From: Flavobacteriaceae bacterium | GTDB lineage: Bacteria > Bacteroidota > Bacteroidia > Flavobacteriales > Flavobacteriaceae | DNA: 64,000 nt | Direction of reading: 5' to 3' | Assembly: GCA_013043685.1 (NCBI GenBank) | Contig: JABDNT010000046.1 | Location: 62,001 to 126,000, forward strand | Shown: positions 1-64,000 of the stretch, in pieces | Position numbering within the stretch: position 1 is the first letter of the stretch | How the letters are laid out: each line of letters opens with the position of its first letter | Made by a program: the position numbers and the translations under genes | Notes under the pieces: model-generated | Told to the model about the DNA's origin: nothing | Database searches by the model: none | What the model saw: the letters and a program-made list of their open reading frames with translations, nothing else

Positions 1-510
1 TTCAACAAGAAGTTGTTTGATCACCTGTCCGCGTTTGATCCCGAGATTGGGTGATTCTATGTTCTCACCAGGACTATACTGTGAGGTTATATGCAATTCG
101 GTATCCGGATGTTCCAGGATGTAGGTGTTGAGCTTATATTTGAAATCAACCAGGTTCGAAGGTACATCAACCAACTGTGAATTTTTACGGATAATAAAGC
201 CTTCGGGATAAAAAAATATTATGTCGTCGGTTTCACTAATGGCGCGCAATCCTGTAGTCGGCGCACTTATGAATTCCTCTTTATATGCTTCTACAATCTC
301 TGTAGAATCGTTACCAATAACTAGAGGGGTACCCTTTATTTCAGAAGGAGTATCAACTTTGGTCTCATTAGTCCCTTCTTCTGAATTTTTTATTGCTACC
401 TCGGTAGTTTCCGGAAGCTCTTCATTATCCGGCTGTAACCAGGAGTATAACCATAAACCGAAAAATGACCACACCAGGAACACTAAAAAGGCGATTAAAA
501 AGTTCTTCAT
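1..510 (-). CDS. membrane-anchored OmpA-like protein, 5' part only
   Basis: The reading frame begins at an ATG on the minus strand at 510 and stays open for 170 codons to the window edge, so the C-terminus is missing. The N-terminus (MKNFLIAFLVFLVWSFFGLW) is one hydrophobic segment, likely a membrane anchor or uncleaved signal. It is followed by an acidic, Ser/Thr-rich linker and then a region containing LHITSQYSPGENIESPNLG and IKRGQVIKQLLVE, which resembles the start of an OmpA-type peptidoglycan-binding fold (beta strand followed by a helix carrying the R-G/A-x-x-V motif). I infer an envelope protein that tethers membrane to peptidoglycan. The OmpA assignment is tentative because the diagnostic NRR motif would lie outside the window. 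It is divergent from the histidine operon. Confidence 0.6.
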   Translation of the reverse strand, partial: MKNFLIAFLVFLVWSFFGLWLYSWLQPDNEELPETTEVAIKNSEEGTNETKVDTPSEIKGTPLVIGNDSTEIVEAYKEEFISAPTTGLRAISETDDIIFFYPEGFIIRKNSQLVDVPSNLVDFKYKLNTYILEHPDTELHITSQYSPGENIESPNLGIKRGQVIKQLLVE

Positions 511-655
511 TTTTCTCTTATGGTCTGTAAAAAAAGGCTTTAATGGTTTTTCTTGGGGTTAGACTCAAATCTATAAAATTATTCCTACATATTTTTTAAA
601 TATTTAATATGTTTTTCACATAGTAGTAAACAAAATTTTGTAATATTGCTATATA

Positions 656-712
656 ATGATTTATCAACCACAACATCATCACCATATCCTTTTCCACGCT
701 CACGCGAGGTGA
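656..712 (+). CDS. hisL: histidine operon leader peptide (HisL-like)
   Basis: A short frame of 18 codons reads MIYQPQHHHHILFHAHAR and then TGA. Six of 18 residues are histidine, four of them consecutive (codons at 674-685). It lies just upstream of an intrinsic terminator (744-776) and of hisG. This is the classic arrangement of a ribosome-mediated attenuator: when charged tRNA-His is scarce, the ribosome stalls on the His run and the operon is transcribed. The peptide itself probably has no function beyond translation control. The sequence differs from the enterobacterial leader, but the logic is the same. No strong ribosome-binding site is visible, which is usual in this phylum. Confidence 0.85.
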   Translation: MIYQPQHHHHILFHAHAR

Positions 713-755
713 TATGGTATTGCGTTGTATTCAATATATATTTAACCCGTTTGAG
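699..755 (+). promoter_or_regulatory. candidate antiterminator pairing of the his attenuator
   Basis: Worked out by hand: bases 699-710 (CTCACGCGAGGT, covering the last His codon and the stop of the leader) can pair with 745-755 (ACCCGTTTGAG), the 5' arm of the terminator, with one mismatch, one G-U pair and one bulged A. A ribosome stalled on the HHHH codons would leave 699-710 free to form this structure and block the terminator. A ribosome reaching the leader stop would cover it and let the terminator form. This is inference from base pairing only. Confidence 0.5.
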
Positions 756-776
756 CTGTCTCAAACGGGTTTTTTC
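744..776 (+). terminator. attenuator terminator of the his operon
   Basis: A perfect 12-bp stem (AACCCGTTTGAG 744-755, CTCAAACGGGTT 760-771) with a 4-base loop is followed by a T-run. It lies between the His-rich leader peptide and hisG, so it acts as the regulated terminator of the operon rather than the end of a gene. Confidence 0.9.
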
Positions 777-802
777 ATTACAAAAAGCTCACAAGAAGGA
801 TT

Positions 803-1657
803 ATGAAACTAAAAATCGCAATTCAGAAATCGGGGCGACTCCACGATGAGTCCCTCAAATTGTTAAAGGACTGTGGTATTTCCATTGATAATGGGAGGGA
901 TCAATTGAAAGCCGCGGCTAAGAATTTTCCAATGGAGATCTATTACCTGCGTAATGGGGATATCCCTCAATATTTAAAAGACGGGGTGGTAGATTGCGCC
1001 ATAATAGGTGAGAATCTGCTTATTGAAAAAGGGAATGATATCGCTATCACTGAAAAACTTGGGTTCTCTAAATGCAGGGTGTCTCTGGCAGTATCTAAGA
1101 TATTCGAATATGATAATATCAAAGACCTCGAAGGTAAGCGTATTGCCACATCTTATCCCGTCACAACCGGCAATTACCTGAAGGAGCAGGGTGTGAATGC
1201 AGAGCTTCATATAATTAACGGGAGTGTTGAAATTGCACCCAACATCGGTTTGGCCGATGCTATCTGTGACATTGTAAGCAGTGGAAGTACCCTTTTTAAG
1301 AATAATCTGAAAGAAGTAGAAGTCATTATGAAAAGTCAGGCTGTCCTTGCTGCCTCTCCGCAGATATCTGAATCGCTACGTGAGATTTTGAATAAATTCC
1401 GGTTTCGTATTCAATCGGTGTTGAAAGGAAGGGATTACAGGTATGTACTGCTCAATGCACCCAATGAAAATCTTCAGAAAATTATAGATATTCTGCCTGG
1501 AATGAAAAGTCCAACGGTATTACCACTGGCCGAAGAAGGCTGGAGCAGTATACACTCGGTGGTGAATCAAGATATGTTCTGGGAGGTGATCGATAGTCTA
1601 AAGACTGCCGGTGCGGAAGGGATATTAGTATGTCCAATCGAAAAAATGGTAATGTAA
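803..1657 (+). CDS. hisG: ATP phosphoribosyltransferase, long form
   Basis: First and committed step of histidine synthesis: ATP plus PRPP gives phosphoribosyl-ATP. The 284-residue length and the C-terminal part (VLPLAEEGWSSIHSVV, then EGILVCPIEKMV) show the long form with the ACT-like regulatory domain, which binds histidine for feedback inhibition and does not need HisZ. The N-terminus MKLKIAIQKSGRLHDESLKL and the PRPP-loop region YPVTTGNYL are typical. The start follows an AAGAAGGA stretch. It is the first gene of the operon, 27 bases beyond the attenuator terminator, and is separated from hisD by a few bases. Confidence 0.97.
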   Translation: MKLKIAIQKSGRLHDESLKLLKDCGISIDNGRDQLKAAAKNFPMEIYYLRNGDIPQYLKDGVVDCAIIGENLLIEKGNDIAITEKLGFSKCRVSLAVSKIFEYDNIKDLEGKRIATSYPVTTGNYLKEQGVNAELHIINGSVEIAPNIGLADAICDIVSSGSTLFKNNLKEVEVIMKSQAVLAASPQISESLREILNKFRFRIQSVLKGRDYRYVLLNAPNENLQKIIDILPGMKSPTVLPLAEEGWSSIHSVVNQDMFWEVIDSLKTAGAEGILVCPIEKMVM

Positions 1658-1666
1658 ATAGTTGTG

Positions 1667-2959
1667 ATGAAAAAGATAAAATACCCGAAAAAAGAAGACT
1701 GGAATATTATGCTGAAGCGGCCTTCTCAAACAGTCGACGATATCGAAAAGACGGTAATCGAGATATTTTCTGAAGTTAACACTAAAGGAGATAAGGCGGT
1801 AAAAAAATATACGGAATTGTTCGATGGCATTGTGCTGCAATCCCTTGCAGTTACACAAGACGAGATTGATGCCTCCGTAAACATGATCGACACAGGGCTA
1901 AAAGAGTCTATTCAGCTTGCAAAGAATAACATAAGCCTGTTCCACGAAGCTCAGCGTACCCAGCGAGTGGAATTGAACACTATGGAAGGCGTTTCTTGCT
2001 GGCAGGAAAAGCGACCTATACAGAAAGTGGGACTTTATATTCCCGGGGGTACCGCACCGTTATTTTCTACCGTACTCATGCTTGCTGTTCCCGCTGTACT
2101 GGCAGGATGTGAGGAGATCGTACTTTGTACGCCCCCCGATTCAGAAGGCAGGATCAATCCTGCTATTCTCTATACAGCGCAGCTTTGTGGTATAAAAAAG
2201 ATATATAAAGTTGGCGGGATACAGGCAGTTGCAGCTATGACCTTTGGCACCGAAACCATCCCGGCAGTTTACAAGATATTCGGACCCGGTAATCAATTTG
2301 TCACTGTTGCCAAACAATTAGCGACGAAATTCGGAGTTGCCATTGATATGCCTGCAGGTCCTTCCGAACTATTGGTCTTCGCCGATGAAACCGCAAATCC
2401 GGCCTTCATTGCTTCCGACTTATTAAGTCAGGCCGAGCATGGTTCCGATAGCCAGGTTATCCTGGTAACTACTTCCGAAGCATTGTTGGACAATGTGTTG
2501 AAGGAAATTGATGATCAGTTACAACTCCTTCCCAGAGCAGAAATAGCCCAGAACGCCATTAATAATTCAAAGGTTATTTTAGTTGAAGATTCTGAAACAG
2601 CCCTCAATCTTATAAATGAATATGGCCCGGAACACTTCATTGTATCGGCTTCCGATGAAGATTTCTTTGCTACAAATATTCTGAATGCAGGCTCTGTATT
2701 CATTGGAGATTATACCCCGGAAAGCGCGGGTGATTATGCATCCGGGACCAATCATACCTTGCCAACAAATGGCTATGCCAGGCAATATAGTGGCTTGAAT
2801 CTCGATAGTTTTATGAAAAGTATCACGTTTCAGAAGATCACAAAAGCAGGGCTGAAGAAGCTAGGGCCGGCAGTTGAACTTATGGCAGCCGCGGAAGGTT
2901 TGCAAGCACATAAGAATGCGGTAACACTTCGTTTAAAGGAAATTATTGAAAATGAATAA
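1667..2959 (+). CDS. hisD: histidinol dehydrogenase
   Basis: Catalyses the last two oxidations of the pathway, L-histidinol to L-histidine, using NAD and a bound zinc. Family signatures are visible: PIQKVGLYIPGGTAPLFST, the block VAIDMPAGPSELLVFAD, QAEHGSDSQ with a zinc-ligand-like His, and NEYGPEHF with the catalytic Glu-His pair. The full length of about 430 residues is normal. I chose the ATG at 1667; a GTG three bases earlier is in frame but less likely. The last codons overlap the start of hisC by 8 bases, which suggests translational coupling. Confidence 0.97.
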   Translation: MKKIKYPKKEDWNIMLKRPSQTVDDIEKTVIEIFSEVNTKGDKAVKKYTELFDGIVLQSLAVTQDEIDASVNMIDTGLKESIQLAKNNISLFHEAQRTQRVELNTMEGVSCWQEKRPIQKVGLYIPGGTAPLFSTVLMLAVPAVLAGCEEIVLCTPPDSEGRINPAILYTAQLCGIKKIYKVGGIQAVAAMTFGTETIPAVYKIFGPGNQFVTVAKQLATKFGVAIDMPAGPSELLVFADETANPAFIASDLLSQAEHGSDSQVILVTTSEALLDNVLKEIDDQLQLLPRAEIAQNAINNSKVILVEDSETALNLINEYGPEHFIVSASDEDFFATNILNAGSVFIGDYTPESAGDYASGTNHTLPTNGYARQYSGLNLDSFMKSITFQKITKAGLKKLGPAVELMAAAEGLQAHKNAVTLRLKEIIENE

Positions 2960-4001
2960 GCGCGTAATAGATTTGAATTCATTGGTACGCCCAAGTGTGA
3001 GATCCCTGAAACCGTATAGTTCGGCTCGGGATGAATATACGGGGACTACATCCGAAATGATCTTTCTGGATGCGAATGAGAATCCGTTTGATAATGGGGT
3101 TAATAGATATCCGGATCCACATCAAAGAACGTTGAAGTCGTTGTTGGCTGAATTAAAAGGTGTTCCTGAAGAGAGCATCTTCCTGGGTAATGGGAGTGAT
3201 GAGGTGCTTGATCTGCTCTTCCGTGCTTTTTGTGAGCCGGGCAAAGATAACTGTGTTACGTTGCCACCCACATATGGTATGTATAATGTTCTGGCAGGTA
3301 TCAATAATGTTGAGAATAGGGGGGTATTGCTCACTTCCGAATTTCAGCCGGACTTGCAGGCTATTTCGAGTAAATGGGATGAACAGTCTAAGTTGCTATT
3401 CATCTGTTCCCCTAATAATCCAACGGGAAATACTGCGACTCGGGGGTCTGTCGAGCAACTACTGAACGAATTCAATGGGCTTGTAGTAATAGATGAAGCG
3501 TATATAGACTTTGCGGGATCGGATAGCTGGCTAGATGATCTTAAAAATTTTAGCAACCTGGTAGTGGTCCAGACATTTTCAAAAGCCTATGGAATGGCAG
3601 GAATTCGATTAGGAGCGTGCTATGCATCTCCGGAAATTATAGAAATATTAAACAGGATAAAGCCTCCATATAATGTGAACGAACTAACACAGCAAAGAGC
3701 TCTTAAAAGACTCGGAAATAAAATTTTAATTGAAAACGAAATACATTCAATAAAAGAACAAAAGGATATATTATCTAAACAATTACTTGAAGTTAATTTT
3801 ATTGAGAAGATCTTTCCCAGTGAGGCTAATTTTCTACTGGTAAAAGTAGATAATGCCGATGCGAGATATCAACAATTGGTAGACTGTGGTTTGGTTGTTC
3901 GTAACCGAAGTAATCAGCCATTATGTGAGAACACTTTGCGTATCACAATCGGCACACCGGAGGAAAATGAATTACTGATTAAAAAACTACAAACGATATA
4001 A
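2952..4001 (+). CDS. hisC: histidinol-phosphate aminotransferase
   Basis: PLP-dependent fold-type I aminotransferase converting imidazole-acetol phosphate and glutamate to histidinol phosphate. Visible are [10 protein letters not shown] near the N-terminus, [27 protein letters not shown] and the Schiff-base lysine motif [14 protein letters not shown], with a C-terminal arginine region [11 protein letters not shown]. The ATG at 2952 lies inside the hisD stop region. A TTG two codons upstream is possible but unnecessary. Length 349 residues fits the family. Confidence 0.96.
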
Positions 4002-4002
4002 C

Positions 4003-5139
4003 ATGAAAAAGAAGGTCTTATTTATAGATAGGGATGGAACCATGATACGTGAAACGGCCGATGAGCAGATCGATTCCTTCGAGAAGCTAGATTTTTATCC
4101 TAAGGCGTTGAGCGTCCTGAGGAAGATAGCGGAACAGCTGGATTTCGAATTGGTTATGATAACAAATCAGGACGGCCTGGGCACGGAGTCCTTTCCGGAA
4201 GACACCTTCTGGCCGGTCCATGATTTCATCTTGAAGACTTTTGAGAATGAAGGCGTGGTCTTCGATGAGATCTTTATTGATCGCACCTTTCCGCATGAGA
4301 ATGCGAATACACGAAAACCTAACACGGGATTGCTCACGAAATACTTTTCCGAAGAATACGATATGGAGAATTCTTTCGTCATCGGGGATCGGCTCACAGA
4401 TATGGAACTGGCAAAGAATCTCGGTGCCCGGGGAATCTTTATCAACGACAATACACAATTGGGAAATTCGGAAATAACAGTGAACAGGGACGAGCTGGGC
4501 AGTGTAATTTCCTTTGAGGGTAATGATTGGGACGACATTTACACATTTATCAAACTTGGAAGCAGGAAGGCTGCTACGAGTCGGAAAACCAATGAAACCG
4601 ACATTTCCATTCAACTAAACCTGGATGGCACAGGACAAAGCGATATTAATACCGGGATAGCGTTTTTCGATCATATGTTGGATCAATTGTCCCGACATGG
4701 TTTAATGGACCTGAAAATCCATGTGAAGGGAGACCTCGAAGTTGATGAACATCACACGATTGAAGATACTGCTATTGCGCTGGGAGAGGTTTTCGCTCAG
4801 GCCCTAAATAGTAAATTAGGGATAGAGAGATACGGCTTTTGCCTGCCGATGGATGATAGCCTGGCCCAGGTTGCTATCGATTTTGGCGGGCGGAACTGGT
4901 TGGTGTGGGATGCAGAGTTCAAGAGAGAGATGATAGGTAAGATGCCCACGGAAATGTTCTATCATTTTTTCAAGTCCTTCACCGATGGTGCTAAGGCTAA
5001 TTTAAATATCAAGGCCGAAGGTACCAACGAACATCATAAGATAGAGGCTATTTTCAAAGCATTTGCGAAAGCGATCAAAGCAGCGGTGCGAAGAGACCCC
5101 GAAAAACTATTGTTACCCTCAACCAAAGGAACTTTATAA
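4003..5139 (+). CDS. hisB: bifunctional histidinol-phosphatase / imidazoleglycerol-phosphate dehydratase
   Basis: Two catalytic domains in one chain of 378 residues. Residues about 1-165 are a HAD-type phosphatase with the nucleophile motif FIDRDGT (Asp9, Asp11), ITNQDG and [17 protein letters not shown]. Residues from about 190 are the dehydratase, with [29 protein letters not shown] and [16 protein letters not shown], which carry the paired metal-binding histidines. The fused form matches enterobacteria and many Bacteroidota, so no separate histidinol phosphatase is needed. It begins one base after the hisC stop and abuts hisH. Confidence 0.97.
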
Positions 5140-5721
5140 ATGAAGATTGTACAAATAGACTATGGAGCCGGGAATGTAAAGAATATCCAATTTGCCTTTG
5201 AGCGTTTTGGATTCAGTCCGATATTGAGTTCAGACCCGGATGAGATCATGGGCGCCGATAAAGTGATCTTTCCGGGAGTGGGAGAAGCCAGTAGCGCCAT
5301 GAAGAAGCTTCGTCATTCCGGCCTTGACCGTGTGATACCGAATTTAACTCAACCGGTATTGGGCATATGTCTTGGTATGCAGTTGTTATGTGACATCTCT
5401 GAAGAGAACAATACCCGCGGGCTCGCAATCTTCAACCAGCAAGTAAAGCGTTTCTCCAATGCGGTAAAAGTACCACAGATAGGTTGGAATAGCATACATG
5501 AATTACGATCACATCTGTTCGACGGTGTGCGGGAAAATGAGTTTATGTACCTGTTGCATAGTTATTATGTGCCACTGTGTGAGGAAACAATTGCAGTTAG
5601 CGATTACGAAATACCGTATTCAGCTGCAATACAGAAGAACAATTTTTATGGAGTCCAGTTTCACCCAGAAAAAAGTAGTGTAGCAGGCGAACTAATACTC
5701 AAGAATTTTCTAGCGTTATGA
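5140..5721 (+). CDS. hisH: imidazole glycerol phosphate synthase, glutaminase subunit
   Basis: Class I glutamine amidotransferase that delivers ammonia to HisF. The nucleophile cysteine is in the elbow [12 protein letters not shown], and the His-Glu pair is in [12 protein letters not shown] close to the C-terminus. At 193 residues it has the normal length. It directly follows hisB without a gap and overlaps hisA by four bases (ATGA), so HisH and HisA/HisF are probably made in linked amounts. Confidence 0.97.
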
Positions 5722-6446
5722 GGATCATACCAGCCATAGATATAATTGAGGGGAAATGTGTCCGACTTTCAAAAGGCGATTATAACACTAAGGTCATTTA
5801 CAATGAAGATCCCCTGGAGGTAGCTAAAGAGTTTGAAGATCACGGGATAGAATATCTGCATCTTGTGGATCTCGATGGTGCTAAAAGCAATGGAATTATA
5901 AATCACAGGATATTGGAATCTATTTCCGGGAAAACAAAGCTGAAAGTTGATTTCGGGGGAGGTTTGAAAAAAGATGAGGACGTCCGTATTGCATTCGAAT
6001 GTGGTGCATACCAGATAACAGGGGGAAGTATAGCGGTTAAGTCACCGGATATATTTATGAACTGGCTTAACAAGTATGGCAGAGAGCGCATTATCCTTGG
6101 GGCGGATGCAAAGGATGAGAAAATCGCCATTAGTGGTTGGCTGGAAGCTTCGGAGGAGGAGCTAGTGCCATTTATCAAAGACTACGTAGCCAGGGGCGTT
6201 AAGTACGTTATCTGCACGGATATCAGTAAGGATGGTATGCTGGAAGGCCCTTCATTCAAACTGTATGAGAAAATAATCGGGAAAGTTGAGGGATTGGCAT
6301 TGATCGCATCAGGAGGGATCTCTGAATTCTCTGAATTAAACAAATTAAGTGAAATAGGGTGCGAAGGAACAATTATTGGAAAAGCGATCTATGAAAATCG
6401 GATTTCACTCAAACAACTGGAAAAATTTATTCTGAATGCTCACTAA
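5718..6446 (+). CDS. hisA: ProFAR isomerase (phosphoribosyl-formimino AICAR-P isomerase)
   Basis: A (beta/alpha)8-barrel that opens the ribose ring in step four of the pathway. The N-terminus [19 protein letters not shown] contains the first catalytic Asp, and [16 protein letters not shown] in the second half contains the second. Half-barrel phosphate-binding motifs are [10 protein letters not shown] and [11 protein letters not shown]. Length 242 residues is standard. The gene overlaps hisH by 4 bases and hisF by 11 bases, the tightest packing in the operon. Confidence 0.97.
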
Positions 6447-7191
6447 ACGGATTATACCCTGCCTGGACATTAAGGATGGCAGGACGGTAAAGGGAATCAA
6501 TTTTATAAATCTAAGGGACGCTGGCGATCCTGTAGAACTTGCCGAAGTATACAGCGAATCAGGCGCCGATGAATTGGTCTTTCTGGATATTTCAGCTACA
6601 GAGGAGAATCGCAAAACCCTTGCCGACCTGGTGTTGAGGGTTGCCGCACGAATTCGAATTCCCTTCACGGTAGGAGGCGGTATATCCAGTGTGGAGGATG
6701 TGGACCTGCTTCTTAAGAACGGGGCTGACAAGGTTTCTATAAATTCCTCGGCTGTAAAGCGACCCGAACTGATAAATGAACTTTCCGGCCGTTTTGGGAA
6801 TCAATGTATTGTAGTCGCGATAGACGCTAAGAAGATAGACGGAAATTGGAAAGTACACCTCATTGGAGGGAAGGTTCCCACCGAGGTTGACCTGTTTGAA
6901 TGGGCTGTTGAGGTAGAGAGACGCGGGGCAGGAGAGATCATGTTCACTTCCATGGACCATGACGGTACCAAGAACGGATTTGCGAATGAGGCATTAGCGA
7001 AGCTATCGGAACTTGTGAACATACCGATAATCGCCTCAGGGGGTGCCGGGATCGATCAGCATTTTGCCGATACATTTATTGATGGGAAAGCTGATGCTGC
7101 ATTAGCAGCAAGCGTTTTTCATTTCAAGGAAATTGATATCACAGAATTAAAACAAAATCTAAAAGAACAGGGCATACCCGTCCGGTTATAA
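6436..7191 (+). CDS. hisF: imidazole glycerol phosphate synthase, cyclase subunit
   Basis: Barrel partner of HisH that forms imidazole glycerol phosphate and AICAR. The start [20 protein letters not shown] holds the catalytic Asp11 equivalent. Phosphate-binding segments are [14 protein letters not shown] and [13 protein letters not shown], and VVAIDAKK with [12 protein letters not shown] covers the second active-site region. AICAR released here feeds purine synthesis. The 251-residue length is normal. It starts inside the 3' end of hisA. Confidence 0.97.
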
Positions 7192-7206
7192 CTTTAAATT
7201 AAAACT

Positions 7207-7812
7207 ATGAAAATTGACTATAATAAATATTCGGATGGACTGGTGCCTGTAGTCGTACAGGATGTTCTCTCGCGAAATGTATTAATGCTGGGTTTTATGA
7301 ATGAAGAGGCGGTTCGGCAAACGTTAGATACTAAAAGAGTGACTTTTTTCAGTAGGAAAAAAGAAAGCTTATGGACCAAGGGTGAGGAATCGGGCAACTT
7401 TCTGAACCTGGTTTCTATAACCCAGGATTGTGATAATGACTCGTTATTAGCCCTCGTAAAACCCGAAGGGCCTGTTTGCCATAAAGGCACTGACACCTGT
7501 TGGGGTGAGCGAAATATACCGCAGTTCGGCTTCCTGTCGTACCTGGAAAATGTAATTCAGGAGCGAAAGGACAATCCTGAAATGGAGAATTCATATGTGG
7601 CGTCCTTATTCAGAAAAGGAGTGAACAAAGTGGCCCAGAAGGTTGGAGAAGAAGCGGTGGAATTGGTTATCGAAGCAAAAGATGACAATGATCTTGCATT
7701 TCTTAACGAAGCTGCGGATCTGCTCTTTCACACCATGATCCTTTTACAAACCAAGGGGTTTCACTTAAGAGATGTGGATAAAACCTTACGCTCAAGGCAT
7801 AAATTTGAGTAG
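7207..7812 (+). CDS. hisI: bifunctional phosphoribosyl-AMP cyclohydrolase / phosphoribosyl-ATP pyrophosphohydrolase
   Basis: Also called hisIE; performs steps two and three. The first about 105 residues are the zinc-dependent cyclohydrolase: NEEAVRQTL, TFFSRKKESLWTKGE, DCDND and VCHKGTDTCW, with metal-binding Asp and Cys residues. The C-terminal part (LFRKGVNKVAQKVGEEAVEL, followed by FLNEAADLLFHTMILL) is the all-alpha MazG-like pyrophosphohydrolase. It is the last gene of the operon and the only one with a clear 15-base gap before it. Confidence 0.96.
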   Translation: MKIDYNKYSDGLVPVVVQDVLSRNVLMLGFMNEEAVRQTLDTKRVTFFSRKKESLWTKGEESGNFLNLVSITQDCDNDSLLALVKPEGPVCHKGTDTCWGERNIPQFGFLSYLENVIQERKDNPEMENSYVASLFRKGVNKVAQKVGEEAVELVIEAKDDNDLAFLNEAADLLFHTMILLQTKGFHLRDVDKTLRSRHKFE

Positions 7813-7823
7813 CCTTTAGACTG

Positions 7824-7853
7824 TGGATTAAAAGTTTCTTTACCTTTAATCCA
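7824..7853. promoter_or_regulatory. AT-rich inverted repeat between hisIE and corA
   Basis: TGGATTAAA (7824-7832) and TTTAATCCA (7845-7853) form a 9-bp inverted repeat with a 12-base loop, ending 14 bases before the corA start. There is no T-run, so it is a poor intrinsic terminator. It might be an operator or a weak RNA hairpin in the corA 5' leader. It also contains TACCTTTA, resembling the TAnnTTTG element of Bacteroidota promoters. Confidence 0.3.
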
Positions 7854-7867
7854 AATGATAATGCATT

Positions 7868-8962
7868 ATGACCAAACCAGCTCGTAAAAACAGGAAATTA
7901 AATATCAATATAATCCCCAGGCGTAAGGCGGAAAATCAAATTCCGGGGGCCGTAAAGTATCGTGGCCGAAAAAAGGATAAAATTACGAAACTCGAGATTA
8001 TAGATTATTCGAAATCTCATTTCGATACTTTTTATATCGAAGAAGTTCAGGATGCTTTTAAGTTCAGGAGTACCGATCAAGTTACCTGGATCAATGTAGA
8101 TGGCCTGAGTAACACCGATCAGATTGAATTGCTGGGAACACATTTTCAACTGCATCCCTTGATTCAGGAAGATATAGTGACAACGACGCAGCGTCCGAAA
8201 ATGGATGAATACGATGATTATTTGTTCCTGGTCTTTAAGATGTTGCACTACAATGAAAGGGCAGAACTTATTTTCGAACATGTAAGCATGGTACTTGGCA
8301 AATGCTACGTGCTGACTTTCCAGGAAGCGGATGGCGATGTATTCGATGGTGTTCGTGAACGATTGAAAAACGATAAAGGCCGTGTGAGGTCTTCCGGATC
8401 CGACTACCTCATGTTCGCTTTAATGGACGCCGTGGTAGATAATTACTTCACGGTAATAGAAACACTTAGCGATAAGATCGAAATACTTGAAGATCAGTTG
8501 TTCGAAAATCTGGCAAGTGATAACATAGCTTTTCAAATTCAGGATCTGAAAAAGGAAGTCCTAAAAATTCGAAGGGCAATTGTCCCTTTGCGGGAAGTCA
8601 TTAACCGCCTGGAAAAGACCGATACAGAACTAATTGAACAACGTACAAATAATTATATACGTGATCTTTACGATCATATCATCCAGGTTAGTGAAAGTAT
8701 CGATCTTTATCGGGAGATGACCTGGGGATTGATGGATATGTATATGACCACCATAAGTAACAGAATGAATGAGATCATGAAGGTACTTACAATTATGGCA
8801 TCCATCTTTATACCTCTGACGTTTATGGCAGGAATCTATGGGATGAACTTTGAAAATATTCCTGAATTAAAATACAAGTATGGTTATTTTGTTTTGTGGG
8901 GATTAATGATTCTTGTCTTTTTAGGCATGCTTCTTTTTTTCAGAAGAAAGAAATGGATATAA
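7868..8962 (+). CDS. corA: CorA-family magnesium/cobalt transporter
   Basis: Inner-membrane divalent cation channel of 364 residues. A long N-terminal cytoplasmic part rich in charged helices is followed by two C-terminal membrane segments. The signature GMN motif is in FMAGIYGMNFENIPELKY, just after the first membrane segment (ASIFIPLTFMAGIYG), and the chain ends with FFRRKKWI. A basic N-terminal extension of about 40 residues (KPARKNRKLNINIIPRRKAE) is common in this group. It is monocistronic, with a strong terminator immediately downstream. Confidence 0.95.
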   Translation: MTKPARKNRKLNINIIPRRKAENQIPGAVKYRGRKKDKITKLEIIDYSKSHFDTFYIEEVQDAFKFRSTDQVTWINVDGLSNTDQIELLGTHFQLHPLIQEDIVTTTQRPKMDEYDDYLFLVFKMLHYNERAELIFEHVSMVLGKCYVLTFQEADGDVFDGVRERLKNDKGRVRSSGSDYLMFALMDAVVDNYFTVIETLSDKIEILEDQLFENLASDNIAFQIQDLKKEVLKIRRAIVPLREVINRLEKTDTELIEQRTNNYIRDLYDHIIQVSESIDLYREMTWGLMDMYMTTISNRMNEIMKVLTIMASIFIPLTFMAGIYGMNFENIPELKYKYGYFVLWGLMILVFLGMLLFFRRKKWI

Positions 8963-8964
8963 AA

Positions 8965-8990
8965 AAATAGCGGGTTTATACCCGCTATTT
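8965..8990. terminator. bidirectional terminator after corA
   Basis: AAATAGCGGG and CCCGCTATTT form a perfect 10-bp stem around a 6-base loop, with A-rich and T-rich flanks. It lies between the convergent corA and the minus-strand gene ending at 9006, so it probably serves both. Confidence 0.85.
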
Positions 8991-9005
8991 ATGTAAGTTC
9001 TTTCA

Positions 9006-9437
9006 CTATCGGAGCCACCCTTTTTGTGAAGCTCCCTTGCTATAAAAGTAAAGGAATATGGCAACGATAATTACTAATAAAGGCATTATAGCCGCTTTTA
9101 GCCCTTCAACTTCCATGACATCGGTAGCGAGCAACCAGTAGCACATCTGAACTAATACGGCCAGTAAGGAAATCCCAAACAAGGGAATTGCCAAACTTTT
9201 TCTCGCCAGCATTAGCAAACATGCAACCACGCCGGAAAAAATAGCCAGTGCAAATACATAATTATACCACGAGGGAAGTCCATCCACGATATTTATTAGA
9301 CCCTCAGACATCGTTGCTTTTACAGTGTCATCATACCATACGGTTGATAATAAATACTGATAAACCCCAAAGAGATACCATAAGAATGCAAAAACGGCTA
9401 TTATCCAAAAGCCAGTGTTGGGTTTGGTGGTTGTCAT
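9006..9437 (-). CDS. small four-helix membrane protein, unknown function
   Basis: A 143-residue protein with four clear hydrophobic segments: GFWIIAVFAFLWYLFGVYQY, YNYVFALAIFSGVVACLLML, SLAIPLFGISLLAVLVQMCY and AAIMPLLVIIVAIFLYFYSK. The loop after the first helix carries WYDDTV. I recognise the general pattern as a conserved Bacteroidota membrane protein; relatives are sometimes labelled sugar transporter, but I see no transporter motif. It is divergent from the DUF2461 gene and shares a terminator region with corA. Confidence 0.75.
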   Translation of the reverse strand: MTTTKPNTGFWIIAVFAFLWYLFGVYQYLLSTVWYDDTVKATMSEGLINIVDGLPSWYNYVFALAIFSGVVACLLMLARKSLAIPLFGISLLAVLVQMCYWLLATDVMEVEGLKAAIMPLLVIIVAIFLYFYSKGASQKGWLR

Positions 9438-9518
9438 AATACTTTGGTTTTAAGGTTGAATAGTTAAATGTACTGAAAAAAAATTAGGCGTATCTTTAGG
9501 CTATTAACCGTCATAAGT

Positions 9519-10202
9519 ATGGGTACAATTCTCACAAAAGACATTTTTTCCTTTCTGAAGCAGCTAAAAAAAAATAATCACCGGGATTGGATGCAGGAAC
9601 ACAAGAAGCAGTATCAGGCTAACGAGAAGCATTTGAAACAGTTTTATGCCGACGTAGAGGCAAGTCTCAATGAAACAGATGATATTGCCAAGGTTAAAGT
9701 CTTCCGCATAAACCGTGATATTCGTTTTAGTAAGGATAAAACACCGTACAATGTACATAGGAGTGTCAGTTTTAGCAGGGCAGGAGCCCATAGGCGTGGA
9801 GGGTATTATTTGAGACTCGAACCAGGTAATTCCCTGATGGCCGGTGGTTTTTTCGGACCGGAACCTGCGGATCTGCTTAGGATTAGGCAGGAATTTGATA
9901 TGGATGCCTCCGAAATCCGGAAAATTTTGAATAAAAAGAGCTTTAAAGATGCCTTTGGGGGTTTTAATCAGGAATTCGCGGTAAAAACAGCACCCAAAGG
10001 ATTTAGCAAGGATCATCCGAATATTGACCTCATAAGACTGAAAAGTTATTTCGTATCACATGATTTTACAGACAAGGAGGTGATGTCTCCAGACTTCAAA
10101 GACAATTTAGTGCATCATTTTAAGTTACTTCGGCCATTCTTCGATTATATGAGCGAAGTGCTTACTACAGACCTCAATGGTGTGTCGCTGCTCAAGGAAT
10201 AA
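9519..10202 (+). CDS. DUF2461 domain protein
   Basis: A 227-residue soluble protein matching the TIGR02453/DUF2461 pattern: an N-terminal FLKQLKKNNHRDWMQEHK, the central RINRDIRFSKDKTPYNVH and YYLRLEPGNSLMAGGFF. The family is widespread and without assigned biochemistry. The conserved R-D-x-R-F-S-x-D-K-x-P-Y block suggests a binding or active site. It appears monocistronic; a repeat-containing regulatory region follows before the next gene. Confidence 0.85.
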   Translation: MGTILTKDIFSFLKQLKKNNHRDWMQEHKKQYQANEKHLKQFYADVEASLNETDDIAKVKVFRINRDIRFSKDKTPYNVHRSVSFSRAGAHRRGGYYLRLEPGNSLMAGGFFGPEPADLLRIRQEFDMDASEIRKILNKKSFKDAFGGFNQEFAVKTAPKGFSKDHPNIDLIRLKSYFVSHDFTDKEVMSPDFKDNLVHHFKLLRPFFDYMSEVLTTDLNGVSLLKE

Positions 10203-10204
10203 CA

Positions 10205-10286
10205 TATAAGCATTAATTATTATAATACAAAAATATAAGTATATATGCTTATAAATATATATTATTAGTATTTTTGCTTATATTTG
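10205..10286. promoter_or_regulatory. promoter region with repeated TATAAGCA/TGCTTATA boxes
   Basis: In this AT-rich stretch the octamer TATAAGCA occurs directly at 10205-10212 and inverted as TGCTTATA at 10246-10253 and 10275-10282; a one-base variant TATAAGTA is at 10234-10241 and forms an inverted pair with 10246-10253. The last box overlaps TATATTTG (10279-10286), an exact match to the Bacteroidota -7 element TAnnTTTG. I infer operator sites covering the promoter of the SatD-like regulator, which itself carries a helix-turn-helix. Confidence 0.55.
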
Positions 10287-10319
10287 CGCACAGTAGGATT
10301 ATAATTAGTCAAAGAAAGC

Positions 10320-10997
10320 ATGATGAAAAATGCAACTATAGCGGTAATTACAGGAGATTTGGTGAATTCATCTCAATTTAGCCATACCAGGTTACAGGCT
10401 ATTATTCAACGCCTGAAGAATGAATTTGAAACTATACAAAGTGAAAAAAGGACAAACAGGATAACCTTTACCATGTTCAGAGGTGACAGCTTCCAGGGAA
10501 TTGTAGAAGATCCTTGCGAAGCCTTACAGATATCCTTGCAAATAAAGGCGCTTATCAATAGTTTTAATGATAGTGGAGAAGTCGCCGGAAATACTGTTCC
10601 TATCGCCGATGTGAGAATTTCCATTGGAATAGGCGAGGCCAGCTATGATCTTGACGCCATAAATGTGAGTAATGGGGAAGCATTTCAATTCTCAGGCAGA
10701 ACGCTGGACAGTATGAAGGCCGAACACGTTAAAATGGCGTTACGGACTGTCAACGCACAGATCAACGATGAATTCAGAGTTCATATGAAATTCCTGGATA
10801 GCATTACGGACCGCTGGTCCATGGCATCTGCCGAAGTTGTTTATTTTCTTCTGAAGCGTTATAAAGAACGGCAAATTGCTCAAAAGTTGAACAGGAGCCA
10901 GGCGGCTATAAATCACAGGAAAAAAGCGGCCGGATGGGATGAGATCCAACTGCTTTTCGACAGGTACGAGCAGGTAATTAAAAAACAATTTGTATGA
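10320..10997 (+). CDS. SatD-like regulator with C-terminal helix-turn-helix
   Basis: A 225-residue soluble protein. The N-terminal part has AVITGDLVNSS, FRGDSFQGIVEDPCEAL and VRISIGIGEAS, which matches the SatD family and looks like a degenerate class III nucleotidyl-cyclase fold (my comparison of motif order). Residues about 180-212 (KERQIAQKLNRSQAAINHRK) are a helix-turn-helix. It overlaps the DUF3307 gene by four bases (ATGA), a pairing common in Bacteroidota. I infer a ligand-sensing transcription factor controlling itself and its partner through the upstream octamer repeats. The satD name comes from a streptococcal acid-tolerance locus whose function is not established here. Confidence 0.7.
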   Translation: MMKNATIAVITGDLVNSSQFSHTRLQAIIQRLKNEFETIQSEKRTNRITFTMFRGDSFQGIVEDPCEALQISLQIKALINSFNDSGEVAGNTVPIADVRISIGIGEASYDLDAINVSNGEAFQFSGRTLDSMKAEHVKMALRTVNAQINDEFRVHMKFLDSITDRWSMASAEVVYFLLKRYKERQIAQKLNRSQAAINHRKKAAGWDEIQLLFDRYEQVIKKQFV

Positions 10998-11728
10998 ATC
11001 CCGAACTAGTCTTCGCCCTGCAATTATTGCTGGCACATGTGATAACCGATTTCGTTTTTCAGTCTAAAAAATGGATTAAACAAAAAAGGAAAAAGAAAGC
11101 AAGGTCACCATTCCTCTACATTCATGCCGTCTTGGCGGGGTTGATAACCTACGTTATCGTGCAGGACTGGAGCATGTGGCTGGTACCGGTCATCATAACA
11201 GTGACTCATTTCTTTATCGACCTTTGGAAGCTTCACCAGGAATCCGATTCACTACGATACTTTTTGTGGGACCAGTTTTTTCATATGCTTGTACTCGTGG
11301 CCGTCTGGCTTTATGCCACCGATCATTTCGGAGATCTAATTCCATTCATAGCCTCTGTCCTGGGATCAGAATTTTTCCTGGTCTATGTAACCGGATATCT
11401 GCTGGTGATCTTTCCAATTGGCTTTATCATTGGTAAAGCAACGCAGCGTTGGCAGAAAGAGATAAAGAAAGAGGACGGTCTAAAAAGTCTTGAAAAAGCA
11501 GGTCGTTACATAGGTATTTTTGAGCGTATCCTTGTGCTTACATTTATTTTGACAGATAATTTTTCTGCCATAGGATTTCTAATAGCAGCGAAATCCATAT
11601 TACGATTCAGTGATAAGAGTAAAAGTGGGGCACGAAAGCAAACAGAATACGTTCTCATCGGTACCCTAATGAGTTTTGCACTTACAATTTTGATAGGATT
11701 CTTAATGCGCGTACTGATATTCCAGTAA
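10994..11728 (+). CDS. DUF3307 membrane protein
   Basis: A 244-residue integral membrane protein. The N-terminus ALQLLLAHVITDFVFQSKKW has the conserved His and Asp of the DUF3307 family, followed by a basic loop (KQKRKKKARS) and several hydrophobic segments, including LVPVIITVTHFFIDLWKL with another H-x-x-x-D pattern. Translation is coupled to the SatD-like gene. The gene's last 27 bases overlap the end of a convergent gene. Function is unknown; the repeated intramembrane His/Asp pairs could suggest metal binding or a hydrolase (inference). Confidence 0.8.
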   Translation: MNPELVFALQLLLAHVITDFVFQSKKWIKQKRKKKARSPFLYIHAVLAGLITYVIVQDWSMWLVPVIITVTHFFIDLWKLHQESDSLRYFLWDQFFHMLVLVAVWLYATDHFGDLIPFIASVLGSEFFLVYVTGYLLVIFPIGFIIGKATQRWQKEIKKEDGLKSLEKAGRYIGIFERILVLTFILTDNFSAIGFLIAAKSILRFSDKSKSGARKQTEYVLIGTLMSFALTILIGFLMRVLIFQ

Positions 11729-12109
11729 TTGAACATTACTTTTCAGCCGCTCTTTCACGATATTCATCATACGTTTGTTCAGGGCAGATGAGTTCAGGGT
11801 GTATTCTTTGTACTCATCAACCGTGAACTGCCCTATTATAATTCCCTTTAAAGAATTTCTGAATTTCATGTCTTTATGGATCGCATTTTCCATATAGTCC
11901 AGGCGTTTTTCTAAGGACAGATCGTAAAATACGTTCTTGTGTTTTCTGACATAATTTCTGAATACTTCCAGTAATAGTTCATTCTGAAGTTTTGCGACAG
12001 GGCGTAACGTTCGATTCTGAAAAATTTCTTCGGAAGTCATTGCGGGGTTTATGGTCGCATTCGGAATTTCAGGCCGTAACCTAACGAGCGACGCATCACG
12101 TAGTTCCAT
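11702..12109 (-). CDS. conserved flavobacterial protein, unknown function
   Basis: A 135-residue soluble protein, mostly helical and charged. The stretches LRPVAKLQNELLLEVFRNYV, KHKNVFYDLSLEKRL and FRNSLKGIIIGQFTVDEY look strongly conserved in type. I recall relatives in Flavobacteriaceae carrying the label glyoxalase, but no glyoxalase metal motif is present, so that label should not be trusted. It ends inside the 3' end of the DUF3307 gene on the opposite strand. Confidence 0.75.
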   Translation of the reverse strand: MELRDASLVRLRPEIPNATINPAMTSEEIFQNRTLRPVAKLQNELLLEVFRNYVRKHKNVFYDLSLEKRLDYMENAIHKDMKFRNSLKGIIIGQFTVDEYKEYTLNSSALNKRMMNIVKERLKSNVQLLEYQYAH

Positions 12110-12257
12110 AACATGGTGTTTGTTTAAAAGTAGGAAATCTCGCTCTTACGTGTGATCCGGCTTCGATAAGTTATAAACTATGTTTTCAACAAACGGAACG
12201 ATAAAATTGGTATATACATCCCTGTTTTAAATGTTCTGTTTTGTATACTTTTATTCT

Positions 12258-13616
12258 ATGGCTGAAATAAAATCTATCAATCCATATAACGGAAATGAAA
12301 TTGAGACCTTTCAAACCCATACTCCTGACGAGATACGCCGTATACTAACAAAAGCAGACAGTCGGTTCAGGCAATGGCGGAAGACCAGCTTTGAAGACCG
12401 TTCGAAGTTAATGATTGCCGCTGCGAATGAGTTGCGAGGTAACAAGGAGGAATATGCTTCATTGATCTCCAGGGAAATAGGGAAGCCAATTTCCCAGGCT
12501 ATAGCCGAAGTGGAAAAATGTGCCTGGGTCTGTGAATACTATGCTGTAAATGCTGCGAATCATCTCGCTGACGAGTCGATTGCAACCGATGCCAGAAAGA
12601 GTTATGTAAGTTATGAGCCTTTAGGTGTGATCCTGGCTGTAATGCCCTGGAACTATCCTTTCTGGCAGGTATTCCGTTTTGCAGCACCTGCCCTGATGGC
12701 TGGTAACATAGGAGTACTGAAACATGCTTCTAACGTATTTGGCAGTGCTTTGAATATTGAAAGGGTTTTTACGCGGGCTGGGTTTCCCGAATATTGTTTC
12801 ACATCGCTACTGGTTGAAAAGGAAATGGTAAAAGCGATCATAGAGAATCCTGTTGTAAAAGCAGTGACGCTAACAGGAAGTGGCCCTGCAGGTGCCTCGG
12901 TGGCAATGACTGCAGGTGAAAATATCAAGAAAACGGTTCTGGAATTAGGTGGTAACAACGCCCTTATTGTTCTAAAGGATTGTGATATGGAAGCTACACT
13001 CGAAACCTGTATTCAGGCGAGATTTCAGAATACAGGTCAGAGTTGTATCGCAGGTAAGCGTCTTCTTTTGGATGAGGCGATCGCAGATGAATTCCTATCC
13101 AGTCTGGTAAAGAAAGTAAAGGCATTGCATAATGGAGATCCTGCTCACCCCGAAACGTATATAGGTACGCTGGCAAGAGAGGATCTTGCGGAAGAACTGG
13201 AAGCACAGGTTCTGAAAAGTATTCGGATGGGCGCAAAACTGGAAACAGGAGGGAAGCGGAATGCTGCTTATTTCGAACCAACCATCCTTAGTGGAGTAAC
13301 TTCGGATATGCCCGTGTTTGTGGAAGAGACCTTCGGACCCGTATTAAGTGTTACCACTTTTAGATCCATTGATGAAGCCATTGATTTGTCGAATCGATCA
13401 AAATTTGGCCTTGGAGTTTCTATATTTACCAGGGATGTTACAGCAGCAGAGAAGTGGGTCAATCGATTTGAAGAAGGGGCTGTATTCATCAACGAATTAG
13501 TAAAAAGTGATCCGCGCCTGCCTTTTGGAGGGATCAAGGAAAGTGGTTACGGACGCGAATTGAGTGAACACGGGATCAAGGAATTTGTAAATAGGAAAAC
13601 CGTTTATATAAAATAA
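12258..13616 (+). CDS. NAD(P)-dependent aldehyde dehydrogenase, succinate-semialdehyde type
   Basis: Oxidises an aldehyde to the acid with NAD(P). Motifs in order: VMPWNYPFWQVFR (cofactor and substrate entry), LTGSGPAGASVA (Rossmann loop), VLELGGNNALIVL with the general-base Glu, and FQNTGQSCIAGKR with the nucleophile Cys. The C-terminus has EETFGPVLSV and LPFGGIKESGYGRELSEHG. The 452-residue length and the pattern resemble succinate-semialdehyde dehydrogenases of the short type. The ATG at 12258 gives the family-like start AEIKSINPYNGNE; an upstream in-frame ATG at 12231 would add nine hydrophobic residues with no parallel. Followed by a strong terminator. Confidence 0.92.
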   Translation: MAEIKSINPYNGNEIETFQTHTPDEIRRILTKADSRFRQWRKTSFEDRSKLMIAAANELRGNKEEYASLISREIGKPISQAIAEVEKCAWVCEYYAVNAANHLADESIATDARKSYVSYEPLGVILAVMPWNYPFWQVFRFAAPALMAGNIGVLKHASNVFGSALNIERVFTRAGFPEYCFTSLLVEKEMVKAIIENPVVKAVTLTGSGPAGASVAMTAGENIKKTVLELGGNNALIVLKDCDMEATLETCIQARFQNTGQSCIAGKRLLLDEAIADEFLSSLVKKVKALHNGDPAHPETYIGTLAREDLAEELEAQVLKSIRMGAKLETGGKRNAAYFEPTILSGVTSDMPVFVEETFGPVLSVTTFRSIDEAIDLSNRSKFGLGVSIFTRDVTAAEKWVNRFEEGAVFINELVKSDPRLPFGGIKESGYGRELSEHGIKEFVNRKTVYIK

Positions 13617-13617
13617 A

Positions 13618-13640
13618 AAACCCCGCTCAAAGCGGGGTTT
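13618..13640. terminator. bidirectional terminator
   Basis: AAACCCCGCT and AGCGGGGTTT form a perfect 10-bp GC-rich hairpin with a 3-base loop between the convergent aldehyde dehydrogenase and the propeller protein gene. Confidence 0.9.
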
Positions 13641-13657
13641 ACAGCTAAAAATAAATA

Positions 13658-16600
13658 TTAATCCTTCTTGAGGAATTCTTCTTTTGACTTTAATTTTGGA
13701 GCAGCGATATCATTTTTTTCAAGGAAGCTCATAAACTTCTTACCTTCTTTATCCATAATCGCCTGGTAACGGCCTTTGGCATCGCTCCATTCCTCCGATA
13801 TAAGTTCAAAATTTTGTTTCTGAGCTCCGGATATGCGGTCATAGCTTGATGCTACGTTGGCATACAGATCCCCCATTTTTTCCCTAAGTTCAGGTTCTGC
13901 GGAGGCCACGTAATTATCGCCGGTAGTTATTACAAGATCTTTTTTAAGTGCTTCAAGAGCGTCGTACACTTTCCCAGCTTGCTTTTTACCCTTTGGATTC
14001 TTATCCATAACTTCCTGTGCCTTATTCTGAATTCCATTCAATTCGTATACGGTGTAAGCCAGATCCTCGACCATATCGAATAAGGTTCGCGTAAATTTTT
14101 CTTGTTCCTTTCGCTCTGCAAGCGTCGTTAATGATTTCTCATCATATTTTAGATCTATCAAATGCTCATAGGTATTCTTGCCTTTCTTTAAAACTATCTT
14201 GTACTGTCCGGCGGGTACTCTGGGAGGAGTAAATCCACCAAAAGACAAGGTTTTCGCCTGGGCCATTTCCGGAGCATAGGTATTGTAATTCCAGTTTACA
14301 ACATTAATACCTTTCGATTTTCCTGGTGAAAGTGTCAAGACCTTATTACCCTGCATATCCTGAACCTCCATAGTCATCTTACCAAACGTGTGACGTTTTT
14401 TCAGGTAGTACACTATTCGCGCTGCGGTACTTTTATTTCCACCTACGAATTGCGTCTCGGCACCGAAATTTCCAGAAAAACCACTATCCTCTACCATGGT
14501 AAATGGCTTGGTTTTGAAGAAATGCACGTCTTTGGCAAGTACACTTTGATTTAATTCACGTAAGGGGCTTATGTCATCAATGATGATAACACCTCTGCCA
14601 TGTGTTCCCATTACAATATCATTGGTCTTCTTCTGAAGATCGATGAAGTGTACTGCGACAGGCGGCATATTATTTGTAAAATGCGACCAGTTTTTCCCAC
14701 CATCGATAGTCACATAAAGTCCGAATTCGGTACCAAGGAATAACAGGTTTTCGTTTTCGTAGTCTTCCTGTATATTTCGCACAAAGGCATTTTCCTGGAT
14801 ATCATCCGAAATTATATTCGTCCAGGTTTTACCATAATCGGTTGTTTTCAAGCCGTATGGCTTCATATCTCCATGTGTATGACCATCGAAAACTGCATAT
14901 GCCGTCCCTTTGCCATGAACACTCGCTTCTATATGATATACCCAGGTATTTTCGGGAATACCGGTGAGATTAGCGGTAACATTGTTCCAGCTCTTCCCAC
15001 CATCTGTGGTAACCTGGACATTTCCGTCATCGGTACCAACCCATATTATATTCTCATCCAATGGGGATTCGGCAATAGTGAATATTGTGGTATGATTTTC
15101 AGCACCACTATTATCCACCGATAGTCCACCAGATTTCGACTGGTCCTGTTTTGCAGGGTCATTTGTGGTAAGATCCGGAGAAATAATTGTCCAGCTATCA
15201 CCCATATTATCCGATCTGTGGACAAACTGGCTTCCCATGTAGAACCTGTCTGGCGCGTGATTACTCACAGCCATCGGCGCATTCCAGTTGAATCGTAATT
15301 CGGGGTCACCCTTTCCGGGGAGTGGTTGAATTGTTTTGGTTCTGTTTCGATCTGCATCGTAACGCCAAACATTTTCGGCGCCTTGCATTTCGGAGTAAAT
15401 AATATTTTTGGTCGGATGCTTTAATACACGGAATCCGTCACCATAACCCACACTATTCCAGTCGCGGGCATTTACACCACCAGGTGAGGAGGAAGGGCCA
15501 TACCAACTGCCGTTATCCTGAAGTCCACCGTACACATTATAAGGTTCAGCATCGTCCACACTGATATGGTAGAATTGAGATAATGGCAGGTTTTCCACTA
15601 TCTCGAATGTAGTTCCTCCATTCCAGGAACGGTACACGCCACCATCAGTTCCGGAGTACATAATATCGCTGTCCTCGATATGGAATGTGATATCGTGAAT
15701 ATCACTGTGCATATTACCGAGGTTCTTGAAGGTCTTACCACCATCGCGGCTAATGGAGCCATTGAGTCCGCCTTTCACAACAACATCAGGATTTTTGGGA
15801 TCCACTGTGATTCTTGAAAAGTAAAATGGTCTAACGGTTAAACCGAAATCGGCGTTAAGGTGCTCCCAGCTTTGTCCGGCATCCGTGGATTTCCACAGAC
15901 CATTTTTGGTTCTGTCCTCGGTTTCAAGTACCGCATAAACTATAGAGCTGTCGCTCGGGGCCAACTGTACAGCTATTCGGCCAAGATCACCCGGAGGGAA
16001 TCCATTATGAATCTTGTTCCAGTTCTTACCACCGTCCACTGTTTTGTACAAGGCACTATCGGCGCCGCCGGAATTAAAACCCCAGGCAGTTCTTCTGAAT
16101 TGCCACATAGATGCATAGAGCACATTAGGATTTTTAGGATCCATAATCACGTCGGCAGCACCTGTAGAGGGGTTCACGTAAAGTATCTTTTCCCATGTCT
16201 TTCCACCATCGGTTGTCTTAAAGACTCCACGGGCCTCACTGTCGCTCCATAGAGCCCCAAGTACACCTACGTACACTTCATCAGTGTTATTCGGATTTAT
16301 TGCGATGGAAGCGATTCGTTCGCTATTTTCAAAACCGGGAATTTCGTTCCAATTACTTCCACCATCCGTAGACTTATAAAGGCCGTCACCCACAGAAACG
16401 GAATTACGAGTCCAGGTTTCTCCGGTCCCTACCCAGATAGTTTGATCGGGGTCTTTAGGATCTAATTTCACAACCCCTATGGATTGTACATAGTCATCAA
16501 AAATGGGGACAAAAGTGGCACCACCATCGCTCGATTTCCACACACCGCCTCCTGCGGTTCCTGCATAGAGAATACGGGTGTTTGTTGGGTGCATTTCCAT

Positions 16601-16750
16601 ATCGTTGATACGACCGCTCATAAGCGCAGGCCCTATATGTCGGGCACGCATATCACCGAACAATTCTTTTCCTTTCAAAGAGATCTCCTGCGCAGGTAGT
16701 TCAATAGGGAAGAGTATTCCCGCTAAGAATAAGATGATTAGTTTTTTCAT
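13658..16750 (-). CDS. giant secreted Asp-box beta-propeller protein (sortilin/VPS10-like), paralogue 1
   Basis: A 1030-residue protein with a Sec signal peptide (KKLIILFLAGILFPIELPAQ) and about ten Asp-box repeats of the S/T-x-D-x-G-x-x-W/F type (SSDGGATF, STDGGSNW, TTDGGKTW, TVDGGKNW, STDAGQSW, SRDGGKTF, TTDGGKSW, TIDGGKNW and others), as in BNR/sortilin propellers. After the propellers comes an Ig/FlgD-like segment (MEVQDMQGNKVLTLSPGKSK to VPAGQYKIVLKKG) and a helical, lysine-rich C-terminus. No T9SS sorting domain is visible. Such proteins are often named glycosyl hydrolase or VPS10 protein, but no catalytic residues are evident. I infer a periplasmic or surface binding role. Two paralogues lie at 50885 and 59515. 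Confidence 0.9.
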   Translation of the reverse strand: MKKLIILFLAGILFPIELPAQEISLKGKELFGDMRARHIGPALMSGRINDMEMHPTNTRILYAGTAGGGVWKSSDGGATFVPIFDDYVQSIGVVKLDPKDPDQTIWVGTGETWTRNSVSVGDGLYKSTDGGSNWNEIPGFENSERIASIAINPNNTDEVYVGVLGALWSDSEARGVFKTTDGGKTWEKILYVNPSTGAADVIMDPKNPNVLYASMWQFRRTAWGFNSGGADSALYKTVDGGKNWNKIHNGFPPGDLGRIAVQLAPSDSSIVYAVLETEDRTKNGLWKSTDAGQSWEHLNADFGLTVRPFYFSRITVDPKNPDVVVKGGLNGSISRDGGKTFKNLGNMHSDIHDITFHIEDSDIMYSGTDGGVYRSWNGGTTFEIVENLPLSQFYHISVDDAEPYNVYGGLQDNGSWYGPSSSPGGVNARDWNSVGYGDGFRVLKHPTKNIIYSEMQGAENVWRYDADRNRTKTIQPLPGKGDPELRFNWNAPMAVSNHAPDRFYMGSQFVHRSDNMGDSWTIISPDLTTNDPAKQDQSKSGGLSVDNSGAENHTTIFTIAESPLDENIIWVGTDDGNVQVTTDGGKSWNNVTANLTGIPENTWVYHIEASVHGKGTAYAVFDGHTHGDMKPYGLKTTDYGKTWTNIISDDIQENAFVRNIQEDYENENLLFLGTEFGLYVTIDGGKNWSHFTNNMPPVAVHFIDLQKKTNDIVMGTHGRGVIIIDDISPLRELNQSVLAKDVHFFKTKPFTMVEDSGFSGNFGAETQFVGGNKSTAARIVYYLKKRHTFGKMTMEVQDMQGNKVLTLSPGKSKGINVVNWNYNTYAPEMAQAKTLSFGGFTPPRVPAGQYKIVLKKGKNTYEHLIDLKYDEKSLTTLAERKEQEKFTRTLFDMVEDLAYTVYELNGIQNKAQEVMDKNPKGKKQAGKVYDALEALKKDLVITTGDNYVASAEPELREKMGDLYANVASSYDRISGAQKQNFELISEEWSDAKGRYQAIMDKEGKKFMSFLEKNDIAAPKLKSKEEFLKKD

Positions 16751-16768
16751 TTTTTGGAATTTGTTTAC

Positions 16769-16797
16769 AAAAAATCCCCATGCAACGGGGATTTTTT
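16769..16797. terminator. terminator below the LolA-like pair
   Basis: AAAAAATCCCC and GGGGATTTTTT form an 11-bp stem with a 7-base loop. On the minus strand it follows the gene ending at 16815 and separates it from the giant propeller gene, which therefore probably has its own promoter. Confidence 0.85.
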
Positions 16798-16814
16798 GAG
16801 CTTAAGAAATAAGT

Positions 16815-17573
16815 TTATTTTTTGTCTTCTGTCTCCTCAACTTCAGGCATTGCAAACATGGCTTCGTCTATTTCCGGGTTAATAACGATTTCGGTCATTG
16901 TAACTGGTTGTCCTCCGCCCATGGTAATAGCAAATGGAAAATAAAGGCCTTCCACTTCCTGGTAGTCGCTCAAGGTATCTTTTAACATTTGGCCTTTCAT
17001 AGGCCCCTGTTTTACTTCAGCTTCTGTTGCGATAGGAACAAAGTTTTCCTTCTCAAAATAATAGAAGGTTACATTTGGTTCTTCCACACCATCAACCAGC
17101 ATAGGTTTTCTGGTAAGTTTTATTTTAAAGGTTTCGGTTCCTTCCATAGTTTCGTCACCAATGAGCTCCACCGTATACCCCTTTTCTTTATAATTTACAA
17201 AAGGATCCGGGAAGTCCATTGCCTGGTTCTTCATATTGTGCGTCGCTTCGGCATCGGCCTCTTCAGGTAACATCGTCATGAAGTTGGTGGTCCACATTTT
17301 GTCTCCATCGAAAGAGAATTGTGTCATTTCCTGTCCCTGAAGATTTATTTTAAGCAATTGCTTTCCATCTTTGGTCTGGTAATATTCGATAGGAATGGTC
17401 ATTCCCTGAGCATTCGCTGTTCCGGCATATTTGATACCTTCGATATTGTTCCAGGCTTCCGCACCTCCAGTATTTTCAAGATAATTCGAGATTATTTCAT
17501 CTGCTGTTTGCGCTGAAGCCGGCACGACTGAAGCAATTAGAAGCAAGACGAATAGTGTTTTAAGGATTTTCAT
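16815..17573 (-). CDS. exported LolA-like protein, tandem copy A
   Basis: A 252-residue exported protein: signal peptide KILKTLFVLLLIASVVPASA, then QTADEIISNYLENTGGAEAW. The mostly beta pattern and the motifs KGYTVELIGDETMEGTETFK and YYFEKENFVPIA fit the outer membrane lipoprotein-sorting (LolA/LolB-like) fold group of Bacteroidota. That name reflects fold only; real lipoprotein carriage is not shown. An acidic tail (PEVEETEDKK) ends the chain. It lies 71 bases downstream of copy B in the same direction, so the two probably form one transcript that ends at the terminator at 16769-16797. Confidence 0.8.
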   Translation of the reverse strand: MKILKTLFVLLLIASVVPASAQTADEIISNYLENTGGAEAWNNIEGIKYAGTANAQGMTIPIEYYQTKDGKQLLKINLQGQEMTQFSFDGDKMWTTNFMTMLPEEADAEATHNMKNQAMDFPDPFVNYKEKGYTVELIGDETMEGTETFKIKLTRKPMLVDGVEEPNVTFYYFEKENFVPIATEAEVKQGPMKGQMLKDTLSDYQEVEGLYFPFAITMGGGQPVTMTEIVINPEIDEAMFAMPEVEETEDKK

Positions 17574-17643
17574 TACGTAATTAATTTAAGTTTAGCTTTA
17601 AAGTAAGTCTGAGCCTTCAATAGATTGTTACAGTATGTGATAA

Positions 17644-18423
17644 CTAATTTTTGTCTTCTTCTTCAGTTTCAGTAGCTTCAGGCATCACAAATAGAGATTC
17701 GTCAACCTCTGCGTTAAATTCTATTTTGGTAATCTTTATAGTTTGTCCGGCCTGGCCGTTGAACTTTTGCGTTATGGAATAAGGTAAAAACAGATCACCT
17801 GCTTCCAGATATTCACTGAAAACAGTTTGTGTAACGGTTCCGGCCATTGGTCCGGAATTTACAGTATTTTCAATCACTATAGGTACAAAGTTTTCCTTAT
17901 CCAAATAGTAAGTCGCTACATTTGGTTTTTCCTCGCCATCCACCATTACAGGATTTTTTGTCAGCTTTATCTTGTGGCATTCAGTTCCTTCCATCATTTC
18001 TTCACCTACCAATTCAACCGAATACCCTTTTTCTTTATAATTTAGTAAGGCCTCAGGAAAATCATTGGCTTCGTTATTCTTATAATTTGAAGAAGTTTCT
18101 TCATCCATCGCTTCTGCCTCCATGCTCTGAAAATTGGTGGTCCACATTCTTTCACCATCAAAAGCCTGCGGGACAAAATTCATTCCCTGTAAATCAACAT
18201 TTACCACCATCCGGCCGTCTTCCATCATAGTTTGCACAAATGGATAGGATTGTCCTCCCATCATAGCGTCACCTGTGGTTGTCATTGACTGGATACTTTC
18301 CCATGCTTCGATACCACCTGTATTCTCCAAGTAATTGGCAATAATCTCATCTGCCGTTTGTGCATTTACGGGAATAAATACCGTTACCAGAAGGCAGGTA
18401 AAGAGTGTCCTTATAGTCCTCAT
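17644..18423 (-). CDS. exported LolA-like protein, tandem copy B
   Basis: About 259 residues, clearly homologous to the downstream neighbour: the mature start QTADEIIANYLENTGGIEAW and KEKGYSVELVGEEMMEGTEC align without gaps. Signal peptide MRTIRTLFTCLLVTVFIPVNA. I chose ATG 18423; another in-frame ATG two codons upstream (18429) is equally possible. The acidic C-terminus (ATETEEEDKN) is shared. The pair looks like a local duplication with moderate divergence. Function unknown beyond a likely periplasmic lipid-binding fold. Confidence 0.8.
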   Translation of the reverse strand: MRTIRTLFTCLLVTVFIPVNAQTADEIIANYLENTGGIEAWESIQSMTTTGDAMMGGQSYPFVQTMMEDGRMVVNVDLQGMNFVPQAFDGERMWTTNFQSMEAEAMDEETSSNYKNNEANDFPEALLNYKEKGYSVELVGEEMMEGTECHKIKLTKNPVMVDGEEKPNVATYYLDKENFVPIVIENTVNSGPMAGTVTQTVFSEYLEAGDLFLPYSITQKFNGQAGQTIKITKIEFNAEVDESLFVMPEATETEEEDKN

Positions 18424-18559
18424 AATCATAAATAATTTAAGTTTAGCTTAAAGGTAAGTCTTAACAGGCAGAAGATTGTTACGCAGGGTTGTTAATTTTT
18501 TCTAAAAATAACTTATTGAATTCAGTACATTTAAACCAGCTAAAGTAAAATTTAAAAAT

Positions 18560-18952
18560 ATGCGATTCCATACCCGAAAATGGATAAAACCGGAAGATCT
18601 CAACCCGAATGGAACACTTTTCGGTGGTCGGCTGCTGGAATGGATCGATGAGGAGGCTGCACTTTATGCCATTATTCAACTGGAAAATCCCAGAACGGTA
18701 ACCAAGTACATTAGCGAGATCAATTTTGTGAGTTCCGCTAAAAAAGGAGATATCGTTGAAATTGGAATTGAAGTGAAGCAATTCGGAAAAAGCTCGCTGA
18801 CCCTGGGTTGTGAAGTCCGAAATAAAATGACCCGCCAGAGCATCATAACTATCGAAAAGATCATCATGGTGAGTCTCGATGAAGCAGGGAAGCCCGAACC
18901 TCATGGTAAGACTAAGGTTGAATTTGTATCAGACCGTTTAAAAGAGGACTAG
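18560..18952 (+). CDS. hotdog-fold acyl-CoA thioesterase
   Basis: A 130-residue single hotdog domain of the YciA/BACH type that hydrolyses acyl-CoA in the cytoplasm. The family motif LNPNGTLFGGRLLEWIDEEA is at residues about 14-33, with the catalytic Asp in WIDEEAA. The central YISEINFVSSAKKGDIVEIG and SLTLGCEVRN follow the family pattern. It is a stand-alone gene whose stop overlaps the end of the convergent MscS-type gene by four bases. Confidence 0.88.
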   Translation: MRFHTRKWIKPEDLNPNGTLFGGRLLEWIDEEAALYAIIQLENPRTVTKYISEINFVSSAKKGDIVEIGIEVKQFGKSSLTLGCEVRNKMTRQSIITIEKIIMVSLDEAGKPEPHGKTKVEFVSDRLKED

Positions 18953-20214
18953 TTCAGCGCTGCGATGTCTTTCCCGGTTGGAAGTTCGAATATCTCTAGA
19001 TCGAAATATTTGGCGGCCGAGATAAAATGATCGAAAAGGTCTGCCTGGATAGCTTCGTAATTCTGCCAGACTTTGTCATAGCTCCAACACATTATTTCAA
19101 CAGGGATGCCCTTGTCGGTAGGATTCAAATGCCGGACCATCATATACATATCCTTATTGATAGCCGGTGATTCATGTAAATACGCATCGATGTATTTACG
19201 GAAAATACCCAGGTTTGTTTGGTTTCTGCCATTGATTAGAATCGACTTATCGGCTTCTACTCTTGCATTGTATTTATCGATGTCCCTTTGCCTGTGTTCT
19301 ATAAAGGGTTTTACCAGGGTAATTGCTTTAAAGTTCTCTATCTCTTCAGGAGAAAGGAACTTTACCGAACTCTGCTTAATATGTATAGACCTTTTTATGC
19401 GTCGCCCATCAGATTCCTGCATCCCCCGCCAGTTCTGGAAAGAGTCGGCAATGAGGCTATAGGTAGGGATAGTGGTATACGTATTATCCCAGTTCTGCAC
19501 TCGAACTGCAGCCAAGTTTATTTCAGTAACAAGGCCATCGGCACCAAACTTACTGAAGGTGATCCAATCACCAATTCGCACCGTATCATTCACCGATACC
19601 TGTATACTGGCTACAAAACCGAGTATGGTGTCCTTGAAGATAAGCAATATAACAGCCGAGACCGCACTTAAGGTGGCAATACTTGCTATGGAGTATTGGA
19701 AGATTGCATTGACAATAAAGAAGATTCCAGCACCCCAGGCGAAGATCATCATCACCTGGACGTAACTCTCAAGTGGCTTATCCGCAAACTTCGGATTGGT
19801 TGCTCTCAGGTAATTAGTAATAGTTCTCAGGATCGAGCGGAACACAAGAATGCACAAAATAACCAGATAGGCCTCAGCGAGTGTTTCCACATGTCGTTCT
19901 ACTGCGCGGAAATCGGCAAATATTACTGGTATCAGGTACCAAACTAATGCCAAAGGAAATGCATGTGCCAAATAGCGAGGAAAGTTGCTCTTTACAAGAT
20001 AATCGTCGAAAGTGGTCTTAGATCGATTACTAAAAGCTTTGAACAACTGAACAATGATCTTGCGTATTATGATATCTATCAGAACAGCAATAAATGTGGT
20101 TACAATTATCAGCGCCACAGTGTTGATAATACTCGCCCAAAAGGGCCCCATACCTTGCTCTATGAGCAGGTCCCGAAGCCAACCGGCATATTCTATAAGT
20201 TGCTCCCTGTTCAT
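18949..20214 (-). CDS. MscS-family mechanosensitive channel (YbdG-like)
   Basis: A 421-residue membrane protein. Five hydrophobic segments in the first half (for example FWASIINTVALIIVTTFIAV) are followed by the MscS core SIATLSAVSAVILLIFKDTI and LGFVASIQVSVNDTVRIGDW, a typical pore helix joined to the beta domain. The C-terminal cytoplasmic part (NWRGMQESDGRRIKRSIHIK, DKGIPVEIMCWS) matches the longer YbdG/MscM type. It protects against osmotic down-shock. Its ATG overlaps the stop of the upstream DUF3817 gene (ATGA). Confidence 0.92.
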   Translation of the reverse strand: MNREQLIEYAGWLRDLLIEQGMGPFWASIINTVALIIVTTFIAVLIDIIIRKIIVQLFKAFSNRSKTTFDDYLVKSNFPRYLAHAFPLALVWYLIPVIFADFRAVERHVETLAEAYLVILCILVFRSILRTITNYLRATNPKFADKPLESYVQVMMIFAWGAGIFFIVNAIFQYSIASIATLSAVSAVILLIFKDTILGFVASIQVSVNDTVRIGDWITFSKFGADGLVTEINLAAVRVQNWDNTYTTIPTYSLIADSFQNWRGMQESDGRRIKRSIHIKQSSVKFLSPEEIENFKAITLVKPFIEHRQRDIDKYNARVEADKSILINGRNQTNLGIFRKYIDAYLHESPAINKDMYMMVRHLNPTDKGIPVEIMCWSYDKVWQNYEAIQADLFDHFISAAKYFDLEIFELPTGKDIAALN

Positions 20215-20510
20215 CGCAAATATTTACGTTCAACATAGAATGGCCCAAAAGGAAGTACTGCACATGCAAATGAAATACATAAAACCCGCCACGTCCAGTT
20301 TAGTTTTTCCTTCATGTACCAGGCACCAACCAGGTACATCATGAAAAGTATACCATGAGCCATCCCAACTGCACTCACATATTCCGGCATATCCCATATA
20401 TATTTTAGCGGCATAGCGATACCCAGCAAAACTAAGAATGATATTGCTTCAAGTGTACTGATGATCTTAAAAGATTTTATTGAAATATTCAAAACAGAAA
20501 TTTGTAGCAA
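20211..20510 (-). CDS. DUF3817 membrane protein
   Basis: About 99 residues with three hydrophobic segments. The signature LEAISFLVLLGIAMPLKYIW followed by GMAHGILFMMYLVGAW, with its conserved Glu and His, fits DUF3817. No ATG lies upstream of the family block: the frame begins with TTG at 20510, and another TTG at 20492 would give NISIKSFKIISTLEA. I infer a TTG start. Translation is coupled to the MscS-type gene by a four-base overlap. Function unknown. Confidence 0.8.
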   Translation of the reverse strand: MLQISVLNISIKSFKIISTLEAISFLVLLGIAMPLKYIWDMPEYVSAVGMAHGILFMMYLVGAWYMKEKLNWTWRVLCISFACAVLPFGPFYVERKYLR

Positions 20511-20612
20511 AGATAGGATAATCCACAGTGCTATTTCAAATTTAAGATATCTTTAGTAACGCATTTTCAAAGAACGCATTATCTTCAGCTTTTAATCAAT
20601 ATCCACGATAAT

Positions 20613-23465
20613 ATGAAGCCGTCATCGATCCTTTTCTTATCATTATCCCTTTTCATTATGACCTCTTGTAAGGACAACAATTCCAATAACGTAGCTGCAT
20701 CTGAGTTCAGTATTGAGTATGAAAAATTCACCCTCGACAATGGACTGGAGGTAATACTGCATGTGGATAAAAGTGATCCTATTGTGGCTGTGGCGACTAT
20801 GATGCATGTGGGTTCTAATCGTGAAAAACCAGGTAAAACCGGATTTGCACACTTCTTTGAACATATGAGTTTTAATGATTCTGAAAATGTTCCCGTTGGT
20901 GCGAACAGGAAAATGATCCCCGAATGGGGTGGAAGCCGAAACGGTGGTACGTGGAGCGATGGTACGGTATACTATGAAGTAGTTCCTAAAGACGCTTTCG
21001 AAAAGATACTCTGGATTGACAGTGACCGATTCGGGTACATGATCAATACTGTAACCGAGGCTGCGCTCGAAAGGGAAAAGCAGGTAGTGAAAAATGAAAA
21101 AAGACAGCGTGTAGATAATGCGCCTTACGGTTATACCGATGAGATCATCAGGAAAAACCTATACCCTGAAGGACACCCTTACAATTGGACAGTGATAGGG
21201 TCCTTACCAGATCTTCAGGCTGCGACGCTTGAAGATGTGAAAGAGTTCTACAACGAATATTACGGGGCGGCCAATGCTTCCTTAGTCATTGCCGGAGATA
21301 TCGATATTGAAGAGACAAAGCAATTGGTGGAAAAATGGTTTGGCGAGATTCCCAGTGGCCCCGAGATAGAACCGTTAAAGCCTATGCCTGTTACCTTGAG
21401 CGAGACCAAATCGCTCTCCTTTGCAGATAATTTCGCGAAACTCCCGGAGCTGCGTATGGTTTTTCCTTCTGTTGAGCAATACAACCAGGATGAATATGCA
21501 CTACAGGTACTTGGGCAGTTGCTTAGTGGAAGCAAGAAATCCCCACTGTATAGAACCGTAGTAGAGGAAGGGAAATTAGCACCGAATGTTAGGACGTATA
21601 ATGCCACGAATGAACTCGCTGGTGAATTTGTTGTTAGGGTACGAGCTAATGAGGGCGTGGCTTTAGACGAGGTAAAAAAGGCAATCGATAAGGGTTTAAA
21701 TAAATTTGAGTCTGATGGTTTTACCGATAATGAATTACAGAGAATAAAAGCAGAACTTGAAACCCAATTATACTATGGAGTAGCCACAGTATTGAATAAA
21801 GCCTTCCAGTTGGTTCAGGACAATGAATTTGGAAATGATCCGGGGTATGTTAGTAAACGAGCTAAGTATCTTCAGGAGGTGAGTCGGGAAGATGTGATGC
21901 GGGTTTATGATAAGTATCTTAAAGGAAAGAATTATGTAATGACCAGTGTGGTTCCTGCGGCATCACCAGAATTGGCTGTAACGGGAGCAGCTGAAGCAAC
22001 GGTATGGCAGGAAGAGATTACAGCCATGAAGGCGAATGAACAAGTTGCACAGGGAGAAGAGGCTGTTTATGAAAAAACACCTTCAAAATATGATCGTTCC
22101 GAACCTGCGTTTGGGGAAGCACCTTTATTTAAAATGCCTGTTGTTTGGCAATCGAATGCAGAAAATGGCATGAAATTACTTGGTATCGAGAACAGTGAAC
22201 TTCCAATAGTTACTTTTAATATTACCATCCCTGGCGGACATATGCTGGATCCGGAAGATAAGTCTGGTTTGGCCGTATTTACGGCCGACCTTATGAATGA
22301 GGGGACAGTTAACAAAACTTCTGCAGAACTGGAGGAGGCTATTGGTCTGTTGGGTTCCAGCATATCCATTAATGGTGGATTAGAGGAAATTACTATTTCA
22401 GGAAGTTGTTTGTCACGAAATTTCGAGCCTACATTAGCCCTGGTCGAAGAGATGTTATTGCAACCGCGATGGGACGCTGCAGATTTCGAACGCTTGAAAC
22501 AAGAGTGGAAGACCGGTTTAAAAGGTCGGGAAGCGAATCCCAATGCAATAGCGGCCCTTAATTTCAACAAATTGATCTACGGGCCGGAGCACATAGCGGC
22601 TATTCCCACGACAGGAACTTTAGAAACGGCGGAAAACGTAACATTGGATGATGTAAAAGAATTTTACAAAAACCTCACTCCGGTTAATGCCAGTTTGAAA
22701 GTGGTAGGCGATATAGGAGAAGAAGAAGTACGTAAAGCTATGGCAAATATGGCAGCCAACTGGTCTGGAGAGGCGTTCGATAAACCATTGATGAATGTGG
22801 CTTCTGAATCCAAGGAGCCAACCCTGTATTTTATAGATGTCCCTAATTCTAAGCAGTCTGTACTGTACATTGGTTCCATGGCGCTTTCGGCCACGCATCC
22901 TGATGCGGCTAAACTGGATTTTGCGAATGAGATTCTCGGAGGAGGATCAAGCGGAAGGTTATTCCAGACCCTGCGAATTCAGAAAGGATATACGTATGGC
23001 GCTTATTCAAGAATACCATCACGCAGTGAGATCGCACCTTTTACTATCTCTTCGAGCGTTCGCGCTAATGCTACCTTAGCATCCCTTGAAATAATTCAGG
23101 AAATGGTGAGAGATTACGGAACAGGATTCACAGAGAATGATGTTGAACTTACCAAGAACAAGATCGTTAAGCAGAATACCCGGGCGTATGAGTCTTTGAA
23201 TGCTAAACTTGGGATACTCACCAATATAGATAAATACGGCAAACCAAGGAATTACATCGACCTTGAACAGCAGGAATTGATGGCGATGACGCTGGACGAT
23301 TTTAAATCGACCATCGATAAATACATGCAGGAAGATAAAATGATCTATGTGGTGGTAGGCGATAAGGCAACACAATTGGAAGAGGTGAGAAGATTAGGAA
23401 AGAAGGTGGTCGAGTTGGATATCTTCGGAAATGAAATAAGGGAATTAGAAAGCCGGGAACTTTAA
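20613..23465 (+). CDS. M16-family zinc metalloprotease, two-domain lipoprotein
   Basis: A 950-residue pitrilysin/insulinase-type protease. Signal sequence SSILFLSLSLFIMTSCKDN has a lipobox-like Cys19. The inverted zinc motif HFFEH is at residues 80-84, and the downstream Glu ligand is in LEREKQVVKNEKRQ. The second half (from about residue 510) is a second M16 domain without HxxEH, with the R/Y pair region QTLRIQKGYTYGAYSR typical of the non-catalytic half. It acts in the periplasm or outer envelope on peptides. It stands alone and overlaps the convergent dipeptidase gene by four bases. Confidence 0.93.
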   Translation: MKPSSILFLSLSLFIMTSCKDNNSNNVAASEFSIEYEKFTLDNGLEVILHVDKSDPIVAVATMMHVGSNREKPGKTGFAHFFEHMSFNDSENVPVGANRKMIPEWGGSRNGGTWSDGTVYYEVVPKDAFEKILWIDSDRFGYMINTVTEAALEREKQVVKNEKRQRVDNAPYGYTDEIIRKNLYPEGHPYNWTVIGSLPDLQAATLEDVKEFYNEYYGAANASLVIAGDIDIEETKQLVEKWFGEIPSGPEIEPLKPMPVTLSETKSLSFADNFAKLPELRMVFPSVEQYNQDEYALQVLGQLLSGSKKSPLYRTVVEEGKLAPNVRTYNATNELAGEFVVRVRANEGVALDEVKKAIDKGLNKFESDGFTDNELQRIKAELETQLYYGVATVLNKAFQLVQDNEFGNDPGYVSKRAKYLQEVSREDVMRVYDKYLKGKNYVMTSVVPAASPELAVTGAAEATVWQEEITAMKANEQVAQGEEAVYEKTPSKYDRSEPAFGEAPLFKMPVVWQSNAENGMKLLGIENSELPIVTFNITIPGGHMLDPEDKSGLAVFTADLMNEGTVNKTSAELEEAIGLLGSSISINGGLEEITISGSCLSRNFEPTLALVEEMLLQPRWDAADFERLKQEWKTGLKGREANPNAIAALNFNKLIYGPEHIAAIPTTGTLETAENVTLDDVKEFYKNLTPVNASLKVVGDIGEEEVRKAMANMAANWSGEAFDKPLMNVASESKEPTLYFIDVPNSKQSVLYIGSMALSATHPDAAKLDFANEILGGGSSGRLFQTLRIQKGYTYGAYSRIPSRSEIAPFTISSSVRANATLASLEIIQEMVRDYGTGFTENDVELTKNKIVKQNTRAYESLNAKLGILTNIDKYGKPRNYIDLEQQELMAMTLDDFKSTIDKYMQEDKMIYVVVGDKATQLEEVRRLGKKVVELDIFGNEIRELESREL

Positions 23466-24067
23466 TCCTCACAAGGGAGTGGTTCATTCATGGTCGGGAA
23501 AGACATGTTTTTTCTAAAACTGAAGTGCCACCATTCGCTGCGAATAGTCTTAAATCCGAATTTCTTCATACCGTCCATAAGTAAATTCCGGTTCGCGATT
23601 ATGTCTTCAGGGAAATTGAAGTAGTCTATATGGGCTTCCCTTCCGAAGTAATCGTAATCGGTTCCCATTTCAACATAACACCCTTCCAGGGTAACTAAAG
23701 TGATGTCCACAGCAGCACCTTTGTTGTGAATGGATCCTTTATCATAAGGATTGGCGACATAAGTGGCCCGCGGTACTTTAGCCCACATTTTCTTCTGAAT
23801 ATCCAGGGGTCGGTAGCAATCGTACAGTTTTATCCTATATCCTAATTCACAGAAATATTGGTTCGCCTTCAACAGGGCATTGGCAACATCCTTCTGTAGT
23901 AAGCACTTCGGACAGTCATACAATACCTCACCAATGAAATTATCTGAAGTAGCATACCTGATCTCATAATCAAATTCAGTAGAGAGTGAAGCTATGTCTA
24001 CAAGATTGGACTGAGACTGCAACTGCACCGTTAGTAGTGTGATGATATAGATTGGGACCATTTTCAT
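23462..24067 (-). CDS. D-alanyl-D-alanine dipeptidase (VanX/DdpX-type, M15)
   Basis: A 201-residue exported zinc dipeptidase. The signature SIHNKGAAVDITLV supplies the His and Asp ligands, and SEWWHFSF supplies the catalytic Glu and third His ligand. LYDCYRPLDIQKKMW carries the substrate Arg. The N-terminus is a weak signal peptide (MVPIYIITLLTVQLQSQS); two starts (24067 and 24061) are possible. In a Gram-negative envelope it most likely recycles D-Ala-D-Ala from peptidoglycan; with no VanH/VanA partner genes nearby it is not evidence for vancomycin resistance. Confidence 0.9.
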   Translation of the reverse strand: MKMVPIYIITLLTVQLQSQSNLVDIASLSTEFDYEIRYATSDNFIGEVLYDCPKCLLQKDVANALLKANQYFCELGYRIKLYDCYRPLDIQKKMWAKVPRATYVANPYDKGSIHNKGAAVDITLVTLEGCYVEMGTDYDYFGREAHIDYFNFPEDIIANRNLLMDGMKKFGFKTIRSEWWHFSFRKNMSFPTMNEPLPCED

Positions 24068-24140
24068 TGAGAATAAAATTAAGGATAAATTAATAACCTT
24101 CTGTTACCTTAGTTGTAGTTTTGGGGTAAAATTGAATCAA

Positions 24141-24872
24141 ATGAATGATATTAAAGGAAAGGTAGCTCTAATTACAGGTGGAACAAAAGGTATAGGCTAT
24201 GGCATTGCTGAAGCATTAATGCGAAAAGGCGTGCATGTAGCAATTACAGGAAGAGGTGAAGTTTCGGCGCAAAAATCTGCGCAGGAACTCATGAAAAGCA
24301 TAAACGGAACTGTTCGGGCCATAGGCCTTAGTGCTGATGTGCGCGATTATCCAAGCCAGGAGAGCGCAATGCGTGCCGTGATGGCCGAATTTGGCAAAAT
24401 AGATGTTGTAGTCGCCAATGCAGGCATCGGTCATTTTGGTAGCGTGGAATCCCTTACTACGAAACAGTGGCAGGAAACCATCGACACCAATCTTACAGGG
24501 GCATTTTACAGCCTTAAAGCAACGCTGGACGCTTTAAAAGAAAGCAAAGGGTATTATATTTCAATCTCAAGTTTGGCAGGAACGAACTTCTTTGCGGGTG
24601 GATCGGCCTATAATGCCAGTAAATTCGGGCTAACCGGATTTACACAGGCAGCCATGCTGGATCTAAGGAAATACGGTATCAAAGTGAGCACAATTATGCC
24701 TGGCAGCGTTGCCACTTATTTCAATGATCATGTACCAAATGAAAAAGATAGCTGGAAGATCCAGATAGAGGATATCGGAAAACTTGTGGTAGACTTATTG
24801 GAAATGCATCCAAGAACACTTCCTTCGAAAATAGAAGTAAGGCCTTCCATACCTCCGAGTGCAAAAGCATAG
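24141..24872 (+). CDS. short-chain dehydrogenase/reductase
   Basis: A 243-residue classical SDR: cofactor loop ALITGGTKGIGYGIAEAL, VVANAGIGHFG, catalytic Ser in YISISSLAGTNF and the YNASK tetrad with Tyr and Lys, then IMPGSVATYF. The loop composition suggests NADP preference. Substrate cannot be inferred. I use ATG 24141, since the TTG at 24132 adds only three residues. It ends one base before the convergent gene at 24874. Confidence 0.92.
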   Translation: MNDIKGKVALITGGTKGIGYGIAEALMRKGVHVAITGRGEVSAQKSAQELMKSINGTVRAIGLSADVRDYPSQESAMRAVMAEFGKIDVVVANAGIGHFGSVESLTTKQWQETIDTNLTGAFYSLKATLDALKESKGYYISISSLAGTNFFAGGSAYNASKFGLTGFTQAAMLDLRKYGIKVSTIMPGSVATYFNDHVPNEKDSWKIQIEDIGKLVVDLLEMHPRTLPSKIEVRPSIPPSAKA

Positions 24873-24873
24873 G

Positions 24874-25302
24874 TCAAGCGCTGTGTTCCTGATCTTGAAT
24901 TTTAATTTCACTTACCCATTCTATGGCTACGTCAAGATTCCTGAATTTTCTGATACGCGTTTGTGAAAAGAGTTTTTCCAGGATCACGTTCATTAGTCCG
25001 ATCTTGTTATAGGCTACAATAGCAAAGGCCTCCAGCTGATGCCGTTCCTGATAGAATCGCAACCAGTCCTGTGGATGAAGTGAATACGAGTGTATACGGT
25101 TTGAAATATAGCTAAGCTTAATATCGCGCGATCCGAAATAATCGTAAACTTGTTCGATCACAATTTCTGCGAGTTCCCAATTGAAATGAACTCCTTCATT
25201 GATTTCAGAAATAACGTAATCATCGAAAATGTAAAAATTTCCGAATGGCTCAGAGATCTTGTACCGATATAAACCTCTATATTTTGAAGATTCGATTTTC
25301 AT
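24874..25302 (-). CDS. hypothetical protein, possibly SpoIIAA-like fold
   Basis: A 142-residue soluble protein with no membrane segment. The layout (N-terminal strands, GVHFNWELAEIVIEQVYDYF helix, IKLSYISNRIHSYSLHP, then AFAIVAYNKIGLMNVILEKL and an end FRNLDVAIEWVSEIK) resembles small alpha/beta proteins of the SpoIIAA/STAS-like type found in marine Flavobacteriaceae. This is fold inference only. It stands between convergent and divergent neighbours without an operon partner. Confidence 0.6.
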   Translation of the reverse strand: MKIESSKYRGLYRYKISEPFGNFYIFDDYVISEINEGVHFNWELAEIVIEQVYDYFGSRDIKLSYISNRIHSYSLHPQDWLRFYQERHQLEAFAIVAYNKIGLMNVILEKLFSQTRIRKFRNLDVAIEWVSEIKIQDQEHSA

Positions 25303-25420
25303 GCCCCAATTTTACTGAACCTTCTCAAAATTTATTCCAAGAAGGGCTGAGGTTTTAATATGAAAATTGGTTTTCGTCTAAAAACAGCAATACTTCGTTA
25401 AAAGACAATTGATTAAACAA

Positions 25421-25445
25421 AAAAAGTGGCACAAGGCCACTTTTT
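25421..25445. terminator. terminator after the OmpA-like lipoprotein gene
   Basis: AAAAAGTGGC and GCCACTTTTT form a 10-bp stem with a 5-base loop. On the minus strand it begins 22 bases beyond the stop of the OmpA-like gene and has a clean T-run. Confidence 0.85.
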
Positions 25446-25466
25446 ATAGTTTTCACTTTATTCGAT

Positions 25467-26321
25467 TTAGTTCGCCGATAGCAGCGCCAGGAACTTATCC
25501 AGGTTAGGCAGTATCACGATGCGCGTACGCCTGTTTTTGGATCTTCCCTCTTCCGTATCATTGTCAGAAACAGGAGCGAAACTACTTCTTCCAGCTGCGA
25601 TTAGTTTTTCAGGGGCAACACCAAATTGCTCCTGCAACTTCCTGATAACGGCAGTTGAGCGCTGAACGCTCAATTCCCAGTTGTCTTTAATGTAAGCGCC
25701 TTTTTTAACAGTGCGGGCGTCTGTATGCCCTTCAATTAGCACTTCCATTGCCGGTTCGCTATTGATAACATTGGCAAGGCGTTCTAGCAGGTTATCCGCT
25801 TTTGGATTTACACGGTAACTGCCCGAGTTGAAAAGAAGTTTGTCTGAGATCGTGATCATAACCACTGTCTCGTCAATATCAATTTTGATATCATCTTCTT
25901 CACCTTCGGCGACCAGGTTGTTATCCAGATTTTTCTTCAGGTTGTAAGACACTATCAGGTTCATCGAGTCCTGTAAGGTCTTGGCTTCGGCTAGTTCATT
26001 CTGATCAACATTTGCAAGGGCCTGTTTCATTTGCTCCTTGTCTTTGTTCGACAGAACCACATTGCCATAATTTCTAAGACTATTTGTCTCCAGGTCCACG
26101 TTCTCCTGGGTAAGCGAATTGATCTTCGCATTGTAACTGGCCACGCGTTCTTCGATCTTCGCATATTTTGCTTCGATCTCTTCTTTTTCAAGTTGCGTTT
26201 TTGTTAAAGTTGAACGGGTAGTGTTGTACTGGGATTCGAGTTCCACGTATTTCTTTTTTGAAACACAGGAAGTGAGGAGGATGGTCCCCGATAGCAGAGT
26301 TAGTGCAATCAAATTTTTCAT
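25467..26321 (-). CDS. OmpA-family outer membrane lipoprotein
   Basis: A 284-residue lipoprotein. The signal KNLIALTLLSGTILLTSCVS ends in a lipobox (LTSC). Residues about 25-75 form a coiled coil (TLTKTQLEKEEIEAKYAKIE). The C-terminal OmpA domain has EVLIEGHTDARTVKK, WELSVQRSTAVIRKL and the NRRTRIVI motif, which bind diaminopimelate in peptidoglycan. It is a Pal/MotB-like tether linking outer membrane to cell wall. It is abundant in type in Flavobacteria. Monocistronic with its own terminator. Confidence 0.92.
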   Translation of the reverse strand: MKNLIALTLLSGTILLTSCVSKKKYVELESQYNTTRSTLTKTQLEKEEIEAKYAKIEERVASYNAKINSLTQENVDLETNSLRNYGNVVLSNKDKEQMKQALANVDQNELAEAKTLQDSMNLIVSYNLKKNLDNNLVAEGEEDDIKIDIDETVVMITISDKLLFNSGSYRVNPKADNLLERLANVINSEPAMEVLIEGHTDARTVKKGAYIKDNWELSVQRSTAVIRKLQEQFGVAPEKLIAAGRSSFAPVSDNDTEEGRSKNRRTRIVILPNLDKFLALLSAN

Positions 26322-26445
26322 ATTACTAAGTATTAAGGTTTGTTATAACAAATGTATTTCAAGTCCCTTGAATAATCGCTCTAAAAATTGCTATTGTTAT
26401 GTTAAATATGCACTTACTTTCTTAATACGAAATCTCTTACTCCTG

Positions 26446-27312
26446 TTAACCCAGATATTTCTTTAGAATGTGACTTTTATGTTTGCTTCTTAAGTGTCCT
26501 AGGGCTTTCTCCCGTATTTGCCTTACCCGCTCACGGCTTATATCGAAGGTATCTCCTATTTCCTGTAAAGTCATAGCAGGCTGGTCCGCAAGTCCGAAAT
26601 TTAATCGTAATACATCGGCTTCTCTATCCGGGAGCGTGTTCAGGGTTCTTGCAATTTCTATTTCGAGAGATTCCCTCATTAGCTCATTGTCCGGAACCGG
26701 ACTCTCACTAGACTTAACCACATCGTATAGGTTATTGTCGTTTTCTCCTTCCTGAAAAGGTGCATCCATGGAAATACTCCTATTAGACTCCTTCATGGCG
26801 TTCTTGATCTTGTCCACGTGCTCGTCCATTTCTTTAGCAATCTCGGCAACCGTGGGCTGGCGCTCATACACTTGCTGAAGGTGGAGAGAGGTTTTTCTTA
26901 TTCTATTAATAAGGCCTATCTTATTAAGAGGCAACCTAACCACCCTTGCCTGAACAGATATTGCCTGAAGAATCGACTGGCGAATCCACCATACGGCATA
27001 TGATATGAATTTAAAACCCCGGGTTTCATCAAAGCGCTTCGCTGCTTTCACAAGTCCAATATTGCCTTCGTTGATAAGATCTGGTAACCTTAAGCCCTGA
27101 TTCTGATATTGTTTAGCAACCGAGACAACGAAACGGAGGTTTGCCCTAACCAGTTTATCCAGAGCTCTTTCATCACCTTCTTTTATCAGTCGGGCCAGTT
27201 CGACTTCCTCTTCTGCGGTGATCAAATCTATCTTGCTAACATCCTGCAAATAGTTATTTAGTGATTTGGTTTCACGGTTAGTTACCTGTTTCGATATTTT
27301 TAATTGTCTCAT
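26446..27312 (-). CDS. rpoD: primary RNA polymerase sigma factor, Bacteroidota type
   Basis: A 288-residue group 1 sigma-70 lacking region 1.1, the form that recognises TTTG/TAnnTTTG promoters in Bacteroidota. Regions in order: 1.2 (NNYLQDVSKIDLITAEEEVE), 2 (ANLRFVVSVAKQYQNQGL, NEGNIGLVKAAKRFDETRGF), 2.4 (SYAVWWIRQSILQAIS), 3 (LPLNKIGLINRIRKT) and 4.2 (LQEIGDTFDISRERVRQIRE). I trim to the ATG at 27312 giving RQLKISKQVTNRET, the canonical start in this phylum; the longer frame from 27339 is not supported. It is divergent from the small membrane protein and carboxypeptidase unit. Confidence 0.95.
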   Translation of the reverse strand: MRQLKISKQVTNRETKSLNNYLQDVSKIDLITAEEEVELARLIKEGDERALDKLVRANLRFVVSVAKQYQNQGLRLPDLINEGNIGLVKAAKRFDETRGFKFISYAVWWIRQSILQAISVQARVVRLPLNKIGLINRIRKTSLHLQQVYERQPTVAEIAKEMDEHVDKIKNAMKESNRSISMDAPFQEGENDNNLYDVVKSSESPVPDNELMRESLEIEIARTLNTLPDREADVLRLNFGLADQPAMTLQEIGDTFDISRERVRQIREKALGHLRSKHKSHILKKYLG

Positions 27313-27444
27313 ATATCCTTGAAAGTTTATTTTTACCACTCATAGGATAAGTTTCAGAACTGAAAAATCAAAAAACTTAACATAATCTGTTAAAATCGAA
27401 TTCTGTAGGACGAAAAATGCTTATTTTGAAACAAAAATTGTTTT

Positions 27445-27624
27445 ATGTTTTATCCTGCAAAATTCAGCATCTTGCAAATACCCAGTGGGGTGCCGCATCC
27501 CGATGACAATACCCCGGTGGATCTTACAAATCCGGCGGATCTTATCATATACCTTGTTATACCAGTGGTGATTGTAATATTGTACCTTGTATTTATAAAA
27601 AGAAAAAAGAATATATCAAATTGA
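27445..27624 (+). CDS. small single-span membrane protein
   Basis: A frame of 59 codons from ATG 27445. The N-terminal part FSILQIPSGVPHPDDNTPVD is followed by one hydrophobic helix (ADLIIYLVIPVVIVILYLVF) and a basic tail KRKKNISN. The motif IPSGVPHPDDNTPVDL with the following helix looks like a family of short Bacteroidota proteins, some of which I recall being mislabelled adenylosuccinate synthetase. Its TGA stop overlaps the TTG start of the M14 peptidase, indicating translational coupling. Confidence 0.75.
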   Translation: MFYPAKFSILQIPSGVPHPDDNTPVDLTNPADLIIYLVIPVVIVILYLVFIKRKKNISN

Positions 27625-29945
27625 AAAATACCAGAACCACAACCATTTTCCTGTTGTTGTTTTTTGTGTTAAGTACTTCTATACTCTCACAAGAAACCGT
27701 TTACAGTAAAGTAAGGGTTTCATTAGATAATAGCTCTGAAATAGAACGACTCGCAGGTCTCGATTTCGACCTCGATCACCCCGAATTTGAAGGGGAGGAT
27801 AGTTTGTATCTATATGTTACCGAAGCTGAAATTACAAAACTCCGTTACCACAACTTTCAGTTTGAGGTGGTTATACCAAATTTTCGTGAGTATTATGCGG
27901 AGATGCTGATGGGGGATGCAGAAAATATACAGAACATGACCCGATCGGATTTTGTAGCCGATGGTTTCGACCTCGGTTCATTGGGCGGATTTTACACGTT
28001 TGCTGAAATGGAGGCTAAATTGGATGAAATGAAAACCAATTACCCGAACCTGGTAACTACCAAGAGCAGTATTGGAACCAGTATTGAAGGAAGACCTATC
28101 TGGATGGTTAAGATCTCGGATAATCCTGATCTTGACGAACCGGAACCGGCCGCTTATTTCGATGGAGTTCATCATGCACGGGAACCTCTGGCCATGGCCA
28201 CGACCATAAATTATATGTTCTGGTTATTAGAAAATTATGAAACAGATCCAATGGTTCAATTCCTTGTGGATAACCGCGAACTATATTTTGTTCCGATCGT
28301 GAATCCGGATGGATACGTGTACAATGAAGAGACTGATCCCGATGGCGGTGGTTTATGGCGAAAAAACCGGAATCCCAATGGAGGTGGCCTTTGTATAGGA
28401 GTTGATCTAAACAGGAATTATAGTTTCGGTTATGCTGCAAACGAGTCCTGTTCCAGTCCTAATCCCTGCTCGGGAGTGTACAGGGGAACAGCGCCCTTTT
28501 CCGAACCGGAATCGACCGCCGTAAAGGATTTCCTGGCATTGATACAACCCAACACGGCATTTTCAACACATTCAACCGCAGGTAGTTATTTGATGCCATA
28601 TGGTTTCGATACGTCTCCACCTGACTTCGAAATATATTCCGAATGGGCATCGGCTTTTCTGGATGATAATGACTATCCTTACGGTGTTACTTTTCAAATG
28701 CTGGGTTATACTAGCTGTGGCACAACCAGGGATTACCTGCATTCCGAAGGAATCTATGGATGGACTCCAGAAATAGACGGTGATGGTTTCTGGCCACCTC
28801 CAAGTACGATTTTTGAACTCGTTGATGAAAACCTGAGAGCGTTATTTTATCAATCGTGGATTTCAGGAGCGTATCTCGATGTTCAAAGTCATACACAAAT
28901 TGGAAATGCTTTGCCCGGTGAGTCGTTCCAATTGGTCGTAGAAATTAAGAATACCGGAGTAGGAGCTGAAGCCCAGAATGTTAGTGTTATTCTATCTACT
29001 TCAAACACCAATGTCACCGTTCCTACTGCTAATGATTATGGTATCGTTGCGGCAAGGGAGAAGAAAGATAATAATGCGAGTCCTTTCATTATCAGTTTAG
29101 ATCCGTCATTTGTGGGCAGTTACTTCGATCTTACCATCACGACGTACCAGGATGCAGTTGCAAATGAATCCATAGACATTCCGATCTTTGTAGGTGAAGG
29201 CACAACCTTGTTCTTCGATGATGCTGAGAACGGCATGTCTAACTGGACCGCCAGTGGAAATGGAATTTCCTGGAGTGAAGTAGGGGATGATTCCTACAGC
29301 GGAGATTTCAGTTTTGGCGATTCCAACGGAGGGAATGGAGAAAATAATACTTCTAATAATTTCGAATTGAACCAGACATTCGCTTTCGATATTGATTTCA
29401 GACCCGTGGTTACCTTCGCGTCTAAGTGGTCTATTGAAAGTGATGACAATGCCAATTTTCAAGTTTCGACGGACGGAGGAACGAACTGGAATACATTAAA
29501 AGAATATTCTAAAAATAATGACTGGACGGTAGAATTGTTTGATTTGGTCGCATATTCCGGGCTTCCTGATGTGCGATTCAGGTTTACCATGGATACCGAT
29601 GGCTTTATACCTGGAGACGGCTTTTACTTCGATGATTTCACTGTGAAAGAATATGATAATAATACCTTAGGAAATAACGAATTTTACAACGAGGCCATTG
29701 CCGTCTATCCGAACCCATTCGGCGCCGATGGTTTTCGAATACAGGCACCTTTAGATGTAATATCAGAAATATCAGGAATTCAAATGAACGATGTTTTAGG
29801 CAGAACTATGGAGTTGCAGTATAATGTGGAAAACGATGCGATAGCAGTTAGTGAGACAGCTTCGATGGGCCCGGGAATCTATTTTATCAGCTTGTTAAAT
29901 AGCAAAGGGAGTATTCTTACCGTTAAAAAATTGGTTAAATTATAA
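27621..29945 (+). CDS. M14 zinc carboxypeptidase with T9SS sorting domain
   Basis: A 774-residue secreted carboxypeptidase. The zinc motif HxxE is in DGVHHAREPLAMA (His185, Glu188). LYFVPIVNPDGYVYN, CIGVDLNRNYSFGY and STHSTAGSYLMPYG with the third His follow, then the catalytic Glu in YGWTPEIDGDGFW. The C-terminal about 80 residues (IAVYPNPFGADGF to GIYFISLLNSKG, ending TVKKLVKL) are a type A T9SS sorting domain, so it crosses the outer membrane through T9SS. The start is TTG at 27621, supported by the signal peptide NTRTTTIFLLLFFVLSTSIL and the overlap with the preceding small gene. Confidence 0.93.
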   Translation: MKNTRTTTIFLLLFFVLSTSILSQETVYSKVRVSLDNSSEIERLAGLDFDLDHPEFEGEDSLYLYVTEAEITKLRYHNFQFEVVIPNFREYYAEMLMGDAENIQNMTRSDFVADGFDLGSLGGFYTFAEMEAKLDEMKTNYPNLVTTKSSIGTSIEGRPIWMVKISDNPDLDEPEPAAYFDGVHHAREPLAMATTINYMFWLLENYETDPMVQFLVDNRELYFVPIVNPDGYVYNEETDPDGGGLWRKNRNPNGGGLCIGVDLNRNYSFGYAANESCSSPNPCSGVYRGTAPFSEPESTAVKDFLALIQPNTAFSTHSTAGSYLMPYGFDTSPPDFEIYSEWASAFLDDNDYPYGVTFQMLGYTSCGTTRDYLHSEGIYGWTPEIDGDGFWPPPSTIFELVDENLRALFYQSWISGAYLDVQSHTQIGNALPGESFQLVVEIKNTGVGAEAQNVSVILSTSNTNVTVPTANDYGIVAAREKKDNNASPFIISLDPSFVGSYFDLTITTYQDAVANESIDIPIFVGEGTTLFFDDAENGMSNWTASGNGISWSEVGDDSYSGDFSFGDSNGGNGENNTSNNFELNQTFAFDIDFRPVVTFASKWSIESDDNANFQVSTDGGTNWNTLKEYSKNNDWTVELFDLVAYSGLPDVRFRFTMDTDGFIPGDGFYFDDFTVKEYDNNTLGNNEFYNEAIAVYPNPFGADGFRIQAPLDVISEISGIQMNDVLGRTMELQYNVENDAIAVSETASMGPGIYFISLLNSKGSILTVKKLVKL

Positions 29946-29994
29946 ATGCTGCAATTTTTTGGTGTAATTGTTGTTATGAATAAGAAAAACCCCC

Positions 29995-30645
29995 ATGAGA
30001 CTTAATATACTAATCGGATTGGTTTTTATAAACTTTTCGGTGTTAACCGCTCAAATTGATAATCGAAATGTTCAGGTTGAATTAGATCCTGTAGAAGACG
30101 ATTTCAAAGATCCAGGCGGTGTTGAACTTCCGGCGTTGAAGCAGCCCAGCCTGAGTAATTACGATCCTTCTCTAAAGCCCAATACAAATCTCAAAATTGC
30201 GGATGACGAGGATAAAGTAGATTTTACACAAGGAGATGGATTAATGGATTATACTTCGAATATTGTCCCTAAAGCATTTAAAAAAGATAAAAAAGCCAAG
30301 GAGGAATATGGTCGTGATCAATTCCTGGGAACTGTTGCTACCTCCGGAGGTTTTGTCATGGTAAAATACAGGGATCATGAATTCGTGGATGGTGACCGCA
30401 TCCGGATATTTATGAACGGAGATGTGATAAAATCTGAGGTATCGCTTGGAGGCTCTTTTAAGGGTTTTACCTTAACACTGGATGAAGGGAACAATCAAAT
30501 AGTATTCCAGGCATTGAATCAGGGTAGTTCCGGGCCAAATACTGCCGAATTACATGTATATAACGACAAGGGTCAGCTAATCTCAGCTGCCGAATGGAAT
30601 CTGCTTACCGGAAATAAAGCGACCATAGAGGTACTAAAGCAATAG
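29995..30645 (+). CDS. exported protein of unknown function
   Basis: A 216-residue protein. Signal peptide MRLNILIGLVFINFSVLTAQ leads into an acidic, Pro-rich segment (VELDPVEDDFKDPGGVELPA) and a C-terminal beta-sandwich-like half: GFVMVKYRDHEFVDGDRIRI, SLGGSFKGFTLTLDEGNNQI and NTAELHVYNDKGQLISAAEW. I recognise the general pattern as a conserved secreted flavobacterial protein without known activity. It follows the M14 gene by 49 bases in the same direction and may share a transcript. Confidence 0.75.
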   Translation: MRLNILIGLVFINFSVLTAQIDNRNVQVELDPVEDDFKDPGGVELPALKQPSLSNYDPSLKPNTNLKIADDEDKVDFTQGDGLMDYTSNIVPKAFKKDKKAKEEYGRDQFLGTVATSGGFVMVKYRDHEFVDGDRIRIFMNGDVIKSEVSLGGSFKGFTLTLDEGNNQIVFQALNQGSSGPNTAELHVYNDKGQLISAAEWNLLTGNKATIEVLKQ

Positions 30646-30678
30646 GTAATTGTAAAGATTATAGGGAGCTGTGGACTG

Positions 30679-31341
30679 CTAGTTCTTTTTTTCTTCGGTT
30701 TCGTCCTCTTCCTTCATCTCACTCTCATCTGCATTCAGTTTTTCCAAAAGCTGATCGTAATTCTCAATTTCAGAATAAAGCGTACCTCCCAGGCTTACGA
30801 TTGGATTTGTAATTGAATCGTATGGAGTTTTGGTATATTTAAAAGTTCGAACGAGAAAATCTTTCACTTCCGGTTTTTCCTGCAGGTTCATCGTGCGATA
30901 CTTATAATAACTCTTATCCAGTTTACTCACAAGACTGTCACAGGTGCTGCAGCCATCTTTCAGATAGACGAGTATATTCTTTTTAGGATCTATCTTCACC
31001 TGCGTTGATGGTTTGCGCACGACACGGCGGGATAAGCTATCATTTACAGTGAGTTCGTAGGTATAGACCGGAACACGGCCTCGCTCCACAACCAGGCTGG
31101 CAATGTTGATCTTTGAAGCCTTCGGAACTCTGTGTAGTCTGGGGGTACCAGCTCTTTGACGAAATCCGGATCCCTTGACCTTGATAGAGACATCCAGGTC
31201 ATGTTCGTTCTCATTTATGGCATATATCATTAATCTGTTGTTCACTCTTTCGTCCACGATCTTTATAGGACGGTCTTGTGCAGACAAAGTAAGTTGAACG
31301 GCAAATACCAGTAGGATAAATACGTTGAGCGGTTTTTTCAT
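30679..31341 (-). CDS. exported glutaredoxin-like protein
   Basis: About 220 residues. Signal peptide KKPLNVFILLVFAVQLTLSA. The N-terminal half is beta-rich (RLMIYAINENEHDLDVSIKV, TYELTVNDSLSRR). The C-terminal half has the thioredoxin-fold pattern NILVYLKDGCSTCDSLVSKL with a CSTC redox motif, YRTMNLQEKPEVKDFLV and a cis-Pro-like SITNPIVSLGGTLY. It ends in a Lys/Glu tail. I trim to ATG 31341 because the longer frame adds MCLVKPRI before the signal. I infer periplasmic thiol chemistry, or a fold relative of it. Confidence 0.75.
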   Translation of the reverse strand: MKKPLNVFILLVFAVQLTLSAQDRPIKIVDERVNNRLMIYAINENEHDLDVSIKVKGSGFRQRAGTPRLHRVPKASKINIASLVVERGRVPVYTYELTVNDSLSRRVVRKPSTQVKIDPKKNILVYLKDGCSTCDSLVSKLDKSYYKYRTMNLQEKPEVKDFLVRTFKYTKTPYDSITNPIVSLGGTLYSEIENYDQLLEKLNADESEMKEEDETEEKKN

Positions 31342-31458
31342 AATACGGGGTTTAACGAGGCACAATATATGTATATTCTTACAAATATTCGATTATTTTA
31401 TATCTGCTTCGGAGCTTAAGAAATGGTATTCTTTAATTAAGAAAATAAATTTCACGAA

Positions 31459-32034
31459 ATGGTTATCTTTAAATCTCTGAAAAGAATTCGAACATACATG
31501 AAAAAAAAGTTTTGGACTTCAGATAAGGTTGTAAGTTTTGTAGCAATATGTATTAGTTTATTCACACTTTATATTTTCGTAAAACAAACAAATATTATCG
31601 AGGAGCAAAGTAGGCGTTCCGTAATGCCCTATCTCATGCTGGAATCTTCTAATAATAGTGAGAATAACACATATTCCATTAGCATAGTAAACTACGGGGT
31701 GGGCCCGGCAATTGTAGAAAGCAGAGTGATCCATTATAAAGAGAAGGTCTATGATATGGAACTCTATGAATTCCTTCAAAAACAAATCCCTGAAATGGAT
31801 AGTGTGGAATTACTAAACACGACAACGCTGCAAGTTGGGGTAGCAATCCCTTCATCCAGCGAACGCAATGTTATAACTGCAGGAGGTGATAAGAGTAGTT
31901 ATATTAATTTTCTTAGGATCATGAGTAAATTATCCGAAGAAGGATTCAACTATGAAATTAAATACAGGTCCATTTACGACGAACACTGGATGATTTCGGG
32001 AAAAGACCAAGTGCCTGTTTTGCAGGAGGATTAA
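31459..32034 (+). CDS. membrane-anchored protein of unknown function
   Basis: A 191-residue protein with one N-terminal membrane segment (KVVSFVAICISLFTLYIFVK), a short basic cytoplasmic start and a periplasmic domain of about 140 residues. NNTYSISIVNYGVGPAIVES suggests a beta-sandwich domain. An alternative ATG at 31498 would shorten the N-terminus. No family is recognised with confidence. It is flanked by a divergent redox-like gene and the T9SS BNR gene and seems monocistronic. Confidence 0.65.
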   Translation: MVIFKSLKRIRTYMKKKFWTSDKVVSFVAICISLFTLYIFVKQTNIIEEQSRRSVMPYLMLESSNNSENNTYSISIVNYGVGPAIVESRVIHYKEKVYDMELYEFLQKQIPEMDSVELLNTTTLQVGVAIPSSSERNVITAGGDKSSYINFLRIMSKLSEEGFNYEIKYRSIYDEHWMISGKDQVPVLQED

Positions 32035-32138
32035 ATGTAGGTCAATTTATAAATCAAGACCTATATCATATATGAATACCCATCTTGTATAGGATTAACT
32101 ATTATCTTTAAACCTCTCTCATTATAATTCAAAAAACT

Positions 32139-33833
32139 ATGAAATCGAATAGAATACTCACATTACTATTTCTTTTTAGTCTGTCTTATTTCTTTGGGAA
32201 TGCACAAACTATCGAGCAAATCCGTGAGATGCACAACGAAGTTCCCGACGATCCCTATACAACTGTCGACAAAAGCCGGCAAGCTCGCACACCAGCCTAT
32301 AAGGTGCGTACCGCGTATTTCTTTACCACACAGGTGAATGTGGATGCTGATGGCAATAACATTGTTGGAGATGCAGGAAATGAAACTTCGATCGCCATAG
32401 ATCCAACAAATCCAAACAGGATCGCTATTGGTTGGAGACAATTTGATGATGTCGGCAGTAATTTTAGACAAGCAGGTTACGGATACTCTTTGGACGGAGG
32501 ATATAATTTCACTTTTCCGGGCGTATTGAACCCTGGTGTCTTCAGGTCCGATCCAGTCCTTGACTTTGATTCGGACGGAAATTTCTATTATAATAGTCTT
32601 CGCGGAACTTTCGATTGTGATGTCTTTAAAATCACAGACGGAGGAACAGACTGGGGGAGCCCCGTGCCTGCCCGGGGAGGGGATAAGCAGTGGATGACCC
32701 TCGATAAAAGCGGTGGGTCGAGCGCCGGGCATAATTACTCTTACTGGAATACTTCTTTCACCACCTGTGCTCCGGGGGCATTTACGAGATCTACCGATGG
32801 TAGCAATTCCTTTGAAGATTGTGAAGTTATAGATAATGAACCATTTTGGGGAACGATGAAAGTTGATGGTAATGGAGACCTGTACATGGTAGGTCGAAAT
32901 GGTGCCGGAAGCGGTATGGTAGTTGTAAAATCAACCAATGCCAAGGATCCGGGTGAAGTAGTGGACTGGGACTTTGTAACACCCGTCGATCTGGATGGGG
33001 TAGTGTACGCTCAGGGTGATGTGAATCCCGCTGGTTTGGTAGGTCAGGCATGGATAGATACAGATAATTCCGGCGGATCGGGGGATGGTAATGTTTACGT
33101 GCTGGGTTCTGTATTGCGATCGGGTGGTGATCCGGCGGATGTGATGTTCGCTCGAAGTACCGATGGCGGACTTAGCTTCGAACCACCGGTTCGGGTTAAC
33201 ATCGATACCGGAAATACCTATCAGTGGTTCGGAACCATGTCGGTTGCGCCCAATGGAAGAATAGACGTGGTTTATCTGGATACAAGCAGTGCAGGGACCG
33301 GTTCGGTGGACTCTCGATTAATTTACTGCTGGTCCGATGATCAGGGAGATACATGGAATGATTATTTGATGATATCGGAAATGTTCGATCCGACCATCGG
33401 ATATCCCAATCAGAATAAAATGGGTGATTATTACGATATGAAATCCGACAATGATTATGCGCACCTAGCCTGGTGCAACACTCTAAATGGCGGACAGGAC
33501 GCCTATTACACCCGCATTTCACCCGAAGGCATACTTGGAGTTGATGATATTGCCTTAGCAGAAGGATATGGCTTTATTAGCTATCCCAATCCTTTTTCAG
33601 AAGAAACCACACTCCAATTCTATACGGGTGATGATCAGGCAGCACGAATGGACGTTTACAATATGCAAGGCCAATTAGTGAACACTTTGTTCGATGATAT
33701 TAACTCGGGAACTACAAAAGTTCGCTGGGATGGCACGAACGGAGCCGGGCAGCGCATGGCCGAAGGGCTTTATTTTGTTGCTTTGGAAGTAGAAGGAACC
33801 AGAAGTCTTCAAAAAGTTATTTTGAAAAAGTAG
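32139..33833 (+). CDS. secreted BNR/sialidase-like propeller protein with T9SS sorting domain
   Basis: A 564-residue protein with signal peptide SNRILTLLFLFSLSYFFGNA and a beta-propeller made of sialidase-like repeats (YSLDGGYNFTFPG, RSTDGSNSFED, RSTDGGLSFEPPV, WSDDQGDTWNDY). The C-terminus (ISYPNPFSEETTLQFY, MDVYNMQGQLVNTLFDD, GLYFVALEVEG, LQKVILKK) is a type A T9SS sorting domain. No sialidase catalytic set (Arg triad, Tyr, Asp) can be pointed to, so hydrolase activity is not claimed. It is distinct from the giant propeller family. TATCTTTA at 32103-32110 may be its -7 promoter element. Confidence 0.88.
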   Translation: MKSNRILTLLFLFSLSYFFGNAQTIEQIREMHNEVPDDPYTTVDKSRQARTPAYKVRTAYFFTTQVNVDADGNNIVGDAGNETSIAIDPTNPNRIAIGWRQFDDVGSNFRQAGYGYSLDGGYNFTFPGVLNPGVFRSDPVLDFDSDGNFYYNSLRGTFDCDVFKITDGGTDWGSPVPARGGDKQWMTLDKSGGSSAGHNYSYWNTSFTTCAPGAFTRSTDGSNSFEDCEVIDNEPFWGTMKVDGNGDLYMVGRNGAGSGMVVVKSTNAKDPGEVVDWDFVTPVDLDGVVYAQGDVNPAGLVGQAWIDTDNSGGSGDGNVYVLGSVLRSGGDPADVMFARSTDGGLSFEPPVRVNIDTGNTYQWFGTMSVAPNGRIDVVYLDTSSAGTGSVDSRLIYCWSDDQGDTWNDYLMISEMFDPTIGYPNQNKMGDYYDMKSDNDYAHLAWCNTLNGGQDAYYTRISPEGILGVDDIALAEGYGFISYPNPFSEETTLQFYTGDDQAARMDVYNMQGQLVNTLFDDINSGTTKVRWDGTNGAGQRMAEGLYFVALEVEGTRSLQKVILKK

Positions 33834-33835
33834 AC

Positions 33836-34264
33836 CTATCGATTTCTCAGGGATTTCATGGCACCAGAATTCAATTGAAAGTCAAGGTCTGGAATGAATG
33901 AAGTTATCTTATTTCGCTTGAAGTAAGCCTTGAACTTCGGAATGATCCGTACTGTATCCTGGTAATAATTTCGTATTACTTCAGAATTCGCTTCAATTCC
34001 CATCATGGTGCACCAATTCAGGTAATCTGTGGATTCTTCAATCAATTCAAATTCTCTGAGCGCAAGAACCACCTTAACGCAGGGATCGTTTAATTGCAAA
34101 TCATCGTATTCATCCTGAATATAACAATGCTGTTTTTTATTCTGAATTGTGAAAATTACAGGAACAAGGTTGAAAATATCCTGGTTGTCTGGCGAAGCAT
34201 CAACGCTGACGGAATGCTGCCGAATAAAATCTTTTAGTGCCCTGATTTCGGGATAATCAGGCAT
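33836..34264 (-). CDS. hypothetical protein
   Basis: A 142-residue soluble protein without signal or membrane segment. Features are an N-terminal helix (YPEIRALKDFIRQHSVSVDA), FTIQNKKQHCYIQDEYDDL and a central acidic helix (VVLALREFELIEESTDYLNW). I do not recognise a family. It ends two bases from the end of the convergent BNR gene and is close behind the small membrane ORF upstream, with which it may be co-transcribed. Confidence 0.6.
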   Translation of the reverse strand: MPDYPEIRALKDFIRQHSVSVDASPDNQDIFNLVPVIFTIQNKKQHCYIQDEYDDLQLNDPCVKVVLALREFELIEESTDYLNWCTMMGIEANSEVIRNYYQDTVRIIPKFKAYFKRNKITSFIPDLDFQLNSGAMKSLRNR

Positions 34265-34267
34265 GAC

Positions 34268-34381
34268 CTATTTCTTCTTGTCGTTTTTCCCCTTGATGAT
34301 CAAATACAATACGGGACCCAACATGAATAAGATGAGAACAATGATAATGACAGCTTGCCAGATTCCAATAGCCAGGGACAT
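34268..34381 (-). CDS. single-span membrane micropeptide, 37 residues
   Basis: An ATG-started frame of 37 codons: MSLAIGIWQAVIIIVLILFM then a Gly-Pro and the basic tail KGKNDKKK. It has one strong membrane helix of about 22 residues with a positively charged C-terminus. It starts 40 bases after the end of the neighbouring VGINTT gene and its stop lies four bases before the next start in the same direction. Composition and tight spacing support expression. The function is unknown. Confidence 0.6.
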   Translation of the reverse strand: MSLAIGIWQAVIIIVLILFMLGPVLYLIIKGKNDKKK

Positions 34382-34421
34382 GGATTAAGTTTTGGTAAAT
34401 ATAACCCTTTGGTTTTTATAC

Positions 34422-35081
34422 CTAGAATCCTGCGGGCAATGTGGCTGTACCAGTAGCTGAATTGGACATGTCCACAGTAATATTGTTTTGCTCTTTAGCG
34501 ATAAATCCTTTACGATAAATCATGATATTAAGCCACATGTCAATTTCCGTGTTAATATAAGAGGTAGCCCCGGATTTTTGCCATTCTGAATTATTTACGA
34601 ATGCCCTTAGAAACCAGGTTTTGGTCGTTAAATTCGGATATGCATAAATCTGATATCCTTCAATATTATCGTCTGATATAAGACTATGAGGCATAATACT
34701 TCCGGTTCTTCCAGCTCCCGCGATTCCGCAGGAATAACCCTGTACACTTACTAAATAATCTGTGGTTGAGATCTTGGTATCATAGTCGAGCAAACCGTCG
34801 GCCGATAAATTACTGAATTTAAATTCGACATAATTAATAGGCCCGTATTTACTTAGGTTAATGTCATATCGCGATAGCTCGTTAGCCACTGTATTTACAA
34901 GGAATTTGGATCCTCGAATATTAGTATTATCACCCGGATCTTCAAGATACAGGCCATCGTCCAACAGAACATCACCATCTACCTCCAGGTCTGCGGAAGG
35001 TTCACTTGAATTTATACCGACCTGAGCCATGGTTGCCGAAATGCAACAAACAAAAACAAGAAGTAGGGTAATTTTTTTCAT
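34422..35081 (-). CDS. secreted VGINTT-motif surface protein, copy 3
   Basis: A 219-residue exported protein (signal KKITLLLVFVCCISATMA). The mature start QVGINSSEPSADLEVDGDVL belongs to the V-G-I-G/N-T-x-x-P-x-x-x-L-x-V-x-G motif of Bacteroidota surface and tail-fibre-like proteins. The rest is beta-rich: STTDYLVSVQGYSCG, YPNLTTKTWFLRAFV, DMWLNIMIYRKGF. It is the third of a tandem set of homologues in one direction with gaps of about 10 bases, so likely one operon. Role unknown; perhaps a surface layer or adhesive component. Confidence 0.75.
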   Translation of the reverse strand: MKKITLLLVFVCCISATMAQVGINSSEPSADLEVDGDVLLDDGLYLEDPGDNTNIRGSKFLVNTVANELSRYDINLSKYGPINYVEFKFSNLSADGLLDYDTKISTTDYLVSVQGYSCGIAGAGRTGSIMPHSLISDDNIEGYQIYAYPNLTTKTWFLRAFVNNSEWQKSGATSYINTEIDMWLNIMIYRKGFIAKEQNNITVDMSNSATGTATLPAGF

Positions 35082-35092
35082 TAGTTCGTTTA

Positions 35093-35719
35093 TTATTCAA
35101 AAACTGGAATTGATGAAGCTGTCCCGACATTGGAACCACCAAGATTACTCAAGATGGTAGGAAGATCCCTGAAATAGGATTTGTCGTAAACGATAAGTTG
35201 GATGTAATATTCCAAACTGTCTGTCGGATCCAGGTCTAGTTCTACATTTCGTATTTCGAGATGCCAGGTACCACCACTTTTAAAGGTACGCACCACGAAA
35301 TGGCCGATAGAGAAATTATCGCCGCCAGGCACTTTTTTAATTGCATCCCCAACATATCTGAAATTTGCTACTCCAACCACATACTTATTGATATCGTATT
35401 GGAGGTCGACATCGTTTAGGTTGTCCAAATACACATTAGTGAAATGATAATTTACCGTGTTGACTGGGGCCACATTTAGTTGATCAACATCTAATAAAGT
35501 GATTTGTCCAACGGGTGTGGAATTGGTAACTCTTGTTACCAATTTAAAGTCTTCGTCAACGGGGGACACCGTATTCAGGTTACCAGTAACAAATTTTTTC
35601 TGAACCAACATCTCTCCGGCAACATGTAAATCTGCCATTGGTGTGGTCGTGCCTATACCAACTTGTCCAATTGTTAATCCACAAACCATGAAGAAAATAG
35701 AAAGAATACTATGTCTCAT
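35093..35719 (-). CDS. secreted VGINTT-motif surface protein, copy 2
   Basis: A 208-residue exported protein (signal RHSILSIFFMVCGLTIG). The mature start QVGIGTTTPMADLHVAGEML has the motif in its standard form. Same layout as its neighbours: a middle segment YDINKYVVGVANFRY, a strand block SGGTWHLEIRNVELDLD and EYYIQLIVYDKSYF near the end. Separated by 11 bases from copy 3 and 10 from copy 1. The copies have diverged strongly outside the motif, pointing to an old duplication. Confidence 0.75.
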   Translation of the reverse strand: MRHSILSIFFMVCGLTIGQVGIGTTTPMADLHVAGEMLVQKKFVTGNLNTVSPVDEDFKLVTRVTNSTPVGQITLLDVDQLNVAPVNTVNYHFTNVYLDNLNDVDLQYDINKYVVGVANFRYVGDAIKKVPGGDNFSIGHFVVRTFKSGGTWHLEIRNVELDLDPTDSLEYYIQLIVYDKSYFRDLPTILSNLGGSNVGTASSIPVFE

Positions 35720-35729
35720 AATGTTTTCT

Positions 35730-36362
35730 TTAATTTATGATTGGTGAGGCAGCTGCACCACTGCTAGTATTAGCCATTGGGATATTAACTGTTCCAAACT
35801 GTTTGGAAACATCATTCGAGAAAATGAGGGTACTAATTGTCCAGATACCCATTTGAGTTTCATCGAGATTTGCAGCCTGGGGATAATCTGCCACCAGATG
35901 CCATGTTCCATTGTCAATAAATGCAGAGGCGAACGGTATACTTGAATTCGTCTCTACACCGGGATTTGAGGTTAAGTCTAATTCCTGGTTAAAACTGGCT
36001 GAAGTCACGATGACCACATAATTACTTGCATCTATTCCGGTGTCGAAATCTTTAACCCAATCAAGATCTGGATCCTCAATCACATATTCCTGGATATAGG
36101 CAAGGGCAACTCCTGTTGGATTACTAACATCTAAGGATTTTATGGAATTATCTCCTTCCTGAATAAGAAATGTCGTCGTGTCTGTGTCTCGTTGAGGAGT
36201 AAAATTGGTGATCTCCAAGCCATTTAAAATGGTCATATCACCTGCAACTTCTAATGTTTTCCTTGGATTGGTAGTATTAATACCAACTTGCGAATAGATA
36301 TTGCCGCTTATAACGAAACAGGCAAGTAAGAAAATCGCAGCGGGGGCTTTATACGATTTCAT
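35730..36362 (-). CDS. secreted VGINTT-motif surface protein, copy 1
   Basis: About 210 residues. I trim to ATG 36362, which gives the signal peptide KSYKAPAAIFLLACFVISGN; the longer frame from 36386 places MYNPNLLI before it. The mature start QVGINTTNPRKTLEVAGDMT matches the motif. Also shared with the siblings: DASNYVVIVTSASF, NGTWHLVADYP and a Ser/Ala-rich C-terminus. It is the first gene of the tandem triplet, and its leader region contains a strong palindrome at 36483. Confidence 0.75.
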   Translation of the reverse strand: MKSYKAPAAIFLLACFVISGNIYSQVGINTTNPRKTLEVAGDMTILNGLEITNFTPQRDTDTTTFLIQEGDNSIKSLDVSNPTGVALAYIQEYVIEDPDLDWVKDFDTGIDASNYVVIVTSASFNQELDLTSNPGVETNSSIPFASAFIDNGTWHLVADYPQAANLDETQMGIWTISTLIFSNDVSKQFGTVNIPMANTSSGAAASPIIN

Positions 36363-36482
36363 AATTAACAAATTTGGGTTGTACAAATATATAAGGTAAT
36401 CGTGTAAGTAATTGTTAAAGAGTAGGCTGGAACAGTGACGTATAACGAATAAAATTGTATTTCAACGAAAAAAATTAAATTA

Positions 36483-36498
36483 TACGTGTAAACACGTA
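36483..36498. promoter_or_regulatory. palindrome TACGTGT-AA-ACACGTA
   Basis: Perfect 7-base arms with a two-base centre, in the 271-base gap between the divergent VGINTT operon and yceI-like gene. It lies 121 bases from the first start and 136 from the second. The shape fits a dimeric regulator site, but no matching regulator is known to me here. Confidence 0.4.
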
Positions 36499-36633
36499 GG
36501 AAAAAAATCAAAATTGTAAGAAATATTCACAGCTACTAACACCTTTTCTAAATCTCAAAAAATAATAAATGTTGCTGAAAAGTGTAATATTTATTTATTG
36601 TAAGCGACTGATTTTCAAAATAACCACACCATT

Positions 36634-37218
36634 ATGAAAGCAATTCTATTTTCTTTATTGACGATCTCATTTCTTTTACCAACTAAATCAATTTCACAGA
36701 CCTACAAGGTCGACCCAACTCACACTGCGGTACTAATGAAAGTACAGCGATTCGGAGTTGTAAATGTAATAGGGCGTTTTGGCGATGTTACCGGAACAAT
36801 TACCCTCGATTCGGAGAACAGCGATGCTCTTGATATGGATATGAGAGTGGGCGTGGAAAGTTATAGTGCAAATAATCAAGGAGGTGAAGATTCGGCTAAG
36901 AGCCGTGCCTTTATGGATTCAATGAATTTTCCTGAGATCACCTTCAAATTATCAAATGCAAAAGAAGATGACGGAACGTATACCATAACGGGTGACTTAA
37001 CCTTGCATGGAGTTACCAAAGAAGTGGAATTTACTGCCGAGGTAACAGGCCCCAAAATGGATCTTCCTACCCGTAAACAATCGATCGCTATTAGCGGCAT
37101 GCTGGTGATTAATCGTCTGGACTTTGGTGTAGGGCCGGAGATGACCCTGCCGGACGGTACAGAAGTAATAAGCAATCGCACAGAAATCATGATGGAAATT
37201 CTCGGTATTGCTGAATAA
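36634..37218 (+). CDS. YceI-family periplasmic lipid-binding protein
   Basis: A 194-residue exported protein (signal KAILFSLLTISFLLPTKSIS). The YceI lipocalin-like barrel is shown by YKVDPTHTAVLMKVQRFGVV, FGDVTGTITLDSEN, FMDSMNFPEITFKLSNAKED and ITGDLTLHGVTKEVEFTAEV. Members bind polyisoprenoids or other isoprenoid lipids in the periplasm. Full length for the family. It ends ten bases from the convergent transporter gene, with no terminator in between. Confidence 0.92.
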   Translation: MKAILFSLLTISFLLPTKSISQTYKVDPTHTAVLMKVQRFGVVNVIGRFGDVTGTITLDSENSDALDMDMRVGVESYSANNQGGEDSAKSRAFMDSMNFPEITFKLSNAKEDDGTYTITGDLTLHGVTKEVEFTAEVTGPKMDLPTRKQSIAISGMLVINRLDFGVGPEMTLPDGTEVISNRTEIMMEILGIAE

Positions 37219-37227
37219 TCCGGTAAA

Positions 37228-39420
37228 CTAGGCTAAAATACTCTCGTGTCCGGAATCCTTTACGAAGAGACAGGAACTGTTGGTCTTTTCTGTCATTTCC
37301 TGAACGAACTCAAATTGCAGGTCGGCATGCATCCCGAAGATATTTAGATCGGCTTGAGGTGCTTTTACCACGACATCCTTAAAATCTCCAACGAAAACCT
37401 GGGTTAGAGTTTCGGGAAGCCTGGCCAAATTGGTTAAAGAATTAAGGAAAATAGTTGCATTCTCTAATTCGGAATCATCATCGATAACCGTGATGAGCCG
37501 TATTCTTGCCTTCCAGTTCCGTTTAAGTTTATATGCGATCAAAGTAGAAAGATCCAAATTTCCTATGTCCCATCCCAGGCTCCAGTTATTCTTTCTATTG
37601 CTAACCCATACATTAATCGTATTTCTTTGCCCTAGTAATGCCTTAGCATGCGATTGATAAAGCAGTACCCCAATTTCCAGCCGGATACATTCCCGGATCA
37701 CCGGCCTCAGCTCTGTTTCGTAATCATCATGCTGCTGCAAGTTCAGAAATACAATATTAGGCCTGAAGAAAGCTCCTCGTAAAGCCTGATTTCCGTAGTT
37801 AACCCCTTTTGCGAATTCAGTGGTATTAATTACTGTCCAGGACGAGAAGACCCCTCGTTGCCTGAACGATTCCGCAAGGGTATCCAATTCGGAGGTCATA
37901 CTGCTATTTTCGGAATCTGGTTCAATCCCCAGTAGTTTTATAGATCCTTTCGGAGCCGCAATATTCCGAAGAAACTCAAAATTCCCGCGTGCACCGGTTA
38001 AATCCCGAACTGGAACCATAAGATTTGGTTTCCATGCGCGCTGTTGCATATTTTTCATTCCCCAGGTATGCTTTGCCGCCCATTCAGCAAAGGAGACAAA
38101 AAGCCCGGACCGAACGTCCTCGAATGGTGTTTCCAGATTTTGACGGGACAAATACCAATAAACGGCAAGGACAATAGCAATTGTGATCAGGCTAATGGTC
38201 GGGTTTATAATGAACATGGCAAGAACTGATGATATCAGGCCAAGCCAAGGGATCCAGCGTTTTACCTTAAAGATAGGTCGATAACTTATCAATCCTAAAT
38301 TTTGTTCTATGATCACCACGATATTGATCATGGCATAGGTTACAAGGAAAAATAAAGTTACTAAAGGGGCCACGGCATTCAGGTTACGTAACAGCATAGT
38401 TCCGAAAATCAGTATACCTGTAACCAGCATCGCATTTCGAGGCTGGCCATTCTTACTCTGACCGGCAAGGAATCCGGAATACGGCAAGACATTGTGCTGC
38501 CCCATGGCAAATAGTATTCGCGATGAGCCTACAATAGAGGCCAGGGCAGAGGAGAAGGTTGCTCCCAGCACTCCCGCAATGATCAACGGCCCCACATACG
38601 CCTTATCAATTATAATATTGTAATTGGATATTAACTCTTGCTCTGTAGCAGTACGGGCCAGCCAAAAGGCCAGAAGCATATAGATCACGAAGCTAACCCC
38701 AATGGCCCAAAGTGTACCAATGGGAATACTTTTCCGCGGACTTTTTAGCTCACCGGACATATTAGCGCCCGCCATTATCCCGGTGGCTGCCGGGAAAAAT
38801 ACAGCAAATACCAGCCAGAAATCACTTCCCTTAAAATCATTTTCAGGGGCACCTTTGAAGGTACCCCATTTAAGTGCTTCATCGGAAGCAATTACCATGG
38901 AGCCATCATAAGCTGCCAATACGATCGACACAAGTGATGCGATAATTACCACCATAATAAGGTATTGTGTTTTTATGGCAAGATTCGCACTTATGTACGC
39001 GATGGTAAATAGTCCTATAAAAGCAGAAACATCCACCAAAAAGGCGTTATGATCGGGAAAAATACCAAGCCATCCTTCCCGGAAACCAAAAATGTACATG
39101 GTTACTGCCAGGCCCTGGGAAATGTACCTTGGAATACCAAGACTACCTCCAACTTCCAGGCCCAGGGATTGTGAGATGATCGCATAAGCTCCGCCTGCAC
39201 CTATACGGATATTAGTAGTGATCGCCGACATGGAGAGGGCTGTGCAAAGGGTGATTAGAAAGGAGATGATAATAATGAGCCAGGCACCAATAAGACCGGC
39301 ATTACCAACAACCCAACCCAATCGCAAATACATAATAACACCGAGTATAGTTAGGAGGGTGGGTGTGAATACTCCTCCGAAAGTCCCGAATTTCTTAATT
39401 TGCGGTTGGTTGGTCTCCAT
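37228..39420 (-). CDS. APC-superfamily cation-chloride-cotransporter-like permease
   Basis: A 730-residue protein with about twelve membrane segments in the first 430 residues and a soluble C-terminal part of about 270. The start FGTFGGVFTPTLLTILGVIM followed by YLRLGWVVGNAGL, and IRIGAGGAYAIISQSLGLEV, are typical of SLC12-like (Na-K-Cl type) bacterial relatives of the amino acid permeases. The C-terminus (ARGNFEFLRNIAAPKGSIKL, VFLNLQQHDDYETELRPVIR) looks like a universal-stress-like regulatory region. Substrate is uncertain: cations with chloride, or amino acids. Confidence 0.9.
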   Translation of the reverse strand: METNQPQIKKFGTFGGVFTPTLLTILGVIMYLRLGWVVGNAGLIGAWLIIIISFLITLCTALSMSAITTNIRIGAGGAYAIISQSLGLEVGGSLGIPRYISQGLAVTMYIFGFREGWLGIFPDHNAFLVDVSAFIGLFTIAYISANLAIKTQYLIMVVIIASLVSIVLAAYDGSMVIASDEALKWGTFKGAPENDFKGSDFWLVFAVFFPAATGIMAGANMSGELKSPRKSIPIGTLWAIGVSFVIYMLLAFWLARTATEQELISNYNIIIDKAYVGPLIIAGVLGATFSSALASIVGSSRILFAMGQHNVLPYSGFLAGQSKNGQPRNAMLVTGILIFGTMLLRNLNAVAPLVTLFFLVTYAMINIVVIIEQNLGLISYRPIFKVKRWIPWLGLISSVLAMFIINPTISLITIAIVLAVYWYLSRQNLETPFEDVRSGLFVSFAEWAAKHTWGMKNMQQRAWKPNLMVPVRDLTGARGNFEFLRNIAAPKGSIKLLGIEPDSENSSMTSELDTLAESFRQRGVFSSWTVINTTEFAKGVNYGNQALRGAFFRPNIVFLNLQQHDDYETELRPVIRECIRLEIGVLLYQSHAKALLGQRNTINVWVSNRKNNWSLGWDIGNLDLSTLIAYKLKRNWKARIRLITVIDDDSELENATIFLNSLTNLARLPETLTQVFVGDFKDVVVKAPQADLNIFGMHADLQFEFVQEMTEKTNSSCLFVKDSGHESILA

Positions 39421-39479
39421 GGGCGATACAATAATAAGACATTTGTAGAATTATTGCACAATACCAGTGGCGGTCATTC

Positions 39480-39743
39480 CTATTTTTTTCTCAGGTCTAT
39501 TAGTTTATAGGTTAGTATTGTCCCGGCAAATAAAAAGGTAATGCCATTACCTAAAATAATAGGAAGCTGATTGTTGGATAATCCATAAAGAATCCAAAGC
39601 AGAACACCGCTCACAAAGAGTAAATACATTGGCAGCGATAATTGTTTCGTATTTCCCGATCGGATCGTTTTAATTGCCTGAGGCAAAAAACTAATGGTTG
39701 TAAGAAATGCCGCAACATTTCCAAGTAGGTTTGTTAAGTCCAT
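39480..39743 (-). CDS. SemiSWEET-type sugar transporter
   Basis: An 87-residue protein with three membrane helices, half of a SWEET transporter; it works as a dimer. The PQ-loop motif is in FLTTISFLPQAIKTIRSG, followed by LPMYLLFVSGVLLWILYGL and PIILGNGITFLFAGTILTYK with the substrate-site Asn. It lies 59 bases upstream of the SLC12-like gene in the same direction and may be co-transcribed. Confidence 0.92.
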   Translation of the reverse strand: MDLTNLLGNVAAFLTTISFLPQAIKTIRSGNTKQLSLPMYLLFVSGVLLWILYGLSNNQLPIILGNGITFLFAGTILTYKLIDLRKK

Positions 39744-39855
39744 AGCACAATTCTTATTTCAAAACAAATTTCCGCCTATTCAACAAAACAGATATCCACT
39801 TAAAAGGCAAGTTTTTGTGCTAATTTGATCTGTAAGCTACTCGTTATAAGACTGT

Positions 39856-41775
39856 TTATCTGCCTCGCTTAATGAGTTTTAATTGCCCGGCACCGTTATC
39901 CGAATCCAGAGATACTACATATAATCCGTTGGCCAGTTGGTCACTTAGTTCAAAATTAAGTTCATTACGACCTCTGTTCAGCTGAACGGCTTGTTGCGAA
40001 ATAATTTGTCCGCTTACACCGTATATACTTAATGTAGCACTGGACGGCCTGCTGCTTTCAATTACGAGGTTGAAATATTTCTGAACCGGGTTAGGATATG
40101 CAGTGAGCTCGATCGATTTAACTTCCGGAAAAGGAAAGAATTCTACAGCTAAGAGATCCCGAGGCACGGCAATGAAAACATCTTCCTGAAGTGTTTCAAT
40201 ACTTGAATTACGCAGAATGATCTCTGAAAGCTTCGTGCTCTTTAATTCATCGATTTCCCCCGTAGTAAAAGCAGGGTCATTCTCATAGTAATAACGATCA
40301 CCGTCACGAAGTGCCTGGAACTGTAATTTAAGTATTTCATGCAATCCTTCACCCACAAGTGCATTCGGTAAGTGGTCCTCACTCATAAAGCCGATCCATG
40401 GATCCAGTTTTCCAATATCACCTTCGTATACGGTAGCTAAATTACCACTCAGGACCGGGTCTGAAGTCAAGCTATTGAAATCAGCATGAGGTGTCAGTGA
40501 AAGGTCGGTTCGGAACGTATTATAATCGGGAATCCCACGTTCGCGTGCACGCGCAAGGTTTATGGACAGAAGGTCTATACCACCAGAACCGGGTTGACCG
40601 AAAAGGAAGTTTCGTATATCATCCATGATCAGTGGATCTACCAGCTGATGTTCCTGGGCCGCCAGTCCCCTGAAAAAAGGTTCAATACCGCCTTCATCTT
40701 TCAGGATGGCAGGATTAAAAAAGCCATCTCTAAGATCAACGGCACCAAAAACCCAGTCGTCACCATTCTCTTCATAGCGAACCAGGCGTCCGTTCACCAT
40801 AGTATGACCAAAACGATAGCCTGCAGCAGAAAAAGTATTGAGGATGTTAGGCTCAACAGTGTCATCATATCCTGCATAAGGATCTATCTGGATACCAATG
40901 TGAGGTAAGAACTCTTCGTAAGTCACTACCTGAATCAGTGCTCCAACTATTTTTCTTACTCTCTGAAAGATCTCTTCATCATTCCAAGAAGGATTCTGAT
41001 CCTTGATTTCGTCACAAAGCCTGTTGTGTTCACGAACCCACAGCGTGTGGAAACAGGAGAGTCCAGGCTGCTCGTTAACTCGAATATCCCCTCCCACAAA
41101 GAATTTCTCGGGCAGTGGAAATCCATCCAGAACCATAAACGGAGCAGCAGGGTCAATTGCACTGTCAAATTCCCCATCTACGGTATTCCACGGTAAAAGA
41201 TCTCCGGAGGAGGTCTTCAGCTTTCCATCCACAAATGTGCGCAGCCAGTTGGCTCGATTGATGTCGCTTCCATATACTGCCGAGCCATCAATATAGCTGG
41301 TGATATCGTTGATGTGTTTTCTCGGATTGTTAATAGAAGTACCCGTTGCAGGATCGGACTTAGATCTGAACATACGCAGAGTCTCGTTCCCCGTGCAGTT
41401 CGGGTCGAACAGAGGTTCACACATGGGAACCGGAATATCGTTGGGTTCGTCGAAATTATCATCGTTCAAATTAACATCGTGATCTATAAACTGGCCCCAG
41501 CCCCAGATAAAGTCACTTAATTCCAACTCGTTGGCAATGAATTCGGTCTGGCTTCCAATAGCATTACTTATCTCCCTGGGATTAGGTCTGTCCTGGCCTC
41601 CTGGCTCGCTTATAAGATCGCCAAAGGCATTGGTCGCAAAATTTCTGAAATGCGCATCAGCAGCACCCCACTCGGGATTGTTTAAATTGTTGTTCGTTCC
41701 GTCATAGCTTCGGTTTAGCTGAGCAAAACCTTGTATGGAAATAAAGAAAGCGGTGATAAGTATTAATGTTTTCAT
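39856..41775 (-). CDS. secreted animal-type heme peroxidase with T9SS sorting domain
   Basis: A 639-residue secreted peroxidase. I trim to ATG 41775, which gives the signal peptide KTLILITAFFISIQGFAQ; the longer frame (to 41904) runs into the neighbouring gene. The distal site is FIWGWGQFIDHDVNLND, and the proximal His is in AGYRFGHTMVNGRLVRY. LWVREHNRLCDEI and GSAVYGSDINRANWLR are further family marks. The C-terminus (ELTAYPNPVQKYFNL, TLSIYGVSGQIISQ, GLYVVSLDSDNGAG, LKLIKRGR) is a type A T9SS domain. It oxidises small substrates with peroxide outside the cell; the natural substrate is unknown. Confidence 0.93.
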   Translation of the reverse strand: MKTLILITAFFISIQGFAQLNRSYDGTNNNLNNPEWGAADAHFRNFATNAFGDLISEPGGQDRPNPREISNAIGSQTEFIANELELSDFIWGWGQFIDHDVNLNDDNFDEPNDIPVPMCEPLFDPNCTGNETLRMFRSKSDPATGTSINNPRKHINDITSYIDGSAVYGSDINRANWLRTFVDGKLKTSSGDLLPWNTVDGEFDSAIDPAAPFMVLDGFPLPEKFFVGGDIRVNEQPGLSCFHTLWVREHNRLCDEIKDQNPSWNDEEIFQRVRKIVGALIQVVTYEEFLPHIGIQIDPYAGYDDTVEPNILNTFSAAGYRFGHTMVNGRLVRYEENGDDWVFGAVDLRDGFFNPAILKDEGGIEPFFRGLAAQEHQLVDPLIMDDIRNFLFGQPGSGGIDLLSINLARARERGIPDYNTFRTDLSLTPHADFNSLTSDPVLSGNLATVYEGDIGKLDPWIGFMSEDHLPNALVGEGLHEILKLQFQALRDGDRYYYENDPAFTTGEIDELKSTKLSEIILRNSSIETLQEDVFIAVPRDLLAVEFFPFPEVKSIELTAYPNPVQKYFNLVIESSRPSSATLSIYGVSGQIISQQAVQLNRGRNELNFELSDQLANGLYVVSLDSDNGAGQLKLIKRGR

Positions 41776-41822
41776 AAAAGCTAATATAAAAGTTAATCGG
41801 AAATCATCACAATTTGTCGTCT

Positions 41823-42554
41823 TTAATTTATTAACCGGTATACCTCTTTGAAAGGAATTCTGAAACGTGGCCCATAGATCCCTTTTTCGTCGCGGATGCC
41901 GCACCCTATCACCATGTTGATCTCTGCACGATAAGGTATCTTTAAAATCCGCTTCACTCTCAGGGTATCACTTCCTTCCATCGGACAAGTATCATAACCG
42001 ATGGACGCCATACTGATCATAAAATTCTGTGCTGCCAGGCCGGCACTTTTATGTGCGACCACCCGCATATCACTGGTCCTGGCCTGCCGGTATATGGGCC
42101 TGAATAGCCCTACGAGCTGAAAAGCCAGGAATTTCAGCCATCCGAAGATACCCAGGAAATCGAAATAAGTAACTGGAATTAGCTTACCATAATAGTTTTG
42201 GGCCATTTTTCTCCGTTTCTCAAGGCGCGGAGTCATTTCGGTATTGTTGAATCCTTCTTCGATAAACTTAAGATTAGCCCTGGCCCGTTGTCTCCAAAGA
42301 TCTTTTCTTGCAACAACAACTACCAGTTGTTTTGCCGTTTTCGATGCATTTTGATTGAAACACGCAACAGCTATTCTACGAATGATCTCCGGATTGGTAA
42401 TGTGATAGAATTCCCAAAGTTGAAGGTTACTGCTTGTGGCAGCTAAAGTGGCATTTTTAAGACATTGTTCAACCTTTTGGGTGTCGATGGGCTCCTCCTT
42501 GAAAACTCGAACCGCACGACGGTAGGCAATTGCCTCTGAAACCGTTTTTTCCAT
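41823..42554 (-). CDS. nitroreductase-family flavoprotein
   Basis: A 243-residue FMN-dependent nitroreductase fold. The N-terminus AIAYRRAVRVFKEEPIDTQK contains the FMN phosphate-binding R-R-x-V-R-x-F pattern, followed by CLKNATLAATSSNLQLWEF. Later AHKSAGLAAQNFMISMASIG and a C-terminal VIGCGIRDEKGIYGPRFRIP. A roughly 30-residue insertion (YGKLIPVTYFDFLGIFGWLK) after residue 115 is larger than in classic NfsB. Substrate unknown. It ends close to the peroxidase start in the same direction. Confidence 0.88.
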   Translation of the reverse strand: MEKTVSEAIAYRRAVRVFKEEPIDTQKVEQCLKNATLAATSSNLQLWEFYHITNPEIIRRIAVACFNQNASKTAKQLVVVVARKDLWRQRARANLKFIEEGFNNTEMTPRLEKRRKMAQNYYGKLIPVTYFDFLGIFGWLKFLAFQLVGLFRPIYRQARTSDMRVVAHKSAGLAAQNFMISMASIGYDTCPMEGSDTLRVKRILKIPYRAEINMVIGCGIRDEKGIYGPRFRIPFKEVYRLIN

Positions 42555-42651
42555 TAATGTGTAATAGTTTGAAAAACGGAAGATAAGATATTAAACCTGT
42601 ACCGTTCTATAACGTAGGTTCGATTTATTCAAATTTAATCTGTTGATTCTT

Positions 42652-43392
42652 TTATTCCTTCTTTTTCTTCACCGGTAAAACTTCTTCAGGGAAAGGGAAG
42701 AGGATGGTCGAATTCTTTTCAGAAGCAATATTAGATAAGGTTTGGTAAAGCCTTAATTTTATAGCTGAAGGTGATTGATCAATGATCTGTCCGGCCTCGA
42801 ATAATTTTTGTGCGGCTTGTTCTTCAGCTTCAGCAAGAATTATCCTGGCTCTACGCGAGCGTTCTGCCTCGGCCTGATTGGCCATCATTCTTCTCATATT
42901 TTCAGGAAGCTGAATGTCTTTGATCTTGACATCATTTATTTCGATACCCCATTCCATGGTTTCCATTTCTACAATTTCCTTTATGTTTTTACCCATTTCT
43001 TCGCGCTTCGAAAGAATGGTATCCAGTTCTACCTTACCACAAACATCTCTCAATGCAGCTTGCGCTAATTGTGAGATGGCGAATTTATATTCTTCTACTT
43101 CGAGTACGGCTTTTTCAGGGTCATTTATTCTGAAAAAGACCACTCCGTCTATACTACAGGGTACGTTATCTTCAGTCATTACTTCCTGGGAAACTATGTT
43201 GATTGTAATAACCCGAATGTCCACAACCTGGATGGTTTCAACCACAGGGATGATCCAACGGAAACCGGGTTGCAGGGTTTTTATATACTTTCCAAATCGA
43301 AATTTTAGTGCTCTTTTGTATTCAAAGACCACGCGAATCCCCAATAATAGGAATACAACAAAAACTATACTGAATAATACAATTGGATTCAT
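42652..43392 (-). CDS. slipin/stomatin-like SPFH membrane protein
   Basis: A 246-residue Band 7 protein. One N-terminal membrane segment (PIVLFSIVFVVFLLLGIRVV) is followed by FRFGKYIKTLQPGFRWIIPV, the slipin marker, then VSQEVMTEDNVPCSIDGVVF and a C-terminal coiled region RRMMANQAEAERSRRARIIL. It organises membrane microdomains. Slipins are often paired with an NfeD gene, but none is next to this one. Upstream in the same direction is the first micropeptide with its own terminator. Confidence 0.93.
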   Translation of the reverse strand: MNPIVLFSIVFVVFLLLGIRVVFEYKRALKFRFGKYIKTLQPGFRWIIPVVETIQVVDIRVITINIVSQEVMTEDNVPCSIDGVVFFRINDPEKAVLEVEEYKFAISQLAQAALRDVCGKVELDTILSKREEMGKNIKEIVEMETMEWGIEINDVKIKDIQLPENMRRMMANQAEAERSRRARIILAEAEEQAAQKLFEAGQIIDQSPSAIKLRLYQTLSNIASEKNSTILFPFPEEVLPVKKKKE

Positions 43393-43496
43393 AACAAATA
43401 TTTTAAAGTTGAATATTATACGTACTGAATGACAGCGTTTTAAAGATACGATTCCTTACAGGTTCTGGAATGATAAATATCATGTAAGAGCACAAA

Positions 43497-43527
43497 AAAA
43501 CCTCCCGTTATTTCAGCGGGAGGTTTT
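43497..43527. terminator. terminator downstream of micropeptide 1
   Basis: AAAACCTCCCG and CGGGAGGTTTT form an 11-bp GC-rich hairpin with a 9-base loop; on the minus strand it is followed by an uninterrupted T-run. It begins about 26 bases past the stop of the micropeptide, so that transcript should be very short and separate from slipin. Confidence 0.9.
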
Positions 43528-43553
43528 ATGGATTCCGGTTGGTGTGGAGAAGA

Positions 43554-43652
43554 CTATCTGTGGATTGCATAACTACTGGCTTTCGCAAATTCAGCTAATT
43601 TTACATTCCACTTACTAAGTTTCTCACTCCAAAGTTGTTTCCAATTTTTCAT
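43554..43652 (-). CDS. micropeptide with ASSYAIHR C-terminus, copy 1 (32 residues)
   Basis: An ATG-started frame of 32 codons: MKNWKQLWSEKLSKWNVKLA followed by EFAKASSYAIHR. It is basic and Trp-rich (Trp 4, 8, 15) and would form an amphipathic helix; there is no signal peptide or membrane segment. Copy 2 at 49180 aligns without gaps over 25 residues with 17 identities, including an identical ASSYAIHR end, which strongly supports real coding. A terminator follows within 27 bases. I do not recognise the family. Possible roles are a regulatory, membrane-associated or antimicrobial-like peptide, but none is shown. Confidence 0.75.
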   Translation of the reverse strand: MKNWKQLWSEKLSKWNVKLAEFAKASSYAIHR

Positions 43653-43880
43653 AACTCGAATTTTAGGGTTATGCCATCAGAAATCCAACAAGCGTGCCAT
43701 TAGTTGAAGCAATTCTCTAACTGTTTGAAATTGAATAGAATAAAACTATTTTGAACATATATCCTAAACTATATTATGTAAGAATATGATGCCGACCTAT
43801 TCCTCTCAATTCACTCCATTTAATTTCATTTTAACAGCCGGATTTTGTATCTTTTTAAGAACAATTCAAATACTCATAAC

Positions 43881-44573
43881 TTGAAACGTCTGGTGCTGAT
43901 TATGGCTATATTTCTTACGGCTTTTGCGAATTGCCAGTCCGATTATTCAGAACGTCGTGCCAAAATGGTAAGGGGACAACTGGAATCACGTGGAATAAAG
44001 GATAAAGCAACATTGGAGGCAATGCGCAAAGTACCCCGGCATATGTTTGTGCCAGAAAATGCAAAAGGCAAGGCTTATATCGACGCACCACTTACCATTG
44101 GGAAAGGCCAGACCATTTCTCAGCCATATATTGTCGGCTATATGACAGAACAGCTCCAGCTAAAGCCAACAGATAAGGTACTGGAGATAGGGACAGGTTC
44201 TGGTTACCAGGCTGCGGTCCTGGCTGAAATTGTTTCCGAGGTCTACTCCATAGAGATCATTGAATCCCTGGGTGAGACTGCGGCAAACCGACTGAAAAGT
44301 CTTGGTTACGATAACGTCGAGGTGAGAATTGGTGATGGCTACCTGGGATGGCCGGAAAAAGCGCCGTTCGATGCTATTATTATAACCGCCGGTATAGATC
44401 ATGTTCCTCAGCCTCTAATAGACCAGTTGGCGGAAGGCGGCCGGCTAATTGTTCCTGAAGGGGCCAGGCGAAGTACACGCGACCTTATGTTGCTTAGGAA
44501 AAAGAAAGGTAAGATCAAACGTAAATTCCTTATCCCTGTTGTTTTTGTTGAATTTCAGCGGAAGAACGATTAA
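43881..44573 (+). CDS. pcm: exported protein-L-isoaspartate O-methyltransferase
   Basis: Repairs isoaspartyl residues using S-adenosylmethionine. The signatures are VPRHMFVPENAKGKAYIDAP, PLTIGKGQTISQPYIVGYM, VLEIGTGSGYQAAVLAEIV and IITAGIDHVPQPLIDQLAEG. A signal peptide precedes the domain (KRLVLIMAIFLTAFANCQ), so the enzyme probably works in the periplasm, as in many Bacteroidota. The start is uncertain: TTG 43881 gives a complete signal with basic residues, ATG 43902 gives a shorter one, and an in-frame TTG lies at 43845. Monocistronic. Confidence 0.92.
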   Translation: MKRLVLIMAIFLTAFANCQSDYSERRAKMVRGQLESRGIKDKATLEAMRKVPRHMFVPENAKGKAYIDAPLTIGKGQTISQPYIVGYMTEQLQLKPTDKVLEIGTGSGYQAAVLAEIVSEVYSIEIIESLGETAANRLKSLGYDNVEVRIGDGYLGWPEKAPFDAIIITAGIDHVPQPLIDQLAEGGRLIVPEGARRSTRDLMLLRKKKGKIKRKFLIPVVFVEFQRKND

Positions 44574-44710
44574 ACTGATTCAGTGTTTTTGGGGCATTAA
44601 TTGATCATTCTTTATTCAGAATCATTATTTATTTCATTAAAATGTGACGGCAATGATGCAGGTCATAGGAATCTATATCGTTGATTATTTACTTTGCAGA
44701 AAGTTAAGTT

Positions 44711-45232
44711 ATGGCCGCTTTGCTCGTCATAATTATCCTCTTATTACTTCTGTTAGGCTATCTTTTGTGGATGCCGGTTGTATTGAAAATTGATACTGAC
44801 ACCAACGAATATTATCTTCAATTGAAAGGCCTGGCGAAGGCATCGGTATTAGGGGACGATAAGGAAGTATTAAAGGTTAAACTTAATGTACTGTTTTTGA
44901 ATTTCAACTTTTACCCGCTTCGAAAAAGAAAGGCTTCGAAAAAGAAAAAGCTAAAGGCTAAAAAAGGGGAAGAAGATGCGGAAAAGAAGAAGAGAAATTG
45001 GACCAATGAAGGGCGCAGAGCCTGGCGGGTACTTAAAACGTTTGAAATTAAACAGTTGCTGGTGGAACTGGACACCGGTGATTATGTATTGAATGCGAAA
45101 CTATATCCGGTCTTTTTCATGCTGAACAGGTGGCAAGGGAGTTTCGCCATTAATTTTACGAATAGAAATCGATTAGCACTAATTGTACAAAATCGACCCA
45201 TATATATACTTAAATCTATTATTAATATTTAA
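44711..45232 (+). CDS. YtfI/DUF2953-like membrane protein
   Basis: A 173-residue protein with one N-terminal membrane helix (LLVIIILLLLLLGYLLWMPV), a beta-rich domain (LKVKLNVLFLNFNFYPLRKR) interrupted by a very basic Lys/Glu linker, and a C-terminal half RVLKTFEIKQLLVELDTGDY to AINFTNRNRLALIVQ. The layout resembles DUF2953, for example YtfI of Bacillus. Its position just before a GerW/YtfJ-family gene repeats the Bacillus pair. It ends 10 bases before the partner start. Confidence 0.7.
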   Translation: MAALLVIIILLLLLLGYLLWMPVVLKIDTDTNEYYLQLKGLAKASVLGDDKEVLKVKLNVLFLNFNFYPLRKRKASKKKKLKAKKGEEDAEKKKRNWTNEGRRAWRVLKTFEIKQLLVELDTGDYVLNAKLYPVFFMLNRWQGSFAINFTNRNRLALIVQNRPIYILKSIINI

Positions 45233-45242
45233 AACTTTTGTG

Positions 45243-45617
45243 ATGGTCTTACATTTTGAAGAATTATTAAAACAAATAACTGAATTTATCAGGAATGAAG
45301 CGAAAACAGAAACCGTTGTAGGCGAACAATTTAAATTGGGAGAATTCATATGTGTTCCTGTAATTAAAATCGGAATGGGATTTGGTTCCGGTGAAGGAGA
45401 AGGTATTGAGAAGAAAACAAAAACTAAAACCGGTTACGGAATGGGAGCTGGTGCCGGAATGGGCATTGAACCACTTGGATTCCTAGTAACCAAAGGTGAG
45501 GAAATTAGCTTCGTCGAAGCAGGAAAGGCTCATGGATTAGCCGCTGCATTCGAGAAGGTACCGGAAATGATCGAGAAGATCTATGAAAACCGAGGCAAAG
45601 AAACAGAAACTGCTTAG
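45243..45617 (+). CDS. GerW/YtfJ-family protein
   Basis: A 124-residue soluble protein, the family that includes sporulation protein YtfJ/GerW. The conserved pattern is VVGEQFKLGEFICVPVIKIG, then a Gly-rich stretch (GFGSGEGEGIEKK, GYGMGAGAGMGIEPLGFLV) and a helical C-terminus. The ATG at 45243 is preferred; a longer frame overlaps the upstream gene. Flavobacteria do not sporulate, so the role must be different from germination. Coupled with the YtfI-like gene. Confidence 0.88.
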   Translation: MVLHFEELLKQITEFIRNEAKTETVVGEQFKLGEFICVPVIKIGMGFGSGEGEGIEKKTKTKTGYGMGAGAGMGIEPLGFLVTKGEEISFVEAGKAHGLAAAFEKVPEMIEKIYENRGKETETA

Positions 45618-45659
45618 GTGATTGGAGGAGTTCTGTAGATCAACTCGAATTTTAGGCGT

Positions 45660-45700
45660 GCCGCAAGGTCGGATTATATCACTAATTCCGGTCTTGCGGC
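45660..45700. terminator. hairpin between convergent genes
   Basis: GCCGCAAGGTCGG (45660-45672) pairs with CCGGTCTTGCGGC (45688-45700) over 13 bp with two G-U pairs. It lies between the convergent gerW-like and M28 genes. It lacks a good T-run, so termination efficiency is uncertain. Confidence 0.6.
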
Positions 45701-45713
45701 GATATATTTCCAA

Positions 45714-47258
45714 CTAGTTTCCCTTGCGATCCGGAGATCTGGGCGTAGGCCACTCCATTTGTTTCCCTGTCCTACTGCTCACCGGTAATACGGCGCGATC
45801 CCTGGATGTGGTTTCGGGATCTTCACTGGCCATGTAGGTTAAAATAGTCGTTAAGATCACGTTATTTCTCACATCATCAAACACAATTTTATCGTAAGTA
45901 TCACGGTTGGTATGCCAGGTGTAATTCCAGTATGCCCAGCTTAGCGAACTCAAGCTGAACGCAGGAGCACCTGCGGCCTGGAATGAAGCATAATCCGAAC
46001 CACCTCGGGCAGGCCTCCCGGGGAAGGTTGTTTCAATTTCCGAAGTTATTTCACCTGGAACCGCATTTAGCCAGCGGGACAGGTAATCGTATGAATGCAA
46101 GAAACCACCACCCGACAAACGCACAACACGCCCGGTTCCGTTATCCTGATTAAAAACTGCCTGCACCCCATTAACGATCTCCGGATGATCCTCTACAAAA
46201 GCGCGTGAACCGTTCAGGCCTTGCTCTTCGCTTCCCCATAAGCCCACGAGTATTGTCCGCTTCGGATTAGGGTAATGTTTTTTCAGGATTCGCAATGCTT
46301 CCATCATTACTAAAGTTCCTGTTCCATTATCTGTGGCTCCGGTAGCGCCATCCCAAGAGTCGAAATGTGCTGAAAGGATAACGTATTCATCGGGTTTTTC
46401 AGAACCTTTTATCTCAGCAATAGTATTGAAAGTTGGCATGGAGCCAAGCTCTTTCGATTCTGCCACAATATGTATCCTGGGTTTCTGGCCAGATTCCACA
46501 AGCCTGTATAACAGACCGTAATCCTCCAGTTCAAGGTCCACTGTAGGTATGGATTTGGTCCTTGCTCCAAAGATCTTATTTACTCCGAAACCTCTTGACC
46601 AGTTCGACATAACAATACCGGCAGCACCGGCTTCCTCTAGGGCGGCAGGCAAAGTTCTCCTGTTATGCCCGGTATTCTGCATATTGGTCCGCCAGTCTTT
46701 GGTTAATGCGTCCCTTTCATCTTTCATCTTCTGAAAGGATTCCTCTGTAGCGTACTCTTCCCAGTTATAATCAGGCCTTCCTGTGGGTTGTTGCATGGAG
46801 ATCATAACTAATTTTCCTTTAACGCTGGGCAACCATTTTGCGAAATCGGCAGAATCCTTTACACGAGGTAAAATAGCAAGTTCGGCCATTACACCTTCCT
46901 TGCCGGTTCCCGGGCTCCACGCCAGTTGCATTCCTCTTAAGCTTTGCACCCTGGGATAAACCATATCTATATGAGTAACACCTCGTTCCCATCCGCGCCA
47001 TTCACCATATTGTTCATTGCGGGCGCTAACGCCCCATTCGGCGTACTTGGCTACGGCCCAGTCATGTGCATTTTTCATCTGTGGCGTCCCCACTAGTCTC
47101 GGGCCTATCTGATCCATGAGTTCATGCCCAAGTTGTTTTAGTTGTGAGTTTTCGTTCGCTTCGCTGATCATAGCTTCGATCACAGGGTCTTTTTCCTGGG
47201 CAAAAATGGAAGTACAGCCTATTAATAGTACGAATCCAAGGGAGAGAAATCTTTTCAT
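45714..47258 (-). CDS. M28-family zinc aminopeptidase
   Basis: A 514-residue exported peptidase (signal KRFLSLGFVLLIGCTSIFA). The N-terminal half includes a protease-associated domain (SVKGKLVMISMQQPTG to EEAGAAGIVMSNWSRGFG). The catalytic core has ILSAHFDSWDGATGATDNGT (His and Asp ligands), VGLWGSEEQGLNGSRAFVED (Glu base and ligand), NQDNGTG and a late WHTNRDTYDKI His ligand. It trims peptides in the periplasm or outside the cell. Full length; no T9SS domain. Confidence 0.93.
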   Translation of the reverse strand: MKRFLSLGFVLLIGCTSIFAQEKDPVIEAMISEANENSQLKQLGHELMDQIGPRLVGTPQMKNAHDWAVAKYAEWGVSARNEQYGEWRGWERGVTHIDMVYPRVQSLRGMQLAWSPGTGKEGVMAELAILPRVKDSADFAKWLPSVKGKLVMISMQQPTGRPDYNWEEYATEESFQKMKDERDALTKDWRTNMQNTGHNRRTLPAALEEAGAAGIVMSNWSRGFGVNKIFGARTKSIPTVDLELEDYGLLYRLVESGQKPRIHIVAESKELGSMPTFNTIAEIKGSEKPDEYVILSAHFDSWDGATGATDNGTGTLVMMEALRILKKHYPNPKRTILVGLWGSEEQGLNGSRAFVEDHPEIVNGVQAVFNQDNGTGRVVRLSGGGFLHSYDYLSRWLNAVPGEITSEIETTFPGRPARGGSDYASFQAAGAPAFSLSSLSWAYWNYTWHTNRDTYDKIVFDDVRNNVILTTILTYMASEDPETTSRDRAVLPVSSRTGKQMEWPTPRSPDRKGN

Positions 47259-47450
47259 TTGTAAGAAGTTGTAATTTTAATAAATTGATTCTTTAAAAAT
47301 ACAGCTTCTTGGCGGAACGGTTTCCCAACATCTTAAATTTAATAATTGATAATGTGATAAATATTTCAGAACCAACAAAATAATAAGACGAATGTGTAAC
47401 ATTTTCATAAAAGTTTACTCTTGTATATATAACTAGTTATCAATCAAAAA

Positions 47451-49103
47451 ATGAAAAAAATCATCTTACTCTTCATCAGTTTCCTGATGTTACAGGCAAC
47501 TGCACAATCGACTTTTACCGCCCAACAATGGCAGGACGACCTCAAATTTCTTCAACATACGGTTCATAAGGACTATCCATTTCTCTTCAAAAAAGTTACT
47601 TCGGAAGCCTTTGATGCGGCTGTCGAGAAACTCCACAAACAGATTCCAAATCTGGCGCAACATGAGATCAGTATAGGATTTGCCCGGATAATAGGAATGT
47701 TCAAATACGGACATACCCGTATGGGATGGCATGGCAATCCCACAGCTTTAAGACAATTCCCTGTTAATCTCTATCGTTTCTCAGACGGAGTCTATGTTCA
47801 GGGAGTCCATAAGGACTACTCTCAAGCTTTAGGAGCTAAGGTCCTCAGGGTAGGGAATATGTCTGTTGAAGAAGCATTAAAAGCTGTGTATCCAGTGGTA
47901 CCTGTAGAAAATGAGCAATTCTTTAAAGCATACGGATTCCTTTATCTTATGAGTCCCGAAGTATTACATGCTCAGGGGGTTGTTTCGGAATTATCAGACC
48001 AGCTTGAGCTGACCCTTGAAAAGGAAGGAAAGACCTTTAAGACCACATTTGAAGTACTTCCTGCAGGGAAGATGCCACCCAGAACCTACGGATATATACA
48101 AACTTCAGATGAGTGGCTTGATGTGCGTGCCTCAGGGGAAACACCACTATATCTAAAACAACTTGACAAAATATACTACTACGAATACCTGCCGGATTCT
48201 AAAACCGTATACGTTCGGCAGAGCCAGATTCAGGATGATCCAACTGAACCGATCCCTGCATTTTATACCCGGGTGTTCGATTTCATCGAAAAGAATGATG
48301 TGCAACGCCTTGTACTGGATGTGCGGTTGAACGGGGGAGGGAACAATTACAAGAACAAAGCGGTGGTGACCAGGATCATAGAATCTAAGAAGATAAACCA
48401 GGTTGGAAATTTTGTTGTTGTTCTGGGCCGGAGAACATTTTCGGCATGTCAGAACCTTGTGAATGAACTGGACAATTACACCAATGCTGTATTTGTTGGG
48501 GAGCCCACAGGTGAGAATATCAATTTTTACGGTGATAATAATGAGGTGATCCTTCCCAACACTAAAACCCCGGTTTATCTCTCCTTTGCCTGGTGGCAGG
48601 ACAAACCACAATGGGAAAACGACGATTGGCTGGCCCCGCATATAGCCATCGATATGAGTTTTGAAGAATATAAAACCAATAAGGATCCGGTATTGGAAGC
48701 TGCGCTCAGCTTTGACGATTCTGATTTTGTACTCGATCCAATGCAGTATATGACGGAGCTATATACCTCGGGACAACAGGAAAAACTGGCTACCGAAGTA
48801 CCTAAAATGGTAAGAGACCCCAGGTATAAGTTTTTTAACTTCGAAGGAGAACTGAATGAAGCAGGGTATAATTCTATACAACGTGGTGACCCTCAAACGG
48901 CTATTGCTATTTTCACCTTTATAACTCAATTATTCCCGGAATCGGCAAATGCATGGGATAGTTTAGCCGAAGGTTATTTAGAGGCTGGAGACAAGGAAAA
49001 GGCGACAGAATACTATCAAAAAGCGCTGAAGATGGATCCTGATGGACCCACTGGTAAGAATGCGAGCGGTATGTTGCGGAAAATTGAAGTCGGCTCTCAT
49101 TAA
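47451..49103 (+). CDS. exported S41-like peptidase with C-terminal TPR
   Basis: A 550-residue exported protein (signal KKIILLFISFLMLQATAQ). Residues about 230-430 resemble the tail-specific protease (S41) core, with RLVLDVRLNGGGNNYKNKA and a Ser in VLGRRTFSACQNLVNELDNY in the nucleophile position; the Lys partner is not located with certainty. The C-terminal about 60 residues form TPR motifs (SANAWDSLAEGYLEAGDKEK, ATEYYQKALKMDPDGP). Possibly a peptide-binding protein rather than an active protease. Monocistronic, with a terminator. Confidence 0.85.
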   Translation: MKKIILLFISFLMLQATAQSTFTAQQWQDDLKFLQHTVHKDYPFLFKKVTSEAFDAAVEKLHKQIPNLAQHEISIGFARIIGMFKYGHTRMGWHGNPTALRQFPVNLYRFSDGVYVQGVHKDYSQALGAKVLRVGNMSVEEALKAVYPVVPVENEQFFKAYGFLYLMSPEVLHAQGVVSELSDQLELTLEKEGKTFKTTFEVLPAGKMPPRTYGYIQTSDEWLDVRASGETPLYLKQLDKIYYYEYLPDSKTVYVRQSQIQDDPTEPIPAFYTRVFDFIEKNDVQRLVLDVRLNGGGNNYKNKAVVTRIIESKKINQVGNFVVVLGRRTFSACQNLVNELDNYTNAVFVGEPTGENINFYGDNNEVILPNTKTPVYLSFAWWQDKPQWENDDWLAPHIAIDMSFEEYKTNKDPVLEAALSFDDSDFVLDPMQYMTELYTSGQQEKLATEVPKMVRDPRYKFFNFEGELNEAGYNSIQRGDPQTAIAIFTFITQLFPESANAWDSLAEGYLEAGDKEKATEYYQKALKMDPDGPTGKNASGMLRKIEVGSH

Positions 49104-49130
49104 CCTGTCCCATGGTTAATGGTAAAAAAT

Positions 49131-49154
49131 AACCCCTCATGGAAGTGAGGGGTT
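49131..49154. terminator. bidirectional terminator, S41-like gene and micropeptide 2
   Basis: AACCCCTCA and TGAGGGGTT form a 9-bp stem around a 6-base loop with T-rich flanks on both strands. It ends the S41-like gene and lies 26 bases past the stop of micropeptide 2. Confidence 0.85.
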
Positions 49155-49179
49155 TTTCTTTTCTCTAAACAAAAAAGAA

Positions 49180-49293
49180 CTATCTGTGAATGGCATAGCT
49201 ACTGGCTCTTGCGTATACGGCCAATTTGGCTTTCCAAACTTTTAGTTTTTCATCCCAATTGTTAAAGAATTTTTTGCGTAGTTTTTTCATCAT
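49180..49293 (-). CDS. micropeptide with ASSYAIHR C-terminus, copy 2 (36-37 residues)
   Basis: Two adjacent ATGs (49293 and 49290) start a frame of 37 or 36 codons: MKKLRKKFFNNWDEKLKVWK then AKLAVYARASSYAIHR. It is strongly basic at the N-terminus, with the W-x-E-K-L-x-x-W-x-x-K-L-A core and the identical C-terminal octapeptide of copy 1. There is no signal peptide. It is the only frame here compatible with the paralogue, and a terminator follows 26 bases later. Family and function are not recognised. A 436-base region without genes precedes it. Confidence 0.75.
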   Translation of the reverse strand: MMKKLRKKFFNNWDEKLKVWKAKLAVYARASSYAIHR

Positions 49294-49729
49294 ATATCAT
49301 TGTTTTATGGGTTATTAAATCATTTAATGCGTCCTTAAACAATAGATAAGAGGAAAGTGTAATTTATAATCGAAAATCGATTAAAAGAGGTAAGATAAGG
49401 GGGTATAGTATAAATGTAAGAAATTTCTGGTTATTACAATTACACTTTTCAAACTATTCGATGAAATGTATAGAAAATCAGATGTTCATTAGTGGCTAGT
49501 TGTAATTTATATCATGGCAAACACGCTTATCTACCATGTTCAAAATCAACACCCTCATTATCAATATTTTAAATACTAATTATCGTCAATATCAGTGTTT
49601 CAGGCTGATTTATGTTCACACGCTTTTACATGTTCTGTCCTCAACTTATCTTTCAAATTCTTAAATGAAAAAATAAAAAACTGTGATTTTTTCAGTACCA
49701 TGTTAACTAATAGAGTAGAACATCATTGA
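49294..49729. other. 436-base AT-rich intergenic region
   Basis: No convincing coding frame or RNA gene is visible. It should hold the divergent promoters of micropeptide 2 and the ECF sigma factor. I see an imperfect long-range inverted repeat: GAAAGTGTAATT near 49353 and AATTACACTTTTC near 49438. No clear riboswitch or structured RNA could be folded by eye. Confidence 0.4.
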
Positions 49730-50212
49730 ATGAGCAAGGAAGAAAGCTTTACAAGGATTATTAGAGACAACGAAGGGATCATTTACAAGATCACGAGGAT
49801 CTATACCAGTACTGTTGAAGATCAGAACGATCTCTACCAGGAAATAGTTTTTCAGCTTTGGAAAAGTTTCGACTCATTTCGAGGAGATGCCAAGGTAAGT
49901 ACCTGGATGTATCGCATCGCATTAAATACGGCCCTGTTTCATTCCAAAAGAGCTAAAAAGAGAGGGTATAATGTGAGCCTGGACGGAGTTGTGCTTCAGC
50001 ATGAAAATTACGATCCGGTGTTTGAAGAACGTCTAAAGGTAGTCTACGAACAGATCAGAAGCTTAAATGATATTGAAAAGGGAATCATACTCTTATTCCT
50101 GGAAGGAAAGAAACACGAAGAGATTGCTTCGATTACCGGATTTAGCAAATCTAATATCGGTACTCGAATAGGAAGGATAAAAGAAAAGCTTAGAAAACAA
50201 ATAATTAAATAA
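49730..50212 (+). CDS. ECF-type RNA polymerase sigma factor
   Basis: A 160-residue sigma-70 family member with only regions 2 and 4. Region 2 reads NEGIIYKITRIYTSTVEDQN and LYQEIVFQLWKSFDSFRGDA, with STWMYRIALNTA. Region 4 has EEIASITGFSKSNIGTRIGR as helix-turn-helix. Its partner gene starts seven bases later and probably encodes its membrane regulator. The target promoters are unknown; autoregulation is usual for this class. Confidence 0.93.
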   Translation: MSKEESFTRIIRDNEGIIYKITRIYTSTVEDQNDLYQEIVFQLWKSFDSFRGDAKVSTWMYRIALNTALFHSKRAKKRGYNVSLDGVVLQHENYDPVFEERLKVVYEQIRSLNDIEKGIILLFLEGKKHEEIASITGFSKSNIGTRIGRIKEKLRKQIIK

Positions 50213-50218
50213 TTGACT

Positions 50219-50833
50219 ATGGAACTTGAAGAAATGCAAACACTTTGGACTCAGATGAGTAGTCAGATTGAAAGTCAGAAAAAACTAACAAACAAACTTA
50301 TTATGGAAATGACTCAGCAAAAATTCAGGAATCGTTTTTACACTTTGTCCATATACGAAACGATCGGAGCGGTGATCTGTTTTGTCTTTGCGTTTTTTAT
50401 ACTGCTCAACCTGGATAAAATGAACAGCTGGTATCTTATGGCCTGCAGCCTGGTAACTTTATTGTTCTTAATTATACTGCCGGTACTGTCCCTCCGTGCT
50501 ATTCACGGCATGAGGACTCTGGATTTGTCGAATCGTAGTTATAAGGAAACGATGGTGGATTTCACCCGTAAAAGAAAGAATATGTTATTATTTCAAAGGA
50601 TTGCAGTTATGTTAAGTGTAGTAATGATGTGGGTGTCTATCCCAGTATTTTCAATGATTATGAATAACAAAGATTTCTTTGCTATGAAACACAATCCCTG
50701 GTTATGGGTATTTACTGCAGCTGTGACGGTTGGAGTGGTCCTATTTTCAAGATATGGCTACAGGGGGTATCGGAAGGTGACTGCCTCGGCAGAAAATGTC
50801 TTGAAGGATCTGGAAGATCAGACAGGTAATTAA
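50219..50833 (+). CDS. membrane partner of the ECF sigma factor
   Basis: A 204-residue protein with an N-terminal cytoplasmic coiled segment (EEMQTLWTQMSSQIESQKKL) and four hydrophobic segments (for example TIGAVICFVFAFFILLNLDK, LFLIILPVLSLRAIHGM). I infer an anti-sigma or sensor role from its position immediately behind the sigma gene; no zinc-binding anti-sigma motif is present. The ATG at 50219 is preferred over the TTG at 50213. The transcript ends at the hairpin at 50841. Confidence 0.75.
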   Translation: MELEEMQTLWTQMSSQIESQKKLTNKLIMEMTQQKFRNRFYTLSIYETIGAVICFVFAFFILLNLDKMNSWYLMACSLVTLLFLIILPVLSLRAIHGMRTLDLSNRSYKETMVDFTRKRKNMLLFQRIAVMLSVVMMWVSIPVFSMIMNNKDFFAMKHNPWLWVFTAAVTVGVVLFSRYGYRGYRKVTASAENVLKDLEDQTGN

Positions 50834-50840
50834 AACAAAA

Positions 50841-50865
50841 AAACCACGAAGTAAATTCGTGGTTT
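50841..50865. terminator. bidirectional terminator
   Basis: AAACCACGAA and TTCGTGGTTT form a perfect 10-bp stem with a 5-base loop, with A- and T-rich flanks, between the convergent sigma operon and giant propeller gene 2. Confidence 0.9.
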
Positions 50866-50884
50866 TGTTTGTCTTAACGTATTA

Positions 50885-53800
50885 TTATTCTTCTACGTAA
50901 GGTGCGCCCGCAGCCTTCAGTTCAGTGTAGATCCCATCGAGTTTTTGTTTTGCGGCATTTAATTTGGAAACCGCTGTGTTCAATTCTTTCTCAACGATTT
51001 GCATTTGAGATTTGTTCAAACTTGTCGGCCCATAAGTGGCTCGTTCTACACCGCGATAGATGGCAAACATTCGTTCGCCAACGGTTGGCCTGTCTTTTTC
51101 ACCAATTTCACCTTTTGCCGGGTTTCCGTAAAAATCCCCGGATAGATCCTGCAGGCTTTTTATTACGCTTTTTAGTTCGTTGTCAGTGGTACCTGGTTTT
51201 GCTGCACTCCTGGCTAAGGCGATCTTCATTGCTTTAGCGCGCTTCATTGCTTTATTCATATCCATATTAAACCTGGAAACAGACTTCGAAGTAGCTTCAT
51301 ATGAACGCCAGAAAGCAGAAACATCATCCATTGAGGAACCCGGGAGTGAGTTTTTATAAAGCTGCTTCACACTGAAGGATACAGGACCATCGAGTTTTCT
51401 CGTCTGTCCTTTTTCAGAAAGATACATTTCAACCGAATAATTACCCGGTGGTGCCAGGAATGCAGATCTTCCGGTATCATTTTTATCGTTAAGTCCAATA
51501 GCATCAAGATCCGGGTATCGCAGGTCCCAGCTAATCCTATTCATACCTTTCATGGGTTTTGTATGAATCTTTCTCACAACAGCGCCATTCGCATCACTCA
51601 CTACAAAGAGTAACTGGGGATCGTCTTCGTTTACCTCTTCTGCCAGAGCATCCCAACCGGGGAACGAAACTGCTTCGGTATCCTTGTTTTTTTCTGAATC
51701 TTTGCGTTGCTGCTCCATTGTTTTAGGTGCATCCTTCAGATAGTATGTAAAAGTTGCCCCAAATTCCGGATTAGGGGCCAGATAATGCGAATCACCCTGA
51801 CTCCCTTTACCGGGACCAAAGCTTAGCTGTGGCCGCGGTACATACCACCAGGCATCACGAACCGAGAATAATTTGGCTTCTTGTTGAAGAGTTGCATCGC
51901 TCATTTCCCTTAAGGCAGTATAATCGTCCAATATGTAAAATCCTCTTCCGAAGGTGGCACCCACAAGATCATTCTCCCTTTTCTGAATCGCCAGATCCCT
52001 GAACGAAATAGTAGGGACACCACCTTCCAGTTTGGTCCATTTCCCGCCACCATTGATCGTAAAATATACTCCGAATTCTGTTCCAAGGAACATCAGCCCT
52101 GGTTTAACATGATCCTGTACAAGACGCCATACCACTGTTCTTTTCGGGATGTTGCTAGCGATAGAAGACCAGGTCCGGCCCTTATCGGTACTCTTCAGCA
52201 GATAAGGATTTAAATCGCCGTATTTATGATTGTCAAGTGCCACATATACTGTATTGGCATTGAACATATCCGCTTTAATATCGTTAACAAATGCGGTAGA
52301 TGGTACACCGGGTAAGTTCCCAACAGCAATCCTCCTCCAGTTATTTCCTCCGTCCTCAGTAACCTGTATTAGTCCGTCGTCTGTTCCGGCATAGATCAAT
52401 CCTTGTTGTTTAGGCGATTCTGCCAGTGATGTTATCGTATTATATGTAGACATCGCATACATGTCCCAGGGGGCATCCCAACTTTGCTGTTTTCCCATAA
52501 TGGGTAATGTGATACGCTCTTCATCTTTTGTAAGATCACCGGATATAGCTGTCCAATCGTCACCGCGATTCTCACTTTTCCATACACGTTGCGAAGCAAA
52601 AAAGATAGTAGTAGGGGAGTGCGGACTCACCAGTATGGGAGAATCCCAGTTAAAACGTTCGTGATCTTCATTTTCACCCGGCTGTGGCATGATATCTACT
52701 ACTTCACCGGTACTCATATCAATACGTGATAAAGTTCCCTGCTGTCTTTCTGCATAGACGATATTAGGATTTCCGGGTTCCGTAGCCGGTTGGTGGCCAT
52801 CCCAATTAAGGATGACACTCCAGTCGCTGCTTTGTATACCATGTACATTGTCGGTGCGGGAAGGTCCGCGTTGCGTACTGTTATCCTGTGTTCCGCCATA
52901 AATGTTGTAGAATGGTTCAGAATCGTCCACGGCCATTTTGTAATACTGGGTAACAGGCAGATTCTCCACGTATTTCCATGTTTTCGTAAGATCAAAAGAT
53001 TCATATAATCCACCGTCGGAACCTACGATCAGGTAATTAGGATCACTTTTTCTGAACGCAATGGCGTGATTATCTCCATGCTTGTTCTTTTCATTCATGC
53101 GGTAGAAGGTCTTTCCGCCATCCTCCGAGATCTGAAGATTGTTATCCATCAGGTATAAACGGCCTTCCTGGTGGGGCGAAGCATATAGCTCCTGGTAGTA
53201 ATGCGGTCCTGTTCCGCCGGAAATTGTTTCCGACATTTTATTCCAGGAACCACCTCCATCCTCCGAACGATATAAACCACCTTTCCGGCGATCCAGTTCT
53301 ATTGCAGCATAGATCACATTGGGATTGTGATAAGAGATCGCTAAACCGGTTTTACCTTTCCAGGATGTAGGGATGCCATTGGTAAGCTTGGTCCAATTAT
53401 TACCCCCATCGGTACTTTTATACAGTGCTGTTCCAGGGCCTCCACCCATATAGGCAGCTACAGTACGGTGACGCTGCCATGTTGCGGCATACAGTACATC
53501 CGGATCACGCGGATCCATGACCAGGTCTGTAGCACCTGTCCATTCGTTGTCACCTAAAGTCTTCTTCCAGGTTTGGCCGCCATCGGTTGTTTTATATACT
53601 CCGCGATCTCCTCCCTTCCTCCATAGTGGTCCTTGTGCGGTTACCCAAACCACATTGCTGTCGAAGGGGTGAACAAGAATTCGCGAGATGTGTTGAGAAT
53701 CTTTAAGACCCATATTCTTCCAGGTCTTGCCGCCATCTTCGCTCTTATAGACACCATCTCCATAACCTACGTGACGTCCTCCCGAGTCTTCACCCGATCC

Positions 53801-54130
53801 AACCCAAACTGTATCGGGATTATTAGGGTCTATTGTTACGGCCCCAATTGAATACGAAGGTTGTTCGTCGAAAATTGGGGTCCACGTAGTTCCTGAATTC
53901 ACGGTCTTCCAAACTCCACCGGAGCCCACGGCGACATACCAAACACTTTCATTGTCTGGATGAATCTCAATATCCGCTATTCGCCCACTCATAAAAGCTG
54001 GGCCAATGCTTCGGAGTTTTAATCCGTTATAGATGTTGTCTGATTCCTTTGATTTTTCTTGTGCTGAAGTCGTAAAAGTCGCCCCGAAAATAAATGAAGC
54101 AACTAGTAGCAAGGGATAAAATGATCTCAT
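50885..54130 (-). CDS. giant secreted Asp-box beta-propeller protein, paralogue 2
   Basis: A 1081-residue exported protein (signal RSFYPLLLVASFIFGATFTT). The start of the propeller, SIGPAFMSGRIADIEIHPDN then VAVGSGGVWKTVNSGTTW, aligns with the other two copies. Asp boxes include SEDGGKTW, TTDGGQTW, STDGGNNW, SEDGGGSW, TEDGGNNW, STDKGRTW. A module with MKGMNRISWDLRYPDLDAIG and a helical C-terminus (KELNTAVSKLNAAKQKLDGI) follow. It is closer to paralogue 3 (both have PFYNIYGGTQDN) than to paralogue 1. No hydrolase active site or T9SS domain is recognisable. Likely a surface or periplasmic binding protein. Confidence 0.9.
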   Translation of the reverse strand: MRSFYPLLLVASFIFGATFTTSAQEKSKESDNIYNGLKLRSIGPAFMSGRIADIEIHPDNESVWYVAVGSGGVWKTVNSGTTWTPIFDEQPSYSIGAVTIDPNNPDTVWVGSGEDSGGRHVGYGDGVYKSEDGGKTWKNMGLKDSQHISRILVHPFDSNVVWVTAQGPLWRKGGDRGVYKTTDGGQTWKKTLGDNEWTGATDLVMDPRDPDVLYAATWQRHRTVAAYMGGGPGTALYKSTDGGNNWTKLTNGIPTSWKGKTGLAISYHNPNVIYAAIELDRRKGGLYRSEDGGGSWNKMSETISGGTGPHYYQELYASPHQEGRLYLMDNNLQISEDGGKTFYRMNEKNKHGDNHAIAFRKSDPNYLIVGSDGGLYESFDLTKTWKYVENLPVTQYYKMAVDDSEPFYNIYGGTQDNSTQRGPSRTDNVHGIQSSDWSVILNWDGHQPATEPGNPNIVYAERQQGTLSRIDMSTGEVVDIMPQPGENEDHERFNWDSPILVSPHSPTTIFFASQRVWKSENRGDDWTAISGDLTKDEERITLPIMGKQQSWDAPWDMYAMSTYNTITSLAESPKQQGLIYAGTDDGLIQVTEDGGNNWRRIAVGNLPGVPSTAFVNDIKADMFNANTVYVALDNHKYGDLNPYLLKSTDKGRTWSSIASNIPKRTVVWRLVQDHVKPGLMFLGTEFGVYFTINGGGKWTKLEGGVPTISFRDLAIQKRENDLVGATFGRGFYILDDYTALREMSDATLQQEAKLFSVRDAWWYVPRPQLSFGPGKGSQGDSHYLAPNPEFGATFTYYLKDAPKTMEQQRKDSEKNKDTEAVSFPGWDALAEEVNEDDPQLLFVVSDANGAVVRKIHTKPMKGMNRISWDLRYPDLDAIGLNDKNDTGRSAFLAPPGNYSVEMYLSEKGQTRKLDGPVSFSVKQLYKNSLPGSSMDDVSAFWRSYEATSKSVSRFNMDMNKAMKRAKAMKIALARSAAKPGTTDNELKSVIKSLQDLSGDFYGNPAKGEIGEKDRPTVGERMFAIYRGVERATYGPTSLNKSQMQIVEKELNTAVSKLNAAKQKLDGIYTELKAAGAPYVEE

Positions 54131-54261
54131 AATACGAGTTGATATATAGTGGTTAGTACTATTTAATAAAGGATTTTAAAGATACTGATAAAATGAATTG
54201 ATTTAAACCTAAGGATATATATTTTGAAGGTGCACGGAAAATTGAGTTTAGGGTATAAAAA

Positions 54262-54282
54262 AATCCCGCTGTAAGCGGGATT
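54262..54282. terminator. terminator after the YtxH-like gene
   Basis: AATCCCGCT and AGCGGGATT form a 9-bp stem with a 3-base loop. On the minus strand it lies 24 bases past the stop of the YtxH-like gene, followed by a T-run. Confidence 0.85.
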
Positions 54283-54305
54283 ATAGCTATATAGTTTGTG
54301 TTCGA

Positions 54306-54533
54306 TCAAGTTGTAGCCTTATCGAATACTTCTTTCGCCTTGTCCGAGAGTTTATCAAGTCCCTCGCTAATGGTTTGTTCGGCATCCAGAGTGGCTTCTT
54401 TCACATCTTTGCCTACTTTCCTGGCTTTTTGTTTGAGCTCTTCTTTTTGTTCAGGGCTTAAATTTTTGTATTTCCAGTAAGCAAAAGCACCACCGGCTAA
54501 TCCTAATAAGGCTAATAATCTTCCTTTTTTCAT
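54306..54533 (-). CDS. YtxH-like small envelope protein
   Basis: A 75-residue protein. A short hydrophobic N-terminus (KKGRLLALLGLAGGAFAYWK) is followed by a long charged helix (LSPEQKEELKQKARKVGKDV, EGLDKLSDKAKEVFDKATT). The shape matches YtxH/apolipoprotein-like stress proteins of many bacteria. It probably associates with the membrane; relatives are often stress-inducible. Monocistronic with its own terminator. Confidence 0.75.
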   Translation of the reverse strand: MKKGRLLALLGLAGGAFAYWKYKNLSPEQKEELKQKARKVGKDVKEATLDAEQTISEGLDKLSDKAKEVFDKATT

Positions 54534-54627
54534 TTAAAGTAATTTAAGTTATTCTACGTTCTGCAATATTCAGAACTACCTTATTAGTGTCATTGTTTTG
54601 AATTTGTTACGAAATCATATTCATAGG

Positions 54628-55269
54628 TCAATTATTATCAATTTTATATTTTTTCAGTAGAAGTATATTCAAGATCACAAACCAGCTTAAGCAACTAATA
54701 AAAGTAACCTTTTGAATTAGCGGTAATCTTTCAATTAGAACACCGGTTTCGTATATATAATAATTAGCCAGAAATAAGACCAACGAAACGATTCCCAGAA
54801 ACAGAAGCTTTCCATAATGGGCCTTATACAGTTCCCTGAATGTTAGTAACAATGCGATCGCACCAAAGAACCCTGCAATGCGCACCACAATATCATGTGC
54901 TCCTAAAGCAAGGAAAACAGTGATCAACATGGACAGGATACCGCATGCACTTATCAGGACATGAATCCTGCGTTTTACATCGAACAACCAGGGAAGGTAA
55001 GCCCATAGTAAAATGAGACTTCCGCAAAGGATTCCTAATGATATTCGTGAATATAAACGTGCTGTATTGATCTCTCCGTTGACGGCAACATCGTCCAACA
55101 GGTCGCATAAATAATTGTGTTCAAAACTAAATCCAATCTGTTCAGGGGCAACATAGGAGCCACCCGGATAATAAAGAGCCGCAATTACGTAGAACACTAC
55201 GAATAGCAGTATCCCCGCCAATGGGAGCGTTATTAAAATTTTATTGACATTATTTCGCGATCCTCTCAT
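54628..55269 (-). CDS. DUF998-like six-helix membrane protein
   Basis: A 213-residue integral membrane protein with about six hydrophobic segments (ILITLPLAGILLFVVFYVIA, LGILCGSLILLWAYLPWLF, VLISACGILSMLITVFLALG and others). The first loop FSFEHNYLCDLLDDVAVNGE with a Cys and acidic residues fits the DUF998 family pattern. Function unknown. It stands alone and is divergent from the secreted protein at 55390. Confidence 0.7.
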   Translation of the reverse strand: MRGSRNNVNKILITLPLAGILLFVVFYVIAALYYPGGSYVAPEQIGFSFEHNYLCDLLDDVAVNGEINTARLYSRISLGILCGSLILLWAYLPWLFDVKRRIHVLISACGILSMLITVFLALGAHDIVVRIAGFFGAIALLLTFRELYKAHYGKLLFLGIVSLVLFLANYYIYETGVLIERLPLIQKVTFISCLSWFVILNILLLKKYKIDNN

Positions 55270-55389
55270 AACAGAGGGTTAGGTGAATTATTTAATGTTG
55301 GTTGCGGGTCATAGATACTCTTGAGCTAACTTAATAATAATTAGTAATTTAGGCTAACAAATAATAGTGTAATACAACAACCTCACCTT

Positions 55390-55824
55390 ATGAAATCGAT
55401 ATTGTTCATTTGTCTATTCATTTTATTTGGAATTTGTAATACGCAGACTATGGAAGCTCAAACAAATCCATCGGTAGAAGAACTGCATAACTTCTTTAAC
55501 GGACAGCAATTGCTTATAACCTATCGGGAAGGGGAGGTTTTATACGGCACTTACTATTTCCTTGAAATACATTATTGTCCGAATGGATATTACGGTCTGT
55601 ACGGGAATACAGTAAAAAGGACGGTACTGGACAACGAACAACGATCCAACTGGCAGGAGTTCGGAACCTGGAAAATTACTACTCAAAACGGGTTAAATGG
55701 AATTTACTATGCTGCCACGAACGGCGGACAACAATTCTATCCGATGTACAAATTACAGAACGGGGATATGTTCATAAGCGAAGGAATTTCCATTGTAAAT
55801 CAAGGAGCGGCTATATGTCGGTGA
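55390..55824 (+). CDS. exported protein of unknown function
   Basis: A 144-residue protein with signal peptide KSILFICLFILFGICNTQTM. The mature part has the beta-rich pattern YREGEVLYGTYYFLEIHYCP, GYYGLYGNTVKRTVLDNE and GTWKITTQNGLNGIYYAATN. Two Cys residues (about 63 and 143) might form a disulphide. No family recognised. It is followed by about 110 bases without features before the regulator gene. Confidence 0.65.
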   Translation: MKSILFICLFILFGICNTQTMEAQTNPSVEELHNFFNGQQLLITYREGEVLYGTYYFLEIHYCPNGYYGLYGNTVKRTVLDNEQRSNWQEFGTWKITTQNGLNGIYYAATNGGQQFYPMYKLQNGDMFISEGISIVNQGAAICR

Positions 55825-55935
55825 CTATTATCGTAATGAAGGTTATGAAGATCTATGAAATGGCTGACCTTGCCCGACAATTGATCTTTCCTAATATATT
55901 GATTTAAATTACTAACTTGATAAAAATTCCAAATT

Positions 55936-57042
55936 ATGCCATTGTACATGGATCGTCACGAATTACCTGATGGAGTTACCTCAGAGCATGTTGCATCAAT
56001 GCATCAGGCGGATCTCAAAGTACAGCATTTATATGGATGCAGGGGAATGACCTATTGGTGTGATGAAAAAAGGAGAACGGCGTTCTGCCTTATAGAAGCA
56101 CCAAATGAGGAGGCCATACAGGAGATGCATGATCATGCGCACGGAGATCTACCGCACAGTATTATAAAGGTCAATGAAAACATAGTGGAGTCGTTTCTAG
56201 GGAGGATAGAGGACCCCGTCAATGTGGATGATGAAATATTTGCGTCCATTAATGAGGATACCTACAGGGTGATAATGGTTGTTGAGATCAGCAATTATTT
56301 CGATCGGGTGGAAGCTGAGCAATACACTATTTTCACACAGAAGTTTCACAACAGTACATCTAAAACCATAAAGCAGTTTAACGGAAGTATTGTAAGAAAG
56401 GATAACAATAGTTATTTGGTTTCTTTCGAATCGGTTTCAGACGCGGTGCGCTGCGCTTTAAAAATACAGTACAAATTTAAATATGTAACACCCAAGCAAG
56501 ATTCTTTTAACCGTCGTCTGAATATAGGTTTGAGTATTGGTACGCCTGTTAACGGTAACGCAACTATATTTGAAGATGGTATTTCCCTGGCTACCAGAAT
56601 GTGTGAGATCCTTAAATATCCGTTTGTTATTTCTGCTGAAGTAAATGCGATGTTCGAGAATGAGAACAGGAATGCGGTCATTGATAAAACACTGGTCAAG
56701 GCCTTAACTCCGGCTGAAGAGAAATTCCTTACACATTTAATGGACCATACCGAATTGAAATGGAAAAGCCCATCCTTAAATGTGCAAACATTTAGTAAAG
56801 ACCTGGGATATAGTAAATCTCAATTATATCGAAAATTGATGAAGCTAACAGGGAAATCTCCCAATCATTTTATAAGGGAATTCAGATTACATAAAGCACT
56901 GGATCTATTACATAGGCAAGAAGGTAATATATCTGAAATAGCCTATGAAACTGGATTTAACAGCCCAACATACTTCTCGAAATGCTTTTTAGACAAATAC
57001 GGCATTCTACCATCTAAATACTTGCAGCAACATATCAATTAA
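55936..57042 (+). CDS. DUF4242 / cyclase-like / AraC three-part regulator
   Basis: A 368-residue protein of three parts. Residues 1-90 are a DUF4242 ferredoxin-like domain (YMDRHELPDGVTSEHVASMH, GMTYWCDEKRRTAFCLIEAP, related to a nickel-binding group). Residues about 110-245 follow the order of a class III nucleotidyl cyclase (VVEISNYF, FNGSIVRKDNNSYLVSFESV, LNIGLSIGTPVNG, GISLATRMCEIL) but with the metal-binding Asp positions changed. Residues about 265-368 are an AraC helix-turn-helix (DLGYSKSQLYRKLMKLTGKS, ISEIAYETGFNSPTYFSKCF). I infer a ligand-responsive activator, perhaps of the adjacent oxidase gene. Confidence 0.8.
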   Translation: MPLYMDRHELPDGVTSEHVASMHQADLKVQHLYGCRGMTYWCDEKRRTAFCLIEAPNEEAIQEMHDHAHGDLPHSIIKVNENIVESFLGRIEDPVNVDDEIFASINEDTYRVIMVVEISNYFDRVEAEQYTIFTQKFHNSTSKTIKQFNGSIVRKDNNSYLVSFESVSDAVRCALKIQYKFKYVTPKQDSFNRRLNIGLSIGTPVNGNATIFEDGISLATRMCEILKYPFVISAEVNAMFENENRNAVIDKTLVKALTPAEEKFLTHLMDHTELKWKSPSLNVQTFSKDLGYSKSQLYRKLMKLTGKSPNHFIREFRLHKALDLLHRQEGNISEIAYETGFNSPTYFSKCFLDKYGILPSKYLQQHIN

Positions 57043-57173
57043 GTCATTTCTTCACTCAGAAACTCCATGCATTAAATTTAGGGTTTATTGACCTGAATGT
57101 GTTATTCTACTGTTTAATTTCCCTCTAATTTTGAGCTATAGAAAACTCATACAACTAACTAAACCTTATTATT

Positions 57174-58565
57174 ATGACCAATTCAATTAAAGATCTTGAT
57201 GCTTCTGTAATAGAGGAATTTGCAGCTCAATTAAGAGGGAGACTTGTTAACCCTCAAGATTCCGATTATAACGAAACGAGGAAAGTGTATAACGGGATGA
57301 TAGATAAACATCCTGGTTTATTTGCTATGTGTGAAGACGTAGCAGATGTGATGGCAGCGGTAAATTTTGGACGAGAAAATAATGTGCTGGTTGCAGTCCG
57401 GGGCGGTGGGCATAATGGAGGAGGACTAGGGCTTTGTGATGAAGGATTGGTTATCGATCTATCCGGAATTAAATTTGTACGTGTTGACACCTCGAACCAT
57501 ACCGTAAGGGTAGGGGGAGGTAACCTTTGGGGAGAAGTAGATCATGCTACACACCCATTTGGATTAGCAGTTCCGGCGGGAATTATTTCTACTACGGGAG
57601 TGGGAGGGTTGACGCTCGGTGGCGGTGTTGGCCATTTATCAAGAAAGTATGGATTGACCATAGATAATCTTTTGGAAGCCGATATGGTTTTAGCCGATGG
57701 TTCTTTCGTAACAGTAAATTCAACAGAGCACTCAGATCTTTTTTGGGCTATTCGCGGGGGTGGCGGAAACTTTGGTATTGTAACATCCTTTAAATTTCAA
57801 GCTCACCCGGTAAAGAATGTTTTTGGAGGACCAACCTTATGGCCTATAGAGCAAACTGAGGAAATTATGAAATGGTATCATGATTTTATCAATAATGCCC
57901 CCGATGAATTAAACGGATTTATAGCAACCATGGTTATACCAGGTGCACCATTTCCCGAGGAATTACATAACAAACAATTTTGTGGTATCGTTTGGTGTTA
58001 TGCCGGAGACATGAACATGGCGGAAGAAGCGTTTAAACCTATTCTTGCCAAAAATCCATTATTCGCGCATGTTGGTGAAATGCCTTATCCAGCCATTCAG
58101 ACATTGTTCGATGGATTGCTGCCTCATGGCTTGCAATGGTATTGGCGAGCAGATTTCTTTAAAGAACTGGGGCCGGAGGTAAGAGCAAAGCATTTAGAGT
58201 TTGGTTCTACTATTCCAACGCCTCTTTCGCAAATGCACCTGTATCCTATTAGTGGTGCTGCCGCCAGAGTAGGTGCCGATGAGACCCCATGGGCTTATAG
58301 AGACGCCAAGTATGCCGGGGTGATAGTAGGTGTAGACCCGGATCCGGAAAATGCCGAAAAAATCACTAATTGGTGCAAAGACTATTGGGAGGCATTACAC
58401 CCGTATTCTTCCGGCGGAGCTTACTCAAACTTTATGATGGAAGAAGGGCAAGAGCGAGTTCAGGCCAGTTATAAACACAATTACGATCGCCTGGCATCGA
58501 TTAAGCAGAAATACGATGGCAACAACTTTTTCAGGGTGAACCAAAATATTAAGCCCAAAAGTTAA
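57174..58565 (+). CDS. FAD-linked oxidase (BBE-type)
   Basis: A 463-residue flavoprotein of the berberine-bridge-like family. The FAD domain has VAVRGGGHNGGGLGLCDEGL, in which the His is the expected covalent FAD link, then PAGIISTTGVGGLTLGGGVG where the second link Cys of bicovalent members is absent, and WAIRGGGGNFGIVTSF. The C-terminal BBE segment is YDRLASIKQKYDGNNFFRVN. It oxidises an alcohol or sugar-like substrate; identity unknown. It has no signal peptide. It lies 131 bases after the AraC-type regulator in the same direction. Confidence 0.9.
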   Translation: MTNSIKDLDASVIEEFAAQLRGRLVNPQDSDYNETRKVYNGMIDKHPGLFAMCEDVADVMAAVNFGRENNVLVAVRGGGHNGGGLGLCDEGLVIDLSGIKFVRVDTSNHTVRVGGGNLWGEVDHATHPFGLAVPAGIISTTGVGGLTLGGGVGHLSRKYGLTIDNLLEADMVLADGSFVTVNSTEHSDLFWAIRGGGGNFGIVTSFKFQAHPVKNVFGGPTLWPIEQTEEIMKWYHDFINNAPDELNGFIATMVIPGAPFPEELHNKQFCGIVWCYAGDMNMAEEAFKPILAKNPLFAHVGEMPYPAIQTLFDGLLPHGLQWYWRADFFKELGPEVRAKHLEFGSTIPTPLSQMHLYPISGAAARVGADETPWAYRDAKYAGVIVGVDPDPENAEKITNWCKDYWEALHPYSSGGAYSNFMMEEGQERVQASYKHNYDRLASIKQKYDGNNFFRVNQNIKPKS

Positions 58566-58680
58566 TTTATCTGGTTTTTCTTAGAGGTTTTATTTTTGAA
58601 TGTGCCGGAAGTTATTAATGATTTTCATCATATTTATTCTAAGGGTTGTTCTTTAGTTTTATTTCGTTAAAACAAAAGAT

Positions 58681-59298
58681 ATGAAAACCGTCAAATTCCT
58701 TACGAAACCTGCATTCCTATTAATGTCATTAACCATTTTATTGATGTTGCCCGTTATCGGATACGCTCAGATACCCGATAAGAACCAATCGGATCTCATC
58801 AAGCCGGAAACCGAGATCACAGATGATATTTACTGGGCGGTGAAAGCCTATCATCCCCAGGTAAAATTGCTAAAGGTCAAGGCCATAGATAAAGATGGAA
58901 ATATTCACGATGTAAAGGCCATTCAGGATTCATACAGCACAAGTGTTCTCAATGTGAAGGCACTTGTAGACGGGAATCGTTTGCCAATTAAATTGATCGT
59001 GCATGGAGAAGATAGATATTACCCGGTAAAAGCGATCAACACCGACGGAACAATTATGGATATCAAAGCCATAACCGATGAGGGATTTATGCTTGATGTG
59101 AAAGGTGTTAGCAAAACCGGAAATATTATTCATATAAGGGCTTTAGACAAAGATGGTGCCCAATATAGTGTCCTGGCAGTTTCACCCCTGGGTGAAATTA
59201 ACGAAGTGCAAGGTTTAAAAATGCTCTCTGCTCCCGTAGAGATGGTTATTAAAGGTGTAAAGATCTTTGCACACGTAAAAGCCATGAAACCCGACTAG
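58681..59298 (+). CDS. exported protein made of 12-residue VKAI repeats
   Basis: A 205-residue exported protein (signal ends near Ala29, PVIGYAQ). From residue 54 the chain is built from units of the form [VI]-K-A-[IL]-x-x-x-G-x-I-x-D: VKAYHPQVKLLK, VKAIDKDGNIHD, a 14-residue variant, two further units at 92-115, VKAINTDGTIMD, IKAITDEGFMLD, VKGVSKTGNIIH, IRALDKDGAQYS, VLAVSPLGEINE and a last VQGL/VKAM segment. The strict period suggests one or two beta strands per unit, as in a solenoid or small propeller. No known family is recognised. The giant propeller gene lies 217 bases downstream. Confidence 0.8.
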   Translation: MKTVKFLTKPAFLLMSLTILLMLPVIGYAQIPDKNQSDLIKPETEITDDIYWAVKAYHPQVKLLKVKAIDKDGNIHDVKAIQDSYSTSVLNVKALVDGNRLPIKLIVHGEDRYYPVKAINTDGTIMDIKAITDEGFMLDVKGVSKTGNIIHIRALDKDGAQYSVLAVSPLGEINEVQGLKMLSAPVEMVIKGVKIFAHVKAMKPD

Positions 59299-59514
59299 TA
59301 AAAGCAATTAAACGGTTATCTATTTCTACAGAATTACATTATACGTTGATGCCTATAATGTGTGTCAATGCATGTTTGTATTTCACAAGATTTTATTCAA
59401 TCCAAGCTAACATTTCGACGAATTAATATTCGAATATGCCTATAATCACCAGTCCGAAATTGTTCACTATCTTTATGTTTCCGCTAAAAACACCAACCAA
59501 CCAATATTAAAAAT

Positions 59515-62500
59515 ATGAAAAAGCATTTCTTACTCTTTGTTCTATCTCTGTTCCTTATTACAAGTTTCTCACATGCTCAGAAAAAGAAAACCGAAGACAA
59601 ACAGGCGCTCGACACTCTTAATATAAGCGGTCTAAGCTGGCGTTCCGTTGGTCCTGCGCTAACTTCAGGACGTATATCTGATATAGCGGTAAACCCCGTG
59701 AATCCTTTCGAATATTATGTAGCTTCATCTTCCGGAGGGATTTGGAAAACTGTGAATTCTGGTGTGGATTTCACCCCTATTTTCGATAATGAGGGCTCTT
59801 ATTCTATTGGCTGTATAACAATGGATCCCAATAATCCAAATGTGATCTGGGTGGGAACTGGTGAGAACAATAACCAGCGTTCTGTTGCCTATGGGGACGG
59901 CGTGTATAAATCGGAGGATGGTGGTGCTTCATGGCAACACATGGGGCTTAAAACTTCAGAACATATTGGAAAGATCATTGTCCATCCAGATAATTCCGAT
60001 GTGATTTATGTCGCTGCTATTGGTCCCTTGTGGAGCAAAGGGGGTGATCGCGGCTTGTACAAATCGGAAGACGGTGGGAAGAACTGGAAGGCTGTTCTCA
60101 CGGTCGACGAACATACTGGGGTAAACGACGTGGTGATGAGCCCGGCCAACCCTGATGTTTTATATGCTTCTACTCATCAGCGCAGACGACACGTATTTAC
60201 TTATGTTGGAGGAGGGCCCGGTTCGGGAATTCACAAAAGTACTGATTCGGGAGAAACCTGGACAAAGATCCATACCGGTTTGCCCGGAGTAGAACTAGGC
60301 CGCATTGGTCTGGCAGTAACGCCGGCCGATCCGCATTTGGTCTATGCGATAGTTGAGGCTGCAGATGGTAAGGGAGGGGTATTTGCAACAACCAATCGAG
60401 GTGCCAGCTGGCAGAAACGCGGTAGTCACGTTACAAGTGGGAATTATTACCAGGAGATCATTGTCGATCCCGTGGATGCGAATACGCTATATTCCATGGA
60501 CACCTGGATGTCGGTAAGCCACGATGGTGGTAAATCATTCAAAGTAGTGGGAGAGACCTATAAGCACGTGGATAATCATTCTATGTGGATCAATCCGAAG
60601 AACACAGCTCACTGGCTAGTGGGATGCGACGGCGGGATATATGAAACTTTCGATTCGGGGAAGCAATGGGATTTCAAGGAAAATCTGCCGGTTACCCAGT
60701 TTTATAAGGTTACTGTAGATAACGATGAACCCTTTTATAATATTTACGGCGGAACTCAGGATAACTTTAGTATAGGAGGGCCTTCACGGGTGCTAACCAA
60801 TCACGGTATCACTAACCTCGACTGGTTTATCACGAATGGAGGCGATGGTTTTGAATCGCAGGTCGATCCAAATAATCCGGACATCGTATATTCCCAGTCC
60901 CAATATGGCTTCTTAGTACGGTACGACAGAAAAAGTGGAGAGATTGTGGGAATTCAACCCAAAGAGCGCAAAGGTGAGGATGCCTACAATTTCAACTGGG
61001 ATTCGCCTTTGGTTGTAAGTCGACATTCTCCTGGCCGACTTTATTTCGCGGCAAATAAGTTATTCCGTTCCAATGATTATGGGAATAGTTGGGAGGTGAT
61101 CAGTGAAGATCTGTCCCGACAGATAGATCGCAATACCCTAAAAGTTTTCGATCGTGTGTTGAGTATTGATGCGGTAATGAAAAATGGTTCGACTTCCTTA
61201 TATGGAAGTATTGTAGCCCTTTCTGAATCTCCTTTAGATGAAAATCTCCTAGCCGTAGGTACGGATGACGGCCTTATTCATATAAGTGAAAACGGGGGAC
61301 AAACCTGGAGAAAGATCGACAATGTTCCCGGAGTACCGAATAGATCCTATGTGAATAGTATTTACCTGTCCCGACATGATGCCAATGTTGTTTATGTGGC
61401 CTTCAATCATCATAAATATGGCGATTTCAAACCTTATGTATTCAAGTCGGAAAATAAGGGAAACACCTGGACCCGTATAAGTGGAAATTTACCGGAACGA
61501 GGGAGTGTTTATGCGATAGAGGAGGACCCAGTGGACAAGGATCTTCTTTTCGTGGGAACGGAGTTTGGAGCTTTCTTTTCGCCTAATGGAGGAATGCGAT
61601 GGAAAGAGCTTGCTAAAGGCTTACCAACGATCGCAGTGCGTGATATTGCTATTCAGGAAAGAGAGAATGATCTGGTTTTGGGGACGTTTGGAAGAGGTTT
61701 CTATGTTATGGATGATTATTCGGCACTTCGCTCGGTAGAGAATAGTGTGCCTAAAGAAAAAGCAAAGATCTTTCCAATAAGGGAAGCACTTGTCTGGGAG
61801 CAGAGTTCGCCATTAGGATTACCCGGAAAGGCATTTCAGGGGGACAATTTTTATACCGCCGATAACCTCGGGCCCGAAGCGATTATCACCTATTATTATG
61901 GTGATGAGTATAAATCGATTGAAGATACCCGGAAGAAAAGGGAGCAGGAGCTTATAAAAGAGAAGAAAGATGTTCGCTATCCTACCTACAATGAGCTTAA
62001 AGCCGAACGAGAAGAAGCCAAACCTCAATTAGTATTTACTATACGGGATGCGAAGGGCCAGGTTGTGAAAAAGGAATTTCAGAAGCCAACACGGGGGGTT
62101 CAACGTTTTCATTGGAATCTGCGATATACTTTACAGGACCCAATTAGTTTTTACGAGCCCTCGTTTTATAATCCATGGATGCCAAAAGATGAAGGTACCC
62201 TGGTAGAACCTGGGATGTATACTATCGATATGCAGATGGAACAAGATGGAGAGTTCACACCATTGGTTCCACCACAAAGCTTTTCAGTAAAAGCTCTTGA
62301 CAATACGGTTATGCCTGCCGAGAATCGGGCAGAGAAAGTTGCATTTCAGCGTCAGATCATGCAGTTGGAATCCGGTGTTGGTGAGATGCAGAACAAAATG
62401 GGCGAACTCAACGAGAAGTTGAAGTTCATGAAAGCCGCATTAAAACGATCGGAGCAACCTCTGGGAGGCCTTCTGAAGCAGGTGATCTCCATTGAGGATC

Positions 62501-62790
62501 AACTGCGGGATATTAATAAATCCTTGTATGGTGATTCTGTGAAGAGATCTCTAGATATGGACCAGCCGCCGTCACCTGCAAGCAGATTGGGGACTATTAG
62601 TTATGAACAGAAATATACAACGTCCACTATCACAAAAACGCACAGGGACAGCTATAGCATCGCTAAATCTGAACTGGATGGCATCAAGCAACGATTGGAG
62701 ACCCTAATTGAAGGAGATGTAAAGCAATTGGAAACTTTAATGAAACAGGCAGGTATGCCGTATACTCCGGGTAGAGGTACGAAGCAGTAG
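59515..62790 (+). CDS. giant secreted Asp-box beta-propeller protein, paralogue 3
   Basis: A 1091-residue exported protein (signal KKHFLLFVLSLFLITSFSHA). The propeller starts SVGPALTSGRISDIAVNPVN, then SSSGGIWKTVNSGVDFTP. Asp boxes include SEDGGASW, SEDGGKNW, STDSGETW, TTNRGASW, SHDGGKSF, SENGGQTW, SENKGNTW. The post-propeller part has KPTRGVQRFHWNLRYTLQD and a helical end with an acidic Met/Lys-rich coiled stretch (MQNKMGELNEKLKFMKAALK). It is close to paralogue 2 in motif order and length. No T9SS domain is visible. TATCTTTA at about 59468 may be a -7 promoter element. Confidence 0.9.
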   Translation: MKKHFLLFVLSLFLITSFSHAQKKKTEDKQALDTLNISGLSWRSVGPALTSGRISDIAVNPVNPFEYYVASSSGGIWKTVNSGVDFTPIFDNEGSYSIGCITMDPNNPNVIWVGTGENNNQRSVAYGDGVYKSEDGGASWQHMGLKTSEHIGKIIVHPDNSDVIYVAAIGPLWSKGGDRGLYKSEDGGKNWKAVLTVDEHTGVNDVVMSPANPDVLYASTHQRRRHVFTYVGGGPGSGIHKSTDSGETWTKIHTGLPGVELGRIGLAVTPADPHLVYAIVEAADGKGGVFATTNRGASWQKRGSHVTSGNYYQEIIVDPVDANTLYSMDTWMSVSHDGGKSFKVVGETYKHVDNHSMWINPKNTAHWLVGCDGGIYETFDSGKQWDFKENLPVTQFYKVTVDNDEPFYNIYGGTQDNFSIGGPSRVLTNHGITNLDWFITNGGDGFESQVDPNNPDIVYSQSQYGFLVRYDRKSGEIVGIQPKERKGEDAYNFNWDSPLVVSRHSPGRLYFAANKLFRSNDYGNSWEVISEDLSRQIDRNTLKVFDRVLSIDAVMKNGSTSLYGSIVALSESPLDENLLAVGTDDGLIHISENGGQTWRKIDNVPGVPNRSYVNSIYLSRHDANVVYVAFNHHKYGDFKPYVFKSENKGNTWTRISGNLPERGSVYAIEEDPVDKDLLFVGTEFGAFFSPNGGMRWKELAKGLPTIAVRDIAIQERENDLVLGTFGRGFYVMDDYSALRSVENSVPKEKAKIFPIREALVWEQSSPLGLPGKAFQGDNFYTADNLGPEAIITYYYGDEYKSIEDTRKKREQELIKEKKDVRYPTYNELKAEREEAKPQLVFTIRDAKGQVVKKEFQKPTRGVQRFHWNLRYTLQDPISFYEPSFYNPWMPKDEGTLVEPGMYTIDMQMEQDGEFTPLVPPQSFSVKALDNTVMPAENRAEKVAFQRQIMQLESGVGEMQNKMGELNEKLKFMKAALKRSEQPLGGLLKQVISIEDQLRDINKSLYGDSVKRSLDMDQPPSPASRLGTISYEQKYTTSTITKTHRDSYSIAKSELDGIKQRLETLIEGDVKQLETLMKQAGMPYTPGRGTKQ

Positions 62791-62817
62791 TCCTTATATC
62801 TGTAAAATTAAAATATG

Positions 62818-62850
62818 AGCGTTTCGTCTTTATGGCGAAACGTTTTGTTT
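62818..62850 (+). terminator. terminator after propeller paralogue 3
   Basis: An about 10-bp stem (AGCGTTTCGT with GGCGAAACGTT, including two G-U pairs) and a 7-base loop are followed by TTTTGTTTTC. It separates the propeller gene from the DUF302-like gene. Confidence 0.85.
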
Positions 62851-62938
62851 TCTCTGTGAATTACTGTTTATGACCATAGTCATAGTAACAATTGGATTCT
62901 CAAACTACTTTTGATGGATTCTAAAACAGTACAATGTC

Positions 62939-63826
62939 ATGAGAAATATATTTATTTGTGTCGTGACCCTTATTGCATTTGGGTCACAATTAATTGGACA
63001 AGAGATTTCACCCTATATCAAAATAGGGGAGACCCAGGAAACTATTCAGCAGGCATCCGATAAGATCATTGCTACTCTAAAGGATAATTCCTTTGCCATT
63101 CTAGGGGCATATCACCCTTCAAACAAAAGCAACCTGAAAGTAATTACATTCACACGCTCCGACTTAAAATACACAGTGATCAAGGTTAAGGATCGTGGAG
63201 CACTGGCGGCGATATACAAGATTGGTCTTATAAAAGATGGTGACAAGGTGATCATGTCTTATACAAACCCTGAATATATACTAAGAGCTTATTTGGGGGA
63301 TCATTATAACCGCTATAAATCAACTTTTGTAAAATTTAGTTCAGACCTAGAGGCTGCCCTGTCTAATGTGGGTACCGAATTTAAACCTTTCGGTGGAACT
63401 GTAGCTGCTGATAAACTTAAGAAGTATCATTACAAGATCATGATGCCTTATTTTACAGATCCTGTTGAATTGAGAGAATTTGCTTCTTTTGAGGAAGGTC
63501 TCGCGACTATAGAATCTAACTTGAAAGCCAAAAAAGGGAATACCAAAATGGTATATAAACTGGTTTACAAATCTTCGGAAGTAGCCGTATTTGGTGTTGG
63601 GCTGCAGTCCAGGGAAGACGGAGAGCCGCATTTTCTACCGAAAATCGGAGAAGCTCATGTAGCCGCATTACCCTATGAAATTATCTTACAAGGAAACAAG
63701 GCAACCATCTTACACGGTAAGTACAGGATCGCACTGCATTGGCCGGATCTTTCCATGGGAACCTTTATGAAAATAATGAGTACTCCAGGTGATATCGAAG
63801 ACACTATGGAGGCGCTATGCCAATAA
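62939..63826 (+). CDS. exported DUF302-like protein
   Basis: A 295-residue exported protein (signal RNIFICVVTLIAFGSQLIG). The first part, ETIQQASDKIIATLKDNSFA with ILGAYHPSNKSNLKVITFTR, resembles the DUF302 layout (helix, then strand pattern ending in a basic turn). The C-terminal half contains HFLPKIGEAHVAALPYEIIL and a GKYRIALHWPDLSMGTFMKI pattern that looks strongly constrained. Function unknown. A terminator follows immediately. Confidence 0.7.
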   Translation: MRNIFICVVTLIAFGSQLIGQEISPYIKIGETQETIQQASDKIIATLKDNSFAILGAYHPSNKSNLKVITFTRSDLKYTVIKVKDRGALAAIYKIGLIKDGDKVIMSYTNPEYILRAYLGDHYNRYKSTFVKFSSDLEAALSNVGTEFKPFGGTVAADKLKKYHYKIMMPYFTDPVELREFASFEEGLATIESNLKAKKGNTKMVYKLVYKSSEVAVFGVGLQSREDGEPHFLPKIGEAHVAALPYEIILQGNKATILHGKYRIALHWPDLSMGTFMKIMSTPGDIEDTMEALCQ

Positions 63827-63834
63827 AAACAGAA

Positions 63835-63867
63835 AACTCTGAGGCTATTGCTTCAGAGTTTTTTTGT
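63835..63867. terminator. terminator after the DUF302-like gene
   Basis: AACTCTGAGG and CTTCAGAGTT form a 10-bp stem (one G-U pair) with an 8-base loop, followed by seven T residues. It also faces the convergent partial gene. Confidence 0.9.
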
Positions 63868-63882
63868 TCTTGTAATAATCAA

Positions 63883-64000
63883 TCAATTCACTGCCTGAAC
63901 CACCAGGTCGAACAAGCCCATATCATCATGATTTGTTCCAGGTACAGGGTGTTGCGGGTAAACGGCTTCATACTTTAATACGACTACCAGATCCAAAGAT
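63883..64000 (-). CDS. C-terminal end of an unidentified protein
   Basis: The last 38 codons of a minus-strand gene that continues past the window edge: LDLVVVLKYEAVYPQHPVPG, then a Asn-His-Asp-Asp stretch and LFDLVVQAVN before TGA at 63885. It is convergent with the DUF302-like gene. Too short for a family call. Confidence 0.5.
   Translation of the reverse strand, partial: SLDLVVVLKYEAVYPQHPVPGTNHDDMGLFDLVVQAVN

Follow-up and report, generated by a model that had tools for sequence, protein, structure and literature searches.

The 64,000-nucleotide window analysed here, a stretch of a Flavobacteriaceae genome, carries two related micropeptide genes of a previously undescribed family that, judged from its sequences, is conserved across many Flavobacteriaceae genera. 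The first gene, copy 1, is best read from its upstream sequence as an unrecognised member of the sigma-54 stress regulon, and its product likely helps the cell to cope with protein or envelope damage. The main functional clue is given by promoter elements specific to each paralogue, which were absent from the first-pass annotation of this DNA.

Copy 1 had been described as a 32-codon ORF, and this ORF, ending in TAG, is present on the reverse strand and encodes the peptide MKNWKQLWSEKLSKWNVKLAEFAKASSYAIHR (Table 1). The homologous second ORF that had been claimed was also confirmed. This copy 2 encodes the peptide MMKKLRKKFFNNWDEKLKVWKAKLAVYARASSYAIHR, and a count by eye on both peptides gave 17 identities over the last 25 residues, with the same C-terminal octapeptide, ASSYAIHR. 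When the window was scanned in six frames without gaps, copy 2 was recovered with a score of 94 (18 identities to copy 1 in 32 residues), and no third relative with a score of at least 38 was detected. No further copy was found in the genome (2,999,578 bases in 83 contigs), where the matches at E≤10 were copies 1 and 2 only.

Table 1. Features of the two micropeptide loci in the window
Feature	Position	Strand	Remarks
Micropeptide ORF, copy 1	43554..43652	-	32 codons + TAG; family conservation
Tail codons (ASSYAIHR, near-invariant) with the stop, copy 1	43554..43580	-	Third positions vary, residues almost fixed
Initiation region, copy 1	43653..43665	-	Conserved among the copies: T at -1, many A at -13 to -10
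Sigma-54 type -24/-12 site TGGCACGCTTGTTG, copy 1	43686..43699	-	47 nt upstream of ATG
3'-spacer motif CRCCAACCGGAA, reading CACCAACCGGAA in this copy	43533..43544	-	Retained in the close group (six copy-1 orthologues)
Intrinsic terminator, copy 1	43494..43527	-	Stem starts 26 nt 3' of the stop
Micropeptide ORF, copy 2	49180..49293	-	37 codons + TAG
GAAATTTCTTACATTTA, upstream element of the copy-2 class	49411..49427	-	Conserved; TACATTTA resembles the sigma-A -7 box TAnnTTTG
Terminator hairpin, copy 2	49126..49159	-	Between convergent genes, possibly common with the S41 gene

Homologues in other Flavobacteriaceae, on which the first-pass annotation had made its proposal depend, were found. 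At the trusted family threshold (E≤1e-7), 34 matches were obtained in 25 of the 397 Flavobacteriaceae genomes sampled, and at E≤0.1 a profile of 47 distinct members, widened with its own matches, gave matches in 44 of the 397. The search of the source genome was free of any tail pattern, and so was a single-sequence search of 299 Flavobacteriaceae genomes, in which orthologues with the ASSYAIHR tail were recovered. Thirty-six named loci were retrieved with the tail pattern; their genera include Aureitalea, Aureisphaera, Altibacter and Gilvibacter, and other loci belong to uncultured records labelled Ulvibacter, Pukyongia, Dokdonia, Flavobacterium, or only Flavobacteriaceae, Bacteroidetes or Cytophagaceae. 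One sampled genome, G366, corresponds to Aureitalea sp. L0-47, the coordinates and the peptide being identical, and it shares its genus label with the window. Eighty-nine protein clusters matched the family at E≤0.1, Zobellia among them, and the few names given read "hypothetical protein". For the counts that follow, 55 copies were taken from loci L001-L092 with an expression that fixes two alanines and limits the other tail residues, leaving out other tails such as that of L051; since both the loci and the 55 copies were selected by their tail, its conservation is partly built in. One alignment (A2) comprised 47 of the 53 distinct peptides, and a second (A4) joined the two window peptides to 43 of the 89 proteins retrieved. 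More distant tails read ACSYAIHR, ASSYAINR, ATNYAMNR, AASYALNH and GASYALQH. At one locus (L139) three divergent members stand in tandem, with the tails GASYALQH, GASYALQH and GASYAIQH, and by eye a terminator-like hairpin follows each of them.

No convincing match outside the Flavobacteriaceae was obtained in samples of the order and the phylum (246 and 296 genomes, many of them members of the family). Five genomes matched in each sample, four of them being the source genome and three family members; the outside matches, in G502 (E 0.009, one internal stop) and G632 (E 0.003, tail unmatched), were set aside. A USP-domain protein with the family tail, encoded on a 555-base contig (P0086), was also set aside as a likely chimera. 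The first-pass annotation knew of no described family, which agrees with the lack of any match to either window peptide at E≤10 in the Pfam, NCBIfam, PHROGs and PADLOC profiles. When three relatives were scanned against PHROGs and PADLOC, two of them had weak PHROGs matches (best E 0.033). A mobile or phage origin was considered and rejected: ten pattern matches were found in viral contigs, none of which was a relative by tblastn, and the window peptides had no PHROGs or PADLOC match. In the literature covered here, no paper with the tail was found, and wider searches gave nothing on the family among the matches listed. This adds a conserved, undescribed micropeptide family in bacteria whose small proteins have been little studied.

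The codon pattern and the open frames indicate that purifying selection acts on the peptide. Six copy-1 orthologues gave pS 0.42, pN 0.07 and dN/dS 0.12, and three copy-2 relatives gave the same dN/dS of 0.12, in line with the protein-level conservation that had been proposed. Differences at codon positions 1, 2 and 3 numbered 45, 39 and 101 in the copy-1 group (6 sequences) and 20, 14 and 47 in the copy-2 group (3 sequences), and none of the 34 strong matches contained an internal stop. Over the last nine codons pN/pS was 0.11 (55 copies), against 0.57 before them (53 copies), a contrast that is partly built in by the selection of tails. Within the tail, the third base of the Ala, Ser, Ile, His and Arg codons is variable and arginine switches between AGR and CGN; together, the 55 copies use each of the four Ala codons as well as five Arg codons. 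Their stop codons were TAA in 31, TAG in 24 and TGA in none, whereas 264 long ORFs of the same loci had 154, 70 and 40, respectively (Fisher p 0.0005, uncorrected for relatedness). The relatives, the low dN/dS and the open frames thus support the first-pass reading of a real micropeptide, and the ORF is almost certainly a gene that would be translated. That reading had also called the peptide Trp-rich. Tryptophan is common (at least one residue in 43 of the 53 distinct peptides, mean 1.5), but the defining feature of the family, as aligned here, is the C-terminal A-S-S-Y-A-I-H-R-stop.

A site of the sigma-54 type precedes copy 1, and the usual -24/-12 geometry predicts a transcription start at about position 43673. 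The pattern TGGCAY-N5-TTG was found within 250 nt upstream of 17 of the 55 copies and of 1 of the 236 control genes; L059, a copy outside these 17, has just 34 nt of upstream sequence. This consensus is independent of the sequences examined; the copy-2 element and the AAACC...GTC element described below were noticed in the same sequences, so that their enrichment is post hoc. An [AT]TTC-N-TAC-N-TTTA element, mostly GAAATTTCKTACATTTA, lies 91-185 nt upstream of 15 copies, including copy 2, and of none of the 236 controls; copies with this element never have the sigma-54 site (0 of 17 overlap). The ECF-like promoter element AAACC-N15-17-GTC precedes 12 of the 55 copies (e.g. L007, L012 and L068), six of them with a sigma-54 site as well, and 1 of the 236 controls. 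All three elements are missing upstream of seventeen of the 55 copies, including L059. Since the sigma-54 pattern precedes just 17 of the 55 copies, this control is not general to the family.

The genome encodes RpoN (PF04552 at 8.6e-51) and two sigma-54 activators with a full PF00158 domain. Exact sigma-54 sites were found 70 nt before the start codon of dnaK and 142 nt before that of lon (Pfam names), and sites with one mismatch 73 nt upstream of groES and 48 nt upstream of grpE; the latter two are weaker support, because a one-mismatch site within 250 nt upstream was found for 4 of the 56 window genes. In the whole genome the pattern occurs 52 times and the reversed pattern 31 times, and 11 of the 52 sites are intergenic with respect to ORFs of at least 60 aa (those of the micropeptide, dnaK and lon, plus eight before other genes or without a gene in the stretch); hence most of the 52 sites are probably due to chance. 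SM4, the sigma-54 motif of Flavobacterium psychrophilum, is found before groESL, lon, dnaK, grpE-dnaJ, htpG, clpB and skp, among others, and its authors connect the SM4 genes with protein quality control, with envelope stress and with gliding motility; the SM4 table also holds a sigma-54-driven small RNA, Rfp36 (all from the sections of PMC9723704 covered here). Predicted sigma-54 sites in Flavobacteriia are likewise described, in the part of PMC12316311 covered here, as enriched on genes of the GrpE-group chaperone and of ATP-dependent proteases. With these data, copy 1 is probably under sigma-54 control, which ties one copy of the family to a defined stress regulon, as predicted from its promoter.

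The first-pass annotation had placed a terminator about 26 bases after the stop of copy 1, and the stem indeed begins at 26 nt. This hairpin belongs to copy 1, since the PCMT ORF diverges from it (start at 43845 or 43884, forward strand) and the SPFH ORF starts only at 43392 (reverse strand), a layout that bears out the claim of a dedicated terminator. The hairpin of copy 2 may be shared with the S41 gene, which ends at 49103 on the forward strand, because it lies between these convergent genes. With our own scoring script, a terminator-like hairpin was found after 40 of 54 copies, 15 of them starting exactly 26 nt past the stop, whereas among 256 long ORFs from the same loci 41 had one, and among 54 shuffled sequences none did. 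Upstream of the ATG, T was found at -1 in 49 of 53 copies and A at -3 in 12 of 53; A at -3 is favoured in Flavobacterium johnsoniae (PMC6847099, in the part covered here).

Two copies were present at E≤1e-7 in nine of the 25 genomes. In eight of these nine both copies lie on one contig and on the same strand, 4.0-14.1 kb apart, and in G278 they lie on two contigs; this layout is what a tandem duplication would leave. Tandem copies also occur in some genomes. PCMT and SPFH flank copy 1 in the window and at L041/L057, L058, L060 and L063, and copy 2 faces an S41 gene in the window and at L004, L060, L071 and L075. In a close relative (L055, G198) the PCMT side of copy 1 is kept; SPFH was not found there, and the peptide is followed, at a distance of about 150 bases, by a peroxidase gene. 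Copy 2 and a divergent ECF sigma factor gene (49730-50212, forward strand; Pfam) have a common intergenic region of 436 bp (49294-49729). The commonest neighbours in 62 loci were M28 peptidase (11), SPFH (10) and S41 (9), and no gene was common to all loci. These common neighbours look like local synteny, which was all that a search for a partner in the gene neighbourhood yielded.

With regard to the peptide itself, AlphaFold (45 sequences) predicted one helix over residues 2-31 (mean pLDDT 85.5, pTM 0.39), a lone helix that says little on function. The hydrophobic moment before the tail exceeded that of more than 95% of shuffles in 34 of the 53 peptides, including both window copies (p 0.035 and 0.016), and was non-significant in the other 19; the median net charge of the 53 was +5. 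The model thus lends support to the amphipathic helix without a signal that had been proposed. By inspection, the longest stretch free of K, R, D and E measures 7 residues in each window copy, and a hydrophobic membrane-spanning segment, as in a type I toxin, is not apparent.

The explanation that we favour is that copy 1 would be transcribed by sigma-54 RNA polymerase under stress, together with the heat-shock chaperones, as a single-gene mRNA of about 180 nt, and that its product would act as a short amphipathic helix. The variable, basic amphipathic half may serve as a general surface-binding helix, for a membrane or a partner, and the near-fixed tail with its free carboxylate as a specific dock. 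Since its eight conserved residues are adjacent, they occupy every face of the helix end, and this end may therefore be clasped rather than lipid-facing. The octapeptide would dock on one conserved partner, which is likely to belong to protein or envelope quality control because of the regulon; this docking role is a possibility that we put forward tentatively. Copy 2, with its own conserved promoter-like element, may supply the same activity under other conditions. As a whole, a sigma-54-driven stress micropeptide whose amphipathic helix docks through its octapeptide in protein or envelope quality control falls just short of being probable. A bolder version would see a class of heat-shock micropeptides in which the ASSYAIHR tag plugs into one quality-control machine and retunes it under stress, copy 2 setting the basal level from its own promoter. 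One candidate for the machine is an AAA+ protease of the membrane, another the SPFH scaffold of such a protease; copy 1 has an SPFH gene beside it. This version is quite unlikely, and we offer it as a speculation. With its eight nearly unchanging residues, the tail could serve directly as bait for the partner, and it makes the question of binding, seldom answered for micropeptides, directly testable.

Several other explanations have to be weighed against this one. A chance ORF would have only the shortness of 32 codons in its favour, and it is practically out of consideration in view of the family, the codon pattern, the open frames and a dN/dS well below 1 among relatives. A small regulatory RNA with a secondary ORF, or a dual-function RNA, would agree with the short predicted transcript and its terminator. 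The CRCCAACCGGAA motif is moreover retained in the 3' spacer of the six close orthologues despite diverged synonymous sites, and none of 200 shuffles folds as well as the window transcript with its terminator (z -4.74), z being -2.14 after removal of the terminator. Across the family, however, the mean z without the terminator was near background (-0.52 for 54 copies against -0.10 for 120 control stretches, with values below -2 in 6 of 54 and 9 of 120, respectively), which led us to reject a structured RNA. Base pairs changed on both sides were found in the terminator stem only, substitutions are tolerated much more readily where they are synonymous, and a search of positions 41000-52000 against Rfam gave two matches at E≤1, both far below the gathering scores. 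The RNA reading is therefore disfavoured and very improbable. A leader peptide, whose conserved C-terminus would stall the ribosome at the stop and control read-through into a downstream gene, is disfavoured too. The concentration of conservation in the eight codons that precede the stop, the absence of TGA stops among the 55 copies and the terminator behind the ORF would all fit it, but the downstream genes vary between loci and are often convergent, as where copy 2 faces S41, and the hairpin starts beyond the reach of a stalled ribosome. A constant same-strand downstream gene and a conserved alternative RNA fold, which attenuation would call for, were sought and neither was found, so that we give this reading little credence.

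The two remaining alternatives accept a functional peptide. A basic helix might act in the cytoplasm under stress, bound to the ribosome, to RNA or to an RNA polymerase factor; the net charge and a predicted helix over almost the full length are consistent with this, and sigma-54 co-regulation specifies no target. Against it, the PDB sequence search with copy 2 gave nothing better than E 0.9, which is chance level, and the significant amphipathicity of 34 of the 53 peptides points rather to a surface of lipid or to a groove in a protein. Such a target is possible, but on the unlikely side. A leaderless, secreted bacteriocin-like peptide is improbable. The amphiphilic N-terminal helix and C-terminal receptor-binding part of LsbB and enterocin K1 (EntK1), as described in the part of PMC5413573 covered here, match the architecture of a cationic amphipathic helix with a conserved tail, and the tandem copies in some genomes could be seen in the same light. 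Nevertheless, the gene neighbourhood of each copy is preserved in several genera, the promoter is of the stress type, and no recurring transporter-like or immunity-like neighbour was recognised in the clusters of the 62 loci, most neighbours of which are unannotated. The tail is predicted to be helical here and is unstructured in EntK1 and LsbB (PMC5413573, same part).

As regards known systems, the favoured stress micropeptide resembles the SpoVM and MgtR types by description, these being membrane micropeptides of about 26-32 residues linked to proteases, although we know of no counterpart of the C-terminal octapeptide among them. Ribosome-arrest leader peptides of the TnaC type are likewise short ORFs with conservation just before the stop; unlike TnaC, the present family has no constant downstream gene and its terminator starts 26 nt past the stop. 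LsbB-like bacteriocins carry the C-terminal motif KxxxGxxPWE, which is unmatched here, the family tail being ASSYAIHR or a near variant. The family shares with LsbB and enterocin K1 the short leaderless peptide, the cationic amphipathic N-terminal helix and a conserved C-terminal part, and differs from them in tail sequence, in the predicted helicity of the tail and in the stress-type promoter (compared with the part of PMC5413573 covered here). In the genome under study, one sigma-54 activator gene (G000:C51; L142, L171) lies about 3 kb from groES beside a gene which, from our reading of its sequence, we take to be LptE-like. A difference from the SM4 regulon of F. psychrophilum is that the promoter selection shown there holds no peptide of this family (PMC9723704), whereas copy 1 is a predicted member here. 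The likeness to that regulon, as far as the same sections go, lies in the -24/-12 site, in its exact occurrence before dnaK and lon and with one mismatch before groES and grpE, and in the similar company of an activator gene, which in both genomes has groES and an lptE-like gene close by (PMC9723704).
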